From Sandaracinaceae bacterium (GTDB taxonomy: Bacteria; Myxococcota_A; Polyangia; Polyangiales; Sandaracinaceae): a stretch of DNA of 59,083 nt. The position numbers were made by a program, and so were the translations under genes. Location of the stretch: NCBI GenBank assembly GCA_040218145.1, contig JAVJQK010000067.1:1-59083 (forward strand), given 5' to 3'. Positions 1-59,083 of this stretch are shown one piece after another; within the stretch, counting starts at the first letter, position 1; each line of letters begins with the position of its first letter. Below the pieces are notes generated by a model that was given only the letters and a program-made list of their open reading frames with translations, was not told the DNA's origin and made no database searches.

Positions 1-195
1 ACGCGCAAACAGTCGCCGCGCGTGCCGACCGATGGGGACACGAAGGCGAAGCGGCTGGTGACGCTGCGCGGTGAGCGGGAGGTCCCGCCGCGCGTGAACG
101 CGCCGGAGCCGCCGCGCGAGGACATCGACCCGAGCGCACCCACTCGCGACGAGCGCGACCGGGGCGAGCCTCCGGACGAACCCGGCGACAAGTAG
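1..195 (+). CDS. C-terminal end of an unidentified protein (5' end outside window)
   Basis: An open frame runs from the first base to a TAG at 193-195 and encodes 64 residues. They are rich in Arg, Pro, Asp and Glu and have no hydrophobic segment, so this looks like a disordered C-terminal tail. A strong hairpin follows the stop at once, which supports a real gene end. No family could be recognised from the tail alone. Confidence 0.5.
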   Translation, partial: TRKQSPRVPTDGDTKAKRLVTLRGEREVPPRVNAPEPPREDIDPSAPTRDERDRGEPPDEPGDK

Positions 196-200
196 GCTCC

Positions 201-229
201 GCGCGGCTCGATGACGACTCGAGCCGCGC
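201..229 (+). terminator. Perfect 10-bp stem hairpin after the first gene
   Basis: The arms at 201-210 and 220-229 are perfectly complementary around a 9-nt loop, 5 bp after the TAG at 195. No strong T-tract follows, so termination is inferred from position and stem strength. The rest of 230-452 shows no convincing gene. Confidence 0.5.
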
Positions 230-452
230 ACACTTGCGTCCGTCCGGAGGCCTCTCGCGGACAAATCCGCTAACTGTGTACGAAATGGCGTCAGCTGACC
301 GAGAACGACGGCCGAGCTCACACCGCTGACGGCGTCGCTCCCCGAAAGTCGGCCCGACTGGCGCCCGCGGCGCCTCCGCGAGGAGCGGCGGTGGGGAGTA
401 CCCGGGCAGATCCAGAGGAGCACCCGAGCAGATCGAGATGCCGGCTCCCGGC

Positions 453-2072
453 TCACCGGCTGGGCGGGGTCATCGGCCGACCCCGAGCCCGCTCGGGAGG
501 TGGCTCGTGCTCCGGCTGCACATCGTCGAGCGGGACGATCCAGTCTGCGTGGCCGAACCACGGGTACGAAACGGTCAGGAGGTCGACGTCGGGGTCGACC
601 AGCGGCTGGGTCGGGCGCCCGTTCAGCGAGGCCATCGCGACGGCGCGCACCTCCACCCGCCGTCCCTCGGCTCGATAGCGCTCGCCGAGCCAGCGGGCGT
701 ACTGGACGATCATCACGGGGGAGCCGCGAAGCTTGCGGTACTGACGACTCGTGAGGTCTCTCCGAGGCTCGACGTGCGTGATCTCGCCCGTGGCCGTGTC
801 GGTGACCATGAACCGCACGCGGCCGCGCTTGCTGCGGAGCTTCATGTGCCAGGAATAGAGATGGCCCTCCTCCGTCCAGTGGACGTGGCCGGGGATCAGA
901 AGGTGACGAAACGGGAGGAAGACCTGCACCGCGACCCACGCCGCGAGCGCCCACATGAGCGCTCGGGGAAGTCGCGACCGAGGCTTCGACTCCGGACGAG
1001 CGAGAGCGGGCTCGCGACCGCGAATCGTCCTCCACCAGAGCACGAGGTCCGCGCCGAGGACGCCCCCTCCGAACGCCCCGACGAAGCCGTGCACGGGCGA
1101 ATAGGAGCTCGGCAGGTAGCTCCCCGCCATGGCCCCGAGGACCGCCCCCAGCAAGAGCCCGAGGATGCGCGGGAGGTCGCCAGCACGCAGGTCGGCCAGC
1201 AGACGCTTCGGCCAGTCCGCCGGAAAGAACAGGGTCGTCGCGCCGATCATGGCCCACGGGAAGACGCCGATGCTGAACAGTCCGGCGTTCATCACGTGAA
1301 AGAGCACCACCGCACCGTATGCGGGGGCTCGCGTCTTCCTGTTCAGCACCAGGAACACGACCGAGAGATCGAGCAGGAGCCCCATCCACGCCATCGCCGT
1401 CGCCGCCGCGGGGCCCGACGCGAGCAGGGGACCGATGAGGGGGAAGTCGCCCTCGTCGGAGAGCCAGTCGGCGAGCGGGAAGCCGCGCAGCCAGTCGATG
1501 TTCAGCTTGGCGATGCCCCCGAAGACGTAGGGCACGGCGATCTGGAAGCGGAGCAGGTAGAAGGCCCACCCAGGCACGGTCGCGGACGGCTCCACGCGCC
1601 CGAGCCGCGCGTCGAGGGACAGCGCGCGGTGGGCAGGCACGATGGCCATCAGCATGGCCACCAGCACCAGCAGGTACATGTGGTTCAGGTACCGGGCGCG
1701 CTCCATCAAGAAGATCCACGAGAGCCCGGTCGCGAGCACGACCGCGGAGACGCGATAGAAGAGCCCGAGGCCGACGAGCGCGCCCGAGATGCCAACCACC
1801 GCGAAGCCGACCGTGGTCCACGGCTCGGGCAGCGGCTGCACCCACTCGAAGGGCCAGTACGAGAAGTGGAGCTCCGGCTCGACGAAGTGCGTGTCGATCC
1901 ACCCGTGGTCGAAGAAGCGCCAGATCTCCCACGCCATGAGCGTCCCGAACAGGATCCGGAAGAGGGCGAGGTTGGCAGCGTCGACCGGCCGGGAGAGTGA
2001 CTCGAGACAGCGACGGAGGCCAAACGCCGAGCGCGGGGTCGAGGCCCCCTCCTCGCTGGCTTCAGACCGCAT
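453..2072 (-). CDS. HTTM / vitamin K-dependent gamma-carboxylase-like membrane protein
   Basis: This 539-residue protein has about eight membrane segments in its first 390 residues and a soluble C-terminal part. It looks like a full-length relative of vitamin K-dependent gamma-glutamyl carboxylase, the integral membrane enzyme that converts Glu to Gla. Motifs seen are an NH-MYL segment (His about 131), GGIAKLNIDWL with Lys about 189 where the human enzyme has its catalytic-base lysine, GHLYSW-MKL near residue 400, and a C-terminal DPDVDLL segment. All of these resemble the animal enzyme from memory. ATG at 2072 is preferred over an in-frame GTG at 2075. The natural substrate is unknown, and many bacterial HTTM proteins may not be carboxylases. 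Confidence 0.8.
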   Translation of the reverse strand: MRSEASEEGASTPRSAFGLRRCLESLSRPVDAANLALFRILFGTLMAWEIWRFFDHGWIDTHFVEPELHFSYWPFEWVQPLPEPWTTVGFAVVGISGALVGLGLFYRVSAVVLATGLSWIFLMERARYLNHMYLLVLVAMLMAIVPAHRALSLDARLGRVEPSATVPGWAFYLLRFQIAVPYVFGGIAKLNIDWLRGFPLADWLSDEGDFPLIGPLLASGPAAATAMAWMGLLLDLSVVFLVLNRKTRAPAYGAVVLFHVMNAGLFSIGVFPWAMIGATTLFFPADWPKRLLADLRAGDLPRILGLLLGAVLGAMAGSYLPSSYSPVHGFVGAFGGGVLGADLVLWWRTIRGREPALARPESKPRSRLPRALMWALAAWVAVQVFLPFRHLLIPGHVHWTEEGHLYSWHMKLRSKRGRVRFMVTDTATGEITHVEPRRDLTSRQYRKLRGSPVMIVQYARWLGERYRAEGRRVEVRAVAMASLNGRPTQPLVDPDVDLLTVSYPWFGHADWIVPLDDVQPEHEPPPERARGRPMTPPSR

Positions 2073-2205
2073 CACGCGGAGCCGATGATTGGCAAGAGCA
2101 CTTCATGTGTCGAGGTGTGACCTCCGGAGGCGCGCCGCCTCGCGGCATCCTGGCAGGAGTGTCCGCGAGCCTACCCGATCAATCGGCCTCGCCGACATTC
2201 GACCT

Positions 2206-2225
2206 CCGCCTGCCGGCGGCTTTTT
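2206..2225 (+). terminator. Terminator-like hairpin with T5 upstream of the Cys-rich lipoprotein gene
   Basis: A CCGCC/GGCGG stem with a 4-nt loop is followed after one C by five T residues on the plus strand, 58 bp before the ATG at 2284. It could end transcripts that run antisense to the carboxylase-like gene, or act as a leader attenuator. No plus-strand gene ends just upstream. Confidence 0.4.
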
Positions 2226-2283
2226 CGTACGCTGTGCGATTCACCCCGGGGTCTCGGCCTCCCGCACCGCTACGGTCCGACGG

Positions 2284-3147
2284 ATGACTCTCGTTGCCTT
2301 CACGCCCGATCGATTCGCCGCCCCGCTCGTCGCGGGCTGGCTGGTGTGCGTCGCGATCGGATGCGCCGACGATCGGACGGTCGAGAGCGACGCGATGATC
2401 ACCTTCGAGACCCCGGACGGAGGCGCCGCCGAGGACGCGAGCCGTCCCCCCGAACCCAGCGTCGGGGACGCGTGCGAGGTCGACGAAGACTGCCCCGAAG
2501 ACGCGCCGATCTGCCTGATCTCCGAGGCGTACCGGGGCGGCTACTGCACCGACATCTGTCCGGAGGAGGGCGCGAACACCTGCCCGGCCGGCAGCCACTG
2601 CACGCCGATCGACTTCCGCACGCGCGTGTGCCTGCTCGAGTGCGATCCACGCGCCGAGAAGGAGTGCCGCCCGGGCTACGGCTGCGCCGAGGGCGGACCG
2701 GACGCGTCGGTGTGCGCGCCCGGCTGCGATCTCGACTCGGACTGCCCCGACGGCCTGCTGTGCAACGCGGACGACGGCACGCTCGGCGAGGGACGGTGCT
2801 ACGACCCCGACGCGGCGCTGGGCGATCCGTGCACGGAGCCCGAGGACTGCGACGCCGACGGCTGGTGCGTACGCGAGCGCGACCGCGGCTGGCCCGGCGG
2901 CGCCTGCACGATCTTCCGCTGCAACGAGGTCGACGACACGGGCTGCGAGGGCGACGCGCACTGCGTCTTCCACTTCTACCGCGACCCGATCTGCGTGGAC
3001 GGCTGCGAGGCCGACGCGGACTGCCGCTCCGGCTACGCGTGCCGCCCCGACGAGACCTACCCCGACCGCAACATTTGCATGCCGAGCTGTCAGGCCACCG
3101 ACTGCGCGGAGCTCACCTGCAACACCGACACCGGTTTCTGTGAGTAG
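2284..3147 (+). CDS. Cys-rich secreted lipoprotein
   Basis: The product is 287 residues. ATG at 2284 was chosen over in-frame upstream codons because a lipoprotein signal follows directly: a hydrophobic stretch ending VAIGC. After an acidic linker come repeated Cys-rich units of the form C-x-x-D-x-D-C-x-x-G/D-x-x-C, about 28 Cys in all, which probably form disulfide knots outside the cytoplasm. Similar units recur in other lipoproteins of this window. The function is unknown. The 3' end overlaps the convergent ferritin-like gene by 58 bp. Confidence 0.8.
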   Translation: MTLVAFTPDRFAAPLVAGWLVCVAIGCADDRTVESDAMITFETPDGGAAEDASRPPEPSVGDACEVDEDCPEDAPICLISEAYRGGYCTDICPEEGANTCPAGSHCTPIDFRTRVCLLECDPRAEKECRPGYGCAEGGPDASVCAPGCDLDSDCPDGLLCNADDGTLGEGRCYDPDAALGDPCTEPEDCDADGWCVRERDRGWPGGACTIFRCNEVDDTGCEGDAHCVFHFYRDPICVDGCEADADCRSGYACRPDETYPDRNICMPSCQATDCAELTCNTDTGFCE

Positions 3148-4139
3148 CGCGTGAGCAACGCCGCGAGGCGCCGCTCGACCTCGGCGCGCGTCTCCTCGTG
3201 CGCGTCGGTGAGATCGGCACGCGTGGGCAAGCCGTGCGCGGCCAGCGACCCGGGCAGGAGCGCCTCGCTCGTCATGCGGCGCGGGAGCCGCTGCGCACGG
3301 AGGCGCCGCGCGACGGGCGCGCCGCCCGCATCGAGACAGAACCGCAAGATCTCCCACGCCAGCTCGGCGTGACCCCGCTCGTCGTCCGCGATGGTCTCGA
3401 GCGCCTCGACCACGACTGGGTCCACCGCGCGCCCCGAGCCGACACGCGCGAGCGCGGCCGCTACGCCCTCCCCCAGACACCCGTCGAGCAGGGTCTCGAC
3501 GGCCAGCCCGGGGAGCGAGCCGTCTCGCTTCCCGGCGGCGGGCATCTCCAGCGCGGCCGGGCCGATCGGGCGACCCGCGTACGCCCCGGCGATCCCGAAC
3601 GCTCTCTGGGCGTGGTCGATCTCTTCGATCGCCGCGCGGTGACACTGCGCGATGAGGGAGGGCGGCGCGCCCGCGGCGAGCAGCCGCTGCGAGAGGTCCG
3701 CGAACGCACCGACCGACGCGTGCTCGTCGCGCGCGACCTCCGTCCACGCCGCGGCGAGAGTCTCCCGCGCCATCGGCTCGAGCGCATCGACGTCCGGCGC
3801 CGCTCCCCCCATCCAATCGTCGCGCCGGCGAGCGCCCGCCTCGAGCCGACGGCCCGCTCGTCGCCAGGGGCGCCCGTGCGCATGGCTGAGCGCCTCTACG
3901 AACCAGGCCAGGAAGCCACAACCCATGGCCAGCGACACCAGGCAGCCCAGCGCCCAGCCGTGGCGCGGCGCCGGCCGGCTCGAGCGAGGCGCGGGGGGAG
4001 GCGATCGCTCGGGCGGAGGCGCTTTCGGAGGGGCAGGCGCGGTCGGCGCTCGATATGGCTCCGGCGCGGGCCTCGACGGCTCGGCTCCATGAGGGAGCCG
4101 ACAGAGGGTTCGCTTCCACCAGCGCTCGAGGCATCGCAT
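3090..4139 (-). CDS. Ferritin-like domain protein with N-terminal membrane anchor
   Basis: The protein is 349 residues from the ATG at 4139. A Pro-rich N-terminal region is followed by one hydrophobic segment ([18 protein letters not shown]) and then a helical domain. That domain carries [16 protein letters not shown] and [11 protein letters not shown], the Glu/His pattern of a di-iron ferritin-like four-helix bundle. This architecture is common in myxobacterial proteins annotated only as ferritin-like. Iron binding is inferred from the motifs; the reaction and substrate are unknown. The gene ends inside the 3' end of the convergent lipoprotein gene. Confidence 0.75.
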
Positions 4140-4260
4140 GCCGGGACACGTGGCAGCGCGCGTGCCGCCCGGGAACACACCGCTCGCGGCGCTCGGCCTG
4201 GCGCCCCTCCGAGTCGCGCCGTGCACGACACGTACGCGCCACGGACATTCGGCGCACCAA

Positions 4261-4293
4261 CGAGAAACGCCGGCTCCCCGAGGGGAACCGGCG
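4261..4293 (-). terminator. Rho-independent terminator of hppA
   Basis: Read on the minus strand, an 11-bp stem with one internal mismatch (CGCCGG plus a C/G-rich extension, 2-nt turn) is followed by TTTCTCG. It lies about 25 bp after the hppA stop and separates hppA from the next minus-strand gene. Confidence 0.8.
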
Positions 4294-4317
4294 CTCGGTG
4301 TCTCGTCTGGCTTCGGC

Positions 4318-6453
<2,136 letters not shown>

Positions 6454-6674
6454 TGGAGATTCCTCTATGCGCGGGCCACCCGTCCGTTCCTGGAGGGCCG
6501 TTCCGGGAGTAGGTGGCCGCGTTCTTACGAAAAGCCCTAGAAAATCAGTGGCGGATGATGCACGAGGGGATCAGGCCGCACCGGCGGGCGGCCGGGTTCT
6601 AGCGGATCCGCGGGATCACGCAAAGCGAAATCGAGAGCCCGACCCGCGGCCTCCGGCCCGCCTTGGGAGCGGTC

Positions 6675-7601
6675 TCAGCCGCGCGCTTCGGCGATCGCCG
6701 CGCGGGCCGCCTCGAAGTCGCCCGGCCCCTGCACGCTGACGCAGGGCACGTCCTTGGCGATCCGCTTGATCATGCCCTTCAGGGCCGATCCCGCGCCGAT
6801 CTCCACGAACAGGCCGACTCCGTCCGCCACCATGCGCTCGACCGACTCGGTCCAGCGCACGGGGCGGGCCACCTGGCGGCGCAGGGCGTCGCGCGCCTCG
6901 TCCGCGGTGCGGACGGGCACGGCGTCCACGTTGACGTAGACGGGGAGCGCGGGGTCGACGAAGGCGATCTCGGCCAGGTGCGGAGTCAGCGCCTCCTCGG
7001 CCGGCTTCATCATCGAGCAGTGGAAGGGCGCGCTCACCGGGAGCGGCATCGCCCTCCCCTTGAGCTCCTTCATCTTGGCGCCCGCGGCCTCCACCGCGGC
7101 GACCTCGCCCGCGATGACGACCTGGCCCGGCGAGTTGTAGTTCACCGGCTCGACGATCCCGTCGGTCTCCTCGCAGATCTGGCGGACCTGCGCGTCCTCG
7201 AGCTTGAGGATGGCGGCCATCGCGCCGACGCCGACGGGCACCGCGTCCTGCATGAACTGGCCGCGCTTGCGCACCAGCCGCACCGCGTCCTCGAAGCGCA
7301 GCGAGCCGGCGCAGACGTGCGCGCTGTACTCGCCGAGGCTGTGCCCCGCGGTGACGTCCGGCGCCTCGCCGAAGGCGCGCAGGAGCGCGACCGAGTTGGT
7401 GAGGATGGCCGGCTGGGTGTTGGCGGTGAGCTTCAGCGCCTCCTCCGGCCCCTCGAAGCAGAGCTTGCTCAGCGGCTCGCCGAGCGCGCGATCCGCCGCC
7501 TCGAACACCAAGCGCGCGGGCTCGGACGCGTCGAACGCCTCCTTGCCCATGCCGACCTTTTGCGACCCCTGACCGGGGAACACGAACGCGACCTTCGCCA
7601 T
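6675..7601 (-). CDS. fabD: Malonyl-CoA:ACP transacylase
   Basis: This 308-residue enzyme moves malonyl from CoA to acyl carrier protein, the entry step of fatty acid synthesis in the cytoplasm. It has the N-terminal FPGQGSQ oxyanion-hole motif (8-14), the nucleophile elbow GHSLGEYSA with Ser88, and the His-bearing SAPFHCSM. The length is normal for FabD. It lies 10 bp after the stop of the upstream minus-strand gene, so the two are probably cotranscribed. It is not next to other fab genes here. A polyketide-cluster transacylase is possible but nothing nearby supports that. Confidence 0.95.
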   Translation of the reverse strand: MAKVAFVFPGQGSQKVGMGKEAFDASEPARLVFEAADRALGEPLSKLCFEGPEEALKLTANTQPAILTNSVALLRAFGEAPDVTAGHSLGEYSAHVCAGSLRFEDAVRLVRKRGQFMQDAVPVGVGAMAAILKLEDAQVRQICEETDGIVEPVNYNSPGQVVIAGEVAAVEAAGAKMKELKGRAMPLPVSAPFHCSMMKPAEEALTPHLAEIAFVDPALPVYVNVDAVPVRTADEARDALRRQVARPVRWTESVERMVADGVGLFVEIGAGSALKGMIKRIAKDVPCVSVQGPGDFEAARAAIAEARG

Positions 7602-7611
7602 GGGCGGGGTC

Positions 7612-8220
7612 TTAGCCGCGGAAGGAATGCTCGTGCAACCGCTCCAGCACGAAGTAGTTCGTCGGGATGCGCAGGCCGAGGATGTTCAGGTACGCCTTGC
7701 CCAGCAGGAGATCCGGGTCGTCCGGGTAGACCTGCACGACGTAGTCGCGGAGCGGCGGCCCGAAGAGGCCGTTGCCCCCGAGCGAGTAGTCGAGCAGGAG
7801 CGCGTTCGGATACTTGTCATCCCGGCTGCCCTCGACCACTCGGTGCACGCGGTAGAACCCGAAGCGCTTGGGGTTCTCCTTGGACGGCTCGAGCTGGTGC
7901 GGCGCGTCGTCGGCGTCGTTCTTCGCCGGGATGTTGTAGCCCTGGATGAAGGGCTCCGGGCCCTTCGCGCTCCGGGCCGGCCCCTCGAAGAAGCCCTTCA
8001 CGAACTTCCGGATGCCGATCAGGCGGTAGATGGGCGGCGTGTTGCCGCCGCGAAACTCCCAGCCCGCGAGGTCGTCGAACTTCGGCGCGACGCCGTTCCG
8101 CATGATCAGCTCGCGCTGACCGTTCGACATGTCCCGGAGGATCCCGAGCCAGTCGTAGCGATCCCCGGCGGGGGTGAGCGCGGCCTTCGGCCGCTCGGCG
8201 AGGGCGGTGGAGGAGCTCAT
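7612..8220 (-). CDS. Uncharacterised 202-residue protein upstream of fabD
   Basis: A soluble protein with no signal peptide or membrane segment. Codon usage matches the neighbours and the ATG start at 8220 is clear. The sequence is well structured, with aromatic and charged blocks such as GFYRVHRVV, NALLLDYSLGGNG and LRDYVVQVYPDDPDLLLGKAYLNI, so it is almost certainly a folded protein. I do not recognise the family. The 10-bp gap to fabD suggests one operon, which hints at but does not prove a lipid-related role. Confidence 0.75.
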   Translation of the reverse strand: MSSSTALAERPKAALTPAGDRYDWLGILRDMSNGQRELIMRNGVAPKFDDLAGWEFRGGNTPPIYRLIGIRKFVKGFFEGPARSAKGPEPFIQGYNIPAKNDADDAPHQLEPSKENPKRFGFYRVHRVVEGSRDDKYPNALLLDYSLGGNGLFGPPLRDYVVQVYPDDPDLLLGKAYLNILGLRIPTNYFVLERLHEHSFRG

Positions 8221-8268
8221 CGGGGCGAGAGGCTAAACCAGTTCGAGGCGCCTGTCACGCCGACGAGA

Positions 8269-8709
8269 TCAGCCCGCGTGCTTCTCGATGAGGCCGCCGA
8301 GCCGGGGCACCGCCGCCTCGACGTGACCCTTCGCCGTGCCGCGGAGCTTGGAGTAGGTCTTCTTCACCAGCTTGTTGGTGCTGCGCTCCGCCTTGCCGTC
8401 CGTGATGGCGAGCAGCCCCTCGGCGACGCGGCCCTTGTTGGCGATGAAGTGCGGCCCGACCGGCTTCTCGTTGGCCATCGCCTCCTGGTAGACGGGGTCG
8501 ACCGCGTCGGCGAACTCGGGAAGCAGGTCGTGCACGACCTTCTTCACGAACCCGGGCTTCACGCCCTGCACGGCCTTGTACCCGGCCTTGAGCGCCATCC
8601 CGCTGAGGCCTCCCTTGTCGGCGACCTCCGCGTCGATGAGCTGGAGGCAGTCGTCGACGACCTGCGACTTCTTCGCGGGGCTGTTGAGCACTTCGGCGAG
8701 CTTCGTCAT
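8269..8709 (-). CDS. Small uncharacterised soluble protein (DUF6918-like)
   Basis: This 146-residue, largely helical and Lys-rich protein starts with ATG at 8709. A longer reading frame runs upstream only because it shadows the TSP3-repeat gene. The pattern VVDDCLQLIDAEVADKGGLSG followed by AGYKAVQ-VKPGFV and LLPEFADAVDP resembles a domain of unknown function that I recall as DUF6918; that assignment is from memory and uncertain. No catalytic motif, signal or membrane segment is seen. It follows the TSP3 gene by 53 bp on the same strand. Confidence 0.7.
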   Translation of the reverse strand: MTKLAEVLNSPAKKSQVVDDCLQLIDAEVADKGGLSGMALKAGYKAVQGVKPGFVKKVVHDLLPEFADAVDPVYQEAMANEKPVGPHFIANKGRVAEGLLAITDGKAERSTNKLVKKTYSKLRGTAKGHVEAAVPRLGGLIEKHAG

Positions 8710-8762
8710 GGAGCCGTCTTTAGCCACGAACGTCCGGCTGTCGAGCCGAGAGGAGGGCTCGC

Positions 8763-10289
<1,527 letters not shown>

Positions 10290-10348
10290 GCAGCGCGGAT
10301 GCTATTCGACTCTCACTCGATGAGCGAGCAACGGACTCGTTAGGAGCG

Positions 10349-11650
10349 ATGTCAGTCCGGTTCTTCCGTCCAGGCGCCCGGGCGATGTACGCTGCGCCCG
10401 TGGCGGAGCCGACCGACCTCGTCGTGATCGGGCCCGACGGCAGCGTGCGTGTCGCGGGTCGAGGCGCGGAGCGGAGGCTCCGGGATCGTCCGGGGCGCTA
10501 TCGCCTCGTGGTCGACGCGCCGGGTCTGCTCATCCTCAAGGGGGAGGAGGAGGGCGCGGACGGATCGCGTGGCGCGCGCGTGGCGATGGCCGGCGAGCTG
10601 CTCAGCCGCAACTCCGCGCTCGAGGTGCTCAACCTGGTGGCGAGCGCCAACTGGCGGGGCGAGCTGCACATCCTCACCGAGGACGCCCACCGGACCCTCG
10701 CCATCGATCAGGGCGCGCTGAAGTACGCCCACAGCGACCACCCCGACGACCGACTCGGGCAGGTCCTCTACCGCAACGGGACCATCAGCCGCGCGCAGCT
10801 CGACGCGCTGCTGCGCGAGGTCGGCCCCGAGAAGCGGCTGGGGCAGCTGCTCATCGACCGGGAGCTCATCTCGCAAGAGAAGCTCTTCTCGGAGCTTCAG
10901 AAGCAGGTCGAGCAGATCTTCTTCTCCGCGCTGCTCGCGCGCTCGGGCCACTACGTCTTCGCGGTGCTCGGCGAGGGCGCCGAGCCGCCCCACCACACCG
11001 TGCACCTGCCCGTGCAGGCGCTGCTGATGGAGGGCGTGCAGCGCATCGACGAGATGGCGCTGTTCCGGGAGCGCATCCCGCACGACGACGTCTGCCCGGT
11101 GGTCCAGCCGAAAGCCACGCAGCTCACCCTCGACGGCAACGCGCAGCTCATCCTCACCTACGCGGACGGCCACCGCACCATCGAGGACATCGCGCGGGAG
11201 ACGGGGCTCGGTCAGTTCATGACCATCAAGGGCCTCTACGGGATGCTCCAGCAGGGCGGCGTCGTGCTGAAGGCCCGGAAGACGGTCGACGCGGCGGCGG
11301 TGAAGCGGCTGGTGTGGGCGTTCAACGACGTGCTGCGAGACATCTTCATGGCCGTCGCGACCTACGGCGGCATCGACCAGACCCGCTCCACCCTCGAGGC
11401 GTGGATCGCGGGCAGCGGCTACGGGCCGATCTTCGGCGAGCAGGTCGAGGAGGACGGCTCGATCTCGGTGCTGCGCACGGTGCAGGCGATGGGCGAGGTC
11501 GACATCGAGAACCCGATGGAGGCGCTCCACCAGGCGCTGCACGAGCTGAGCGCGTTCGCGCTCTTCGCCGCGACGACCACGCTGCCCCGCGACCAGGAGC
11601 TCGCGCTCTCGCGCGACGTGAACACGCGGCTGAAGCGCATCCGGATCTGA
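10349..11650 (+). CDS. DUF4388 domain protein (myxobacterial regulatory/adaptor type)
   Basis: This is a 433-residue soluble protein. The segment from about residue 80 (MAGELLSRNSALEVLNLVASANWRGEL) matches the DUF4388 (PATAN-like) domain, which is common in Myxococcota and often tied to signalling or gliding regulation. A central helical part contains GQLLIDRELISQEKL and QVEQIFFSALL, and the C-terminal third is unassigned. ATG at 10349 has TAGGAG very close upstream. ATG at 10385 and a nearby GTG are alternatives, so the first 12-19 residues are unsure. It ends 2 bp before the DUF71 gene, which suggests coupled translation. Confidence 0.8.
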   Translation: MSVRFFRPGARAMYAAPVAEPTDLVVIGPDGSVRVAGRGAERRLRDRPGRYRLVVDAPGLLILKGEEEGADGSRGARVAMAGELLSRNSALEVLNLVASANWRGELHILTEDAHRTLAIDQGALKYAHSDHPDDRLGQVLYRNGTISRAQLDALLREVGPEKRLGQLLIDRELISQEKLFSELQKQVEQIFFSALLARSGHYVFAVLGEGAEPPHHTVHLPVQALLMEGVQRIDEMALFRERIPHDDVCPVVQPKATQLTLDGNAQLILTYADGHRTIEDIARETGLGQFMTIKGLYGMLQQGGVVLKARKTVDAAAVKRLVWAFNDVLRDIFMAVATYGGIDQTRSTLEAWIAGSGYGPIFGEQVEEDGSISVLRTVQAMGEVDIENPMEALHQALHELSAFALFAATTTLPRDQELALSRDVNTRLKRIRI

Positions 11651-11652
11651 GC

Positions 11653-12315
11653 GTGACGAAGACCGTCCTGAGCTGGAGCAGCGGGAAGGACTCCGCGTGG
11701 GCGCTGCACGTGCTGCGGCAGGATCCGTCGGTGGAGGTCATCGGCCTGCTCACCACGCTGAACCGCGAGGCGGATCGGGTCGCGATGCACGGCGTCCGCC
11801 GCGCCCTGCTCGAGCGGCAGGCCGAGGCGGCCGGGCTGCCCGTGGACGTGGTGGAGCTGCCCTACCCCTGCTCGAACGAGGACTACGAGGCGGCGATGAC
11901 GGGCGCGGTCGACCGGGCGAAGGCGGCGGGCGCCGAGGTCTTCGCGTTCGGCGATCTCTTCCTCGAGGACATCCGCGCCTACCGCGAGGCGCAGCTCGCC
12001 GGGACCGGGCTCGGCGCGGTCTTCCCGCTCTGGGGCCAGGACACGCGCGCGCTCGCGGAGGCGATGATCGACGCCGGGCTCGAGGCGATCGTGACGTGCG
12101 TGGATCCGAAGCAGCTCGATCCGTCCTTCGCGGGCCGGCGCTTCGACCGCGCGCTCCTGCGCGATCTCCCCGCCCACGTCGACCCGTGCGGGGAGAACGG
12201 CGAGCTGCACACGCTGGTCATCGCGGGTCCCATGCTCGAGCGCCCCATCGCGTGCACCGTCGGCGAGGTGGTCGAGCGCGACGGCTTCGTCTACGCCGAC
12301 GTCCTGCCCGCGTGA
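11653..12315 (+). CDS. Diphthine--ammonia ligase-family (DUF71) ATP-binding protein
   Basis: This is a 220-residue protein from a GTG at 11653, 2 bp after the DUF4388 stop. The N-terminal SWSSGKDSAWAL is the PP-loop ATP pyrophosphatase motif. GDLFLEDIRAYRE and the C-terminal CGENGELHTLV are the DUF71/Dph6 signatures. The eukaryotic relative amidates diphthine on EF2. Bacteria lack diphthamide, so the bacterial substrate is unknown and the family name should not be read as a function. The length is typical. Confidence 0.88.
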   Translation: MTKTVLSWSSGKDSAWALHVLRQDPSVEVIGLLTTLNREADRVAMHGVRRALLERQAEAAGLPVDVVELPYPCSNEDYEAAMTGAVDRAKAAGAEVFAFGDLFLEDIRAYREAQLAGTGLGAVFPLWGQDTRALAEAMIDAGLEAIVTCVDPKQLDPSFAGRRFDRALLRDLPAHVDPCGENGELHTLVIAGPMLERPIACTVGEVVERDGFVYADVLPA

Positions 12316-12361
12316 TCATGGCCGGAGGTGGACAGAACGGTGTCCGTGCATACGGAGGAGG

Positions 12362-13255
12362 GTGGTGAAGCTCGCCACCGCAGCGCTGACCGCCGCACTG
12401 GCCCTGTCGATGAACCTGTCGATGGCCTCGCCCGCGTGCGCGCAGGACGAGGGGCCGCGGCTCCGGTGGGACGACGACTGGGCGCGCGGCCACCCCGCCA
12501 GCTGGGTCGTGATGACCACCGGCGCCGCCGCCGCGCTCGTCTTCCGCAGCCTCTACGAGCCCGGCTCGGAGGCGCTCCTGCGCGAGCCGACCGCCCTCGA
12601 CACCGCCGTGCGCCAGCACGTGATGGCGCCCGACGCCGAGGACCGGGAGCGCGCGTCGCGCCTGAGCGACGTCCTGCTGAGCGGCCTCATCCTCTGGCCC
12701 TTCATCGACTCGCTCCTGGTGGCGGGCGTGGGCGACCAGAACAGCGACGTGGCCTGGCAGCTCTTCACCGTGGCCGCCGAGGCGCTGGCCGCCGACTACG
12801 CGCTCAGCTCGATCGTGAAGATCTTCGTGCACCGCAATCGCCCCCACGCGGAGCGCTGCTCGCTCGAGGATCGCATGCTCCGCCCCGGCCGCTGTGGGAC
12901 GGAGGGCCGCACGATGAGCTTCTACAGCGGGCACTCGTCGGCCGCCTTCAACAGCGCGGCGGTCGTCTGCATGACGCACGCATACCTGCCCCTCTACGGC
13001 TCCGAAGCGGCCGACGCCTTCGCGTGCGGAGGCTCGCTGATCCTGGCCACCACGGTCGCCGTGCTCCGGGTGATCGCCGACCGCCACCACGCGACCGACG
13101 TCATGCTCGGGGCGCTGTCCGGGGCGCTGACCGGCGCGCTGCTCCCCTACCTGCTGCACTTCGGCTGGGACCCTGTCGAGGGCGACGCGGACGCGACGGC
13201 GGCGCCGCTCCGGAGCGCGACGCCGGTGATGTTCTCCGCCGGCGGGACCTTCTGA
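12362..13255 (+). CDS. PAP2-superfamily phosphatase, secreted or periplasmic
   Basis: This 297-residue protein has an N-terminal signal peptide ending SPACAQ. The three PAP2 phosphatase motifs are present: KIFVHRNRP (K-x6-RP), SFYSGHSS (the PSGH-type motif with Tyr in place of Pro), and R-x5-HHATDV (R-x5-H-x3-D). The family hydrolyses lipid or undecaprenyl phosphates on the outer face of the membrane. Two GTG codons (12362, 12365) follow a GGAGGAG ribosome site, so either may be the start. It follows the DUF71 gene by 46 bp and may be cotranscribed with it. Confidence 0.88.
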   Translation: MVKLATAALTAALALSMNLSMASPACAQDEGPRLRWDDDWARGHPASWVVMTTGAAAALVFRSLYEPGSEALLREPTALDTAVRQHVMAPDAEDRERASRLSDVLLSGLILWPFIDSLLVAGVGDQNSDVAWQLFTVAAEALAADYALSSIVKIFVHRNRPHAERCSLEDRMLRPGRCGTEGRTMSFYSGHSSAAFNSAAVVCMTHAYLPLYGSEAADAFACGGSLILATTVAVLRVIADRHHATDVMLGALSGALTGALLPYLLHFGWDPVEGDADATAAPLRSATPVMFSAGGTF

Positions 13256-13271
13256 CGCGTCAGCTGACGGG

Positions 13272-13799
13272 TCAGCCCTGGCGGTCGGACGCGCCCGCGG
13301 TCTGTCGGGGCAAGAGCGGGCAGGCGCCGCGGCGCATCATCTCCGCCTCGGCGCGGACCTCCTCGCGGAGGCTCTCGACGCGGCCCGGCTCGGTCGCGCG
13401 GACCTCGATGCGCCCCCCGGCGCGGATGTCGTCGTAGCGGACCGCGGCGTCGGGGAAGCCGTCGTAGTGGTAGTGCAGGTCTCCCGCGCCCTCGTGGCGC
13501 GTGTGCACGTGATCGTCCTCGCCGTCGGAGTACGACGCCGCCAGGTGCTGAACCGAGGCGCGCATCCGCCCGACGAAGCGGCGATCGATCGTCGTGAAGT
13601 CGAGCGCGATGCCGTCGTCCAGGGAGTCGACGTCGAGGCTGGCGCCCGGGATCTCCATGACGCAGAGATCGATGGAGGCGCTCGCCTCGCCCTGCTGGGC
13701 GCCCGTCTCCGAGCCCGTCGGTGTAGCCGCCGCGGTCGCTCCGCCGCAGCCTACCCACAGCGCGCAGGCGCCGACGATGTGAAGCGTATGTCGGTGCAT
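13272..13799 (-). CDS. Small lipoprotein with a His-rich segment
   Basis: The product is 175 residues with a lipoprotein signal ending LWVGC, then a Thr/Ala/Gly linker. The mature domain contains a His cluster (HVHTRHEGAGDLHYHYDG, about residues 97-114) that could bind a metal; that is inference only. The C-terminal part is charged and helical with a single Cys near the end. The family was not recognised. It converges on the PAP2 gene with a 16-bp gap. Confidence 0.7.
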   Translation of the reverse strand: MHRHTLHIVGACALWVGCGGATAAATPTGSETGAQQGEASASIDLCVMEIPGASLDVDSLDDGIALDFTTIDRRFVGRMRASVQHLAASYSDGEDDHVHTRHEGAGDLHYHYDGFPDAAVRYDDIRAGGRIEVRATEPGRVESLREEVRAEAEMMRRGACPLLPRQTAGASDRQG

Positions 13800-13849
13800 G
13801 AGACGAACGTAAGCAGCGGAGGAGGGCGATCAAGTTGTAGCCTCGGGCG

Positions 13850-14656
13850 GTGACGCGTTGGCTCATGGCGGCGTTCGTCCTCGGTCTCGCGGGGTGCGGC
13901 GCGATCCGCGAGGCCCAGCGGGACGCGCTCTTTCACCCCGAGCGCACCCAGCCGCGGCCGGAGCTCGCCGAGACCGAGGGCCTCGAGCGCTGGTGGCTGG
14001 ACGTGGAGGGCGGCGAGGTGGAGTGCTGGTTCCTGCCCGGCCCCGCCGACGCCGGACCTGGCCCCGCGGTGGTCGTCGCGCACGGCAACGCGGAGCTGAT
14101 CGAGGACTGGCTGCCCCGCGTCGCGCCCTACCGAGAGATGGGGCTGAGCGTGCTGCTGCCCGAGTACCGGAGCTACGGGCGGAGCGGGGGAACACCGGGC
14201 GAGGCGGCGATCCTCGGGGACTTCGCGCACTTCTACGACCGGATGGTGGACCGGCCGGAGGTCGACCCCACCCGCGTCGTCTTCCACGGCTACTCGCTCG
14301 GTGGCGGCGTGCTGGGGGCGCTCTCGGATCGCCGCCGCGCGCGCGCGCTGATCCTCGAGTCGACCTTCACCAACGTCGCCGACGTGGCGAGCCACTACAT
14401 GGCGCCGATGGGCGCGATCACCGACCGCTTCGACACGCGCGCGGTGCTCAGCCGCGGCTCGACCCCGGTGCTCCTGATGCATGGGGTCGACGACGCGGTG
14501 ATCCCCTTTCGGCACGCGGTCGAGCTGGACCGGGTCGCGTGGGACAGCCGCCTCGTCGCCTTCGACGCGGGGCACGACGACCTGCCGCGGGGCGAGGTCT
14601 ACTGGCGCACCATCCGCGCGTTCCTCACGGAGACGGGGATGCTCAGTCGACGTTGA
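13850..14656 (+). CDS. Alpha/beta-hydrolase lipoprotein
   Basis: This 268-residue protein starts at a GTG (ATG at 13865 is an alternative) and has a lipobox LGLAGC with Cys16. The alpha/beta-hydrolase fold is shown by VVAHGNAE, the nucleophile elbow GYSLGG with Ser149, an acidic residue in HGVDDAVIP (Asp214/215) and the catalytic His in AGHDDLP (His242). It resembles the Bem46/FrsA-like peptidase-or-esterase group. The substrate is unknown. It is probably anchored in a membrane and faces the periplasm. The 3' end overlaps the convergent gene by 14 bp. Confidence 0.85.
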   Translation: MTRWLMAAFVLGLAGCGAIREAQRDALFHPERTQPRPELAETEGLERWWLDVEGGEVECWFLPGPADAGPGPAVVVAHGNAELIEDWLPRVAPYREMGLSVLLPEYRSYGRSGGTPGEAAILGDFAHFYDRMVDRPEVDPTRVVFHGYSLGGGVLGALSDRRRARALILESTFTNVADVASHYMAPMGAITDRFDTRAVLSRGSTPVLLMHGVDDAVIPFRHAVELDRVAWDSRLVAFDAGHDDLPRGEVYWRTIRAFLTETGMLSRR

Positions 14657-15305
14657 CGGGCACGGTCATGCGCGCGCCGCCCTGGAAGATGAGCCCGTTG
14701 ACCTCGATCTGCTGGCCGCCGAAGCGCAGCGTGCCCGCGTAGCGCCCCGGGGTCACCGGCACGTGCTCGCGGCTCGGCTCGAGCTGGAACTCGGCCGCCT
14801 CTTCTCCCGGCCCCGGGTTCTCGCGCCGCGCGGTCAGCTCCCAGCGCGCCACGGGACGGCCTCGCCGGCGGACCTCGATCATCACGCGCGAGACCGGGAA
14901 CTCGACCGTGACCTCGGCCGTGTCGCCCGGGCGCACCGTGGCCATGCCGTCGAGCTCGCGGGTCGGGGTGTCGGCGAGCACGGTCGCGTCAGCGATGGAC
15001 GCGGCCACGCGGTAGCTGCCCGAGTCCACCGAGAACGTGTCGCCCGGCGCGCCCTCCGCGACGGTCTCGCCCGACTCGTCCATCACGCGCACGGTGGCGC
15101 TCTCGGCCGCTTCGCCCCCCACGGTGACCGCGACGCGGAGCTGCCCGGGGCCGGTGGGCTCGGGTTCGGGCTCCTCGATCTCCGGTTCGGGCTCCGCGAC
15201 CTCGTCCCCGGTCGTGGCGACTCCGTCGTTCATGGGCTCCTCGGCTGGAGCGTCCGATCCGCCGCAGGCTCCGAGCAGGAGCGCGGCCGCGAGCATGATG
15301 CGCAT
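14643..15305 (-). CDS. Lipoprotein with acidic Pro-Glu linker and Ig-like fold
   Basis: The product is 220 residues with signal and lipobox LLGACG. Residues about 35-52 are a run of Pro/Glu dipeptides, a typical surface spacer. The rest alternates beta-strand-like segments (LRVAVTVGG, ATVRVMDESG, YRVAASIADATV) and resembles carboxypeptidase-regulatory or Ig-like beta-sandwich domains, without a specific family match. No enzyme motif is seen. It lies 32 bp downstream of the BrkB gene on the same strand. Confidence 0.75.
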   Translation of the reverse strand: MRIMLAAALLLGACGGSDAPAEEPMNDGVATTGDEVAEPEPEIEEPEPEPTGPGQLRVAVTVGGEAAESATVRVMDESGETVAEGAPGDTFSVDSGSYRVAASIADATVLADTPTRELDGMATVRPGDTAEVTVEFPVSRVMIEVRRRGRPVARWELTARRENPGPGEEAAEFQLEPSREHVPVTPGRYAGTLRFGGQQIEVNGLIFQGGARMTVPVNVD

Positions 15306-15337
15306 GATGTCCCTCCCCTTCTACGGGGCCGAGCCTA

Positions 15338-16795
15338 TCACTCGCGCACGGTCTCGGTCGCGCGCCGGAGCTCGCCGATCGTGCGGTTGTGGTGCGAGGA
15401 CTCGACCGCGCCCTGCAGCCCCTCGAGCACGCGCGTCAGCGGCTTCTCGGAGTCCTCCCACGGCAGCGCGGGCTCGGCGTTGCGGCCGAGCGCCTCGAGC
15501 ACCGCGGCCACCCGCAGCGAGTCCGGATCCGCGGCCGGCGCGTAGACGGGGTCGTAGGGGCCCGACGTACGCAACAGCAAACCGTGCTGCACCAGCGCGT
15601 CGAGCACCTCGCGGAGCGGCTCCACCGCCACGCCCACGTCCCGGGCGAGCTCCCGAAGCCGCTCGCCCTCGCCCGCCGTGGCCAGCACCACCATCGCGCG
15701 GAGCGCCACCGCCTGCCGGGCCGCGTGATCGTCGAGCCGGCGCCGCGCGAGCTGCCGGAGCGTGGGCGCGTTCTGATGCGCGGCCGCCACCTGCGCGCCG
15801 AGCAGGACCCACACCCACGACAGGTGCAGCCAGAGCATGAAGATGGGGAACGCGCCGAAGCCCGAGTAGAGGGCGTTGGTGCGCGCGACGCCGATCTGGA
15901 AGCGCACGTGCAGCACCTGGAACACGTACCAGCCGAGGCCGCCCACCAGCGCGCCGATGAGGGCCGAGCGACGCCCGACCTGCGCGCTCGGCAGCAGCAC
16001 GTAGAGAGGCAGCATGGCGACACAGACCAGGAGCGGCGGGATCACGAAGGCGACCAGATCGACGACGATCGCGGCCGGCGCGAGGCTCTCGAACCAGGCC
16101 ATCAGCGGCTGGCCGTGCCGCGCCGCGGTGAGCGTGGAGGCGAACGCGAGGAGGATGGGCGTGACGAAGACGACCATCAGGTAGGCCGGGATCCGGCGCG
16201 AGAGGCGGCGCTTGCCGGGGTAGCCCCACACCGCGTCGAAGCTCTCCTCCGCGCCCAGGACCACGCGGTGCGCGGTCACGAGCAGGACCAGCAGGCCGAT
16301 CACCCCGAGCCCCACGACGTCGGTGCCGGAGACGAGGTCGAGCACCTGGTCGAGGTTCGTGCGGAGGATGTGCACCCCCTCCGGGACCTGCTCGCCGGGG
16401 CCACCGAGCGCGTCGTGCAGGAACGGGCGCACCGTCTCCTTCACCACGCTCTCGTAGAGCCCCACGCCCTTGGCCACCGCGAAGACGAGCCCCGCCAGGG
16501 GGACGATGGACAGCAGCGTGAAGAACGCCAGCGCCGCGGCCCGCATCTGCAGCCGCTCCCGGAAGAACGCGTCGACGGTCACGAAGGCCAGGCGCACCAC
16601 GGTCAGCAGCGCGCGCCGCGGCCGAGGGAGCGAGCGCTCGTCGACCTCCCAGAGGGTGCGGTAGATCGAGCGACGCAGGCGCGTCAGGCGCTTCTCCGCC
16701 CTCTTCACCGTCTGCTCGAAGCCGCTCACTGCCCGGGGCACGTCCGAGAGGATGCCGCTCTCGGCGGAGAATGGCGAATGGGGCGTGATTGACAT
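15338..16795 (-). CDS. YihY/BrkB-family inner-membrane protein
   Basis: This 485-residue protein starts at an ATG (a TTG at 16807 is in frame upstream). Six membrane segments lie between about residues 75 and 335. Family motifs include LQMRAAALAFFTLLSIVPL near the first segment and LYSGFGAFPIFMLWLHLSW near the last. BrkB/YihY proteins were misnamed RNase BN in the past, and their transport substrate is still unclear. The C-terminal about 140 residues are soluble and contain a winged-helix-like stretch (LRELARDVGVAVEPLREVLDALVQHGLL), an extension also seen in some relatives. Confidence 0.9.
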   Translation of the reverse strand: MSITPHSPFSAESGILSDVPRAVSGFEQTVKRAEKRLTRLRRSIYRTLWEVDERSLPRPRRALLTVVRLAFVTVDAFFRERLQMRAAALAFFTLLSIVPLAGLVFAVAKGVGLYESVVKETVRPFLHDALGGPGEQVPEGVHILRTNLDQVLDLVSGTDVVGLGVIGLLVLLVTAHRVVLGAEESFDAVWGYPGKRRLSRRIPAYLMVVFVTPILLAFASTLTAARHGQPLMAWFESLAPAAIVVDLVAFVIPPLLVCVAMLPLYVLLPSAQVGRRSALIGALVGGLGWYVFQVLHVRFQIGVARTNALYSGFGAFPIFMLWLHLSWVWVLLGAQVAAAHQNAPTLRQLARRRLDDHAARQAVALRAMVVLATAGEGERLRELARDVGVAVEPLREVLDALVQHGLLLRTSGPYDPVYAPAADPDSLRVAAVLEALGRNAEPALPWEDSEKPLTRVLEGLQGAVESSHHNRTIGELRRATETVRE

Positions 16796-16842
16796 CCCCG
16801 GCCCCAAGTCTTACGCCTCGCAGCTAGGGAGACGTACGCAGC

Positions 16843-17097
16843 ATGGTCGAACCGCAGGTCGTGATGGACAAGATCCGAGAGGGAATCGGCGAGGTGACGC
16901 ACCTCGAGCTCGAGGACCTCACCGGCACCAAGGACCACTACCGAGCGGTCATCGTGAGCCCCACGTTCGAGGGCAAGAGCCGCATCGAGCAGCACCAGGC
17001 GGTCTACGCCGCGCTGGGCGAGCTGATGGCCGGGCCCGTGCACGCCCTCTCCCTCGCGACCTACACACCGGACAAGTGGAGCAGCCGCGAAGGCTGA
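16843..17097 (+). CDS. bolA: BolA-family protein
   Basis: An 84-residue BolA protein with the class-II helix-turn-helix-like fold and the conserved HYRAVIVSPTFEGKSRIEQHQAVYAAL core. BolA proteins pair with CGFS monothiol glutaredoxins to bind or sense [2Fe-2S] clusters and iron. The His in IEQHQAVY is the conserved cluster ligand. The glutaredoxin gene begins 7 bp after the stop, so the two partners are encoded in one transcript. Confidence 0.93.
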   Translation: MVEPQVVMDKIREGIGEVTHLELEDLTGTKDHYRAVIVSPTFEGKSRIEQHQAVYAALGELMAGPVHALSLATYTPDKWSSREG

Positions 17098-17104
17098 CAG
17101 ACTC

Positions 17105-17437
17105 ATGGACGAAGCCGTCAAGACCCGCATCCAGTCGATCCTCGACGCCAACCCCGTGGTCCTCTTCATGAAGGGCAGCCAGCACTTCCCGCAGTGCGGC
17201 TTCAGCCACCGGGCGGTCGAGATCCTCAAGCGCTGCGGCGCCACCGAGATCCACAGCGTCAACGTGCTCGAGGACCCCGAGATCCGTCAGGGGATCAAGG
17301 ACTTCGGCAACTGGCCCACCATCCCCCAGCTCTACCTGAAGGGGAAGCTCGTGGGCGGCTCGGACATCCTGATGGAGATGTTCGAGAGCGGTGAGCTGCA
17401 GCCGATGGTCGCGGACGCCGTCGCTCCGAAGAGCTGA
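17105..17437 (+). CDS. grxD: Monothiol glutaredoxin (Grx4/CGFS type)
   Basis: This 110-residue protein has the CGFS active site at residues 31-34, preceded by VVLFMKGSQ and followed by NWPTIPQLYLKGKLVGGSDIL, the glutathione-binding and cis-Pro regions. CGFS glutaredoxins hold a glutathione-ligated [2Fe-2S] cluster and act in Fe-S trafficking in the cytoplasm. The adjacent bolA gene encodes the usual partner. The gene ends 2 bp from the convergent cyclase gene. Confidence 0.96.
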   Translation: MDEAVKTRIQSILDANPVVLFMKGSQHFPQCGFSHRAVEILKRCGATEIHSVNVLEDPEIRQGIKDFGNWPTIPQLYLKGKLVGGSDILMEMFESGELQPMVADAVAPKS

Positions 17438-17439
17438 GG

Positions 17440-19329
17440 TCACTCGGCGGCGCTGCTCTCGGCCGCCGCCGCCTGCACCTCGAAGCGGAGCAGCGCCTGC
17501 TCCGTCTCGATGCCTTTGAGCGCGGCCGTGAAGCGGCTCGGCGTCAGGCCCTCCAGCGCGCGCGCCACCGCGGGGGCCTCCGCCGTCTCCTCGGTGAGCA
17601 CGATCTCGCTCGCGCCGGCCTGCGCCTGGAGCCGGGCCGCCATGTTCACCGTGGTGCCGAAGAAGTCGAGCCGCTCGTTCGCGCGCACGGCCAGGCACGG
17701 CCCCGCGTGCAGGCCGATCTTCACGCCCAGGTCCCCGTCCGGGTGCGCCGCGTCGTGCCGCGCGATCATCTCCCGCGCCGCGACGGCCGCGTCCGCCGCG
17801 GACGGGAACGAGGCCATCACCGCGTCCCCCATCGTCTTGACGATCGCCCCGCCGCGCGCCGCGATGACCCCGCCCATGAGCTGGAAGTGCTCCTCGACGA
17901 TGGCGAACGCGCGCGCGTCCCCCACCCGCTCGTAGAGCGCGGTCGAGCCGACGAGATCGCTGAAGAGCAGCGCGAGGTGCCCGACCCGGAGATCCACCCC
18001 CGACGCAGGCGCCTCGGTGGCGAAGAGATCGACGAATTCGGGGAAGCTCGCGACCACCGTGCCCAGCACCGCGTCCGCGGCCCAGCCGGCGCGCTCGAGC
18101 AGCACCGTCGTCTCCACGTCGCGCGCGTTCTCCACCACCCAGCGCGTCACGCCGTCCGCCTCGCCCTCGGGGGTGATCGTCAGCCCGTCGCCCAGGGTCA
18201 CGCGCAGCACCGCCGGCGGCGCGGCCAGCTCCACGTCCGCCCCGCCCTGGACCCCGAGCGTGCGCGCGTGCAGCGGCCCGGCCGGCAGCTCCACCTCGCG
18301 CTCCGCCGTCTCGCCCGGCTTCATGCGCAGCTGCGCCATCACGTGGGGCAGGAACGCGGGGCTCGACGCGCAGTAGAGCGCCGTCTCCACCGGCCTGACC
18401 GCCGGGTTGGACGGGAAGACCGCCTCGACGTGCTGCGCGAAGTCGGTGTCGAAGTGGATCTGGCACGCGTCGCAGTGCGTCTCCTCGCCGAGGCTGTCGA
18501 GGCTCTCGACCACGCTCGCCCCCACCCGGCAGACCGGGCAGTTGATCTGCCAGCGCAGGTCCGTCAGCCCGCTGACCGTCGCGTGCAGGAAGCCGCGCAG
18601 GACGTCGCGCCGGTCGAGCCCCCAGTGCCGGGCGAGCTCGAAGGGGCGCATCTGCTGCACCTCCTCGTCGGGCCGCTCCGCGAGGTGCTTCACCAGCCGC
18701 TCGACCACCTCCTTGGGCACGGGCGCGTTTCGCAGGCGCGCGGCGCGGCCCGCGAGCTGCTCCGGATCCGGGAGCGTGCGCGCGCCGGTGGCGGTGACGC
18801 TGTGCGAGTCGCCGAGCAGGCGCTTGACCCGGATCGCGGCCGGCTCGTTCGGGTCCTCGACGCCCTTGTCGCGCCAGCCGTCGAGCACCTCCACGAGGGC
18901 GTCGAGGTAGCGCGTGAGGCCCTTGTTGAACTTGCGACGCTGCACCGGGCCGAGCACGAGCGCGAAGGCCCCCTCGGCGACCACCCACGCGCGCGCGGTG
19001 ATCTTCGTCTGGTCCCCGTCCGCGTCCTCCAGCACGGCCTCGAAGCCGCCCTCGAGCGCGGGCCCGACCCGGAAGTCGCGCTGGCCGCGGATGTAGCGCC
19101 CCTCGATCCACTCGTAGGGCGGCTCGACCCACTCGAGCGCCACGCCCAGCTCCTTCGCCTTCGCGACGCGCACGAGCTTGCCGGCCTCGTCGGTCTCCCA
19201 GCGGTAGCTCGCGGCGGCGAGGCCGAGCGCGCGGTCGGAGCGGTTCGTGTCCGAGACGATGCCCCAGACCAGATCCCGCGGCGCGTCGAGCACCCTCGAC
19301 ACCTCGCTTTGGAAGCGTTTTCCCGCCAT
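17440..19329 (-). CDS. Class III nucleotide cyclase with START-like, DUF5939/zinc and cyclase domains
   Basis: The product is 629 residues. ATG at 19329 begins a SRPBCC/START-like domain (FQSEVSRVLDAPRDLVW, about 5-155). A middle region has paired cysteines CPVC (264-267) and CDAC (286-289) that probably bind zinc, as in DUF5939 proteins. The C-terminal class III cyclase domain (about 450-600) has the metal aspartates in FSDLVGST (Asp458) and GDAVM (Asp502) and the transition-state pair Asn562/Arg566 in VNMAARL. All catalytic residues look intact, so it should make cAMP or cGMP. It is probably cytoplasmic, with the START part as a ligand sensor; the ligand is unknown. Confidence 0.88.
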   Translation of the reverse strand: MAGKRFQSEVSRVLDAPRDLVWGIVSDTNRSDRALGLAAASYRWETDEAGKLVRVAKAKELGVALEWVEPPYEWIEGRYIRGQRDFRVGPALEGGFEAVLEDADGDQTKITARAWVVAEGAFALVLGPVQRRKFNKGLTRYLDALVEVLDGWRDKGVEDPNEPAAIRVKRLLGDSHSVTATGARTLPDPEQLAGRAARLRNAPVPKEVVERLVKHLAERPDEEVQQMRPFELARHWGLDRRDVLRGFLHATVSGLTDLRWQINCPVCRVGASVVESLDSLGEETHCDACQIHFDTDFAQHVEAVFPSNPAVRPVETALYCASSPAFLPHVMAQLRMKPGETAEREVELPAGPLHARTLGVQGGADVELAAPPAVLRVTLGDGLTITPEGEADGVTRWVVENARDVETTVLLERAGWAADAVLGTVVASFPEFVDLFATEAPASGVDLRVGHLALLFSDLVGSTALYERVGDARAFAIVEEHFQLMGGVIAARGGAIVKTMGDAVMASFPSAADAAVAAREMIARHDAAHPDGDLGVKIGLHAGPCLAVRANERLDFFGTTVNMAARLQAQAGASEIVLTEETAEAPAVARALEGLTPSRFTAALKGIETEQALLRFEVQAAAAESSAAE

Positions 19330-19399
19330 GATGACCGCGCCCCGAGGGTAGCACGCGACCTTGAACGGTCCGCGGCGGCCCGCTATGCGGGAGACCTCG

Positions 19400-20245
19400 A
19401 TGAAGAACACGGCACGATGGGGGATCTGGATCGTGACCGCCGCGGCCCTGCTCGTGCCCCTCGCGAGCTGCGCGCGCGGAGGCTCCGACCGGATGGCGAT
19501 GGACTCGGGCGTGATCCCGCCCGGGCTCGACGGCGGCACCGCGCAGGACACCGGCATGACCGGCCCGACCGACACCGGCGTGGGTCCGCGTGACACGGGC
19601 GTCGTGACGGACACCGGCGTCGGCGGCAGCTGCAGCGAGACCCCGTGTCGCCTGCTCCCGCCCCAGTGCGGATGCCCGGCCGGCCAGGGCTGTTACCTGA
19701 CCGGCGGCACCGAGCGCACCTGCGCCACCCAGGGCCCCGAGCGCGAGGGCCAGGCGTGCAGCGGTGTGACCGCCTGCCAGGCGGGCCTGCTCTGCGCGGG
19801 GAGCGCGGGCGCCGCCTTCTGCTCCCGCTTCTGCAACAGCGACGCGGACTGCACGGGCGGCCCGGGCTCGATCTGCATCATCGAGCTGAGCGACGGCATG
19901 GGCGGCAGCATCCCGGGCGTGCGCCTCTGCAGCGCCCAGTGCGTACCCCCCACCGCCAACGGCTGCCCGACGGGCATGGCCTGCTCCATCTTCGGCGAGT
20001 CCGACGGCGCCATGCGCACCTTCACCGGCTGCACGCCCGCCGGCACCGCGCCAACCGGCGCCTCCTGCGTCGACTCCGAGGACTGCTCCCCCGGCCACTT
20101 CTGCGGCGACCCCGGCACCGGCAACGAGTGCATCCGCCTCTGCACGGTGTCGACCGGCGGCCCCGAGTGCGGCGCGTTCGAGGCCTGCAACAGCTTCAGC
20201 GACCCCGCGATCATCGGCGGCACCGAGTACGGCTTCTGCTTCTGA
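19400..20245 (+). CDS. Cys-rich secreted lipoprotein
   Basis: A 281-residue product from an ATG at 19400, directly before a lipoprotein signal ending PLASCA. A Thr/Gly/Asp linker (repeats of DTGV/DTGM) leads into a domain with about 26 Cys spread in C-x(3-8)-C pairs, such as CGCPAGQGC and DSEDCSPGHFC. The style matches the lipoprotein at 2284-3147 but the two are not close copies. Surface exposure is likely; the function is unknown. It diverges from the cyclase gene across a 70-bp gap. Confidence 0.78.
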   Translation: MKNTARWGIWIVTAAALLVPLASCARGGSDRMAMDSGVIPPGLDGGTAQDTGMTGPTDTGVGPRDTGVVTDTGVGGSCSETPCRLLPPQCGCPAGQGCYLTGGTERTCATQGPEREGQACSGVTACQAGLLCAGSAGAAFCSRFCNSDADCTGGPGSICIIELSDGMGGSIPGVRLCSAQCVPPTANGCPTGMACSIFGESDGAMRTFTGCTPAGTAPTGASCVDSEDCSPGHFCGDPGTGNECIRLCTVSTGGPECGAFEACNSFSDPAIIGGTEYGFCF

Positions 20246-20651
20246 GTTCAGAACAGCGTCAATGGGTTGACCGCCTCGCCTGCCAGATCGGGGCGCTGCA
20301 ATCCCAGCGGTCCAGCATGGCGGCGTAGGCCACGAGCGGGTTGAAGCTCGCAGAGCTCTCGCGGGAGGACGATATGGAGCCCCCGCGCGGGCGACAGAAG
20401 GTCTCCACGTCCGCGCCAGATGGAACTGAGCGCGCGCGCTGCATCACCGTTCGCGTCGGGGAGACCACGGTCCGAGCGCCGTTTCGCAACGTGCGCGAGG
20501 TGGGTGGACGGACCGCCCGCCCTCCGCGCGAAGGCTCACGACCTGTCTCCACGTGCCACCGCTCCGCTCAGGGGCGAGGCCACGGTGGGTCTGACCTCCT
20601 GAGTGGTTGGAAGAGCAAGACACACGGCCACGCGCACGAACGACCACAACC
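20246..20651. other. 406-bp interval without a convincing gene
   Basis: The region lies between two convergent genes. Several short frames exist on both strands. Only the minus-strand stretch at about 20259-20345 reads like a natural peptide (FNPLVAYAAMLDRWDC), and it has no supporting start or upstream frame. It may be debris of a lost gene. I see no repeat or strong terminator. Confidence 0.35.
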
Positions 20652-23018
20652 TCATCTCACTCCCCGTCGCCGTAGGGTGGCGGCCGCCAGCACCAGCAGC
20701 GCTGAGAAGATGGCCGCGCCCCGCGGAAGGCGCGCCGAGACGACATGGCAAGAACAGCCGGAGGTCCCGCCAGGACGCGTACCCCCGTCCCCGCTCGAGG
20801 CGTCCGAGTCGAGCCCCGCGTCGCGAGCGGCGCCCGCGTCGCACTCCCGATGGCCCAGAGAGCGGCACACCGCCGTGAGGCCGTCGCAGGCGCCCGCGGC
20901 GCTGCCGCAGACCGGCGGCGCGTCACACTCCGCTCCCTCGTCGCGCAGCGCGTCTTCGGGGCAGACCGGGCTCTCGCCGTCGCAGCGCTCGGGCGCATCG
21001 CAGGCGCCCTCCGCCTCGCGGCACACGCGCTCGTCGGACCAGACTTCGTCCGCGGGACACTCGGTCGAGGCTCCATCGCAGACCTCGGCCAGGTCGCAAA
21101 GCCCAGCCGTCGGACGGCAGATGAGGTTGCGGTCCGCCGCCACCGGGCCGCAGGTCCCGTCCTCACTCGCGCCAGCCGCGCGGCTGCAAGCCATGCAGTC
21201 GGCTGCGCCGCCGCCGCAGGCCTCGGCGCAGCACACGCCGTCCACGCAGTAGCCGGTCACGCACTCCGCGCCCGCCAAGCAAGGCTCGCCATCGGTCAAC
21301 CCGAAGACGTAGTGATACAATTCACCTGCGACTCGCACGCCGCCAACCCACGCGGAATGATCGGAGACGAGGAGGTCTTCGCCCTCCATGTGGGTCGTCC
21401 AGCCGAACCGGACGGGTTCCAGTCCGGGCTCCAGAGTGGTTTGAAGGGTGACGGTGCCGTCAGCTTCGATTCGGTAGAGGAACACCGCTCCCTCGCGGTC
21501 GTCAGGCCAGCGGTAGCCTGGCGCGCTGATGGCAACGCGACCCGCCGCGGCGGAGATCTCGCGGCCGAAGACCGTGTCCCTGTCGGTCGGGGGCGCGATG
21601 CTGCCCCGGTATGTCCACACGCCGCCGACCCGTTCGTAGTAGTAGACAGGAAGATTCGTATCCGCAGGTGCGAAGACACGAGTCCGTGACGTCCCCACGA
21701 AGAGGAACCCATCGGAATAGGCGAGCGTCTCCCCAAACGCGGTGGCGCCGGTGCGTGGGGGCAGCCGCTGGGTCTCCACGAAGCCGCCCGCCCCGCGCTC
21801 GAAGATGAACACGCTGCCCACTCCCCCCGGCTGGTTGACCTGTGCCGGGGCGCCGTACACCAGGGCGCCGTCGACCCACAGCAAATAGTCGACCGACGCC
21901 GAACACATCCGATCGCCTGCCGCGCTCGCACGCACCGTCTCCACGTGCGCCCATCCGGCAGGGGTTCGCTCGTAGATCGCGACCGACCCCGGGTCCTCGG
22001 TATCGGCCAGGTCACAGTAGCCAATGGCGAGCATGCTCGAGTCCAGCGCCATGCTGCGACCGAACAATTGGTCCGGCCCGGCGCCCTCCGCGCCGAGGCT
22101 TGCAACGTGGGCCCAGGCACCTCCCGTGCGCTCGAAGAGGTGAACGCTTCCCGCGTCGACCCCCTCGCTCGTGTCGTCGACTGGGGACGCGACCGCGACG
22201 GTCTCCCCGGCAACTTCGATCCGTGAGCCGAAAGACGCGTCGGGGTCGACTCCGGCGGGCGGGGCGAGCGTTGCGTCGAACACCCACTGACCGTCGACCC
22301 TTCGATACATGTGCACCTCACCGACGTCCGCGGGCTCTCCGACCGCCAGCCAGTCCCCGTCTCGATCGAAGTGCCAGGCGAAGCGCCGGGAGTCGGCGCC
22401 GCCTCGAAGCGTACGCCGCACGCCCCAGATCAGCGGGTCGACCTCGATGGGATAGGCGGCCCCTTCGTCCCTGACACGAATGACGATGGTGTCGGGAGCG
22501 ACCACGTCGATGGTGCACTCCAGCTCGCGCCCGGCCGCGTCCAGCGCGAAGACCTCGTCGTAGCCGAGCCAGGTGCCGGCCTCGTCTCCGAGCAGCGCCC
22601 CGGCGCCCGCCTGGCGTGCGCTCAGACCGTCCACATGAACGACGATCTCCAGAGGGCCGCGACCGGGGGGCGCCTGCGCGAGGGTCCAGCCGTGCTCGAC
22701 GCCTCTCGGGCCCGCGACGAACCACTCGGTCAGCCCGTCGTGCGCGTATCGGACCCAGTCTCCGTCGATGCGCGCGTCCAGCGCCGGCAACCCACGCCGG
22801 GTCCCACCGCTGCGCCGCAGCTCGACGGTGCGAAAGGTCGCCTGCCGTCCTCTCGCTTCGACCTGGAGGCCACCCCCCGTCGGGTCGACGCGAAGCTCGG
22901 ACGGCTGGTTCACGCCCTGCGAGACGCCCACCCCCTGCGCGAGCGCGAGCCCAGGCAGCGTCATGACGATCGAGCAACCGAGCGCGACGCCGCGCCACCT
23001 CTTTCGGCCAGGTCTCAT
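20652..23018 (-). CDS. MYXO-CTERM-type surface protein with FG-GAP-like propeller and Cys-rich stalk
   Basis: A 788-residue secreted protein with signal peptide ending LALAQ. Residues about 195-590 contain six or seven repeats of the form FG-x(4)-x-DGDWLAVGEP ... GSVHLFER-GG-W, the FG-GAP/integrin-like propeller pattern. Residues about 600-745 are Cys-rich (CVTGYCVDGVCCAEACGG and related units) and are followed by an Asp/Gly linker. The C-terminus has GCSC, a hydrophobic helix and RRRGVR, which is the MYXO-CTERM cell-surface sorting layout. The start overlaps the stop of the upstream small ORF by 4 bp. Confidence 0.85.
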   Translation of the reverse strand: MRPGRKRWRGVALGCSIVMTLPGLALAQGVGVSQGVNQPSELRVDPTGGGLQVEARGRQATFRTVELRRSGGTRRGLPALDARIDGDWVRYAHDGLTEWFVAGPRGVEHGWTLAQAPPGRGPLEIVVHVDGLSARQAGAGALLGDEAGTWLGYDEVFALDAAGRELECTIDVVAPDTIVIRVRDEGAAYPIEVDPLIWGVRRTLRGGADSRRFAWHFDRDGDWLAVGEPADVGEVHMYRRVDGQWVFDATLAPPAGVDPDASFGSRIEVAGETVAVASPVDDTSEGVDAGSVHLFERTGGAWAHVASLGAEGAGPDQLFGRSMALDSSMLAIGYCDLADTEDPGSVAIYERTPAGWAHVETVRASAAGDRMCSASVDYLLWVDGALVYGAPAQVNQPGGVGSVFIFERGAGGFVETQRLPPRTGATAFGETLAYSDGFLFVGTSRTRVFAPADTNLPVYYYERVGGVWTYRGSIAPPTDRDTVFGREISAAAGRVAISAPGYRWPDDREGAVFLYRIEADGTVTLQTTLEPGLEPVRFGWTTHMEGEDLLVSDHSAWVGGVRVAGELYHYVFGLTDGEPCLAGAECVTGYCVDGVCCAEACGGGAADCMACSRAAGASEDGTCGPVAADRNLICRPTAGLCDLAEVCDGASTECPADEVWSDERVCREAEGACDAPERCDGESPVCPEDALRDEGAECDAPPVCGSAAGACDGLTAVCRSLGHRECDAGAARDAGLDSDASSGDGGTRPGGTSGCSCHVVSARLPRGAAIFSALLVLAAATLRRRGVR

Positions 23019-23242
23019 GCCTCTATCCTCACCGTCCCGCGCACCGCGTCCAGCGCCCGTTGGATATCGTCGGCGTGGGTCGCGGCGTCCTTGACCTCCA
23101 GCCAGACGAGCTGCTCACGGGCTCGAAAGACGAGGCGGGCGCGATGCACCCTCCCGCGCGGAGACGCCGACCACCCGCTGACACAGGTCCCTCCCTCGCC
23201 AGCTACCTCGCACGCCTGAACTCGCGGATCCTCACCGATCAC
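23015..23242 (-). CDS. Small ORF overlapping the MYXO-CTERM gene (possible split gene)
   Basis: A 75-residue frame from a GTG at 23242. Its stop overlaps the next gene's ATG by 4 bp and its start overlaps the stop of a 27-codon ORF by 4 bp (GTGA). The peptide reads as natural protein (VHRARLVFRAREQLVWLEVKDAATHADDIQRALDAV). The same frame upstream of the GTG is Arg/Pro-rich shadow sequence, so the original N-terminus may be in the other frame. No function can be assigned. Confidence 0.5.
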   Translation of the reverse strand: MIGEDPRVQACEVAGEGGTCVSGWSASPRGRVHRARLVFRAREQLVWLEVKDAATHADDIQRALDAVRGTVRIEA

Positions 23243-23322
23243 GGTAGATCCACGGCCCGGACCACGCCGCGCTCGAGATCCAGGTCTCGCAGGTGGCTGG
23301 CGTCGACCTCGTCCGAGCTCAT
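23239..23322 (-). CDS. 27-codon ORF directly upstream of the small ORF
   Basis: ATG at 23322 opens a 27-residue frame rich in Asp, Val and Leu that ends in TGA sharing bases with the GTG start of the next ORF. It may be a true leader peptide, or the N-terminus of a roughly 100-residue protein broken by a one-base shift. A -1 change at the overlap would join the two halves. Confidence 0.35.
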   Translation of the reverse strand: MSSDEVDASHLRDLDLERGVVRAVDLP

Positions 23323-23393
23323 GCGGAGCGATGCTATCCGCGAACGGCGAGCAGGACCATCACGGAGCGCTCTCGTCTCGAAAGCTCCGGCGT

Positions 23394-25640
23394 CTAGCGT
23401 TCCTCGCCGTCCGCGGGTCGCTCGGACTCGCGGATCGCGCGCTGGAGCGCCTTGGCGTCCAGGGACTGCATGGAGCGGACGAGGTCGTCGACGATCTCCT
23501 CGCGGCTGCGCTTCTTGCGGATCTCCACCCGCACGTCGAGCATCGGGAAGAGCGCGTCGCGGGTGTGCTCGGGGAGCACGTTCTCGAGGTACTCGAGCGC
23601 GGTGCCGCGGAGGTTGGTGTCGTCGGTGGCGAGCGCGACGAGGGAGAGGCGCAGCGGCTCGGGGTCGTAGGCGAGGCTGAGCAGGGTGAAGACGTGCTCG
23701 ACGCTGCGGTGCACACGATCGCGCCGCGCCTTGTCGAGGAGCGGGGCGTCTTCGTCGGTGTCGTCGTCGAGGAGGCGGCGCTGCTCCCAGACCTTGCGGC
23801 CGATGTTCAGCTCCCTGGCCACGGCCTCGAGCACGGGCTCGCGGGGAGGTCGACGCTCGGGCAGGCGCGTCGCGATGCGGGCCAGCGCGAGGGCGCAGCG
23901 ATAGCGGACCTCGAAGAGGCTGTCGTCGAGCCCGCGCGCGAGCCCCTCGGCCGCCTCGGGCGCGTCGCAGACCTCGAGCACGCGCGGCAGCCGCCGCCGG
24001 ATGGCGAAGGGCTGGTCGGGGTCGGAGACGGCCTCGGCGAGCGCGGGCGCGATCTCGTCGGCGATGCCCCGGAGGGCGCGGATGGCGTCCTGGTGCACGT
24101 CTCGGCGCGCGAGGAGCGCGATGGCGAAGGGCGCGAGCCGCGGGTCGAGCACCTCGTCCTTCAGCGCGCTGCGGATCTCGTCCGGCGATCCGGCGCGCAG
24201 GGTGTGGGCGCGGGCGTGGACCGGATCGGAGGCGGGCGCGTCGATGCCGTCGGGCGGAGGCGCGGAGCGCTCCTCCGCGGGGGGGTGGGTCTGTCGATCG
24301 CTCCACGACTGATGCGCGGCGAGCTGCTCGAAGAGCGCCTCGCGGTCGAGGCCGAGGGTGGACAGGGTCTGCAGGGTCGCCGCCTCGAGCACCGCCCTCT
24401 CCGCGGCGAAGGGCGTGCCGCTCCGGAGGCTCTCCTCGAGCTGGCCGACGTACCCGCGGTGAAGTCGTCGCGCGATGTAGAGGCTGAACGCCGCGACGGC
24501 GGCCGCGAGGCCGAGCACGAGCTTCAGCGAGATGGCCGGCGCCACCGCCAGGATGACGATGACCATGCCGCTGCCGAGCGCGTCGCCGACGCGGTTGCCC
24601 GCCACGTCGATGAGCGCCTTGGTGGGGCGCTTCTTGTCCGGCGAGACCGGCGTGTAGAGCAGCTCGTAGCCGCTCCGGAAGATGCTGTTCGCGAGCACGA
24701 GCTCCGTCGCGCGCGCCACGACCACCGTGCCGATCCGGGTCAGGCCCGCCGCCACCGCCGCCGTCATCAGGACCACGGTGGGCAGGGTCGCCACGCTCCC
24801 GGCCACGCCCAGCCGCTCGAGCGCGGGCTTGGCCGCGCCCGTCTGCAAGACGAGCGAGAGCACGGCCGCGCCGACGTGGAAGATGGCGAAGAAGCTCAGC
24901 ATGTCCTGCGAGCCCTGCTCGAACTGCCGCGCCGCCTCGGCCTTGAAGGCGTAGTCGAGCAGCCCCGCGCTGATCGCGGTCAGCACCACGATCGCCGCGA
25001 GCGAGCGCAGATACGGCGCCTTGAGCAGGACGCGGAGCCCCGAGGTGCTGGCCGAGACGGGGTCCTCGTGCTCACCCTCCCCGCCCCCGATGCGCGCCAC
25101 GCCGAAGGCCGCGAGGACGTTGAGGCCCGCGAGCACGATCAGCATCGCGTTCGCGTCGAAGGCCTCCCCGACGCGCCACGCGACCAGGCCCCCGACCACG
25201 CCGCCGACCGTGGCCCCGGTGCCGATGCGGCTGACCATGCCCTTGGCCGAGTGGGGGTCGAAGCGCTCGTTCACCACCGACCAGAAGCCGCTGATCACCA
25301 GCGCGCCGAAGACCGCGGTGTGGAGATACAGGACGACGGCGACGGGGCGCGGCGCGCCTTGCACGAGCAGCCACTCCGCGAGGTAGAGCAGGCCGCTGAT
25401 CCCGAAGGAGAAGGGCACCACGCGGGCGGGGCCGAAGCGGGCGAAGGCGCGCGAGGCGGCGAAGACCGCGACCATCGACGCGGCGGCCGACGCGATCACG
25501 ACCCGCGGGAGGTCCTCCGCGTCGAAGCTCGAGAGGAACAGCGCGTCCCGGGTGGCCTTGCTGCCGACCTGCTGGGCGATCATCACGCCAGCCGAGATCA
25601 GCGCGGCGAGGGCGGCCCGCCGATCCTTGTCCTGCGCCAC
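23394..25640 (-). CDS. ATP/ADP-carrier-like MFS transporter with C-terminal HEAT-repeat domain
   Basis: The product is 748 residues from a GTG start. Residues 1-400 form about twelve membrane segments and resemble the Npt1/Npt2 family (nucleotide carriers of obligate intracellular bacteria and plastids) and related MFS proteins. Examples are QQVGSKATRDALFLSSF and a loop with RSGYELLYTPVSPDKKRPTKALIDV, which is characteristic of the family. Residues about 500-740 are helical repeats of the HEAT type. Free-living relatives do not necessarily exchange ATP for ADP, so the substrate is open. Confidence 0.82.
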   Translation of the reverse strand: MAQDKDRRAALAALISAGVMIAQQVGSKATRDALFLSSFDAEDLPRVVIASAAASMVAVFAASRAFARFGPARVVPFSFGISGLLYLAEWLLVQGAPRPVAVVLYLHTAVFGALVISGFWSVVNERFDPHSAKGMVSRIGTGATVGGVVGGLVAWRVGEAFDANAMLIVLAGLNVLAAFGVARIGGGEGEHEDPVSASTSGLRVLLKAPYLRSLAAIVVLTAISAGLLDYAFKAEAARQFEQGSQDMLSFFAIFHVGAAVLSLVLQTGAAKPALERLGVAGSVATLPTVVLMTAAVAAGLTRIGTVVVARATELVLANSIFRSGYELLYTPVSPDKKRPTKALIDVAGNRVGDALGSGMVIVILAVAPAISLKLVLGLAAAVAAFSLYIARRLHRGYVGQLEESLRSGTPFAAERAVLEAATLQTLSTLGLDREALFEQLAAHQSWSDRQTHPPAEERSAPPPDGIDAPASDPVHARAHTLRAGSPDEIRSALKDEVLDPRLAPFAIALLARRDVHQDAIRALRGIADEIAPALAEAVSDPDQPFAIRRRLPRVLEVCDAPEAAEGLARGLDDSLFEVRYRCALALARIATRLPERRPPREPVLEAVARELNIGRKVWEQRRLLDDDTDEDAPLLDKARRDRVHRSVEHVFTLLSLAYDPEPLRLSLVALATDDTNLRGTALEYLENVLPEHTRDALFPMLDVRVEIRKKRSREEIVDDLVRSMQSLDAKALQRAIRESERPADGEER

Positions 25641-25699
25641 GGCGCGAGGATAGCCCGGAGAGGCGCCGTCGGCTCAATAGGCCGCGCTATCCTCCGCGC

Positions 25700-26290
25700 G
25701 TGATCCGCCTCGAAGGCCAGACGCTCGTCATCGCGAGCCACAACGCCGGCAAGGCGCGCGAGGTGGCCGCGCTCTTCTCGCCTCACGTGGGCGCGCTGCG
25801 GTTCGCGGCGGATCTCGGCCTCGCGGAGCCCGAAGAGGACGGCGCGAGCTTCGAGGCGAACGCGGCCATCAAGGCGCGCGCGGCGGCCCGAGCCACGGGA
25901 GAGCTCGCCGTGGCCGACGACTCGGGGCTGGTGGTCTTCGCGCTCGACGGCGCGCCCGGCGTGCACGCCAAGCGCTGGGGCGGCGGCGACTTCGAGCGCG
26001 CGATGCGGCGGGTGCACGACGCGCTGGGGGACGCCGACCGCGCGGCGGAGATGGTCTGCGCGCTCGCGCTGGCCACGCCGGACGGCGACCTGGAGACCTT
26101 CGAGGGCCGCGTGCGGGGCCGGCTCACCTGGCCGCCGCGCGGCGCGCTGGGCTTCGGCTACGAGCCGATGTTCGTGCCGGACGGCGAGACCCGGACCTAC
26201 GGCGAGATGGAGCGCGCGGAGAAGCACGCCGCCGACCCGCGCGCCCGCGCGTTCGCGAAGCTCCTCGAGGCGTGCCAAGGAGAGTCATGA
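25700..26290 (+). CDS. rdgB: Non-canonical purine NTP pyrophosphatase (RdgB/HAM1)
   Basis: This 196-residue enzyme hydrolyses dITP, ITP and XTP to monophosphates and so cleans the nucleotide pool. Family motifs are SHNAGKAREV at the N-terminus, the acidic ADDSGLVV metal site, GAPGVHAKRW, and GFGYEPMFVPDGETRTYGEM near the end. The start is GTG at 25700. The stop overlaps the next gene by 4 bp (ATGA), so translation of the two is probably coupled. Confidence 0.95.
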   Translation: MIRLEGQTLVIASHNAGKAREVAALFSPHVGALRFAADLGLAEPEEDGASFEANAAIKARAAARATGELAVADDSGLVVFALDGAPGVHAKRWGGGDFERAMRRVHDALGDADRAAEMVCALALATPDGDLETFEGRVRGRLTWPPRGALGFGYEPMFVPDGETRTYGEMERAEKHAADPRARAFAKLLEACQGES

Positions 26291-27087
26291 CCGAGCTGGA
26301 GCATGGCCGCGGCAGCGGCGAACCCGAGACGCCCCTGACGCCGCCCGAGACGAAGGCGCCGAGCCACGCCGAGCGCGCGCGCACCCTGGTCGGCCTGCAG
26401 AAGACGGGCACCCTCTGCACGGTGGCGCGCGATCCGGAGGGCTACCCCTACGGCTCGTTCGTGACCTTCGCGCTCGACGGCCCCGACCCGGTCTTCCTGG
26501 TCAGCACGCTGGCCGCGCACACCAAGAACCTGATGGGCGACGGCCGCGCGTCGCTGCTCGTGGCCGAGCACGGCGAGGGAGACCCGCTCGCCTACGGCCG
26601 GGTCACGCTGGTGGGCGACGCGGCGAAGCTCGACGATCCCGGCTCGGCGCGCGAGGCCTTCCTCGCCGCGCACCCCAACGCCGCCTACTACGCCGACTTC
26701 AGCGACTTCGCCTTCTGGAAGCTCACGGTGACCTCGGTGCGCTACATCGGCGGCTACGGGCGCATGTCCTGGGTCGACGTCGCGGAGTGGCGCGAGGCGC
26801 AGCCCGACCCGCTCGCGCCGCACGTCGAGGGCGTCGTGACGCACATGAACGACGACCACGCCGACGCGCTGGTGAGCTACGCCCGCGCCTTCACCCGCGC
26901 GACGCACGCCGAGAAGGTCTCGATGACGGGCATCGACCGCTACGGCTTCGAGATGAGCGTCGAGACGGACAAGGGCCCGCGCCCCGCGCGGCTCGCGTTC
27001 GCGTCCGAGATCGCCACGCCCGAGGAGGCGCGCAAGGCCCTCGTCGCCCTGGTGCGCGACGCCCGCGCGAAGCTCCAGGCGCCCTAG
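26287..27087 (+). CDS. HugZ-family pyridoxamine-5'-phosphate-oxidase-like protein
   Basis: This is a 266-residue protein. ATG at 26287 overlaps the rdgB stop; an upstream in-frame ATG at 26272 lies inside rdgB and is less likely. The N-terminal half is a split-barrel flavin-binding domain (GTLCTVARDPEGYPYGSFVTFALD). The C-terminal half carries HMNDDHADAL and GIDRYGFEM, the DUF2470 signature seen in HugZ haem oxygenases and related proteins. Haem degradation is possible but not shown. It is cytoplasmic. Confidence 0.88.
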   Translation: MTELEHGRGSGEPETPLTPPETKAPSHAERARTLVGLQKTGTLCTVARDPEGYPYGSFVTFALDGPDPVFLVSTLAAHTKNLMGDGRASLLVAEHGEGDPLAYGRVTLVGDAAKLDDPGSAREAFLAAHPNAAYYADFSDFAFWKLTVTSVRYIGGYGRMSWVDVAEWREAQPDPLAPHVEGVVTHMNDDHADALVSYARAFTRATHAEKVSMTGIDRYGFEMSVETDKGPRPARLAFASEIATPEEARKALVALVRDARAKLQAP

Positions 27088-27106
27088 CCGTTCGCAGAGC
27101 TTCCGG

Positions 27107-28384
27107 CTACAGCCTGGCGAGCCGCCGCTGCGCGATGGAGGAGCTCGGGTCCCGCTCGAGCGCCCGCTCCCACGCCTCGCGCGCGGCGGCCGCGTCCCCG
27201 CTCCGCTCGTGGAGGAGCGCCAGGTTCATCAGCGGGTTCGGGTCGCGCGCGTCGAGCTCCGCCGCTCGGTCGAGCGCCAGCGCCGCCTGCTCCGCGTCGC
27301 CCAGGTGCATCAGCGACGCGCCGAGCCCGTTGAACGCCGCGGCCAGCTCCGGCGCCCGCTCGAGCGCGTTGCGGAACGCGCCCGCCGCGTCCTGGTACTG
27401 CTCGAGGAGCGCGAGCGCGTTGCCGAGCTTGAGCCAAGAGGCCGCGTCGGCGCCCTCCCGCGCGATGGCGTCCCGGTAGGTCGCGACCGCGTCTTCGTAG
27501 CTTCGCAAGTCCCGCTGCATGTCTCCCAGCGCCAGGAGCGGCTCGGCGTCGTTGGGGCTCAGCTCCGCAGCCCGGGCGAAGTCCGCCTGCGCCGCGTACA
27601 CGTCCCCGAGCGCGGCCCGCGCGAGCCCTCGCCCGAGGTGGGCGTCCCCGTCGCTCTCCGCCGCGCGCACCGCGTGCTCGAACGCGTCGAGCGCCGCCTG
27701 GTGATCGCCACGCCGCCGATGGAGCCGTCCGAGGTTGATCCACGCGTCGTGCGCGGTCGGGTCCACCCGCACCGCGTCGGAGTACGCGCCCGCGGCCGCG
27801 TCCTCGTCGAGGAGCAGCTCGTGCGCGAGCCCGCGCCGGTTGTGCAGCGCGGCCACGTCGTCGTCGAGCTCCCGGAGGTGCCCGAGCGCGGCCCGGCCGT
27901 CCTCCGCGTCGAGGGCCAGATCCGCGGCCAGCATGCGCCCGTGCACGTGCCCCGGCTCGAGCGCGAGCGCGCCCGCGAGCAGCGCCTCCGCCTCGTTCTC
28001 CTGGCTCCGCGCCCGCGCCACCGCCGCGGCGAGGACCTCCACGTCCGCGTTGCGCCCCAGCCGATGCCGGGCCGAGGTCAGCTCCCCCTCCGCGAGCACC
28101 ATGTCGCCGCGCTGGTAGTCCTCGAGCGCGTGCGCGTAGGCGAGCAGGCCCACCGTCGCGTCGTCCCGGCGGCCCTCCTCCATGGCGCGCTCGAGGAGCG
28201 AGGCCGCGGTCGACGCCTGCAGCCGATCGATCCCCGGCGCCTCCGAGAGCGGCGCGTCCAGGCGCGCCTGCGCCCGCGCCACCAGATCGCTCGCGGCCAT
28301 GTCGCGCCACGCGCTCCAGCCGATGGCGAGCATCCCGCTGAGCGCGGTCACCCCGAGAGAGACGAAGAGCAAACGTCGACGCAT
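27107..28384 (-). CDS. TPR-repeat protein with N-terminal membrane anchor
   Basis: The 425-residue protein begins with a hydrophobic segment (LLFVSLGVTALSGMLAIGW) that is probably an uncleaved anchor. At least eight tetratricopeptide units follow, with typical Ala-x-x-Leu-Gly/Ala-x-x-Tyr spacing, such as AWINLGRLHRRRGDHQAALDAFEHAV and SWLKLGNALALLEQYQDAAGAFRNAL. TPR domains mediate protein contacts; the partner is unknown. It converges on the hugZ-like gene with a 19-bp gap. Confidence 0.85.
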   Translation of the reverse strand: MRRRLLFVSLGVTALSGMLAIGWSAWRDMAASDLVARAQARLDAPLSEAPGIDRLQASTAASLLERAMEEGRRDDATVGLLAYAHALEDYQRGDMVLAEGELTSARHRLGRNADVEVLAAAVARARSQENEAEALLAGALALEPGHVHGRMLAADLALDAEDGRAALGHLRELDDDVAALHNRRGLAHELLLDEDAAAGAYSDAVRVDPTAHDAWINLGRLHRRRGDHQAALDAFEHAVRAAESDGDAHLGRGLARAALGDVYAAQADFARAAELSPNDAEPLLALGDMQRDLRSYEDAVATYRDAIAREGADAASWLKLGNALALLEQYQDAAGAFRNALERAPELAAAFNGLGASLMHLGDAEQAALALDRAAELDARDPNPLMNLALLHERSGDAAAAREAWERALERDPSSSIAQRRLARL

Positions 28385-28432
28385 GCCCCGAGAGGATCGC
28401 GCGCGCGTGGCGCGGTCAAGTTTTCGGCACGC

Positions 28433-31132
28433 CTACCAGGCGACGACGACGGGGATGTGCGAGTCGCTGCTGAAGCCTCGCCCGAGCTGGTAGGCGCCGC
28501 CCTCTCCCCAGCACCAGACGCCGCCTCCGCTCGTGCGCGCGCAGCTGTGCTCCGCCCCGGCCGCGACGGCCACGACGTCCGTGAGCGTCCCCGCGTCGAC
28601 CGGCGCGCGGGACGCCCGCCTCAGCCCATCGCCCAGCTGGCCGCTGCTCCCCGCGCCCCAGCAGGACGCCCTCCCCGAGCTTCGCGCGACGCACGCGTGA
28701 TCCCCCGAGGCGGCCAGGTCGATCGCGTCGGTGAGCCCGGTGACCGGGGTCGGCGTCAGCCGGTCAGCGGTCCCTCCGTCCCCGATCTGACCCAGAACGT
28801 TGTTCCCCCAGCAGCTCACGGCCCCGGCGGCTCGCCGCGCGCACGTATGGTTGCGCCCCAGGGCGATCTGAACCGCGTCGCTGAGCCCCGACACGACGAC
28901 CGGCGTCGACGCGCTCGTGGTCGTCCCGTCACCGAGCTGCCCGTCATAATTGGAGCCCCAGCAACGCACGGTGCCGTCCTCGAGACGCGCGCAGGCGTGC
29001 CGCTCACCCACGTGAACCTCGGCCACACCCGCCAGCCCCGGCACCACGGTCGGCGTCGACACGCGCCCAGGCGGCGCGCCCGCCGCGCTCCCGTAGTTGC
29101 TCCCCCAGCAGCGCACCGTGCCGTCAGCGGCGCGGGCGCAGGTCGCGGGGGGCCCGACGCTGAGCTGCGTGGCGGTGACGCCCGAGAGTCGGATCGGGCT
29201 CGGCCGGTCGGTCGTCGTGCCGTCGCCGACCTGGTTCAGCCCGTTCTCGCCCCAGCAATGAACCGACTGGTCCGTCGCCACGTAGCAGTGGGTGTCGTCG
29301 ATGGAGTGGTCGAAGTCGATGGCCGTCGGCGGGGGCACGGTGACCAGCGTCGGCGCTCGACCGAAGAAGAGGGTGGGGCCGGGAGTCCCCCAGCACAGCA
29401 GGCGACCGCTCGACAGTCGCGCACAAGCCGACGTCTCGCTCGCCCGAAGCCCGACCACCGTCTCGCAGCCGCCCGTCACGCAGGTGACCGCGCAGACGTT
29501 GCCGCACATCCCGCAGTCCGACTCGGCGGAGTCGAGATCGCGGCAAGCCCCCCCGCAGTCGGTCTCGCCGACGGGGCACTCGCACACTCCGCTCGAGCAC
29601 GTGCCGCCGCTCGGGCACCGGTTGCCACACGCGCCGCAATTGACCGGGCTCGAGTCGAGGACGACGCAGCGACCGTCACAAACCACCTCTCCGGCGGGGC
29701 AGCGGCACGCGCCCGCGTCGCAGCTCCCCCCGAAGGGGCAACGGTTGAAGCAGGCGCCGCAGTGCTGGTTGCTCGTCGAGAGGTCGGCGCAGAAGCCTCC
29801 GCAGAGCTCCCCATCGCCCGGGCACGTGCAAGCCCCGGCCATGCAGCCGTCCGACGCGGCAGGGCAGCGGGTATCGCACGCGCCGCAGTGGTCGTCGTCG
29901 CTGTCGAGATCCACACAGCGTGCGCCGCAGCGGACCTCCCCGTCCGGGCAGACGCAGGAGCCGTCCTGACAGAGCTGCCCTCCGGTGCACGTTCGGCCGC
30001 AGAGGCCGCAGTTGAAGCTGTCACTCGAGGTGTCCAGGCAGCGGCCGCAATACGTCTCGCCGGCCGGGCACGCGCAGACGCCGTCGACACAGGACTGCCC
30101 GGGGCCGCAGCGCATCCCGCACGCGCCGCAGTGGTTCGGGTCGTTGAGGGTGTCGACGCAGAGGCCGGAGCAGGCGACGCCTCCCATGGGGCAGTCGCAC
30201 ACGCCGCGAACGCAGGGGGCGCCGGCCGGGCAGGCGCGGCCGCACGCGCCGCAGTGCATGGGGTCCGCGTCGAGATCGACGCAGTCGCGGCCGCACAGCG
30301 CGCCGCCGTCGGGGCACGTGCACGTCCCGCGGACGCACCGCTGCGCGGAGGCGCAGACGTTCCTGCACCCGCCGCAGTTCATGGGGTCCGCCTGCACCGA
30401 CAGGCACGCGCCACCGCAGCGCATCCCTCCGTCGGGACAGGCGCACGATCCGCGCACACAGACCTCGTCGACGGCGCAGCGCACGCCGCAGTCGCCGCAG
30501 TTCGTCGGATCCTCGAACACGTCGACGCAGCCGCCCTCGCAGACCCGCTCGCCGAAACCGCAGCCGCAGTCCCCGTCCAGACACGGCACGCCATCCGGAC
30601 AGGTGGACCCACAGCGACCGCAGTGGAGGTCGTCGGAGGAGAGATCCACGCAGCGCCCCCCGCAGTCCGCCGTGCCTTCGGGACAGACGCAGGCCGCGTC
30701 GTCGCAGACCGCGCCGTCGGGGCACGCGCGGCCGCAGCCCCCGCAGTGCCGAGGGTCCTCGGGCGCGACGACCTCCCCCTCACAGAACCGGCAGTCGTCC
30801 GCGGCGCCGTTACAGTCGTTGTCGAGCCCGTCCCCGCAGACCTCGCGCGACGCGTTCGGCACGCAACCACAGACGCGCGCGTCGATGTCCGGCTGCACGC
30901 ACTCCCAGTTGCGGCCCGCGGGGCAGTCCGTGCGCGCGCCGCACACCCGCGAACAGACGGCGCGACCGTCCTCGAGCGCGAGGCAGATGCCGCTCTCGCA
31001 GTCCTCCGAGACCTCGCACGGGGCGCCGAAGGCCGCCAGCGCGACGGCTCCGTCGAGCGCGTCGAGGGGCGGGCTCTCGCAGCCCAGCGCCAGCATCGAG
31101 AGCGCGAGCCAACCGACACGCCTCAACGCCAC
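28433..31132 (-). CDS. Giant Cys-module plus RCC1 lipoprotein, copy 2
   Basis: The product is about 899 residues from the second of two GTGs (31138, 31132), chosen by analogy with its paralogue at 31656-34970. The signal ends LSMLALGC. It then has a disulfide-type domain, an N-D-C-N/D-G motif (GDGLDNDCNGAADDC), and eleven units of about 40 residues built on CVDL-x-D-x-x-HCGxCG-x-x-C-x(6)-C-x-x-G-x-C-x-CP. The last 340 residues hold seven RCC1 units (GDGTTT ... HxCAR ... DGTVRCWGxN), enough for one seven-bladed propeller. It is probably a surface adhesin or receptor; no enzyme motif is seen. The start overlaps the upstream gene's stop. Confidence 0.88.
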   Translation of the reverse strand: MALRRVGWLALSMLALGCESPPLDALDGAVALAAFGAPCEVSEDCESGICLALEDGRAVCSRVCGARTDCPAGRNWECVQPDIDARVCGCVPNASREVCGDGLDNDCNGAADDCRFCEGEVVAPEDPRHCGGCGRACPDGAVCDDAACVCPEGTADCGGRCVDLSSDDLHCGRCGSTCPDGVPCLDGDCGCGFGERVCEGGCVDVFEDPTNCGDCGVRCAVDEVCVRGSCACPDGGMRCGGACLSVQADPMNCGGCRNVCASAQRCVRGTCTCPDGGALCGRDCVDLDADPMHCGACGRACPAGAPCVRGVCDCPMGGVACSGLCVDTLNDPNHCGACGMRCGPGQSCVDGVCACPAGETYCGRCLDTSSDSFNCGLCGRTCTGGQLCQDGSCVCPDGEVRCGARCVDLDSDDDHCGACDTRCPAASDGCMAGACTCPGDGELCGGFCADLSTSNQHCGACFNRCPFGGSCDAGACRCPAGEVVCDGRCVVLDSSPVNCGACGNRCPSGGTCSSGVCECPVGETDCGGACRDLDSAESDCGMCGNVCAVTCVTGGCETVVGLRASETSACARLSSGRLLCWGTPGPTLFFGRAPTLVTVPPPTAIDFDHSIDDTHCYVATDQSVHCWGENGLNQVGDGTTTDRPSPIRLSGVTATQLSVGPPATCARAADGTVRCWGSNYGSAAGAPPGRVSTPTVVPGLAGVAEVHVGERHACARLEDGTVRCWGSNYDGQLGDGTTTSASTPVVVSGLSDAVQIALGRNHTCARRAAGAVSCWGNNVLGQIGDGGTADRLTPTPVTGLTDAIDLAASGDHACVARSSGRASCWGAGSSGQLGDGLRRASRAPVDAGTLTDVVAVAAGAEHSCARTSGGGVWCWGEGGAYQLGRGFSSDSHIPVVVAW

Positions 31133-31659
31133 GTGCACCCCGGCTGTTGGTTACAGCTGAGCTCGAGCGCGAAGGACTCACAGGGCGTGCTCGTGCCGGC
31201 GCAGCCCTCGGACCAGCGGCACCCGTCTTGGCTCGAGCAGCTGAAGCGCTCCCCGAAGAGACGACACGACCTCGGAGATCCCGAGCACGAGCCGGAGCCC
31301 GACGATCGCCAGTAGCAGCCGAGGTGGTCGTTGCACGCCCCCCGACTGCTCTGGAGCGAGCAGGGATACGGCACGCCTTCGCAGTCCGACTCCCACCGGC
31401 AGCCGTCGCCCTCCGTGCAGCTGAGCTCACTCGCGCGCAGCAGACAGCTCCGCGCCACGCCTCGACAGGAGAGCGCGGGCGCGAGGCCCGAGTCGATCCC
31501 GCCATCCGCGGTGGGCACGGGAGCGACCATCGCGGCGTCGAAGCGGACCTGCCCGCCCTCCGGCCCGCGAGCCGGCGGCGCGCAGGCGACCGCCGCCGTG
31601 GCGAGGAGCGCGACGAGCGCGAAGCCCACCGGGGCCTGGCAGCGATGGGCGGAGCTCAC
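31123..31659 (-). CDS. W/C-repeat lipoprotein, copy 2
   Basis: A 178-residue product from a GTG at 31659 that overlaps the stop of the upstream giant gene by 4 bp (GTGA). The signal ends AAVACA. The mature part has four units of the form C-x-G-x(3-4)-C-x(8)-C-x(4)-GCxW, ending in GCTWR. It is a clear paralogue of the 206-residue protein at 34961-35581, and its own stop overlaps the start of the next giant gene in the same way. The family is unknown. Translational coupling on both sides suggests fixed stoichiometry with its neighbours. Confidence 0.8.
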   Translation of the reverse strand: MSSAHRCQAPVGFALVALLATAAVACAPPARGPEGGQVRFDAAMVAPVPTADGGIDSGLAPALSCRGVARSCLLRASELSCTEGDGCRWESDCEGVPYPCSLQSSRGACNDHLGCYWRSSGSGSCSGSPRSCRLFGERFSCSSQDGCRWSEGCAGTSTPCESFALELSCNQQPGCTWR

Positions 31660-34600
31660 CAGCGCACGGCCGTGGGGGTGAGGCGGGGCGACGAGGTCCC
31701 GTCTCCCACCTGAGCGCGGTAGTTGGAGCCCCAGCAGCGCACGTCCCCCGCCGTCGTCGTGGCGCAGGTGTGCTGGTCCCCCACGTCCACCGAGCTCGCG
31801 TCCGTCAGCGCCGGGGTGGCGGTCGGCCAGGGGGTGTCGGTGGTGGTGCCGTCGCCGAGCTGACCGCCGTGGTTCCGGCCCCAGCAGCGCATCCCACCGC
31901 CCGTGCGCACCGCGCAGGTGTGCCACGTGCCGACCGCCACGTGGGAGGCGTCCGTGAGGGTGGGCACCGCCAGCGGCGTGCTCCGGGTCGTGGTCGAGCC
32001 GTCGCCCAGCTGACCGTACCCGTTGTACCCCCAGCAGCTCACTCGGCCGTCCATGTGGCGCGCGCAGCTCACCGAGCCACCCATCGCGATCTGCACCGCG
32101 TCCGTGATGCCCGTCACTGCGACCGGGGTCGTGGTGCTGGTCATCGTGCCGTCCCCGAGCTGGCCGTACGTGTTGTTGCCCCAGCAGCGAACCGTGCCGT
32201 CCGTGAGTCGCGCGCAGCTGTGGTTGTGGCCGCTCCGCACCTCCGCCACTCCGGCGAGCCCGGAGATCGGGGCCGGCGTCGTCACGTAGCTGCCCGTGGT
32301 GCCCGCAGCGTAGCCCTGGCCCCAGCACTCGACGCTGCCGTCCGAGAGCCGGGCGCAGCTCGCCGTCCCCCCCACGGTGACCTGCGTGGCCGTGGTGACG
32401 CCCGTCAACACGACGGGCGCGTAGCGGTTCGTGCGCGTTCCGTCACCCGCCCCGTAGTAGTAGTTGTAGCCCCAGCAACCGAGCGTGCCGTCGCTCTCGA
32501 CCCAGCAGTGGGTCAGGCCGTTGGTGTCGAAGTCCGAGACCTGGGTGGGCGTGTCACGACGGGTCGGCGTGGAGCCCGCGCCGAGGCCATATCGGTTGTA
32601 GCCCCAGCAGTAGAGTCGCCCGTTCGACATGACGGCGCAGGAGGCCTCGGCGCCGAGGCCGAGCGAGCCCGCCGTCGCGCAGCTCCCGCCCGCGCAGACC
32701 AGTGAGCACGTCGTGCCGCAGGCGCCGCAGTTCATCTCGTCGTCCTCGACGTCGATGCAGGCGCCGCCGCAGACGGTGGCGCCGCCCGGGCAGGTGCAGG
32801 TCCCGCTCAGACACGTCGCCCCGGTCGCGCACGCGGTGCCGCAGCTGCCGCAGTGGCGCTCGTCGCTCGTGGTGTAGGTGCACGCGCCGTCGCACACCTC
32901 GGAGCCGCCCGGGCAGGCGCAGGTGCCGCTGACGCAGGTCGCGCCGGTCGCGCACGAGGTGCCGCAGGCGCCGCAGTTGCCCTCGTCCGACTGGAGATCG
33001 GTGCACGCGCCGCCGCAGACGGTCTGGGCGCCGGGGCAGTAGCAGGCGCCGCTGAGGCACGTCGCGCCGGTGGCGCAGGTGGTGCCGCACGTGCCGCAGT
33101 TCAGCTCGTCGTCCTGGGTCGAGGTGCACCGGCCGCCGCAGACGCTGCCGCCGCCAGGGCACGTGCACGTGCCGCTCAGGCAGGTCGCGCCGGTGGCGCA
33201 GGTGGTGCCGCACGCGCCGCAGTTCAGCTCGTCGTCCTGCGTGGTGGCGCAGCGCCCCCCGCAGACGACGCCGCCGCCCGGACACCCGCAGGTGCCCGCG
33301 GTGCAGACCGCGCCGATGGCGCAGGTGGTGCCGCACGCGCCGCAGTGGGCCGTGCTCGAGGAGAGATCCACGCAGCGGCCATCACAGACGACCTGGCCCG
33401 CGGGGCACTCACAGGTGCCGCCGTTGCAGCTCTGCCCCGTCGCGCAGGCGTTGCCGCAGCTCCCGCAGCTGGCCGTGCTCGAGGAGAGATCCACGCAGCG
33501 ATCGCCGCACACGGTCTGCCCCGACGGGCACGCGCAGGTGCCGCTCACGCACGACGAGCCCCACGGGCAGCGGTTGCCGCAGGAGCCGCAGTTGTTGAAG
33601 TCGCTGGACAGGACGCGGCAGCTCGACCCGCAGAGCGAGCCGCCGCCCGGGCACTCACACGCGCCCGCGATGCACGACTGCGCCGAGGGGCAGACCACCC
33701 CGCAGCCGCCGCAGTTGTAGCGGTTGCCCTCGACGTCGGTGCAGCGCCCGCCGCAGGAGATCTGTCCGGTCGGGCACTCGCACACGCCCTCGACGCAGCT
33801 CCGTCCGCCGGCGCAGCCCGTCCCGCAGCGGCCGCAGTTCCGGATGTCGGTGTCGGTGTCGGTGCAGCCCGCGCTGCAATACATCTCGTCACCCGGGCAC
33901 GCGCACGCGCCGCTGCGACACACCTGGCCCGACGCGCACCGGACCCCGCAGCCCCCGCAGTTCAACGGATCGCTGGTGGTGTTGCGGCAGGCGCCGTCGC
34001 ACACCGGCCCGCCGCCCGGGCAATCGCACGCGCCGTCGACGCAGGCGACGCCGGCCGGGCACTCCTGCCCACAGCCGCCGCAGTTCAGCCGGCTGACGTC
34101 GAGGTCCACGCACGAGTCGCCGCAGAGCGCGCCGCCGCCCGCGCACGTGCACGCGCCGCGGTCGCACCGCTGCCCGGTCACGCACGCGTTGCCGCAGAAC
34201 CCGCAGTGGGCCTCGTCGTCGTCGGTGCTGACGCACACTCCATCGCAGCGCTCGCCGCCGTCGGGGCAGACGCAGGCGCCTCCGTCGCAGACCTCGTCGC
34301 TCTCGCAGGTGACGCCGCACCCGCCGCAGTTCAGCGCGTCGGAGGTGACGTCCACGCAGACGTCGTCGCACGGCATCTCGCCGTCGTCGCAGCCGCAGAG
34401 CCCCTCGATGCAGGGCACGTCGAACGCGCAGGCGGTGCCGCAGCCGCCGCAGTGGTTCTCGTCGTACGCGGTGTCGACGCAGCGCGCGCCGCACTGGATC
34501 TCGTCGGCCGGGCACACACAGCTCCCCGCCTCGCAGAGCGCGCCTGACGGGCAGGCGATGTCGCACCCGCCGCAGTGACGGACGTCGTCCATCGGGACCG

Positions 34601-34970
34601 CGACCCCGTCGCAGATCCGGCAGTCGTCGGTCGCGCCGTCGCAGTCGTTGTCGAGCCCGTCGCCGCAGATCTCCTCGGTGGCGTCGGGGACGCAGCCGCA
34701 CACGCGCGCGCCGAACCGGTCGGGCTGCACGCAGCCCCAGTTGCCGCTGTCGGGGCAGTCCGCGTCCGTGGCGCAGCCCCGGGTGCAGAACGCCCGGTCC
34801 GCCGCGATCTCGAGGCAGAGCCCGCTGAGGCAGTCTCCGCTGACGCCGCAGGCCTCCGTGAACTCGGCCATGGCGCCGCCGTCGCCGCCCATCGGCCGAT
34901 CGCCTTCACAGGCCATGAGGAGGAGGCTCGCCGCGGCGAGCGCCCAGAGGAAGTTGCGCTTCAGTACCAC
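31656..34970 (-). CDS. Giant Cys-module plus RCC1 lipoprotein, copy 1
   Basis: About 1104 residues from a GTG at 34970 (GTG at 34976 also in frame). A signal ending LLLMAC follows directly. Order of parts: a short Cys domain, GDGLDNDCDGATDDC, sixteen Cys modules of about 40 residues centred on HCG/NCGxCG, then seven RCC1 units with repeated CWGxN. Modules 12-16 are nearly identical (CATGATCLSGTC), pointing to recent expansion. The roughly 140 Cys imply an oxidised extracellular fold. It forms a cassette with the 206-residue lipoprotein upstream and is duplicated by the next two genes. Confidence 0.9.
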   Translation of the reverse strand: MVLKRNFLWALAAASLLLMACEGDRPMGGDGGAMAEFTEACGVSGDCLSGLCLEIAADRAFCTRGCATDADCPDSGNWGCVQPDRFGARVCGCVPDATEEICGDGLDNDCDGATDDCRICDGVAVPMDDVRHCGGCDIACPSGALCEAGSCVCPADEIQCGARCVDTAYDENHCGGCGTACAFDVPCIEGLCGCDDGEMPCDDVCVDVTSDALNCGGCGVTCESDEVCDGGACVCPDGGERCDGVCVSTDDDEAHCGFCGNACVTGQRCDRGACTCAGGGALCGDSCVDLDVSRLNCGGCGQECPAGVACVDGACDCPGGGPVCDGACRNTTSDPLNCGGCGVRCASGQVCRSGACACPGDEMYCSAGCTDTDTDIRNCGRCGTGCAGGRSCVEGVCECPTGQISCGGRCTDVEGNRYNCGGCGVVCPSAQSCIAGACECPGGGSLCGSSCRVLSSDFNNCGSCGNRCPWGSSCVSGTCACPSGQTVCGDRCVDLSSSTASCGSCGNACATGQSCNGGTCECPAGQVVCDGRCVDLSSSTAHCGACGTTCAIGAVCTAGTCGCPGGGVVCGGRCATTQDDELNCGACGTTCATGATCLSGTCTCPGGGSVCGGRCTSTQDDELNCGTCGTTCATGATCLSGACYCPGAQTVCGGACTDLQSDEGNCGACGTSCATGATCVSGTCACPGGSEVCDGACTYTTSDERHCGSCGTACATGATCLSGTCTCPGGATVCGGACIDVEDDEMNCGACGTTCSLVCAGGSCATAGSLGLGAEASCAVMSNGRLYCWGYNRYGLGAGSTPTRRDTPTQVSDFDTNGLTHCWVESDGTLGCWGYNYYYGAGDGTRTNRYAPVVLTGVTTATQVTVGGTASCARLSDGSVECWGQGYAAGTTGSYVTTPAPISGLAGVAEVRSGHNHSCARLTDGTVRCWGNNTYGQLGDGTMTSTTTPVAVTGITDAVQIAMGGSVSCARHMDGRVSCWGYNGYGQLGDGSTTTRSTPLAVPTLTDASHVAVGTWHTCAVRTGGGMRCWGRNHGGQLGDGTTTDTPWPTATPALTDASSVDVGDQHTCATTTAGDVRCWGSNYRAQVGDGTSSPRLTPTAVRW
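32715..33345 (-). repeat. DNA tandem repeats of about 120 bp inside the giant lipoprotein gene
   Basis: About five units with a period near 120-123 bp encode Cys modules 12-16 of the giant lipoprotein. Phrases such as GCCACCGGCGCGACCTG recur almost unchanged, while the earlier modules in the gene have diverged. This marks recent in-frame expansion and a possible source of length variation. Confidence 0.8.
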
Positions 34971-35581
34971 GAGCACCCCGGCTGGCTGTTGCAGGCGTAA
35001 GAAGAGAAGTACCCGCTGCAGGTCCTGGCCACGCCGAGGCAGTCCCCGTCCCAGCGGCAGCCTTCCTGCCCCGTGCAGGAGGAGCTGCTCGAGTAGGAGC
35101 TGCAGGAGCGCGCGGAGCCGGAGCAGTCGTCGCTGAAGGTGCTCCAGTAGCAGCCGTCCTGGCGGCTGCAGGAGTAGCTGCTGTACCGCGAGTAGCAGCT
35201 CCTCGCGACGCCAGAGCAGTCCTCGTCCCAGCGACAGCCGTCGACCTGGGAGCAGCTCGTCCGCGTGGCCCGGCCGTAGCAGCCGATCGGGACGCCGTTG
35301 CAGCGGGGCTCGGAGGGGCGCACGCCGGAGTCGCGCGGCGTCGTCACGCCGGAGTCGCTGGACGAAGCGCGCGCGTCGGCGGGCTCCACGTCGATCATCG
35401 CCGCGTCGAAGGTGAGCACGCCACCGTCGGGGCCGCGGAGCATCGGAGGCGCCGGGCCATCGCAGGCGGCCAGGGTGAGCGCCGCGAGGGCGACGCCGAG
35501 ATACAGCTTCTGGAACGACAACGCGGCTCTCCCACGCGCGCCGAGGAGGGCGCGGCCGGGGGACGCTATTTCCAGCGCCAT
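34961..35581 (-). CDS. W/C-repeat lipoprotein, copy 1
   Basis: 206 residues from the ATG at 35581. A TTG at 35521 lies closer to the lipoprotein signal (KLYLGVALAALTLAAC) and may be the true start. After an Asp/Ser linker come four units C-x-G-x-x-R-x-C-x(8)-C-x(4)-GCxW, the middle ones rich in Ser and Tyr. The last residues are GCSWY and the stop overlaps the GTG of the giant gene by 10 bp. It is paralogous to the protein at 31123-31659. Function unknown; secreted and disulfide-bonded by inference. Confidence 0.8.
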   Translation of the reverse strand: MALEIASPGRALLGARGRAALSFQKLYLGVALAALTLAACDGPAPPMLRGPDGGVLTFDAAMIDVEPADARASSSDSGVTTPRDSGVRPSEPRCNGVPIGCYGRATRTSCSQVDGCRWDEDCSGVARSCYSRYSSYSCSRQDGCYWSTFSDDCSGSARSCSSYSSSSSCTGQEGCRWDGDCLGVARTCSGYFSSYACNSQPGCSWY

Positions 35582-35648
35582 GAACCGTCAAGGTAAGCGC
35601 AATTGACGAGCACCCTCGTTCGAGCCTGCGTTTTCAGACAATTCGCGT

Positions 35649-35666
35649 GGCGACGGGCCCGTCACC
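35649..35666 (-). terminator. 18-nt self-complementary hairpin after the Cys-rich lipoprotein gene
   Basis: On the minus strand the segment is complementary to itself over its whole length with one G-T pair, 15 bp after the stop at 35682. No T-run follows directly. It may weakly terminate or process the transcript between the riboswitch-proximal genes and the cassette genes. Confidence 0.35.
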
Positions 35667-35681
35667 GCGTCGTGTGAACCC

Positions 35682-36440
35682 TCACTCGCAGGCGAAGGCC
35701 GGGATGCAGCGGTCCGTGTAGCAGAGCCCGTCGCCCTCGGGCACGGTGCCCTCGGGACAGTTCGGAGCGACGCGCCGGCAGGCGGTCGTGCAGCTGTCGC
35801 CGGTGAGCGGGACGCAGACGGGCGGGGTCACCGGGTCGGTGTCGTCGATGGCGGGCACCGCGGGCACGCAGCCGGCGACGCTGCAGCTGTCGTCGTCGAT
35901 CACGACCGCGTCCGCGCAGGTCGGGGCGCTCGGGAAGCAGCCCCACGCGGGCACCTGACCGCAGCTCGGGCTCCGGCAGGTGACGAACGGGACGCAGCCC
36001 TGGTAGTCCGGGTTGGTGCAGTCCGCGCAAGGCCCGTCGGTGCAGCTCGGGCAGCACGAATCGTCCCAGACCGGCGCGCAGTCCGTGTTCGCGAAGCACG
36101 CCACCGCGCCGAGGCCCTCACAGGGGTCGGGGATCGTGCCACAGGCGGGGGCGGCGCGGTCCGCGATCAGGACCGGGCAGCCCTGCGCGTCGGTGCTGCG
36201 GATGAACGGCCAGCCGTCGAAGCCGGCGATCGTGGCGGAGCACGCGTCCGCGCTCGCGGCCCATCCGCCCGCGGGCAGGGGCGGGTCCCCGGGCGAGCAA
36301 CCCGCGAAGTCGGCGATCGGGCAGCAGACGCCGCCCCCGTCCACCTCGGGGACGCTCCCGTCGGGCTCCGTGTCACCGCCGTGGGAGGAGGAGCACCCGG
36401 CGAGGGCAAGGAGGGAGAGGAGTGCCAGCGTGTGCCGCAT
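35682..36440 (-). CDS. Cys-rich lipoprotein
   Basis: A 252-residue product from the ATG at 36440 (in-frame ATGs at 36446 and 36461 are alternatives). The signal ends LLALAGC. The mature protein has about 26 Cys, including CCPSCTDGPCADC and CSVAGCVPAV, and small repeated blocks of the form C-x(3)-C-x-P. It begins 44 bp after the stop of the riboswitch-controlled gene on the same strand, so it may be part of that transcript. The family is not recognised. Confidence 0.75.
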   Translation of the reverse strand: MRHTLALLSLLALAGCSSSHGGDTEPDGSVPEVDGGGVCCPIADFAGCSPGDPPLPAGGWAASADACSATIAGFDGWPFIRSTDAQGCPVLIADRAAPACGTIPDPCEGLGAVACFANTDCAPVWDDSCCPSCTDGPCADCTNPDYQGCVPFVTCRSPSCGQVPAWGCFPSAPTCADAVVIDDDSCSVAGCVPAVPAIDDTDPVTPPVCVPLTGDSCTTACRRVAPNCPEGTVPEGDGLCYTDRCIPAFACE

Positions 36441-36484
36441 CGTCATGAGGATACGACACACGCAAACACCGGGCCGGCGAGGTA

Positions 36485-37672
36485 CTACTCGACGAGCAGG
36501 AGGCCGCCCGCGAACTCGAGCAACATGCGGCCGCTGCCCGCCTCGTGCGCGACGTCGAAGAGGTTGCCCGAGGTGAGGTCCAGCGGCGCGCCGAGCGTGA
36601 TGCCGCTCGTGGCGTCGAAGGCGTCGACCGGGTACGCGCGCAGCCCGTCGAGGTCGAAGCTCGGGGTCAGGACCTGCACGACGATCATGTCGTTCACGAG
36701 GTCGAAGCTCGAGGGCAGCATCTCCGCCTCGCCGACGCGGACGCCGACCGCCTCGAAGTCGATGGGCGCGCCCGTGGTGAGGGCCGCCTCGATCGCGCTC
36801 GTCGCGACCACGTAGACGCGGCCCCCGTCGTCGAAGAAGCCGCCCGCGAGCACGTAGTCCGGCCCAACCGCCACGCCGCCCGAGAAGTTGCCGAGCCCCG
36901 TGCCGACGCGCGCGGTGGTCGTCTCGCTGCCGAAGCGAGCCGCGTAGAGCCCCTGGCCGCTGCCCGCGCCGTCGAAGCCCATGCCGTTGACGAGCAGGGT
37001 GTCGTCCGACATCCAGGCCGCGTCGAAGTTGCCGTCCGCGGCGAAGTCCGTGTGCGCCCCGTCCATGGTCACGACCGAGAACACCTGACCGCTGAACGTG
37101 GAGTCGCTGACCGTGTAGCCGAAGAGCGCGCGGCTCGCGTCGGGCGACACGGCGAGGTAGCCGCCGAGGAAGGCCATCACGTCGCCCGCGTGGGTGGCCA
37201 TGACGCTCCCGATCGGGCTCTCCGTGGGCTCGCTGGCGCCCATGGCGGCGAACGTCGCCAGATCGAAACGCGTGCCTCCGGCGACCGCCTCGCTGCGCAG
37301 GGTGAAGACCTGCGCCGGGTCACCCGCGTGCGCGCCGAAGCGGGCCGCGTCGCTGCAGAAGGTCCCGACCACGGTCAGGCTCTCGTCGAGGGCCGCGTCC
37401 CAGCCGCTCGTGTCGGCGCCGCAGGTGGCGACGCAGACGCCGCGCACCTCGGCCTCGTCGGCGCCGCAGCCGACGCCGGAGTCCTCGTCGACGCCTCCGT
37501 CGACGCCCGCGTCCTCTTCGACGCCCGTGTCAGCGGGATCGCCCGCGTCGGTGGGGCCGGCGTCGGTCAGGTCCGGGCCGCCGTCCATCATCTCGGTCTC
37601 GCCGTCGCACCCCACGAGGGCGAAGGCCACCATCAGCGCGCCGATGGGCGCGTAGCTACGAATCACGTTCAC
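36485..37672 (-). CDS. Beta-propeller-like lipoprotein under cobalamin riboswitch control
   Basis: 395 residues from a GTG at 37672 with GAGGA 8 nt upstream. The signal ends FALVGC and is followed by about 45 residues of Asp/Gly/Ala/Thr linker. The mature domain has repeated strands typical of a beta-propeller, such as GYLAVSPDASRALFGY, GVAVGPDYVLAGGFFDDGGRVYVV and DAAWMSDDTLLVNG. No enzyme motif is visible. The preceding B12 riboswitch implies a role in cobalamin capture or use. A surface propeller lipoprotein that binds B12 (BtuG) is known in Bacteroides; equivalence here is inference and homology is not claimed. Confidence 0.8.
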   Translation of the reverse strand: MNVIRSYAPIGALMVAFALVGCDGETEMMDGGPDLTDAGPTDAGDPADTGVEEDAGVDGGVDEDSGVGCGADEAEVRGVCVATCGADTSGWDAALDESLTVVGTFCSDAARFGAHAGDPAQVFTLRSEAVAGGTRFDLATFAAMGASEPTESPIGSVMATHAGDVMAFLGGYLAVSPDASRALFGYTVSDSTFSGQVFSVVTMDGAHTDFAADGNFDAAWMSDDTLLVNGMGFDGAGSGQGLYAARFGSETTTARVGTGLGNFSGGVAVGPDYVLAGGFFDDGGRVYVVATSAIEAALTTGAPIDFEAVGVRVGEAEMLPSSFDLVNDMIVVQVLTPSFDLDGLRAYPVDAFDATSGITLGAPLDLTSGNLFDVAHEAGSGRMLLEFAGGLLLVE

Positions 37673-37686
37673 GCTGCTGCTCCTCT

Positions 37687-37717
37687 GCCCCGCTCCCCGC
37701 GAGGCGTTTCGAGCGGG
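37687..37717 (-). promoter_or_regulatory. Candidate expression-platform hairpin
   Basis: On the minus strand CCCGCTC and GAGCGGG pair across a 15-nt loop, and the stem ends a few bases before the GAGGA ribosome site (37681-37685). No T-tract follows, so control of translation fits better than termination. The link to the aptamer upstream is inferred from position. Confidence 0.5.
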
Positions 37718-37781
37718 CGAGCAGTCGGAGCGCGAGAGCGCGACAGAAGCGCCTCCACACCCCGTGAAGGCTCGCCAGCTC

Positions 37782-37971
37782 GTGCGCGCGGCAGGTCTCC
37801 TGACTCGCCGGTTCCTCCGATCCAGGCCGCCTTCCCGACGCGAGCGTCAGTGGCTGAGTGGCCTGGACCGTCCCCGGTCACAGTGGCGGGGGCCGCGCCG
37901 GCTTCTCACCGGCTTCCCTCTTCGGAGCTCAGATCGAGCTCTTGTCCGTCTCGTGGACGGACCGCGTGCAC
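37782..37971 (-). promoter_or_regulatory. Cobalamin (B12) riboswitch aptamer
   Basis: Read on the minus strand, the segment has the family hallmarks. These are GGGAAGCCGGTGAGAAGCC (about 37919-37901), the B12-box core GCCACTGTGACCGGGGA (about 37887-37871), and the 3' motif GTCAGGAGACCTGCC (37804-37790). The closing P1 helix is GTGCACGCGG (37971-37962) against CCGCGCGCAC (37791-37782) with one mismatch. It ends about 110 bp before the GTG of the propeller lipoprotein gene. Binding of adenosyl- or another cobalamin is expected to reduce expression. Confidence 0.93.
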
Positions 37972-38088
37972 GTCGTTCGATTGTCAGACGACGCCCCCAC
38001 CCTGGGAGCGACGGGGCGTGCATAGACTTCGCGCGCGCCCCGGTCAAACGCCTCGACGCGGGGGGAGGCGGGCGGCCATCATCACGCC

Positions 38089-39396
38089 ATGCGGTGTTTG
38101 CTCGCCCTCCTCGTCACGGCCTGCGCGACGACGCCCTGCCCCGACGAGCCGCTCTCGCGCCCGAGCGAGACGCCGGCGTTCGTGGTGCGCGTGCACGACC
38201 GCCTGCCGCCGCCCGACGAGATGACCCTGCCCGGCACCGACCGCGCCCCGGAGCCGTTCGGGCTCGGGGAGTACGCCTCGCACGCGCTCTACGCCGCCGA
38301 CGGACGCCTGCTCGCGGAGCGCTGGCTCGACAACCTCACGCGCTGGGAGGGCGCGGCGGGCACGGTGGACGCGGCGTCGGTGCTCCCGGCGCGGATGCGA
38401 CCGGGTGGGCTGACGGTGTTGCTCGCGGACGGGCGCCGCTCCCGCGTGCGCTTCGAGACGACGAGCGGGCTGTTGCTGTCCCAGCGCGAGACCTACACCT
38501 CGCCGCCGCCGCGCGGAGGGCAGCTCATCGCGGAGACGGACCTCGGTGACGGCACGGTGCTGCTGTCGCGCGCGCGGACCGACGCCGCGCCGGCCGACCT
38601 GCTCTGGATCGACGCGGACGAGAGCGAGGGCGCGCCGCGCGACGTGTTCGGGTTGAGCGATCTGTCGAGCGGGCGCGTCACGCCCGGCCGCGGCGCGCCC
38701 TTCACGACGGGCGCGGCGGCGGAGCGAGCGCTGATCACGCTCTGGCTCGAGGACGAGCCGGACGCGGGCGCCTTCGCGCTCGTGACCCCGGGCGACGACG
38801 ACGTGACGCGGGTCGATCTCCCCGGCGTCTCGGGCTGCGTGGACGCGGCGCCGGTCGCGCCCTCGGGAGACACGCCGCGGGTGGTGGTGCTCTGCGTGGG
38901 CGACCCCACGCGGCCCGCCATCGAGCGCGACCGCGCGGGGCTGGTGCTGCTGGAGGCCGAGCGCACCGGCCCGCCCATCGTCGCGGCCACGCGCACGCAG
39001 AATGAGCTGTTCCGCGACTATCCGCCGAGCAGCGCGCTGGTGGGGCTCGCCGGGAGCTGGGTGGCCTACCTCTCGGAGGGCGACGCGACGCGCGCCGACG
39101 TGCTGCTCGCCGTCCACATGGAGAGCGACGCGGGCGTGATCCTCTGGGAGGAAGATCGCACCGAGATCTGGGGCCCCGCCCTCGGGAGCGGCGACTTCGC
39201 GCCCGGCCTCGGCGGCGGCGCGGGCGGCGGAGTGGGCGAGCTCTGGTGGCCCTCGACGCGGGAAGGCGTCTTGCGATTCGAGCAGACGAGCGAGGGCGCC
39301 GACGCGCGCTTCGTCACGCTCGCCGCCGCGCCGCAGCCGGGGTGCTCGCGCCTGCCGCCGCGCGCGGTGCGTCACCTGCCGCCGCCCGCGCCTTGA
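38089..39396 (+). CDS. Uncharacterised lipoprotein
   Basis: A 435-residue product from an ATG with a strong GGGGGGAGG ribosome site. The signal is short (MRCLLALLVTAC), with Cys12 as the lipid site. The mature domain is rich in beta-strand-like segments and acidic turns (DLGDGTVLLSRARTD, RVVVLCVGDP), possibly another propeller. It diverges from the B12-riboswitch gene, so the two could share a control region. No motif gives a function. Confidence 0.72.
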   Translation: MRCLLALLVTACATTPCPDEPLSRPSETPAFVVRVHDRLPPPDEMTLPGTDRAPEPFGLGEYASHALYAADGRLLAERWLDNLTRWEGAAGTVDAASVLPARMRPGGLTVLLADGRRSRVRFETTSGLLLSQRETYTSPPPRGGQLIAETDLGDGTVLLSRARTDAAPADLLWIDADESEGAPRDVFGLSDLSSGRVTPGRGAPFTTGAAAERALITLWLEDEPDAGAFALVTPGDDDVTRVDLPGVSGCVDAAPVAPSGDTPRVVVLCVGDPTRPAIERDRAGLVLLEAERTGPPIVAATRTQNELFRDYPPSSALVGLAGSWVAYLSEGDATRADVLLAVHMESDAGVILWEEDRTEIWGPALGSGDFAPGLGGGAGGGVGELWWPSTREGVLRFEQTSEGADARFVTLAAAPQPGCSRLPPRAVRHLPPPAP

Positions 39397-39432
39397 CCTT
39401 CGCCCGGCCCATCTGGTGTAACCCGGGTCGCG

Positions 39433-40281
39433 ATGACCCTGGTCGATCAGTTCGAGAGCGTCTTCCGTTCCGCCGAGCGGAGCCGCTACGCGTTCAGCGC
39501 GATCGACGTGAAGAAGGTCTTGCTGGTCACCGACCTCGAGGGCGCGGAGGCCGAGCGCTTCGCGGCGAAGACGCGCGCGTTCCTGGCCGAGATCGAGGGC
39601 GCGTCGTGGACCGTGCTGACCAACGACGACTACGGCGACGTGGCCGCGCTCCGCGCGAAGGTCACCGAGATGGCCCCCGACCTCGTCGTCAGCTACCGGA
39701 ACCTCCGCTACACGACCTGGCGCTGGCCCTACAGCCTGGGCGTCTACCTCAACGTGCTGACCCGCGAGACCGATCTGCCGGTGCTCGTGATGCCGAACCC
39801 GCACGAGCTGCCCGACTGGCGACGGGACACCACGAGCGCGGTGATGGTGCTCGCCGACCACCTCACGGGCGACGATCGCCTCGTCGACTGGGGCGTGCGC
39901 TTCGTGCGGCCGGAGGGGAAGCTCTACCTCGCGCACGTCGAAGACGACGCCGTCTTCGAGCGCTACATGGGCGTGATCGGGAAGCTGCCCAGCATCGACA
40001 CCGACGTCGCGCGCGAGGACATCGAGGCGCGCCTCCTCAAGGAGCCGCGGGACTACGTCGAGAGCATCGGCGAGGTGCTGGCCGAGCAAGGCCACCTCAC
40101 GCACGCGCTGATCCCGCTCGTCCGCTGGGGGCACCGCCTCGCCGACTACGTGGCGCTCATCGAGGAGCACGACGTGGACCTGCTGGTCTTTCACACCAAG
40201 GAAGAGGACGACCTCGCGCTCCACGGCAAGGCCTACTCGCTCGCCGTGCGCCTGCGCGACGTGCCGATCCTCATGCTCTGA
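39433..40281 (+). CDS. Universal stress protein (UspA) family, tandem-domain
   Basis: 282 residues with two Usp-like alpha/beta halves. The first begins VKKVLLVTDLEGAEAERF, and the second ends HDVDLLVFHTKEEDDLALHGKAYSLAVRLRDVPILML, where the phosphate-binding G-x2-G-x9-G-S/T loop is replaced by HGKAYSLAV. ATP binding is therefore doubtful. The stop overlaps the ATG of the transporter gene by 1 bp (TGATG), so it is probably a regulatory partner of that transporter. It is cytoplasmic. Confidence 0.82.
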   Translation: MTLVDQFESVFRSAERSRYAFSAIDVKKVLLVTDLEGAEAERFAAKTRAFLAEIEGASWTVLTNDDYGDVAALRAKVTEMAPDLVVSYRNLRYTTWRWPYSLGVYLNVLTRETDLPVLVMPNPHELPDWRRDTTSAVMVLADHLTGDDRLVDWGVRFVRPEGKLYLAHVEDDAVFERYMGVIGKLPSIDTDVAREDIEARLLKEPRDYVESIGEVLAEQGHLTHALIPLVRWGHRLADYVALIEEHDVDLLVFHTKEEDDLALHGKAYSLAVRLRDVPILML

Positions 40282-41672
40282 TGAACGAGCTGGAGCCGAT
40301 CGCGGAGACCGTCGTCGACCCACACGTGCCCACGTGGGTCACCGCGCTCTTCGGCGGGATCCTCGTCCTGATGGTCCTCGCGCTCGCGCTCGAGGAGAAG
40401 ATCCACGCGAAGAAGTCGTTCATCACCGGCGTCGCCGCGGTGGCGAGCCTCGCGATCGCCGAGGCGCTGCACCTGCTGCCGACCGACGACCTGACCAACT
40501 CGATGCACGAGACGGTCGAGATGCCGGTCTACATCGCGGCCATCGACTGGGGCGTCATCGCGATCATCCTCGGCTCGAGCATCTTCGTCGACGTCACGAG
40601 CAAGTCGGGCCTCTTCGCGTGGATCGCCATCCGTCTGACCCGCGCGAGCCGCGGCGACCCCTTCTGGCTGCTCGTCTACTACGGCGTGATGACGGTCGTG
40701 TTCAGCGCGATGCTGAACAACGTCACCGCGATGATCATCGTCGGCTCGCTCACCGGCGTGTCGCTGAAGAAGCTGGGCCGGACCGATCAGCTCCTCGGGT
40801 TCCTGCTCGTCGAGGGGCTGCTCACCAACGTCGGCGGCCTGCTCACCCTCATCAGCTCGGTGCCGAACATCATCGTCGGCCAGACGGCGGGGATCAGCTT
40901 CGTCGACTTCTTCCTCGTCGCCAGCCCCTACGTGCTCGTCGCGACCGTGATCACCCTGCTGCTCGGCGCGCGGCTCTTCGGCATCCATCGACTGGCCGAA
41001 GGCGAAGAGCGCGAGAAGGCGCAGGCGCTGGTGGACACCTTCGACGAGAACGAGAGCATCGAGAGCCGCGGCTTCTTCACCTACGGCGCGGTGATGGCGG
41101 TGCTCTTCATCGTCGCCATCGCGACCACGAGCGTCACGCCGGTCGTCAGCGAGCTGGGCATGGGCTTCGTCGCGCTCGCCTTCGCGGCCGCCATGCTGCT
41201 GCGCTTCAAGAGCGAGGTCGACCGCTTCTACCAGGCGGTGGACTGGGACCTGATCGGCTTCTTCGCCGCGCTCTTCATCGTCATCAACGTGATGGAGCAC
41301 GCGCACGTGCTCGACGCGATCGGGGTGGGCCTCGCGAAGATCCTCGAGCTGCCCGGCGAGAGCGGCTCCCTGCTCGTCAGCGCGGCGGCGGCGTCGAGCG
41401 TCACCGACAACATCCCGCTCGCGGCCATGCTCGCCAACATCCTCCGCGGGCTCGGCACCGCGAGCGACTCGCCGCTCTGGTGGTCGGTCGTCTTCGGCGC
41501 GAACCTCGGCGGCAACCTCACCCCGATCGGCTCCGCGTCGACGGTGGTCGCGGTCACCCTCATGAACAAGCACCGCCTCGGCGTCAGCTTCGGCGGGTTC
41601 GTGAAGCGGGCCCTGCCCTTCGCCGTGGTGCAGCTGATCCTGGCCGTCGCGTACGTGATGATCTTCCTATGA
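40281..41672 (+). CDS. NhaD/ArsB-type (ion transporter superfamily) membrane protein
   Basis: A 463-residue protein with about eleven to twelve membrane segments. The paired half-repeats carry MLNNVTAMIIVGSLTG and SSVTDNIPLAAMLANI, the N-x-x-T/N-x-P elements of the ion-transporter superfamily, and FGANLGGNLTPIGSASTVVAV near the end. These match NhaD Na+/H+ antiporters and ArsB/CitMHS relatives; the exact ion cannot be fixed by eye. It overlaps both neighbours in the operon (TGATG upstream, ATGA downstream). Confidence 0.88.
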   Translation: MNELEPIAETVVDPHVPTWVTALFGGILVLMVLALALEEKIHAKKSFITGVAAVASLAIAEALHLLPTDDLTNSMHETVEMPVYIAAIDWGVIAIILGSSIFVDVTSKSGLFAWIAIRLTRASRGDPFWLLVYYGVMTVVFSAMLNNVTAMIIVGSLTGVSLKKLGRTDQLLGFLLVEGLLTNVGGLLTLISSVPNIIVGQTAGISFVDFFLVASPYVLVATVITLLLGARLFGIHRLAEGEEREKAQALVDTFDENESIESRGFFTYGAVMAVLFIVAIATTSVTPVVSELGMGFVALAFAAAMLLRFKSEVDRFYQAVDWDLIGFFAALFIVINVMEHAHVLDAIGVGLAKILELPGESGSLLVSAAAASSVTDNIPLAAMLANILRGLGTASDSPLWWSVVFGANLGGNLTPIGSASTVVAVTLMNKHRLGVSFGGFVKRALPFAVVQLILAVAYVMIFL

Positions 41673-42415
41673 GCATCTTCTTCCTCAGCGACTTCGGCGT
41701 GCGCGATCACTACGTGGGGGTGGTGGAGGCCGTGATCGCGAAGATCGCGCCCGCCGCGCGCGTCGTTCACCTGACCCACGGCGTGCCGCCGCAGGATCTG
41801 CGGAACGGGAGCTGGCAGCTCTGGGCCGCGTCGCCGCACCTGCCCGACGGCTCGATCGTGCTCGCGGTGGTCGACCCTGGGGTGGGCTCGGAGCGGCGCG
41901 CCGTCGTGGTGGAGACCGAGCGGCTCACCTACGTCGCGCCGGACAACGGGCTCCTCGAGGCGGCGCTCGCCGAGCAGACCGTGAAGCGCGCCCACGGCCT
42001 GACCGAGCCTGCCTATCGACTGCGTGACGTCTCGGCGACCTTTCACGGCCGCGACATCTTCGGCCCCGCCGCCGCGCACCTGGCCAGCGGCGTGGACCCG
42101 GCCGCCTTCGGCGACCCTGTGGAAGCCCTCGCCCCCCTGGGCCTGCTCCCGCGCGACGCGGCCTACGGCGAGGTCTGGACCTTCGACCACTTCGGCAACG
42201 CGCTCACCACCCTGCGCGCTCCCGAAGAGGCGCCGACCGCCATCACCGTCAGCGGCCGCCGCGTGCCGTGGGTCGAGACCTACGCCTCGGTCGGTCCGGG
42301 AGAAGCGCTCGCGCTCCGCGGCTCGAGCGGCCTCGTCGAGCTCAGCGTGCGCGATGGCTCCGCCAGGGAAGCGCTCTCGTTGACCGAAGGCGCCGAGGTC
42401 CGCCTCGTCCCCTGA
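41669..42415 (+). CDS. SAM hydroxide adenosyltransferase (DUF62, chlorinase/fluorinase family)
   Basis: A 248-residue enzyme family that splits S-adenosylmethionine into adenosine and methionine using water or hydroxide. Motifs are FFLSDFGVRDHYVGVVEAVI at the N-terminus with the conserved Asp, VVDPGVGSERR, APDNGLL, TFHGRDIFGPAAAHLA and FDHFGNALTTL. The D-R-H catalytic set is present and the halogenase-specific loop is not evident. ATG overlaps the transporter stop (ATGA), so it is the third gene of the operon. Confidence 0.92.
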   Translation: MSIFFLSDFGVRDHYVGVVEAVIAKIAPAARVVHLTHGVPPQDLRNGSWQLWAASPHLPDGSIVLAVVDPGVGSERRAVVVETERLTYVAPDNGLLEAALAEQTVKRAHGLTEPAYRLRDVSATFHGRDIFGPAAAHLASGVDPAAFGDPVEALAPLGLLPRDAAYGEVWTFDHFGNALTTLRAPEEAPTAITVSGRRVPWVETYASVGPGEALALRGSSGLVELSVRDGSAREALSLTEGAEVRLVP

Positions 42416-42458
42416 CGTGACGGCGTGACGGCGCGTCGATCGCGTCTATCTCCGCCGC

Positions 42459-43247
42459 GTGAGACTCGGCCTCGCTCTGATCGCCATGCTCGTCGCGCTC
42501 GGCCCCGGGCGTGCGTCCGCCCTGAGCGCTGGGGACCGCGCCCCATCCATCGATCTCGTCGACGATTCAGGCCGCCGCGTGACCCTGCGCCGCTACCGAG
42601 GCCGCGTGCTCATCGTCAGCACCTGGGCCTCGTGGTGTGCCCCGTGCATGGAGGAGCTCCCCTCGCTCCAGCGCCTCTACGCCCGCCACTACCGCCGCGG
42701 CCTCCGCGTGCTCGGCGTCAACGTCGATCGCGAGCTCGAATCGATGCAACAAGCCAAGCGTGAGCTCCGCCTCCGCTTCCCGAACGCGCACGATCCCGAG
42801 CGCACCCTCGTCCGCCGCTGGGGGGCGCGCACCATCCCCATGCTCTGGGTCATCGATGGGGACGGCGTCGTGCGGCACGTGCAGGGCGGCTACGAGCCTG
42901 GAGACGAGCGCGTGCTCGAGCGTATCGTGCGCGGTCTGCTCCCGCCCGAGCCGACGCCAGACGCCGGCCGCTCCGACGCGGGTCACTCCGACGCGGGCCT
43001 CCCGGACGCGGGTGCGCCCGAAACACCAGCGCCCGACAGAGCTGGCCAAGCGAGCTCGGCGCCTCGGACGCCGACGCGCCCGCCCGCATCCCAGCCGGCC
43101 GCCCTCGAGGCCCCGCCCCCCGCCGCGCCCGCAGCCCGCACCAACCGCGCCGCCGGCCTCTGCACGATCACTCGCTCTGCCCCGAGCTCCCTCGCGGCCA
43201 TCACGCTCCTCGCCCTCGCCCTGCTCCTGACGGCGCGCCGCCCCTGA
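42459..43247 (+). CDS. TlpA-like thioredoxin with C-terminal sorting/anchor tail
   Basis: 262 residues from a GTG at 42459. A signal peptide (LALIAMLVALGPGRASA) is followed by a thioredoxin/AhpC-TSA-type domain with WASWCAPC (Cys60 and Cys63), GVNVDRE and the cis-Pro loop ARTIPMLWVID. Residues about 165-230 are a Pro/Ala/Asp linker. The C-terminus has one Cys, a hydrophobic helix and ARRP, much like a MYXO-CTERM tail. It therefore appears to be a surface- or envelope-tethered reductase or oxidase of disulfides. The starts and ends of the neighbouring lipoprotein genes do not overlap it. Confidence 0.85.
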   Translation: MRLGLALIAMLVALGPGRASALSAGDRAPSIDLVDDSGRRVTLRRYRGRVLIVSTWASWCAPCMEELPSLQRLYARHYRRGLRVLGVNVDRELESMQQAKRELRLRFPNAHDPERTLVRRWGARTIPMLWVIDGDGVVRHVQGGYEPGDERVLERIVRGLLPPEPTPDAGRSDAGHSDAGLPDAGAPETPAPDRAGQASSAPRTPTRPPASQPAALEAPPPAAPAARTNRAAGLCTITRSAPSSLAAITLLALALLLTARRP

Positions 43248-43396
43248 GTCCCCGGACCCCGAGCTGGGTATGTCGCGGCGGTCGCTCTGCGGCGTGACGG
43301 CCGTCGTGCTGGCGCGCGCGCCGGCGACCTCGAAGAAAGTGACGCTCGACAGGAAACCTCTCGGCGGCGCGCGCGATGGGGCCCGCCGGAGGTTCC

Positions 43397-45550
43397 ATGA
43401 GACATCGATACGCCCGCCTGCTGACGCTCGCGCTCGCCTGCGCGGCCTGTGACACCCCGCCCGTCGCCGACGACGCGGCCGCGCCCGAGGACGCGGCGAG
43501 CGCGTCCGACGCAGAGCCCACGCGCCCCGACGCCGCGCCGCCCGCCTGCGTCACGGACGCCGACTGCGACGACGGGCTCTTCTGCAACGGCCCCGAGCTG
43601 TGCGACCCCGCCCATCCAGCCGCCGACCCGCGCGGCTGCGCCTTCGACGGCATGCGATGCCCGGCGGCCGACGTCTGTGACGAGGACGCCGACCGATGCG
43701 AGCCGGCGCCGTGCGCGGGCGACGCCGAGCGCGTGACGGCCTACCGAGACGCCGACGGGGACGGATACGGCGACGCCGCCCGATCCATGCGGGTCTGCCC
43801 CGAGGACGCAGGACCGGGAAACGCGTGGTCGCTCCAACCCGACGACTGCGACGACACGAGACCCGGCGTCAACCCGGGCGCGACCGAGATCTGTGACCCG
43901 GCTGGCCGCGACGAGGATTGTGACCCGACCACCATCCATGGTGGCGACGGGGACGCCGACGGCGACGGCTACGTCAACGCGACCTGCCGCAACGGTCCCC
44001 TCGCCGGCGATGACTGCGACGACGCCTCCGCGGACGCCCACCCCGGCGCCGCGGAGATCTGCGACGGGCACGACAACGACTGCGACGGGACGACCGACGA
44101 GGGCGTGCTGATCACCTTCCACCGCGACGCCGACGGCGACGGCTTCGGCTGCGACCCGAGCGCCACCACCTGCCCCGCGCCGGTCGAGGCCTGCGCCGCG
44201 CCCACCGGGTACGTCGCCGACGCCCGCGACTGCAACGACGAGCCCTCCGACGGTGCCGCGCAGAGCCCCGATGTGACCGAGACCTGCAACGGCGTCGACG
44301 ACGACTGCGACGGCGCCGTGGACGTCGGGAGCGTCGACCTGGGGACGCGCGAACACTGCTCTGCGTGCTTCGACGACTGCCAGTTCAGCTGCAACGCTGG
44401 CACGTGCGAGCAGGCGGTCGACATCGACATGAGCTGGGATGCTCAGTGCGCGACGACGACGCTGAACAACCTGTATTGCTGGGGCCTCAACCGGGACGGC
44501 GCCGTCGGCGACGGCACGACACGGCCCGCGCATCGACCGGTGCGGGTCCTCGGCACGCCGACGACGGCCGAGGTCGAGTCGATGAGCCTGCACGGCAGGA
44601 CGAGCTGCGCGCTGACGCGCAACACCGGGACCGGCGTCGGCTCCGTGTACTGCTGGGGTGAAAACGACGACTACCAGGTCGCGGACACGGGCTCGACGCG
44701 GGTCTCCGTGCCCACGCTCGTGGGCTCGAGCTTCGAGAGCGTCGCGGTGAACCAGGACTCCACCCTGGAGGGCACGACGTGCGCGGCGCGGCACAGCGGA
44801 GGCTCGTCGACGGGCCTCTGCTGGGGGGCTCGCGTGCCGCGACGCGACGCCGGCGGAGAGTGGTCGATCGTCTCCTCGACGACGCCGCTCGAGCTCGGCC
44901 CCTCGTACCCGTCGCCGGTGGGCAGCGTCTTGAACGGCATGCCCTGCACGCTCAGCGCGGCCGGGCAGCTGACATGCTGGGGCACCAACCGGTGGGGTGA
45001 GCGGGGGATCGGCGCCACCGCAGCGCTCACCCCTCCGCCGGCCCAGGTCAGCTTGACACCTCCCGTGCTCCACGCGGTGGAGTCGGGACCGACGCGCTGC
45101 GCCCTGCGGGGCACGGAGGTCTGGTGCTGGGGCAGCGATAACACCGGCGGGCTCGGGGACGGCCCTCTCTCTCCCGACCGGTGCGGCAGCGAGTCGTTCG
45201 AAGTCGGATGCGCGCTGAGCCCGGTCCGGGTGAGCTCCCTCCCGCCCATCGAGCGCCTCTTCGGAGACGTGGGCGGGTTCTGCGCGCGCACCCCGGCCGG
45301 TGAGATGTACTGCTGGGCGGTCAACAACCGGCCGGGCGTCGAGCTGCTTCCGGGTCTCCCCACCACCGGGCCGACTCACAGCCCCGTTCGCGTGCCGTCG
45401 TTGGACGGCTTCGAGCGGCTGGTGGTGGGAAGCTACGGTGCCTGCGGGATAGACGCCGTGGGGGACGTCTACTGCTGGGGCAACGGCGCGCTGTCGCTTG
45501 GAACGAGCAGCGCACCGGGCGTCGCGCGCCTCCTCCCCCCGGCCCCCTGA
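43397..45550 (+). CDS. MopE-like plus RCC1 lipoprotein
   Basis: 717 residues from an ATG at 43397 with CCGGAGG upstream; an earlier in-frame ATG at 43376 lacks a site. The signal ends LACAAC. The N-terminal half has repeated MopE-type metal-binding motifs: DADGDGYGD, DCDDxxPGVNPGATEICD, GHDNDCDGTTDEG and GVDDDCDGAVD. Then comes a small Cys knot (HCSACFDDCQFSCNAGTC) and seven RCC1 units with CWGxN, including one CWAVNN. The RCC1 part matches the two giant lipoproteins at 28-35 kb, but the Cys modules are replaced by Ca-type repeats. Confidence 0.88.
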   Translation: MRHRYARLLTLALACAACDTPPVADDAAAPEDAASASDAEPTRPDAAPPACVTDADCDDGLFCNGPELCDPAHPAADPRGCAFDGMRCPAADVCDEDADRCEPAPCAGDAERVTAYRDADGDGYGDAARSMRVCPEDAGPGNAWSLQPDDCDDTRPGVNPGATEICDPAGRDEDCDPTTIHGGDGDADGDGYVNATCRNGPLAGDDCDDASADAHPGAAEICDGHDNDCDGTTDEGVLITFHRDADGDGFGCDPSATTCPAPVEACAAPTGYVADARDCNDEPSDGAAQSPDVTETCNGVDDDCDGAVDVGSVDLGTREHCSACFDDCQFSCNAGTCEQAVDIDMSWDAQCATTTLNNLYCWGLNRDGAVGDGTTRPAHRPVRVLGTPTTAEVESMSLHGRTSCALTRNTGTGVGSVYCWGENDDYQVADTGSTRVSVPTLVGSSFESVAVNQDSTLEGTTCAARHSGGSSTGLCWGARVPRRDAGGEWSIVSSTTPLELGPSYPSPVGSVLNGMPCTLSAAGQLTCWGTNRWGERGIGATAALTPPPAQVSLTPPVLHAVESGPTRCALRGTEVWCWGSDNTGGLGDGPLSPDRCGSESFEVGCALSPVRVSSLPPIERLFGDVGGFCARTPAGEMYCWAVNNRPGVELLPGLPTTGPTHSPVRVPSLDGFERLVVGSYGACGIDAVGDVYCWGNGALSLGTSSAPGVARLLPPAP

Positions 45551-45611
45551 CCGAGCCCGACGCGCGTCCACGCGGCCTCCGCTCACGCGCGACGGAGGCC
45601 GCGCGGCTCGG
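45551..45611. terminator. Bidirectional terminator-like hairpin
   Basis: A perfect 11-bp stem (45571-45581 with 45593-45603) sits inside a second matching pair, CCGAGCC (45551-45557) and GGCTCGG (45605-45611). It fills the gap between two convergent genes, so it can serve both. T-runs are absent on either side. Confidence 0.65.
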
Positions 45612-45618
45612 TGCGCCA

Positions 45619-46647
45619 TCAGCCCGCGGCGATGTCCTCGAGCGTCGCGCGGACGGCCGGGATCATCTCCTCGGGCGCTCGCTCCGACAGCTCCTGGAGC
45701 CCGTACCCGCGCGCCGCGAGGCGCTCCGCCGTGCGCAGCCCGAAGTAGTAGGCGGCCCGGACCGGGCGCTCCCCGAGCGCGTCGGACGCGCGGCCGAGGA
45801 AGAACGTCGCGTAGTCCTGCTCCGAGTCCGACTCGAGGGCGCCGAGCAACATCCGGGCGAGCTCGCGCTCGTACCGCGGCAGCTCGCGCTCGGCCGACAC
45901 CGCGCGCGCGCGGTTGAGCAGCTGCGGGTCGGACGGGTCGTGCAGGTGCTGCTCGGGGAGCACCTCGTCGAGGGTCGCGCCCGGGTTGAGCACGCGGCTC
46001 GCGTGCACCGCGAGGCCCTCGAACCAGACGCCCGCGCCGATCACGTTCTGCTCGGGCTGGCGCTGGTGGAAGTGGAACAGCTCGTGGGAGAAGAGGACCG
46101 GCCCCGGCATGCTCGGCCCCTCGTCCGCGATCACGTCGACGCCGAAGGCGAGCTGGGGCGCGCCGTCGATCATGCGGCCGGCGCCGTTGAACGCGTCGAG
46201 CGACGCGAGGAGGTAGCAGCGCCCTCGCCAGTCGAAGGCGGGCAGCGCGTCGACGAAGCGCGCGGCGGCCACCTCGAGCTGCGCCGGCAGCGCGTCGCTG
46301 ATCGCCCGCATGCGCGGCACGCGCGCCGGGAGCGCCGCCCACCACGGCTCGAAGCGAGCCCGCAGCGCGCCCTCCTCGGCCGACAGACCCAGGACCGACG
46401 CCGTGTAGAGCTCGGGGTGACGCGCCACCACCGCGCGCTCGAACCGCGCGAAGGCTTCGTCCGCCGGGCGCCCGCGCGCGCTCTCCCAGAACGCCCAGAA
46501 GGCCGGCATCGTGTCCACGATCTCCAGCGCGGCCTCGGCGCGCGCAGCCTCGCCCCGTGAGCCCTCGCTCGGGCCCGGGAGGCGCGCGGCGCACCCGGCG
46601 AGCGCAGTGGATCCGAGCCAGAGCAGATCACGTCGCGTCAGCGTCAT
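45619..46647 (-). CDS. Metalloprotease-like lipoprotein with Tat-type signal
   Basis: A 342-residue product from an ATG at 46647 (GTG at 46650 also possible). The N-terminus TRRDLLWLGSTALAGC combines a twin-arginine signal with a lipobox. The domain has HELFHFHQ (His188, Glu189, His192), a HExxH zinc site, and a likely third ligand Glu210 in WFEGLAVH. This layout resembles DUF2268-type predicted Zn peptidases. Activity is inferred from the motif. Export by Tat suggests cofactor loading before export. Confidence 0.78.
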   Translation of the reverse strand: MTLTRRDLLWLGSTALAGCAARLPGPSEGSRGEAARAEAALEIVDTMPAFWAFWESARGRPADEAFARFERAVVARHPELYTASVLGLSAEEGALRARFEPWWAALPARVPRMRAISDALPAQLEVAAARFVDALPAFDWRGRCYLLASLDAFNGAGRMIDGAPQLAFGVDVIADEGPSMPGPVLFSHELFHFHQRQPEQNVIGAGVWFEGLAVHASRVLNPGATLDEVLPEQHLHDPSDPQLLNRARAVSAERELPRYERELARMLLGALESDSEQDYATFFLGRASDALGERPVRAAYYFGLRTAERLAARGYGLQELSERAPEEMIPAVRATLEDIAAG

Positions 46648-46712
46648 CACGCGGGAGGGTACGCGACATCGCGCGTGGGTATTTCGCGCCGCGCGGGCGT
46701 ACCCTCGCGGGC

Positions 46713-47390
46713 ATGAAGCCGGACGAGATCGACGGGATCCTCGCCGCGACGCTCGAGGACGAGCGCGTGTCCCGGGGGGAGAAGCACGCGCTGAAGGAGC
46801 TGCTGCTCGACGGGGCGCTCAACGACGAGCAGCTCGCCTTCGTGCGCCACCGCGCGTTCGCGCTCGCCAAGGAGCGGGTGGGCAAAGGTCAGCAGGTCCT
46901 GGAGTGGCTCGAGGACGTGGTGAAGATCCTGACCCCGCGCCCCGAGGCGCCCACCCTCCGCGCGGAGGTGCTGTTCAGCCCCGGGCCGGGGTGCCTGAAC
47001 GCCATCACGCGCTGCCTGGAGGAGGCCCAGAAGAGCGTCGACATCTGCGTCTTCACCGTCACCGACGATCGCCTGGCGGCCGCCATCCTCGACGCGCACC
47101 GACGCGGCGTGGCCGTCCGGCTGCTCACCGACGACGACAAGTCGTTCGACCGCGGCTCCGACATCGAGCGGCTCGAGGCGGCCGGCGTGCCCGTGCGCAC
47201 CGATCGCTCCGAGCACCACATGCATCACAAGTTCGCGCTCTTCGATCGCGCGCTGGTGATCACCGGCAGCTACAACTGGACCCGCTCGGCCGCGCGTCAC
47301 AACCGCGAGAACCTGCTGGTCTCGGACGACCCGCGGCTCGTCGGGCCCTACCTCCGCCGCTTCGACGAGGACTGGGAGGGCCTCGGCTGA
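46713..47390 (+). CDS. Phospholipase D-family protein (single HKD motif)
   Basis: 225 residues from an ATG at 46713. Residues 1-75 are helical and without a known domain. Residues about 85-220 form a PLD fold with one motif, HHKFALFD (His171, Lys173, Asp178), followed by GSYNWTRSA. Single-HKD proteins of this size act as dimers; relatives include the Nuc endonuclease and the mitochondrial cardiolipin hydrolase/Zucchini group. No signal peptide is seen, so it is probably cytoplasmic. The substrate, lipid or nucleic acid, is undecided. Confidence 0.87.
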   Translation: MKPDEIDGILAATLEDERVSRGEKHALKELLLDGALNDEQLAFVRHRAFALAKERVGKGQQVLEWLEDVVKILTPRPEAPTLRAEVLFSPGPGCLNAITRCLEEAQKSVDICVFTVTDDRLAAAILDAHRRGVAVRLLTDDDKSFDRGSDIERLEAAGVPVRTDRSEHHMHHKFALFDRALVITGSYNWTRSAARHNRENLLVSDDPRLVGPYLRRFDEDWEGLG

Positions 47391-47461
47391 GCCCGCCTAT
47401 GCTCGCCTATCTTCTCGGGCCGCGACCTGGTTGGCGAGACGCCGGCTCGTAGGCTGGCGTC

Positions 47462-49525
47462 ATGAACCGCTGCCTCTTCCTCGCCGTCTTCGGTCTCCTC
47501 GTCGCCGCGTGCGACTCCCCGGTCGACACATCGCCGGATGGGTCGGTGACGCCCCGCGCCGACGCCACCACGGACGCGGCCCTTCCCCCGACGCGCTGCG
47601 GCGATGGAGCCTGCGACGCGGGCGAGACGCCCGGCACCTGCCCCGCGGATTGCGAGGACGGCGCACCGATCTGCGGGGACGGGGTCTGTGAGGTCGGCGA
47701 GACGCCCGACGACTGCGCGGCCGACTGCGACGACGGCGGCCCCGTCTGCGGGGATGGAACCTGCGACGAGGGCGAGGCCTGCGCGGCCGACTGCGACCCG
47801 TGCGGCGGCGCGCCCTGCCCCTCCGGCGGCCCCGTGCTCCGCTTCAGCGACCTCATCAGCGGCCCGGACACCGGCCTCGGCGACGGGCTGGGCAGCGGCG
47901 TGGTGGTGACCGTGTGGGGCCAGGGCCTCGGTGAGACCGAGGGGCGCGTGGTCTTCACCGACGCCGCGGGCGCGGCGCACGACGCGGCGCACGTCTACTA
48001 CTGGAAGCGCGCCGACGGTGCGCTGCCTTCGGGGCCCGCCGATCTGTGGAGCTCGCACCGCATGCAGGAGATCGCGTTCTCCATCCCCGACGCGGCGGAC
48101 GGCCCGGGCACGATCCACGTGGAGGTGGACGGGGCGCCCTCGAACTCGCTTCCGTTCACGGTGCGCGCCGGGCGCATCTTCCACGTGAGCGCGAGCGGGA
48201 GCGACGGGGCCAACGGCTCGGGCGGCGCGCCGTGGGCCAGCGCCGAGCACGCGCTCGACGAGGCCCCCGCGGGGAGCACGATCTACCTGCACGACGTCGC
48301 CGTCGGGAGCGACTCGAGCTTCCGCGGCCTCTACTGGAACAACGGGTCGGCGAGCAGCACGCGCGAGGCGCAGTTCGCCGTCGTCTCGTTCCCGGGCACG
48401 CGCCCCACCGTGACCGCCCAGCAAGGCGCCGAGTCCTACAACACCGAGGCGATGGTGATCGCCAAGCTCGACATGTACGCGTCGAACTACACCGCCGTCG
48501 ACGCGAACGACCAGCCGACGGGCAGCACGATCGCCTCCGGCGGCACGTGGGCCATCAAGACCAGCCGCCACGGCCGCGCGGTGGCCAACCGCATCGGAGA
48601 CATCCCCGGCGGATGCGCGAGCCGGACCCAGGGGGCCATCGTGGGCAGCGCGCGCTTCGGCGACGACGTCTCCGACTACCGGATCCTCGGCAACGAGGTC
48701 TACGACTACGGCTGCGCGGGCTCGAGCAAGCTGCACCACACGACCTATCTGTCCATCCGCAGCGACGGCCTCGACGTGCGGGTGGAGCCCTGGGAGTTCG
48801 GCTTCAACTACCTGCACGGCAACGAGGCCAAGTTCGGCATCCATCAGTTCGACCAGAACGAGGGCTGCGGCGACACGACCGGCCCCATCCTCATCCACGA
48901 CAACGTGATCGTCGATCAAGCAGGGGCCGGGATCAGCGTCGGCAGCCAGTGCGACTGGTCCATGGACGTGATCATCGAGAACAACGTGCTCATCGACGTC
49001 GGCCAGGCGGCGGCGTGGGACGGCCGTGACCCCGACACCACGGACGGGCCGGAGAACGGCGGCATCGCGATCCGCGACTCGGGCCTGACCGGGACGATGT
49101 ACGTCCGGCACAACCTGATCTACGCCTTCACGGCCGACGGGCAGACGATCGGCGGGCAGGGCTGCCTGAACCTGAACGGCAGCGGTGACGAGGTCTCGAT
49201 CGTCTGGGAGGACAACATCTGCTTCACCGAGCTCGACCGGCCCTTCGTCGGCGCCGGCTTTCGCGGCGAGAACAAGCTCGACAACGTCTCCGGCGCGCGG
49301 AACGTCTGGCACTTCGCGGGCGCCTCGCCGAGCGAAGCCCTCGTGCCCTCGTGGGACGCCGAGGCGATCACCGAGGACCCCGGGCTGACCGTGACCGGCG
49401 CCTGGGTCTCCCTGCCAGCCAGCTCCCCCGCCGTCGGTCGCGGCGCGCCGCTCTCGAGCCCCTACGACGTCTACGGCGTCGCTCGGGACGACGCGCCCGA
49501 CGTGGGCCCCTGCGAAGCGGAGTAG
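47462..49525 (+). CDS. Beta-helix lipoprotein with CGDG-x-CD-x-GE repeats
   Basis: 687 residues with a lipoprotein signal ending LLVAAC. Three Cys units follow (CGDGACDAGETPGTCPADC type), then an IPT/TIG-like domain (VVVTVWGQGLG, about residues 115-235), and from about residue 240 a right-handed parallel beta-helix region. The latter has HVSASGSDGANGSGGAPWASAEHAL at its entry and short Asn/Asp-rich turns such as NEVYDYGC and NNVLIDVG. Such folds bind or cleave polysaccharide; catalytic residues were not identified. It is cell-surface exposed by inference. Confidence 0.82.
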   Translation: MNRCLFLAVFGLLVAACDSPVDTSPDGSVTPRADATTDAALPPTRCGDGACDAGETPGTCPADCEDGAPICGDGVCEVGETPDDCAADCDDGGPVCGDGTCDEGEACAADCDPCGGAPCPSGGPVLRFSDLISGPDTGLGDGLGSGVVVTVWGQGLGETEGRVVFTDAAGAAHDAAHVYYWKRADGALPSGPADLWSSHRMQEIAFSIPDAADGPGTIHVEVDGAPSNSLPFTVRAGRIFHVSASGSDGANGSGGAPWASAEHALDEAPAGSTIYLHDVAVGSDSSFRGLYWNNGSASSTREAQFAVVSFPGTRPTVTAQQGAESYNTEAMVIAKLDMYASNYTAVDANDQPTGSTIASGGTWAIKTSRHGRAVANRIGDIPGGCASRTQGAIVGSARFGDDVSDYRILGNEVYDYGCAGSSKLHHTTYLSIRSDGLDVRVEPWEFGFNYLHGNEAKFGIHQFDQNEGCGDTTGPILIHDNVIVDQAGAGISVGSQCDWSMDVIIENNVLIDVGQAAAWDGRDPDTTDGPENGGIAIRDSGLTGTMYVRHNLIYAFTADGQTIGGQGCLNLNGSGDEVSIVWEDNICFTELDRPFVGAGFRGENKLDNVSGARNVWHFAGASPSEALVPSWDAEAITEDPGLTVTGAWVSLPASSPAVGRGAPLSSPYDVYGVARDDAPDVGPCEAE

Positions 49526-49569
49526 GTCCCCGTGAGCGTCGCAGGGGCACCCGCACGGAACGATCGCTG

Positions 49570-49589
49570 ACAACGGCATCCTCCGTTGT
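49570..49589 (+). terminator. 7-bp hairpin after the beta-helix gene
   Basis: ACAACGG and CCGTTGT pair over a 6-nt loop, 45 bp after the stop at 49525. No T-run follows, so a terminator role is weakly supported. Confidence 0.4.
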
Positions 49590-49607
49590 GATAGAAGCGG
49601 ACGGGTG

Positions 49608-49917
49608 ATGGCCGACTCGTCTATCTTCCTGGAGCACCGACAGCCGAGCGGACGGCGCTTCGGGCCGGACGGGCTTCCGAGAGGTCACCTGCGGGACTGC
49701 GATCGCGTGGAGCTGCTGCTGCGCGACGCCGACGCGCAGCGGCCCGGCTGAATGGGCGCGCGGCGCGTGTTCGCGAAAGCGCGCCCGACGCGACGCGTTC
49801 GGCAAGGGCTGGGCGTCGCTCGACCCGCAGCTCGGGCACACCGTCTGGCGCAAGGCCAACGCGGCCCCCGCGGGACCGCCTCGACGTGGCCGAGCAGGCG
49901 CCCGCGAGGTCCGATGA
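49608..49917 (+). pseudogene. Frame-broken gene remnant
   Basis: An ATG at 49608 opens a 47-codon frame (SSIFLEHRQPSGRRFGP ... LRDCDRVELLLRDAD) that stops at 49751. Downstream a different frame reads like natural protein (FGKGWASLDPQLGHTVWRK) up to a TGA at 49915-49917. The two parts may be pieces of one decayed gene. The family was not recognised. The end overlaps the ATG of the next gene. Confidence 0.35.
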
Positions 49918-50579
49918 CTGAAGCGCGCGGCGCCGGCGTGAGCGGCGCGCTCGTCACCCTGCTCTGCGCGCTCGCGAATCACGCCGCCGCCGACGTCTTG
50001 CCTCCCGAGCCCGAGGGCTGCTCGCCAGGCAGCGAGGCGGTCGCGCTGCACGATGGGTCCTGGTGCGAACCGGAGCTGCCGGACGACTGCCCGGAAGGCT
50101 ACCTGCCCCGCGTGGTGCGCAACGTGTCGTACTGCGAGCCCCCGCCATCGACGCCGTGTCCGACCGGCTCGCGAGCGACCAGCCTGGGTCCAGACCGCCC
50201 GTTCTGCCTGTCGCTCACGCCATGTGCCGACGATCCGTCCGTGTGCGGGACCTTCGAGTGCCGACCGACCGGCATCTGTGTGGCTGACGGCCTCCTCCCC
50301 GGCCCAATCCGGGGAGAGCCCGTCCGCGATCCACGGGCCCACGGCGCATGCGGGACGGACGCCGACTGCGCGTCCGGCCAGCGCTGCGACACCACTCCAC
50401 GGTGCGACCCGGGGACGCATCGCGTGGCGCCCGACGGCCGAGCGCTGCCCGCCATCATCCGAACCCGCGCCGAGCCGAGCTGGTTCTGGGCGTGGCTCCC
50501 TGCGTTGGCCGCATGCGTCGCGCTGCTGGGCGCGGCAGCGGCGCTCGGCGCCGCGCTCCTACGACGGCGGCGAGCGTGA
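49914..50579 (+). CDS. Small secreted Cys-rich protein with C-terminal membrane/sorting tail
   Basis: 221 residues from an ATG at 49914, chosen because a signal peptide (SGALVTLLCALANHAAA) follows; the frame is open further upstream but reads as low-complexity shadow. The middle holds about 18 Cys in pairs, as in CGTDADCASGQRC. The C-terminus has WFWAWLPALAACVALLG, a hydrophobic helix and RRRRA, a sorting-type tail. It is probably displayed on the cell surface; the function is unknown. Confidence 0.7.
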   Translation: MTEARGAGVSGALVTLLCALANHAAADVLPPEPEGCSPGSEAVALHDGSWCEPELPDDCPEGYLPRVVRNVSYCEPPPSTPCPTGSRATSLGPDRPFCLSLTPCADDPSVCGTFECRPTGICVADGLLPGPIRGEPVRDPRAHGACGTDADCASGQRCDTTPRCDPGTHRVAPDGRALPAIIRTRAEPSWFWAWLPALAACVALLGAAAALGAALLRRRRA

Positions 50580-50888
50580 GTCGAGCTGTCACGACAACAC
50601 GACCCGCTGAGCCTCGCTCAATCGAAGAAAACAGCCTATGAAGATGCATAAACACTTTGCCTGAACATGCGTTCATGCCTGGCCCGCATCGGCCCAGGCG
50701 GGTTGACGGGCACGTCGTCCGTCAGCAGGACGCCGGTCTCGAACGCGCGCAGGTTCGTCTGCGTGTCCTGTCCGACCTCCCGACCCAGCGCCCGCTCAGC
50801 GCCGCACAGGAGGCCTACGCGGCGCTGGACGTGGAGCTCCTGCACCGGCTCGCGCGGGGCTCGGCGAGCGAAGCGGAGTAGGCTCCCG
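50580..50888. other. 309-bp interval with no supported gene
   Basis: The first 80 bp are unusually AT-rich for this window. A plus frame ending at 50881 (AQEAYAALDVELLHRLARG) and an overlapping minus frame ending at 50636 both look partly natural, but neither has a credible start or family. This may be the tail of a decayed gene together with control sequence. Confidence 0.35.
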
Positions 50889-52199
50889 TCAACCCGCGCG
50901 GAGCAAGAACCAGCCCGCTCCGGCCGCGGCGAGCAGCACCGCGATCAAGAAGTAGAGCGTGAGGTTGCGGCTGCGGCGCTTGGCCGCGCGCATGGCGGTC
51001 AGCGTGCGGTCGACCTCGTCGAGCGCGTCCTGCTCCCGGAGGGCCTTGGCGGCGGGCGTCTCGACGCGGGTGATGCCGGTCGGCGCCTCGAGCGGGGGCG
51101 GCGCGAAGGAGCTCTTCTGCACGACGCCTTGCCCGAGAGTGCTGCTCGAGGTCTCGTCGTCGAGGCCGCCGACGGGCGTGGAGCGTGGGCTGTCCGGGAC
51201 GTGCAGCAGCGCGTCGCGGATGAGGAGCCGGTCGCTGAAGCACTCGCGCAGCCACGCGCCCACCTCCGCGTGCCCCGCCGGCCGGCCGAGGCCATAGAGA
51301 TAGGTCTCGAGCTGATGGGCGAGCACCCGCGCGCTCGGGGTGCGGCGCTCGACGTCGCGCGTGAGGGCGCTCATCACGATCCGCTCGAGCTCGAGCGGGT
51401 AGCTGGTGGTGATGGCGCTCGGCGGGGTGATCGGGCCGTGCACCACGCGCTCGATGGTCTCGCCCTGGTGCGTGCCCCGGAAGAGGCGCCGCCCGAGGGT
51501 CGCCTCCCAGAGCATCACGCCGAGCGACCAGACGTCGGCGCGCCGGTCGATCTCCTTGCCGGTGAGCTGCTCGGGCGCCATGTGCGAGAGCTTGCCCTTG
51601 ACGAGGCCCGCCGCGGTGACGGTCTGACGCCCGCGCGCGAGCACGACGCCGAAGTCGATCACGACCGCCGCGCCGTCGTAGGTCACGACGACGTTCTGGG
51701 GTGAGACGTCTCGGTGCACGACGTCGAGGGGCTCGCCGTCGGCGTCGCAGAGCTCGTGCGCGGCGTGGAGGCCGCGCGCGGCGTCGGCGATCACCCGGGC
51801 CGCGAGCCAGGCGGGGAACACGCCGCGCTCGGCCCAGCCGCGACGGAGCATCGCGGTCAGGGTCTCGCCGTGGAGGTACTCCATCGCCATGTACAGGCGC
51901 TCGTCCTGGCGGCCGAAGTCGATGACCGAGCAGACGTTGGGGTGATGGATCCGCGCGATGAGGCGCGCCTCGTCGGCGAGCATGGTCGCGAAGCTGTCGT
52001 CGCCGCTCCGCTCCGGGTGGACGACCTTGACCGCGACGCTGCGCTCGAAGCCCGCCTCGCCCGCGATGGTGGCCAGGTAGATGGACGCCATGCCCCCGTC
52101 GGCGAGCTTGTGGCGCAGGCGATAGCGACCGAGCTGCTCCCCGGAGAGATCTCCTGGCTCGTTCGCGCTCTCGCTGCGCGGCTCTCTCGCGGCAGACAT
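50889..52199 (-). CDS. Membrane-anchored Ser/Thr protein kinase (Hanks type)
   Basis: 436 residues from an ATG at 52199 with GGGGGGAG 5 nt upstream; a start at 52229 would add 10 residues. The kinase domain (about 24-290) has a Gly-rich loop LADGGMASIY, Lys58 in VAVKVV, the catalytic loop VHRDVSPQN (Asp164), IDFG (182-184) and MAPEQ (208-210), so it should be active. A Pro/Ser linker leads to one membrane helix (LTLYFLIAVLLAAAGAGWFLL, about 413-431) at the very C-terminus, with only a few residues outside. Such tail-anchored kinases are frequent in myxobacteria. Confidence 0.94.
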   Translation of the reverse strand: MSAAREPRSESANEPGDLSGEQLGRYRLRHKLADGGMASIYLATIAGEAGFERSVAVKVVHPERSGDDSFATMLADEARLIARIHHPNVCSVIDFGRQDERLYMAMEYLHGETLTAMLRRGWAERGVFPAWLAARVIADAARGLHAAHELCDADGEPLDVVHRDVSPQNVVVTYDGAAVVIDFGVVLARGRQTVTAAGLVKGKLSHMAPEQLTGKEIDRRADVWSLGVMLWEATLGRRLFRGTHQGETIERVVHGPITPPSAITTSYPLELERIVMSALTRDVERRTPSARVLAHQLETYLYGLGRPAGHAEVGAWLRECFSDRLLIRDALLHVPDSPRSTPVGGLDDETSSSTLGQGVVQKSSFAPPPLEAPTGITRVETPAAKALREQDALDEVDRTLTAMRAAKRRSRNLTLYFLIAVLLAAAGAGWFLLRAG

Positions 52200-52437
52200 C
52201 GGCTCCCCCCGGCTTCCCCCACGCACCATTGTGCACGATATACGCCGGGGCCGCTGAACCCAACAACCCGGCGCTGGGGCTGACCGCCCGTAGGCCGCGC
52301 GCCCGCAGGTGTGGGGCGGCGGGCTATGTTGGTTCCCCCCCGAAGCCGTCGGGGGACGGCCGCGAGGGACGCCCGCCGTCCGCGCGAGATCAGCGGAGAT
52401 TAGGCGAGCGGAGGAGGAGGTCCGCTAGATTCGCCCC

Positions 52438-54138
52438 ATGCAGTACGGTCGGCTTCTCCCGCTCCTCGGTGTCCTTCTCCTGGCCGGGTGCGACGGTCCC
52501 CTCGAACCCGCGATGGACACTGGCCTGCCGGGCCGGGACGGGAGCGTGCCGACGGATCCGGACGCGGACGCGCCCTCGCGAGACGGCGGGGACGACGCGG
52601 GGCCGCCGCCGCCGCCCGGCGAGTGGCAGCTCCCGCCGGGGCACTTCCACCCCGCGGTGATGCCGATGGAGCTGGTCCATCCCCGGCCCGACGACGAGAC
52701 GTCCGAGCACGCGCGCCATCGCTGGGCGCACCCCGAGGTCGCCTATCGGATCCCGGCCGCGGTGATCCAGGGCGGGGCGTGGCCGTTCTTCTACGAGATC
52801 GTCGAGGGGCCGCCCGGGGCGACGATCGGCGCGCAGCTCGACCACGTCGACGACGTGCAGGTGGCCAGCCCCGAGTACGGGATCGTCAGCTGGACGCCGA
52901 GCGCGGCGGACGAGGGGAGCACCGTCACCTTCGTCGTCCGCGTGACCGACCAGGAGGGCGCGACGGTGGAGGCGCGCTGGACGGTCACCGTGGACGCGTC
53001 GCGCTTCCTCTTCCTCAGCCCGTCGGGCAACGCCAGCAACCCCGGCACGATCGACGCGCCGATGCGCGACATGGCCGACTGGTATCGCGGTGACCCCACC
53101 GACGACACGTTCGCGGATCGGCTCGTGTATTTCCGCGCCGGCGACTACACGCCCATCGGCCAGGACGGCAACGAGAACCTCCGCATGGAGGCCGGCGTCA
53201 AGCCGATGACCTACATGGCGTACCCGGGGGAGGTCGCCACGCTCGACGCGACGCGCGCCTCGTGGACGTTCTGGGCCGGCACGAACGACGTCTACTTCTC
53301 GGGCCTGCGCTTCGTGGGCAGCAAGGTGGTCCAGCCTGACGGCGGTGAGGTCGCCAATGCGCGCAACATCGCGTTCTATGGCGAGCGCAACCACGAGCGC
53401 GTCACCTTCTTCGAGGTGACGGCCGAGGACATCGCGCCCGGCGCCGTGGGCAACGACAACCCCGCGTTCGTGTGGCGCCCCTCGAGCGGGAGCCGCCGCG
53501 GTCGTCACTGGGCCTTCGTCAACAACACCTTCGACACCGCGGGCCCCAGGAGCAGCAACGGGCCGCGGCCGGTCTCCCTCTCGTGCGTGTCGTACGTGGT
53601 CTACGAGGGCAACACCGTCATCGACTGGCACGCGACGAACATCTTCGGAGACAAGGCAAGCGTCGACCACGAGACGCAGCGCAACAACGATCTCTGGGAG
53701 GTGGCGCGGACCGTCGAGGGGACCGGCTACGGGCTCGGGGCCGGCATGTCGAACAGCTACGACACGTCGCACAGCCCGGGTTACGTGGAGGTCGGTTGGA
53801 ACCGCATCCGCCTGCCGATGGCGCGCGGCTCCGGTCCGTGGGCCCTCTCCTTCGCGCGGAGCGCGATCGGGAGCGAGGAGCCCCGCGGGCCCGTGTGGGC
53901 CTACCGCAACTCGATCGTCGGCTCGGTCGCCGTCTGGGCGTCGGGGAGCGTCGAGGCGCAGCTCGAGGACAACGTCGTCCAGGGCGAGACGTGGCGAGGC
54001 GCCGACCCGGCGACGGCCGCGAGCGACAACCACTGGGTGATGGACCTGGACGCCGAGGTCTTCGACGACGCGACGGGCGCGCTCATCGGCGAGGCGCGCG
54101 CGAGCTACCTGGGCACGCGCGGCGCCGAGGTCCACTGA
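52438..54138 (+). CDS. Beta-helix lipoprotein with Ig-like domain
   Basis: 566 residues with lipobox VLLLAGC and an Asp/Gly linker. Residues about 105-185 look like a putative Ig/cadherin-like domain (YEIVEGPPGATI ... GIVSWTPSAADEGSTVTFVVRVTD). From about 190 the LFLSPSGNASNPGTIDAP entry leads into a right-handed beta-helix domain with GNT/NNTF turns and SGLRFVGSKV. It resembles the 687-residue lipoprotein in layout. Polysaccharide binding or lysis is a reasonable guess, but no catalytic residues were identified. It diverges from the kinase gene. Confidence 0.8.
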   Translation: MQYGRLLPLLGVLLLAGCDGPLEPAMDTGLPGRDGSVPTDPDADAPSRDGGDDAGPPPPPGEWQLPPGHFHPAVMPMELVHPRPDDETSEHARHRWAHPEVAYRIPAAVIQGGAWPFFYEIVEGPPGATIGAQLDHVDDVQVASPEYGIVSWTPSAADEGSTVTFVVRVTDQEGATVEARWTVTVDASRFLFLSPSGNASNPGTIDAPMRDMADWYRGDPTDDTFADRLVYFRAGDYTPIGQDGNENLRMEAGVKPMTYMAYPGEVATLDATRASWTFWAGTNDVYFSGLRFVGSKVVQPDGGEVANARNIAFYGERNHERVTFFEVTAEDIAPGAVGNDNPAFVWRPSSGSRRGRHWAFVNNTFDTAGPRSSNGPRPVSLSCVSYVVYEGNTVIDWHATNIFGDKASVDHETQRNNDLWEVARTVEGTGYGLGAGMSNSYDTSHSPGYVEVGWNRIRLPMARGSGPWALSFARSAIGSEEPRGPVWAYRNSIVGSVAVWASGSVEAQLEDNVVQGETWRGADPATAASDNHWVMDLDAEVFDDATGALIGEARASYLGTRGAEVH

Positions 54139-54140
54139 GC

Positions 54141-54268
54141 CTGTCGCTCTAGGGGCGTGTCGCTCAGGGGGCCTGTCGCTCAGGGCGCCTGTCGCTCGGG
54201 GCGCCTGTCGCTCAGGGCGCCTGTCGCTCGAGGGGCCTGTCGCTCAGGGGGCCTGTCGCTCAGGGGCA
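54141..54268. repeat. Eight-copy 16-17 bp tandem repeat of mini-hairpins
   Basis: TGTCGCTC recurs eight times with a period of 16-17 bp. Within most copies CCTG and CAGG flank TCGCT, so each copy can fold as a 4-bp hairpin on either strand. The array fills the gap between convergent genes and runs into the last codons of the minus-strand lipoprotein gene. Confidence 0.9.
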
Positions 54269-54807
54269 AGGTCGAGCGTGAGCGAGGCGCGGTCGACCTC
54301 GCCGCAGCCTTCGCCGAACGGCTCGTACGGCGCGTACTCGAGCGGATCGCCGCTCGCGGTGCCGAGGGGTTGGTCGCCGTCGAAGGCGCGGACCGTCAAC
54401 GACGTGGGGCGGCCCGTGCTGCGGAGCTCGTGGACCGCGCCGTCCGCGCCGATGGTGGCGACGGTGAGCGAGGGACAGTCGACCTCGGCCTGGGTGCTGG
54501 GCGACTCCACGGCCCCTTCGCTGGCTCGGCCGGGCGAGACGCCGGAGACGCGCAGCGCGCAGCGCTCCTCCGCGCCGTCCACGACCACCTCGAGCCGGAT
54601 CTCGCGAGCGCGGTCGATGGGCGGCGTCAGCGCGATCTCGACGTGCGGCGGCGGCGGGATCATCGATGGGCACGCCCGCTCCGTCTCGGCGGCGACCTCG
54701 GGCGGAGGGGCGTCGTCGGCCCCGCAGGCGGTCATCCAGATCACGAAGAGCGCGCCGACGCCCATCCTCCAACAACGAGATGATGTCACCGGGCGAGTCA
54801 GCCGCAT
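54244..54807 (-). CDS. Uncharacterised lipoprotein
   Basis: 187 residues from an ATG at 54807 (an internal ATG also precedes the signal). The signal ends VIWMTACG. The mature part has beta-strand-like segments and four spaced Cys (RACPS, RCALRV, DCPSL, GCGEV). No family match. The final residues (APERQAP) and the stop are encoded by the tandem repeat, so the 3' end may have been captured by repeat growth. It is 13 bp downstream of the next lipoprotein gene on the same strand. Confidence 0.7.
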   Translation of the reverse strand: MRLTRPVTSSRCWRMGVGALFVIWMTACGADDAPPPEVAAETERACPSMIPPPPHVEIALTPPIDRAREIRLEVVVDGAEERCALRVSGVSPGRASEGAVESPSTQAEVDCPSLTVATIGADGAVHELRSTGRPTSLTVRAFDGDQPLGTASGDPLEYAPYEPFGEGCGEVDRASLTLDLAPERQAP

Positions 54808-54820
54808 CGAGACCTCGCGG

Positions 54821-55768
54821 TCAAGGCGCGTTCGGGCCGTCGCCACTGGGAGCGGCGCTCGCGAGCGCGCGCTCGATCGTCTCGGAGTCCACCTCCGAGA
54901 ACCCCACGAGGCGCTCCCCGGGGGCGCTCCGGGCCCACTCCGGCGCGGGACCGCGGAGCGGCGTCGGCATCTCCACGACCACGCTGCGCCGGTAGTCGCC
55001 CCACGTCCCGTCACCGCACGCGTAGCAGGTGTCGATCGCGAGCCGCGCGCTCATCAACACTCCTCGCGAGGTCCAGCTCGGGTGCAGGGCCACGCGCTGC
55101 ACGTCCTCGACGTCTTCACCGAGGTCTCGCTCCGCGGCCATCGCCGCGAGCCGCGCCGTGCCCTCGGCCGTCGCCTGCGCTTCACCGGGCGGCGCGACGA
55201 ACGCACCGGGCTCACCGCGGAGGCTCACCACGTGCTGCTCGGCGTGCGTGGCCCCATGCGCCCCGAACGCGTCGAGCCCGAGCTCCTCGGTCACGAACGC
55301 CCAGCCATCGACCACCGCCTCGAGCCGAACCGCGTGCGAGACGTCGCGCGCGACGAGAGACGGCTCGGCGCTGACGATCTCGATCCGTCGATCGTCGGTG
55401 AGCGACACGAACGCGGCGCGCAGCAGCTCGCCGCGCCGGTCGGCCGTCCGGGGGTCCGGGCTCTCCTCGTCCGGCAGCTCGTCCCAGAGGGGCACCTCGA
55501 CCGACTCGACGGTCCAGCGATAGAGCGCGCCGTCCTCGGCGAAGAGGGCGCCCTCCAGATCGGCGAGCACGCGTCCGTCGGCGCGATCCACCCAGCGGGT
55601 GCGCAGGGTCTCGCCCTCCTGCACGACCACCAGTCCCGACGCGGTGGGCGCCGCGCCCGGAGGCGTCCGTGGCCCCTCTGACGCGCTCGCGCCGCCACAG
55701 CCCGCGATCGCGAGCAGCGCCATCGCGAGCCCCCCGCAAACCCAGCTCCTGTGCGCTCGTCCGCCCAC
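54821..55768 (-). CDS. Uncharacterised lipoprotein
   Basis: 315 residues from a GTG at 55768 with GGAGGGGAGGG just upstream; GTG at 55789 is an alternative. The signal ends LLAIAGC. The mature protein is acidic, with segments such as LVVVQEGETLRTRWVDRADG and a CYACGDG motif near residue 255. No known domain is recognised. It is followed after 13 bp by another lipoprotein gene and probably forms a two-gene operon with it. Confidence 0.72.
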   Translation of the reverse strand: MGGRAHRSWVCGGLAMALLAIAGCGGASASEGPRTPPGAAPTASGLVVVQEGETLRTRWVDRADGRVLADLEGALFAEDGALYRWTVESVEVPLWDELPDEESPDPRTADRRGELLRAAFVSLTDDRRIEIVSAEPSLVARDVSHAVRLEAVVDGWAFVTEELGLDAFGAHGATHAEQHVVSLRGEPGAFVAPPGEAQATAEGTARLAAMAAERDLGEDVEDVQRVALHPSWTSRGVLMSARLAIDTCYACGDGTWGDYRRSVVVEMPTPLRGPAPEWARSAPGERLVGFSEVDSETIERALASAAPSGDGPNAP

Positions 55769-55826
55769 GCGCCCTCCCCTCCGCGGCACGGCGTAGCACC
55801 GTGGATGAGATCCTCCCAGCCGAGCT

Positions 55827-56513
55827 TCAGCCGAGCGCGGGCACGGCGACAGGCTTCGGCCGTCGGCTCCCGCGAATGACCAGCTCCGCGCCCAGGAGCG
55901 TCACGAGCCAGCCGCCCCACATGCCGAGCCCGACCGTCAGATCATCGACGCCCCCGAACCAGAGGAAGAGCGGGATGATGATCAGGCGCTGCGTCCCGAC
56001 GCCGAGCCCGATCGCGTACGCCCGCACCATCCAGGCGCGGTGCTGCGTGACCCGCTTGCGCAGGATGGCGACGGTCCCGAGCACGAGCGCGACGATCATC
56101 GCGACGCCGAAGAGATGCGCCCCCGTGTAGCGCAGCATTCCGCCCACCGCGTTGGGGAAGACCTCGTTCATCACGACGCCGCTGACCCCGATGCCCAGCG
56201 CGCAGGCCACGAACACCCGCCCCGACCAGCGATGCCAGCGAGGCCACCGCGCGCGCACGCGGGTGCTGAGCTGCAGCGGCCCGAGCACGGTGAACACGAG
56301 CCCACCGACGAGGTGCAGCAGCGCCAACGGGAGGTGCTCGACATAGGGGAGGCTCTCGAGGTCCTCGGGCAGCGTCGACCCGCCCGCCGCCGCGTGCATC
56401 GACGCGAAGCGCGCCGTCGCGGTCAACAGCAGCATCGCGCTCGCGAGCCCCACTCCCACCCAGATCCATCTGCGCCTGGGCTTCGGCGCCCGCCTCACCA
56501 CGTCGTCGCTCAT
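55827..56513 (-). CDS. DUF2306-like multipass membrane protein
   Basis: 228 residues from an ATG at 56513 with about six membrane helices. The pattern HLPLALLHLVGGLVFTVLGPLQ, the HRWSGRVFV turn, and QHRAWMVRAYA near the fifth helix match the DUF2306 family of predicted membrane proteins from memory. His residues in these motifs could bind a cofactor, but that is unproven. It lies in the inner membrane; the function is unknown. Confidence 0.82.
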   Translation of the reverse strand: MSDDVVRRAPKPRRRWIWVGVGLASAMLLLTATARFASMHAAAGGSTLPEDLESLPYVEHLPLALLHLVGGLVFTVLGPLQLSTRVRARWPRWHRWSGRVFVACALGIGVSGVVMNEVFPNAVGGMLRYTGAHLFGVAMIVALVLGTVAILRKRVTQHRAWMVRAYAIGLGVGTQRLIIIPLFLWFGGVDDLTVGLGMWGGWLVTLLGAELVIRGSRRPKPVAVPALG

Positions 56514-56646
56514 CGACGCATCCGTACGAGCCGGACGGCCGGGTATTTCACCGGTTGCGACGTCGACCTCCATTGGAAGGTTTGACGAATGAATAGGATC
56601 GTCCCCGACGCTCGGCTCACGCGGTCTTGGGCGCGCCGGCGGTCTT

Positions 56647-56835
56647 GGGAGCGAGAGCGGCAGCGGAAGCGGCAGCGGAAGCGGACTCGGATGCCGTCGC
56701 GGAAGCGGACTCGGATGCGGTCGCGGAAGCGGACTCGGGTGCGGTCGCGGAAGCGGACTCGGATGCCGTCGCGGATGCGGATGCGGACTCGGAAGCCGTC
56801 GCGGATGCGGACTCGGGGGCCGGGGCGGGGAGGGG
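56647..56835 (+). repeat. G-rich short-period tract R1 with 24-bp units
   Basis: The tract begins GGGAGCGAGAGCGGCAGCGG. It then has four 24-bp units (56675-56770, core GCGGAAGCGGACTCGG) and two variant units to 56824. It ends about 140 bp past the stop of the first four-helix-bundle gene. It shares its opening motif with tracts R2 and R3. Both strands are open in some frames as Ala/Ser/Glu/Asp-rich peptides, but no gene is supported. Bases 56514-56646 hold nothing recognisable. Confidence 0.9.
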
Positions 56836-56936
56836 GCCGGGGGATGAAGCGCCTCCTGCCCGGCGTGCGCACAGCAACCTGTCGAGTCGAACGGTGCGCC
56901 AGTCCGCCGTCGGCGCGCAGCGAAAACGCGGCGGGT

Positions 56937-57273
56937 GACTCCGACCGAAGCCGGAGCCACCCCTCGCTTCGCTCACCCTCGATGCATCAGCTTCCACATC
57001 GTGGCCCGCGCCTTGTCCGCCCAGTCCGCGGGCCCCTCCACGGCCTCGTCGCTCACGTATCCCAGCGCAGCCGCCGAGAGCAGCCACACGCGCGTCTCGC
57101 CGGCCGACCCATACGCCGTCCCGAACCGCTCCCGCTCGTGTCCGCCGCCCCGCTTCTCGCCTTCGGCCAGGTTCCCGACCACGCTCGCCGCGCTGTCGCG
57201 CATCTGCCGAGCGAGGTTCTTGTCGTGCTTCGCAACCTGTTCCCAGATCGGCTTCATCGAGCGCAGCCAAACG
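56937..57273. repeat. Duplicated block of about 337 bp, copy 1
   Basis: The block from GACTCCGACCGAAGCCGGAG to the window-end equivalent is repeated at 58746-59083 in the same orientation with roughly 90 percent identity by eye. It contains almost all of the four-helix-bundle gene and its 3' flank. Confidence 0.9.
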
Positions 57274-57299
57274 ATCGCTTCTTCGGTGATCCGGAGCAT
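56973..57299 (-). CDS. Four-helix-bundle protein (S23/Avd-like), copy 1
   Basis: 108 residues from an ATG at 57299. The pattern WEQVAKHDKNLARQMRDSAASVVGNLAEGEKR followed by GSAGETRVWL is the signature of the four-helix-bundle family named after proteins encoded in 23S rRNA intervening sequences. The family also includes Avd of diversity-generating retroelements, which forms a pentameric barrel and binds nucleic acid. Genuine function outside those contexts is unknown. Copy 3 at the window end is nearly identical. No reverse transcriptase is visible here. Confidence 0.88.
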   Translation of the reverse strand: MLRITEEAIVWLRSMKPIWEQVAKHDKNLARQMRDSAASVVGNLAEGEKRGGGHERERFGTAYGSAGETRVWLLSAAALGYVSDEAVEGPADWADKARATMWKLMHRG

Positions 57300-57383
57300 C
57301 TCGCCCCTCCATCGGAGACAACCCGGATGTCGACCTGACACCCTTCGTCCTCACACCGCCTGGCGCCGGAGGCGGGTGGGCTA

Positions 57384-57450
57384 GTCAAGGACGAGGGCGC
57401 GCAGCGCCCGAAGCCAGCCGCAGGCTGGGGCCGTAGGCCTCCTTTACTCG
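57384..57450 (+). ncRNA. Three-hairpin GNA-triloop element, copy A
   Basis: After GTCAAGGACGA come three stems in a row with triloops: GGGCGC-GCA-GCGCCC (57395-57409), CCAGCC-GCA-GGCTGG (57414-57428) and GGCC-GTA-GGCC (57429-57439), with GAAG between the first two. A reverse-oriented copy (B) at 57781-57844 keeps the linkers and loops while stem pairs change together. It lies about 85 bp upstream of the copy 1 gene in antisense orientation. Type is a proposal; it could be a DNA-level palindromic repeat. Confidence 0.6.
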
Positions 57451-57573
57451 CCCGCACGCGTCCGGCACCGTCGATGGCGGAGGACGAGTGCCATCCACAT
57501 TGCGCCATTTGGACCTGGCGCGAAGACGGGACCTGAACCGAAATCTCTGTCGCAGACGCCACAGCAGCTCACT

Positions 57574-57680
57574 GGGGAGCGGGAGCGGGAGCGGGAGCGG
57601 CAGCGGCAGCGGCAGCGGCAGCGGCAGCGGCAGCGGCAGCGGCAGCGGCAGCGGCAGCGGCAGCGGAGGCGGAGGCGGGC
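57574..57680 (+). repeat. G-rich hexanucleotide tract R2
   Basis: It opens GGGGAGCGGGAGCGGGAGCG and then has about fourteen GGCAGC units. The opening matches tracts R1 and R3 in the same strand sense. It lies midway between hairpin elements A and B. In frame it would encode poly-Ala or Gly/Ser, and no gene is supported. Confidence 0.92.
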
Positions 57681-57780
57681 GCGGACGCGCCGCCCCACGT
57701 CCCTACGCAACTAGAATCCCTCTCACCCAGCAGAGAGGTTCTTCGCCGATGCCCCCTCCACGGTATCTCCGTGCTCGGGC

Positions 57781-57844
57781 GCGTCAATAACGCCTACGGC
57801 GCCGGCTCCGCCGGCTTCGGGCCCTTCGGGCCCTCGTCCCTGAC
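57781..57844 (-). ncRNA. Three-hairpin GNA-triloop element, copy B
   Basis: On the minus strand GTCAGGGACGA leads to GGGCCC-GAA-GGGCCC, linker GAAG, CCGGC-GGA-GCCGG and CGCC-GTA-GGCG, then TTATTGAC. Against copy A one pair in stem 1 flips from G-C to C-G, one pair in stem 2 goes from A-T to G-C, and the first pair of stem 3 flips from G-C to C-G. It lies about 97 bp upstream of the copy 2 gene, again in antisense orientation. Confidence 0.6.
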
Positions 57845-57940
57845 ACGCCCTGCGCGCGGAGATTGCTGGAAGGGGTGTGCATTCGACGACGCGCCCGCAC
57901 TCACGCGACGCTGGACGCGAGCGCACGAGGAAACGCTCCC

Positions 57941-58264
57941 ATGAAGCTCCGCATCTACGACGACGCCGTCGCCATGGTCACCGAGGTCCGCGTCTACAGA
58001 CTCGCGATCGCTCGCGAGGACGCCGACCACGCTCGGCAGCTCCGCCGCGCCGCCAAGTCCGTCCCGCTCAACATCGCCGAGGGCGCCTACTCCCGCGGTC
58101 GCAATCGGCACAGCCGCTACCACACCGCGCTCGGCTCCGCGAACGAGGTCGTCGCTTGTCTCGAGGTCGCCGTCGCCGACGGAATCCTCGACTCCATCGA
58201 CCCCGACGTCCTCGACCGCCTCAACAAGATCATCGGCACCCTCGTCAAGCTCGCCGAGAAGTAG
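57941..58264 (+). CDS. Four-helix-bundle protein (S23/Avd-like), copy 2
   Basis: 107 residues from an ATG at 57941 with GAGGAAA 10 nt upstream. The frame is open further upstream but reads as shadow. Core motifs are AREDADHARQLRRAAKSVPLNIAEGAYSRGRNR and ALGSANEVVACLEVAV, typical of the family. It is a distant paralogue of copies 1 and 3, not a recent duplicate, and lies on the opposite strand from them. A strong hairpin follows the stop. Confidence 0.88.
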   Translation: MKLRIYDDAVAMVTEVRVYRLAIAREDADHARQLRRAAKSVPLNIAEGAYSRGRNRHSRYHTALGSANEVVACLEVAVADGILDSIDPDVLDRLNKIIGTLVKLAEK

Positions 58265-58280
58265 GCGGGCCATCAGCCGA

Positions 58281-58308
58281 CCGGGACGGGACAGCGCTCC
58301 CGTCCCGG
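58281..58308 (+). terminator. Perfect 11-bp stem after four-helix-bundle copy 2
   Basis: CCGGGACGGGA pairs with TCCCGTCCCGG over a 6-nt loop, 16 bp after the TAG. No T-run follows. It could terminate copy 2 or be a diverged member of the hairpin element family, since GTCGAAGCC follows directly. Confidence 0.6.
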
Positions 58309-58325
58309 TCGAAGCCGCGGCTCTG

Positions 58326-58466
58326 GGGAGCGAGAACGGCAGCGGCGACGGGAGCGGCGACGGCAACCGCGTCCGCCTCCGCGCCGGCTTCCGCCTCCGA
58401 GCCCGCTTCCGCCTCCGCTCCCGCTCCCGCAACCGCTTCCGCGCCCGCAACCGCGCCGGCTTCCGC
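58326..58466 (+). repeat. Short-period tract R3
   Basis: The tract opens GGGAGCGAGAACGGCAGCGG, nearly the same as R1. It then switches to pyrimidine-rich six-base units such as TCCGCC and TCCCGC up to the direct repeats. It begins about 60 bp after the stop of copy 2. Confidence 0.88.
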
Positions 58467-58467
58467 C

Positions 58468-58559
58468 GCCCAGTTGAGAACGGGGCGCCCAGTTGAGAAC
58501 GGGGACGCTCTTCGTCATATGGGGCGCCCAGTTGAGAACGGGGACGCTCTTCGTCATAT
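58468..58559 (+). repeat. Direct repeats of 36 bp upstream of an inverted repeat
   Basis: Two identical 36-bp copies (58485-58520 and 58524-58559) contain GCGCCCAGTTGAGAACGGGG followed by ACGCTCTTCGTCATAT. A truncated third copy of about 17 bp lies at 58468-58484. The period is 39 bp for the full copies. Confidence 0.92.
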
Positions 58560-58625
58560 CGTCATGGCTCGAAGCCGCCGGATTGATTGAGCTTTCCCGA
58601 ATGACGATAAGACGAAGAGCGTCCC
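58541..58625. mobile_element. MITE/REP-like inverted repeat
   Basis: Arms at 58541-58565 and 58601-58625 match in 24 of 25 positions as inverted repeats (outer end GGGACGCTCTTCGTC) around a 35-nt loop. The left arm is part of the last direct repeat. No transposase is encoded. From memory such palindromes resemble the ends moved by IS200-like Y1/REP transposases; that link is unproven. Confidence 0.65.
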
Positions 58626-58745
58626 TGGGGCACGCCAAGCGGTCGGGCCACGGCGGCGGCCGGCTTCGGAAGCGCATCGACGAGGGAGTCGATGCGGAGC
58701 GACAGGTCAGCGCCGCGCCAGGGCCCAGCGAAGAGCGCGAAGGGC

Positions 58746-59083
58746 GACTCCGACCGAAGCCGGAGCCCCCCTCTCGCCTCGCTCAGCCGCGATGCATCAA
58801 CTTCCACATCGTCGCGCGCGCCTTGTCCGCCCAGTCTGCGGGCCCCTCGACGGCCTCGTCGCTCACGTACCCCAGCGCAGCCGCCGCCAGCAGCCACACG
58901 CGAGTCTCGCCCGCCGACCCGTACGCCGTGCCGAACCGCTCCCGCTCGTGCCCGCCGACCCGCTTCTCACCCTCGGCCAGGTTCCCCACCACGCTCGCCG
59001 CGCTGTCGCGCATCTGCCGAGCCAGGTTCCTGTCGTGCTTCGCCACCTGTTCCCAGATCGGCTTCATCGAGCGCAGCCAAACG
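58746..59083. repeat. Duplicated block of about 337 bp, copy 2
   Basis: This is the partner of 56937-57273, in the same orientation and running off the window end. Differences are scattered and mostly at third codon positions, so both copies appear to be under protein-level selection or the duplication is fairly recent. Confidence 0.9.
58783..59083 (-). CDS. Four-helix-bundle protein (S23/Avd-like), copy 3, 5' end outside window
   Basis: At least 100 codons of a near-identical paralogue of copy 1. The frame enters from the window edge with the residues WLRSMKPIWEQ seen in copy 1, so the true start lies beyond 59083 and the internal ATG at 59067 is not it. All core motifs are intact (RDSAASVVGNLAEGEKR, GSAGETRVWL). 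The ends of copies 1 and 3 match to the last residues (MHRG). Confidence 0.88.
   Translation of the reverse strand, partial: VWLRSMKPIWEQVAKHDRNLARQMRDSAASVVGNLAEGEKRVGGHERERFGTAYGSAGETRVWLLAAAALGYVSDEAVEGPADWADKARATMWKLMHRG

Follow-up and report, generated by a model that had tools for sequence, protein, structure and literature searches.

Among characterized myxobacterial envelope systems, the closest in layout to the locus described here is the outer-membrane exchange receptor TraA/TraB, an overlapping gene pair for envelope proteins with Cys-rich repeats and a distal domain that differs from one relative to the next (PMC6372800). TraA combines a PA14-like variable domain with a MYXO-CTERM anchor, and TraB a β-barrel with an OmpA domain. 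Short N-terminal signals also sort bacterial lipoproteins: the Bacteroidota lipoprotein export signal (LES) is K-(D/E)2 or Q-A-(D/E)2 at positions +2 to +6 (PMC5080379), and in Myxococcus xanthus Ala at +7 directs lipoproteins to the ECM and Lys at +2 to the IM (PMC3222651). An RCC1-repeat protein, MXAN_0889, is specific to the outer membrane vesicles (OMVs) of M. xanthus (PMC4158809), and our literature search found no paper on myxobacterial lipoproteins that combine Stig1 with RCC1.

The window analysed here is a 59,083-nucleotide stretch of a Sandaracinaceae genome (GCA_040218145.1, contig JAVJQK010000067.1). Positions 28433-35581 comprise four minus-strand genes, which form two diverged pairs of a short and a long lipoprotein (Table 1). 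The pairs resemble TraA/TraB in their gene overlap, putative envelope location, Cys-rich repeat region and variable distal domain, but both partners are N-terminal lipoproteins and one carries a tag described below. Pfam and NCBIfam scans of the four proteins gave no PA14-like, MYXO-CTERM or OmpA match, which sets them apart from TraA/TraB.

All four open reading frames occur at the positions first reported, with high third-position GC. An earlier note had described a duplicated two-gene set of identical order and domains, and BLASTP bears this out: short1 and short2 share 43% identity (E 5e-29) and long1 and long2 47% (E 0). On these identities the two pairs are a true and old tandem duplication. 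Both pairs are also present in a second genome of the same species (G182). Between the two genomes, dN/dS is 0.2-0.3 for long1, long2 and short2, indicating purifying selection, with too few changes in short1 for an estimate. Neither the upstream lipoprotein gene (35682-36461) nor the downstream TPR gene (27107-28384) found support as a member of the unit, the neighbours being different in the related genome G002.

Table 1. Features of the two lipoprotein gene pairs (positions in the window).
Feature	Position	Strand	Evidence and remarks
short1, type-A lipoprotein: signal peptide, lipobox LAAC, tag, Asp/Ser linker, four Cys repeats	34961..35521	-	no Pfam/NCBIfam family; ORF extends to ATG 35581
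short1 signal peptide, lipobox and tag, CDGPAPPMLRGPDGGVLTFDAAMI	35387..35506	-	tag profile match; DNA pattern match at 35394-35415
short1 four ~28-residue Cys repeats, CxGxAxxC-x8-C-xxQxGCxW	34966..35302	-	16 invariant Cys across 8 relatives; model pLDDT about 83-92
long1 lipoprotein: N-domain, Stig1 stalk, RCC1 propeller	31656..34964	-	probable start CTG 34964, overlaps short1 stop (CTGA)
long1 N-domain with its signal peptide	34611..34961	-	ends CGDGLDNDCDGATDDC
long1 stalk of Stig1/MXAN_6577 modules	32600..34619 (approximate limits)	-	PF04885 E 1.2e-62, 15 stretches; NF041328 E 2e-168
long1 RCC1-like β-propeller head	31665..32507	-	PF25390 E 2e-71; PF00415
short2, type-A lipoprotein	31123..31659	-	GTG start overlaps long1 stop (GTGA)
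short2 signal peptide, lipobox and tag, CAPPARGPEGGQVRFDAAMV	31522..31635	-	tag profile and DNA pattern matches
long2, second stalk-propeller lipoprotein	28433..31126	-	probable start TTG 31126, overlaps short2 stop (TTGA); AF2 model and Foldseek
long2 signal peptide and N-domain	30782..31123	-	–
long2 Stig1 stalk	29465..30784 (approximate limits)	-	PF04885 E 1.5e-46, 10 stretches; NF041328 E 9.8e-104
long2 RCC1-like propeller head	28442..29287	-	PF25390 E 4.7e-71; Foldseek to UVR8

The three junctions in the window are all exact 4-nt NTGA overlaps; the one between long1 and short2 overlaps as well, so all four genes form one coupled array. The long genes likely start at the NTG of these overlaps, since this is precisely where signal peptides KRNFLWALAAASLLLMAC and RRVGWLALSMLALGC begin; the GTGs previously taken as starts lie 6 nt upstream. 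For short1, TTG 35521 is a more plausible start than ATG 35581. The element GTGCNCGTGG, which had been read as a start region of the long gene, instead encodes the last residues of the short protein, Gly-Cys-Ser/Thr-Trp, and is conserved because homologous short proteins share this GC(S/T)W ending.

Both long proteins comprise an N-terminal Cys domain (N-domain), a stalk and an RCC1 propeller. The stalk consists of modules of the MXAN_6577-like Cys-rich type, with 209 bits (long1) and 157 bits (long2) against the Stig1 family PF04885 (curated cut-off 24.1) and 553 and 343 bits against NF041328 (cut-off 100). Such modules are numerous in most genomes of the order, with 72 matches in the source genome (G000); only two genes of this genome combine them with the N-domain and a tagged partner. 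The heads score 242 and 241 bits against PF25390 (cut-off 150) and resemble the propellers of UVR8, HERC2 RLD and RCC1 in sequence and predicted fold, the AF2 model of long2 matching UVR8 in Foldseek with E 1.9e-29 and a TM-score of 0.82 by target. They differ from these propellers in sitting on a lipid-anchored Cys-rich stalk and in being exchangeable: seven of the 14 long proteins of the order carry a different, non-RCC1 head of ~350 residues. A gene tree of the N-domain, built to time the head swaps, did not resolve.

The short proteins (type A) consist of four Cys repeats of no known family. The partner of several other long genes is an unrelated protein of ~330 residues (type B), and neither the Cys repeat nor type B matched a known family in Pfam or any PDB sequence. 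The Cys spacing of the repeat ends in GCxW, as in the plexin-semaphorin-integrin (PSI) domain, and one repeat superposes on the PSI region of semaphorin 2b with 1.4 Å rmsd over 31 residues, a fit below significance (Z 2.3, Foldseek E 8); short1 and short2 have no Pfam PSI match.

To place the locus among its relatives, we compared about 490 related genomes, comprising 183 of the order and a phylum sample. Fourteen long genes occur in 12 of the 183 genomes, patchily distributed over three families; none was found outside the order in 377 sampled genomes of the phylum. For 12 of the 14, in 11 species of three families, a partner lipoprotein abuts the long gene, the exceptions being those of G042 and G066. 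Of 12 tabulated same-strand junctions between long gene and partner, 11 show the exact NTGA overlap, whichever gene comes first, and the twelfth overlaps by 14 nt. Coupling is thus conserved far beyond the window, and the products probably act together, as had been proposed from the window alone. The earlier note's framing as a pair of Cys-repeat and RCC1 lipoproteins is not supported, neither element being constant, and head type does not predict partner type. Nor is the cassette as such conserved, since 28 of 36 inspected Cys-repeat genes lie apart from any long gene; the separation that would have told against a joint role applies to the short family as a whole but not to its tagged members.

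What is constant among the partners is a tag after the lipobox, with the consensus G..G.L.FDAAM[IL], about 10-30 residues past the lipidated Cys and common to partners of unrelated fold. The tag, missed in the first reading, goes with the long gene even where the lipoprotein that bears it is unrelated or encoded at an unlinked site. Among the 36 type-A genes, all eight that are tagged abut a long gene and none of the 28 untagged ones does (Fisher p about 4e-8, relatedness ignored). Tagged type-B genes occur in G000/G182, G006, G042, G052, G066, G067 and G083, all long-bearing, and untagged ones in G004 and nine other genomes without a strong long match; long-bearing G002 and G115 also hold untagged type-B relatives. 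A tagged lipoprotein is present in all long-bearing genomes, G042 and G066 included, and the tagged type-B genes of G042, G066 and G000/G182 include unlinked ones. Most of the sequences used to train the tag profile were long-gene neighbours, which leaves G042 and G066 as the only genuine out-of-sample cases; the best non-seed match of the profile in the 183 genomes is the tagged type-B protein of G066, and G042 has one too, at 18 bits locally, a score that illustrates how close to noise true tags can lie. Other top matches (G024, G042 C268, G003, G154 and others) were dismissed on reading as chance Asp-rich lipoprotein starts.

A search for the DNA pattern xFD[AG]AM[ILV] gave 45 places in the 183 genomes; every one preceded by a clear lipobox belongs to a long-bearing genome, as does a low-complexity extra (G067 C24). 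In the phylum sample, no inspected match outside long-bearing genomes is a lipoprotein start, and no other inspected lipoprotein contains FD[AG]AM. Looser tags occur in G083 and G150 (YRFDPNAP, YRFDGSI, VEVDPNRI). Solo type-A proteins of G001 and G006 carry a partial motif, TFDAAVVDA, with no profile score, and no long gene was detected in G001. The AF2 model of short1 shows no structure in the tag region, as would suit a peptide motif, though this proves nothing.

With moderate confidence, we interpret the locus as a duplicated, co-translated envelope lipoprotein pair within a wider tag-and-stalk system of the order, in which the tag would bind the N-domain. The long protein is an N-terminally lipidated stalk, with a membrane-proximal N-domain, 10-15 Stig1-type disulfide modules and an exchangeable distal head, and the small partners are lipoproteins of unrelated folds, either four Cys repeats or the type-B domain, with a common tag. 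We infer docking of tag to N-domain because both adjoin the membrane anchor and both are constant while head and partner body vary; conservation of the N-domain alone does not make it the receptor. The result would be a two-part outer-membrane complex that displays the head alongside the partner body, with recognition, adhesion or ligand capture as its probable task. Having neither Ala at +7 nor Lys at +2, the four lipoproteins would be left for the outer membrane by the M. xanthus rule (PMC3222651), which is indicative at best in so distant a relative. More tentatively, the FDAAM tag might be a portable plug through which lipoproteins unrelated in structure are brought to a dedicated receptor, itself lipid-anchored and with interchangeable heads on its Cys-rich stalk, in what would be an undescribed envelope docking system.

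The tag could instead be a sorting or surface-export signal, recognized by a dedicated lipoprotein export machine, with the long protein part of the route or a fellow client. Like the LES (PMC5080379), it is a short motif near the lipidated Cys, common to unrelated lipoproteins, and its N-terminal placement also recalls the +7 Ala of ECM lipoproteins in M. xanthus (PMC3222651). Usually, however, many lipoproteins of a genome bear such a signal, whereas we found one to three tagged proteins in each, and the long proteins lack the tag. The tag also differs from the LES in being hydrophobic/acidic (L.FDAAM) and further from the Cys, and the mature starts of the window's lipoproteins (CDGPAPP, CAPPARG, CEGDRPM and CESPPLD) do not follow the LES rule. 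No Slam-family (PF04575) match was found in 18 genomes, but control genomes gave none either, so this absence carries no weight. We regard an export signal as unlikely.

Somewhat less probable still is that long and small lipoproteins merely travel together as a horizontally moved unit, their N-termini made alike by recombination between neighbouring genes, with no functional link. The patchy distribution and the poorly resolved N-domain tree would suit such hitch-hiking, but it would not account for the unlinked tagged type-B genes, for NTGA coupling that persists whichever gene comes first, for the purifying selection, or for a tag retained in partners that are otherwise unrelated. A ligand and displayed scaffold, as the earlier note worded it, is a possible reading, but its specific form, with the Cys-repeat protein as ligand of the RCC1 head, is very doubtful even though the two genes are exactly co-duplicated in the window, as Cys-repeat partners also accompany non-RCC1 heads (G002, G095, G115, G150) and RCC1 heads type-B partners (G006, G067, G083).

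If the tag is indeed such a portable plug, one membrane-proximal contact would allow many combinations of head and partner. Dozens of huge Cys-rich Stig1/MXAN_6577 and RCC1 lipoproteins, none with a known role, are encoded in genomes of the order, and the tag predicts which small lipoproteins belong with which stalk protein, making an N-terminal peptide code for envelope partners a testable proposition. Such a code, if true, would parallel, with different parts, both TraA/TraB recognition and the lipoprotein export signals of Bacteroidota.

The window carries, on its minus strand, two diverged pairs of lipoprotein genes, each consisting of a short gene followed by a long one (short1, long1, short2 and long2; see table). 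The earlier note was right to read these as a duplicated cassette: all four reading frames are intact, and the two short proteins are 43% identical (E 5e-29) and the two long proteins 47%. Values of dN/dS of 0.20-0.31 in three of the four genes indicate purifying selection. The short proteins, which matched no family in Pfam or NCBIfam, comprise a signal peptide, a lipobox, a linker and four repeats of the form CxGxAxxC-x8-C-xxQxGCxW, with 16 cysteines invariant in an alignment of short-protein relatives. The repeats are predicted at a pLDDT of about 83-92, and their model showed no significant likeness to solved structures. In the long proteins, Pfam and NCBIfam recognise 10-15 modules of the Stig1/MXAN_6577 type along with an RCC1-like propeller. 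In the AlphaFold2 model of long2 (mean pLDDT 68), repeated beta-hairpin modules are seen, with a head that resembles UVR8 and further RCC1 propellers (Foldseek, E 1.9e-29).

All three junctions are NTGA overlaps, by which the gene pairs are co-translated, and it is exactly there that each long protein's signal peptide starts. The start codon of long1 is probably the CTG at 34964-34962, within the CTGA overlap, the alternative being upstream GTGs; GTGCNCGTGG, previously taken for a conserved start region of the long gene, encodes the terminal GC(S/T)W of the short protein. Across relatives, an exact NTGA overlap occurs at 11 of the 12 tabulated same-strand junctions between long and partner genes, in either gene order, the exception being genome G095 with a 14-nt overlap. 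Two further lipoprotein genes lie upstream of the cassette, one product being Cys-rich and neither having a family or tag. Elsewhere in the window, a protein of 748 aa, transporter-like in its N-terminal and soluble in its C-terminal part, resembles, by eye only, an ADP/ATP-translocase-type fusion.

Coordinates and tag stretches of the cassette, its partners and other genes mentioned
Feature	Source	Position	Strand	Tag stretch	Remark
short1	window	34961-35581	-	CDGPAPPMLRGPDGGVLTFDAAMI	4-nt overlap with long1, CTGA
long1	window	31656-34970	-		4-nt overlap with short2, GTGA
short2	window	31123-31659	-	CAPPARGPEGGQVRFDAAMV	4-nt overlap with long2, TTGA
long2	window	28433-31132	-
lipoprotein gene	window	35682-36461	-
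lipoprotein gene	window	36485-37672	-
748-aa protein	window	23394-25640	-
type B	G000, C75, L031	7494-8504	+		tagged
third kind	G083, L105	7399-8562	-	DDVYRFDPNAPMDAG	loose tag; directly downstream of long
type A	G150, L104	9387-10265	+
protein similar to G150 partner	G097, L109	7010-7906			untagged
partner	G006			CSSAEDRLLVDPEGRLEFDAAMI
partner	G052			CGGEPRSDGSMIPGPDGGVITFDGAMI
partner	G067			CADDGRMMGSEPGILEFDPDMI

Searched against 183 genomes of the order, a profile of the membrane-proximal N-terminal domain of the long proteins (N-domain; signal peptide to CGDGLDNDCDGATDDC) retrieved 14 long genes, each about 900-1100 codons in length (E below 1e-24). They are spread over 12 genomes from three families, and a clear gap separates them from the following matches, of E 1e-13 or weaker; among 377 phylum genomes, the gene was seen in no other order. 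Stig1 modules by themselves are present in 55 of 56 scanned genomes, so it is by the N-domain and not by the stalk that the family can be recognised. Seven long proteins carry an RCC1 head (two each in the host genome G000 and in G182, of the same species; G006, G067, G083). In the other seven (G002, G042, G052, G066, G095, G115, G150) the head is a different one, about 350 residues long and matched by no Pfam family, which we suspect, by its repeats only, to be a propeller as well. The last residues of all seven such proteins (L020, L097, L098, L099, L102, L103, L104) are a conserved ...CP or ...CPR, possibly for a disulfide by which the head is closed.

Directly beside 12 of the 14 long genes lies a gene for a partner lipoprotein. 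A Cys-repeat partner (type A) lies upstream in G000 (twice), G182 (twice), G002, G095 and G115, and downstream in G150, where an extra Cys-rich module (CETTADCAQGLTC...) separates tag and repeats. A quite different lipoprotein of ~330 residues (type B) abuts downstream in G006 and G067, and is a convergent neighbour in G052 and a divergent one in G083. The G083 gene has an additional, third kind of lipoprotein downstream, with a weak, below-cut-off DUF7107 match (E 6.7e-4). No partner abuts in G042 or G066.

The three kinds have no domain in common, yet share one stretch after the lipobox, the tag G..G.L.FDAAM[IL]. It occurs in 8 of 36 inspected type-A genes, exactly the eight abutting a long gene (Fisher p about 4e-8, to be read as a strong pattern and not a probability, because the genes share ancestry and those of G182 duplicate those of G000); an untagged type-A gene in G083 lies near its long gene with others in between. 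Tagged type-B genes occur in G000/G182, G006, G042, G052, G066, G067 and G083, all long-bearing; untagged ones occur in G004 and nine other genomes, all without a strong long match, and as second-line relatives in long-bearing G002 and G115. The tagged type-B gene of G000, which brings the tagged lipoproteins of that genome to three, is unlinked to the cassette and convergent with an NtrC-type regulator gene.

Because the tag was first recognised in neighbours of long genes, we also searched for it independently of them. The best non-seed match of a tag profile in the 183 whole genomes was a type-B protein of G066 whose tag is perfect (E 2e-6); G042 likewise has a type-B gene with a perfect tag, found by type-B scan (E 2.8e-4 in the profile search). 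These are the two long-bearing genomes seemingly without a partner. The DNA pattern [L/V/I]xFD[AG]AM[ILV] has 45 matches across the order. Where a clear lipobox precedes the match, the genome is always long-bearing: G000 (three), G182 (three), G002, G006, G042, G052 and G066, the matches in G000, G182, G002 and G006 being read from their known genes; a low-complexity one is in G067, also long-bearing. Of the further matches inspected in the 377-genome phylum sample, none lay at a lipoprotein start; in most of the uninspected ones the phenylalanine follows a proline, as it does in acyltransferases, and in one it follows a stop codon. Left-out seeds scored 17 to 39 bits, the low end overlapping noise, and weak tags in other genomes are therefore possible.

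Tag and long gene thus co-occur whatever the head type, partner body or linkage. We infer that the tagged partner docks physically with the long protein. That the tag is instead a sorting signal is unlikely, since a general signal would sit poorly with so few tagged proteins per genome; hitch-hiking of long and partner genes is somewhat less likely still, as some tagged genes are unlinked to a long gene. Taking the ligand suggested in the earlier note as one for the head, in a pair specific to Cys repeats and RCC1, is improbable, because partners and heads of different types are found combined; the joint function that the note proposed for short and long proteins is supported, and the essential feature that it missed is the shared tag. 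For docking, we propose the N-domain as receptor: every long protein has one and, like the tag, it lies beside the lipid anchor, whereas the heads differ. The absence of Lys at +2 and Ala at +7, which in M. xanthus direct lipoproteins to the inner membrane and matrix, respectively (PMC3222651), suggests an outer-membrane location, although that rule may not hold for this family. The components are known families; in the literature searched, we found no description of the tag-plus-stalk arrangement. By analogy, not homology, with TraA (PMC6372800), the long stalk with its exchangeable head would likely serve in recognition, adhesion or ligand capture.

Follow-up and report, generated by a model that had tools for sequence, protein, structure and literature searches.

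What does a lipoprotein contribute to a myxococcotal cell when its gene stands first behind a cobalamin riboswitch? The locus that raises this question lies in the window (the whole stretch of DNA analysed, 59,083 nt), which is contig 67 of an 11.06 Mb Sandaracinaceae genome. The sequence-only reading of the locus had likened the encoded protein to BtuG, the B12-binding surface lipoprotein of Bacteroides, and the likeness can be judged from the riboswitch, the protein, its predicted fold and its gene neighbourhood.

A complete cobalamin riboswitch ahead of a lipoprotein gene

A scan of the whole window against Rfam returned one family only, RF00174 (Cobalamin), at positions 37773 to 37981 on the minus strand. 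The cmscan match scored 106.1 bits (E 1.4e-25) against a gathering score of 31.5 bits and covered model positions 1-189 of 189, so that the aptamer is complete, as had been claimed; its 5′ end extends 10 nt past 37971, where it was formerly thought to end. The aptamer sits in the 5′ leader of a 395-aa ORF on the same strand (36485 to 37672), 100 nt ahead of the GTG start codon at 37672. The leader proper (37673 to 37772, minus strand), delimited from the sequence, a terminator scan and the start-site listing, contains a Shine-Dalgarno-like GGAG at 37680-37683, upstream of the ORF. Because no intrinsic terminator was seen in the leader by the terminator scan, the riboswitch is likely to control translation, although leader folding (z -1.9) leaves the expression platform unsettled by fold alone. 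A promoter scan at the locus found nothing.

The 395-aa ORF has a third-position GC content (GC3) of 0.97, typical of coding sequence in a GC-rich genome, and this together with its homologues marks it as a gene; we refer to its product and relatives as family A. The protein begins with a lipoprotein signal peptide (37607 to 37672, minus strand) that ends in the lipobox LVGC (FALVGC), with Cys22 as the lipidated residue and Asp at position +2. An Asp/Gly-rich linker of 46 residues follows (residues 23-68; 37469 to 37606, minus strand), 16 of them acidic, so the earlier description of a lipoprotein with a long acidic linker stands. The remaining 327 residues (69-395; 36488 to 37468, minus strand) form a beta-propeller domain according to AlphaFold2 and VIA-align, with 43 acidic and 11 basic residues. 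Pfam gave no family for the protein up to E 1, DUF4465 included, and no NCBIfam family matches it. Of ten further homologous loci that we inspected, nine encode a lipobox; the exception, G275, carries an ordinary signal peptide.

Asp at +2 is an inner-membrane retention signal in Escherichia coli, and we know of no surface-display export signal for lipoproteins in Myxococcota; both points speak for a periplasmic or inner-membrane lipoprotein that acts after the receptor, for example as a periplasmic cobamide buffer. We regard this placement as very unlikely, since a long acidic linker separates the lipid anchor from the domain and the +2 residue varies among homologues (D, S, G or A). Moreover, it is Lys at +2 that tends to mark inner-membrane lipoproteins in Myxococcus xanthus, outer-membrane ones having no clear mark (PMC3222651). 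An outer-membrane anchor is therefore the placement that we carry forward as probable.

A cobalamin riboswitch precedes the family A gene at 11 of 15 readable homologous loci. Within Sandaracinaceae the pairing is complete, at seven of seven loci in six species (the window's own genome, G000, together with G004, G001 with two copies, G002, G006 and G008), whose proteins share 34-43% identity with the window protein. It persists in two genomes from other families of the same class (G067 and G075; 24-26% identity) and in one from another class, G417, where the riboswitch stands before an 810-aa lipoprotein in which the propeller domain occurs twice in tandem (L111:2712-5144, minus strand). The marginal homologue in G275 (E 2e-4; L113:7019-8881, plus strand) is propeller-like and exported but lacks a lipobox, and it carries a dockerin domain at its C terminus; its gene is preceded by a strong cobalamin riboswitch of 113.5 bits. 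A second riboswitch lies 3.5 kb further on in G275, ahead of a ribonucleotide reductase gene. Four weak homologues (G042, G303, G075:C26 and G541) had no riboswitch even at E up to 1. G083 was left out of the count, as its contig begins inside the lipoprotein gene.

Family A is rare: it is absent from the Sandaracinaceae species G003, G005 and G007 and from most of the phylum sample, and a single-sequence search of genome contigs matched only the same species, the Sandaracinaceae MAG MED-G138 (98% protein identity). The absence of the riboswitch at some homologues might suggest that the switch, though real, came to control this gene through accidental placement or decay in the lineage. That reading is far-fetched, for the pairing has been kept in six Sandaracinaceae species, in other families and in one other class, and as each genome has two to six riboswitches, such a placement would be expected by chance at about 1e-4 per gene. 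The whole 11-Mb genome contains just two cobalamin riboswitches, that of the window and another at C27:69777-69936, which together with the count across homologous loci excludes that riboswitch and gene came together by chance.

Predicted fold and likeness to BtuG

The AlphaFold2 model of the family A domain, built with 13 homologues, reached a pLDDT of 93.6 and a pTM of 0.91 and showed a beta-propeller made up almost wholly of strands, in agreement with the propeller-like strands noticed at the outset. Foldseek and VIA-align likewise put the domain among beta-propellers, with six-bladed structures as top matches. In VIA-align, where rows no more than 1 Z unit apart count as tied, the six-bladed Pizza6 designs (Z 18.4, rmsd 3.1, 235 aligned) were followed by NHL domains (Z 17.3), the seven-bladed G-beta (16.9) and TolB (16.8). 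The strand order of the model suggests six four-stranded blades closed by an N-terminal strand. The six-bladed TolB and NHL propellers, although among the nearest folds (Z 16.8-17.3), have no B12 role and no riboswitch and share about 9-16% identity with the domain; a search among viral structures gave generic propellers only. Highly conserved residues lie near one modelled propeller face more often than near the other (17 vs 7; Fisher p 0.03), but mean conservation is equal on both, so that the model gives no more than a hint of a ligand-binding face.

In Bacteroides, the propeller lipoproteins of riboswitch-controlled btuB operons bind B12 (PMC6143338, PMC10404256). Family A resembles BtuG1, BtuG2 and BtuG3 of Bacteroides thetaiotaomicron (PDB 3DSM, 8BAI and 8PTF) in being a lipoprotein with a beta-propeller under cobalamin-riboswitch control, and these parts of the proposed counterpart hold. 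Kinship by sequence does not: a 13-row family A profile searched with hmmsearch against all PDB chains, the structures of BtuG1-3 among them, gave no match up to E 10. The number of blades seems to differ as well, six being suggested here whereas BtuG2 is a seven-bladed propeller (PMC10404256), and the host belongs to Myxococcota, whereas BtuG was reported as exclusive to Bacteroidetes in a search among human gut bacteria (PMC6143338). BtuG is absent among the best 50 structural matches listed for the family A model, an absence that does not exclude likeness to BtuG.

A closer counterpart is present in the same genome. Family B, a second family of propeller lipoproteins under cobalamin riboswitches, is encoded here by the second gene after the C27 riboswitch. 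Its model (pLDDT 73.5) aligned with BtuG1 in 8blw at Z 21.3 (297 aligned, rmsd 4.0), and with 8ptf at 21.0, 8bn0 at 20.8 and 3dsm at 20.2; WD40 propellers and cd1 nitrite reductase fall in the same Z range as BtuG for this model. Because BtuG1, BtuG2 and BtuG3 are among its best structural matches, any BtuG counterpart in this genome is family B, and on the strength of the model it is probably family B, not the window protein, that stands closer to BtuG. A kinship between families A and B was considered and rejected (profile-profile probability 0.2%). XusB, the xenosiderophore-binding lipoprotein of Bacteroides (PDB 9HQK), is also a propeller lipoprotein serving uptake through a TonB-dependent receptor; unlike what we propose here, its ligand is a siderophore, and it matches family B and is not among the rows listed for the window protein.

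Family A could still belong to the BtuG family proper as a strongly diverged branch, given the broad fold in common and the arrangement of riboswitch, lipoprotein and adjoining receptor in G067 and G075. We consider this quite unlikely in view of the empty PDB profile search, the six-bladed top matches, and the far better fit of family B to BtuG with no profile similarity between the two families. From the comparison as a whole, the window protein probably works like BtuG at most, with family membership failing on sequence and on the gene adjacency in the window described below.

Receptor genes and the B12 economy of the genome

The neighbourhoods of the more distant homologues connect family A with transport. 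In three lineages (G067, G075 and G083) a TonB-dependent receptor gene lies within a few bases downstream of the lipoprotein gene, an arrangement that recalls the layout of Bacteroides B12 loci (PMC6143338). The order riboswitch, lipoprotein, TonB-dependent receptor can be read in G067 and G075, and G083 retains a lipoprotein fragment and the receptor at the contig edge. The G075 receptor has both expected domains (Plug 3.9e-19, beta-barrel 2.4e-14). The TonB-B12 model TIGR01779 was the second NCBIfam match for the receptors of G075 and G067 and fell far below its cut-off, so that sequence does not settle their ligand. The B12-uptake role put forward by the sequence-only reading nevertheless gains support, resting on the conserved riboswitch before the homologues and on the receptor directly downstream in these three lineages.

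The third gene of the G075 and G067 operons encodes a lipoprotein of 622-634 aa with a C-terminal LIC_13355-like domain (L090:6198-8066, minus strand, and L089:5588-7492, plus strand), after which comes a small exported protein. Both third-gene products appear to fuse a propeller-like N-terminal part to the LIC_13355-like domain, a plan resembling that of BtuG1 of B. thetaiotaomicron, in which a propeller is fused to a BtuH domain. Extra lipoproteins are known from B12 loci elsewhere: ten cobamide-binding proteins, several of them lipoproteins, are known from Bacteroides B12 loci (PMC12751083), and BtuH and BtuJ (DUF4465) belong to riboswitch-controlled loci of this kind (PMC8941943, PMC12751083). 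The likeness stops there, as BtuH and BtuJ have other folds (a jelly roll in BtuJ), the window protein has no DUF4465 match, and a PDB profile search with the LIC_13355-like family found no homology to BtuH.

In contrast to BtuG, the Sandaracinaceae lipoprotein gene stands without an adjacent receptor. The one BtuB-like TonB-dependent receptor of the genome is encoded at C103, away from the window gene, with no riboswitch in the approximately 560 nt examined upstream. What follows the window gene after 23 nt is a gene for a 259-aa Cys-rich lipoprotein (35682 to 36461, minus strand), the second of a possible operon. Comparison of homologues showed it kept as the next gene in G004 only (L043:9750-10553, 41% identity); the gene after the family A homologue in G002 is unrelated to it.

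The genome encodes the cobalamin-dependent methionine synthase MetH (E 7e-116) and just one FecCD permease, next to which lies a BtuF-like gene (BtuF being assigned by eye). CbiC catalyses a step of corrin-ring synthesis. It is absent from this genome, whilst seven of 14 control genomes were positive. From MetH, the one permease, the one BtuB-like receptor and the missing CbiC, the gene content fits, as expected, a B12 user or scavenger relying on uptake; CbiC was the sole biosynthetic marker examined and auxotrophy is not proven.

Other cobalamin riboswitches in Sandaracinaceae stand ahead of metE, class I ribonucleotide reductase and BtuB-like receptors, which is a normal B12 regulon, and ahead of the LIC_13355-domain lipoprotein family (above the NCBIfam cut-off in G000). 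The C27:69777-69936 riboswitch precedes both a LIC_13355-type lipoprotein and the family B propeller lipoprotein (L019:7627-9668, minus strand). As metE and class I ribonucleotide reductase are B12-independent, a riboswitch alone is no proof of B12 binding, and the family A lipoprotein might serve the B12 economy by stabilizing the receptor or by binding another nutrient such as methionine or cobalt. We hold such a role to be unlikely, because a TonB-dependent receptor adjoins the gene in three lineages, as in Bacteroides B12 loci (PMC12751083).

Proposed role and other lipoproteins of the window

Our data are best explained by a cobamide-capture lipoprotein that hands cobamide to a BtuB-like TonB-dependent receptor, a role that we consider likely and in which binding is a prediction. 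When intracellular cobalamin is low, the riboswitch would be open and the lipoprotein made; at high cobalamin the switch would close, probably by blocking the ribosome site. The lipoprotein would be exported and lipidated, then presumably anchored in the outer membrane with its propeller facing outward on the linker, where it could catch vitamin B12 or related cobamides and pass them to the receptor encoded at C103. We infer the outer-membrane placement, surface exposure, cobamide binding and hand-over, as well as the direction and level of regulation, from this combined evidence.

In a broader form, this model would mean that Myxococcota evolved their own B12-capturing receptor lid, a propeller lipoprotein with six blades and no sequence kinship to BtuG. 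It would be used alongside a separate propeller that does resemble BtuG and lipoproteins of a third family, with cobalamin riboswitches controlling all three; we judge the chances of this broader form to be evenly balanced. The literature that we consulted on myxococcotal lipoproteins and cobalamin riboswitches does not address the matter. The window protein is probably a B12-catching lipoprotein of a kind undescribed before in this phylum. If family A binds B12, the strategy of equipping B12 receptors with propeller lipoproteins would extend to free-living Myxococcota and would have been built at least twice. The proposal also gives a testable function to a gene family that lacks a Pfam or NCBIfam model, and a possible marker of B12 competition outside the gut.

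The window encodes further lipoproteins. Three large Cys-rich lipoproteins with terminal RCC1-like repeats (CWGxN...GQLGDG) are found at 28433-31138, 31656-35591 and 43376-45550, two of them nearly adjacent. Lastly, the contig end holds related copies of a short gene within 2.1 kb, at 56973-57341, 57863-58264 and 58783-59082, of which two share the LARQMRDSAASVVGNLAEGEKR type.
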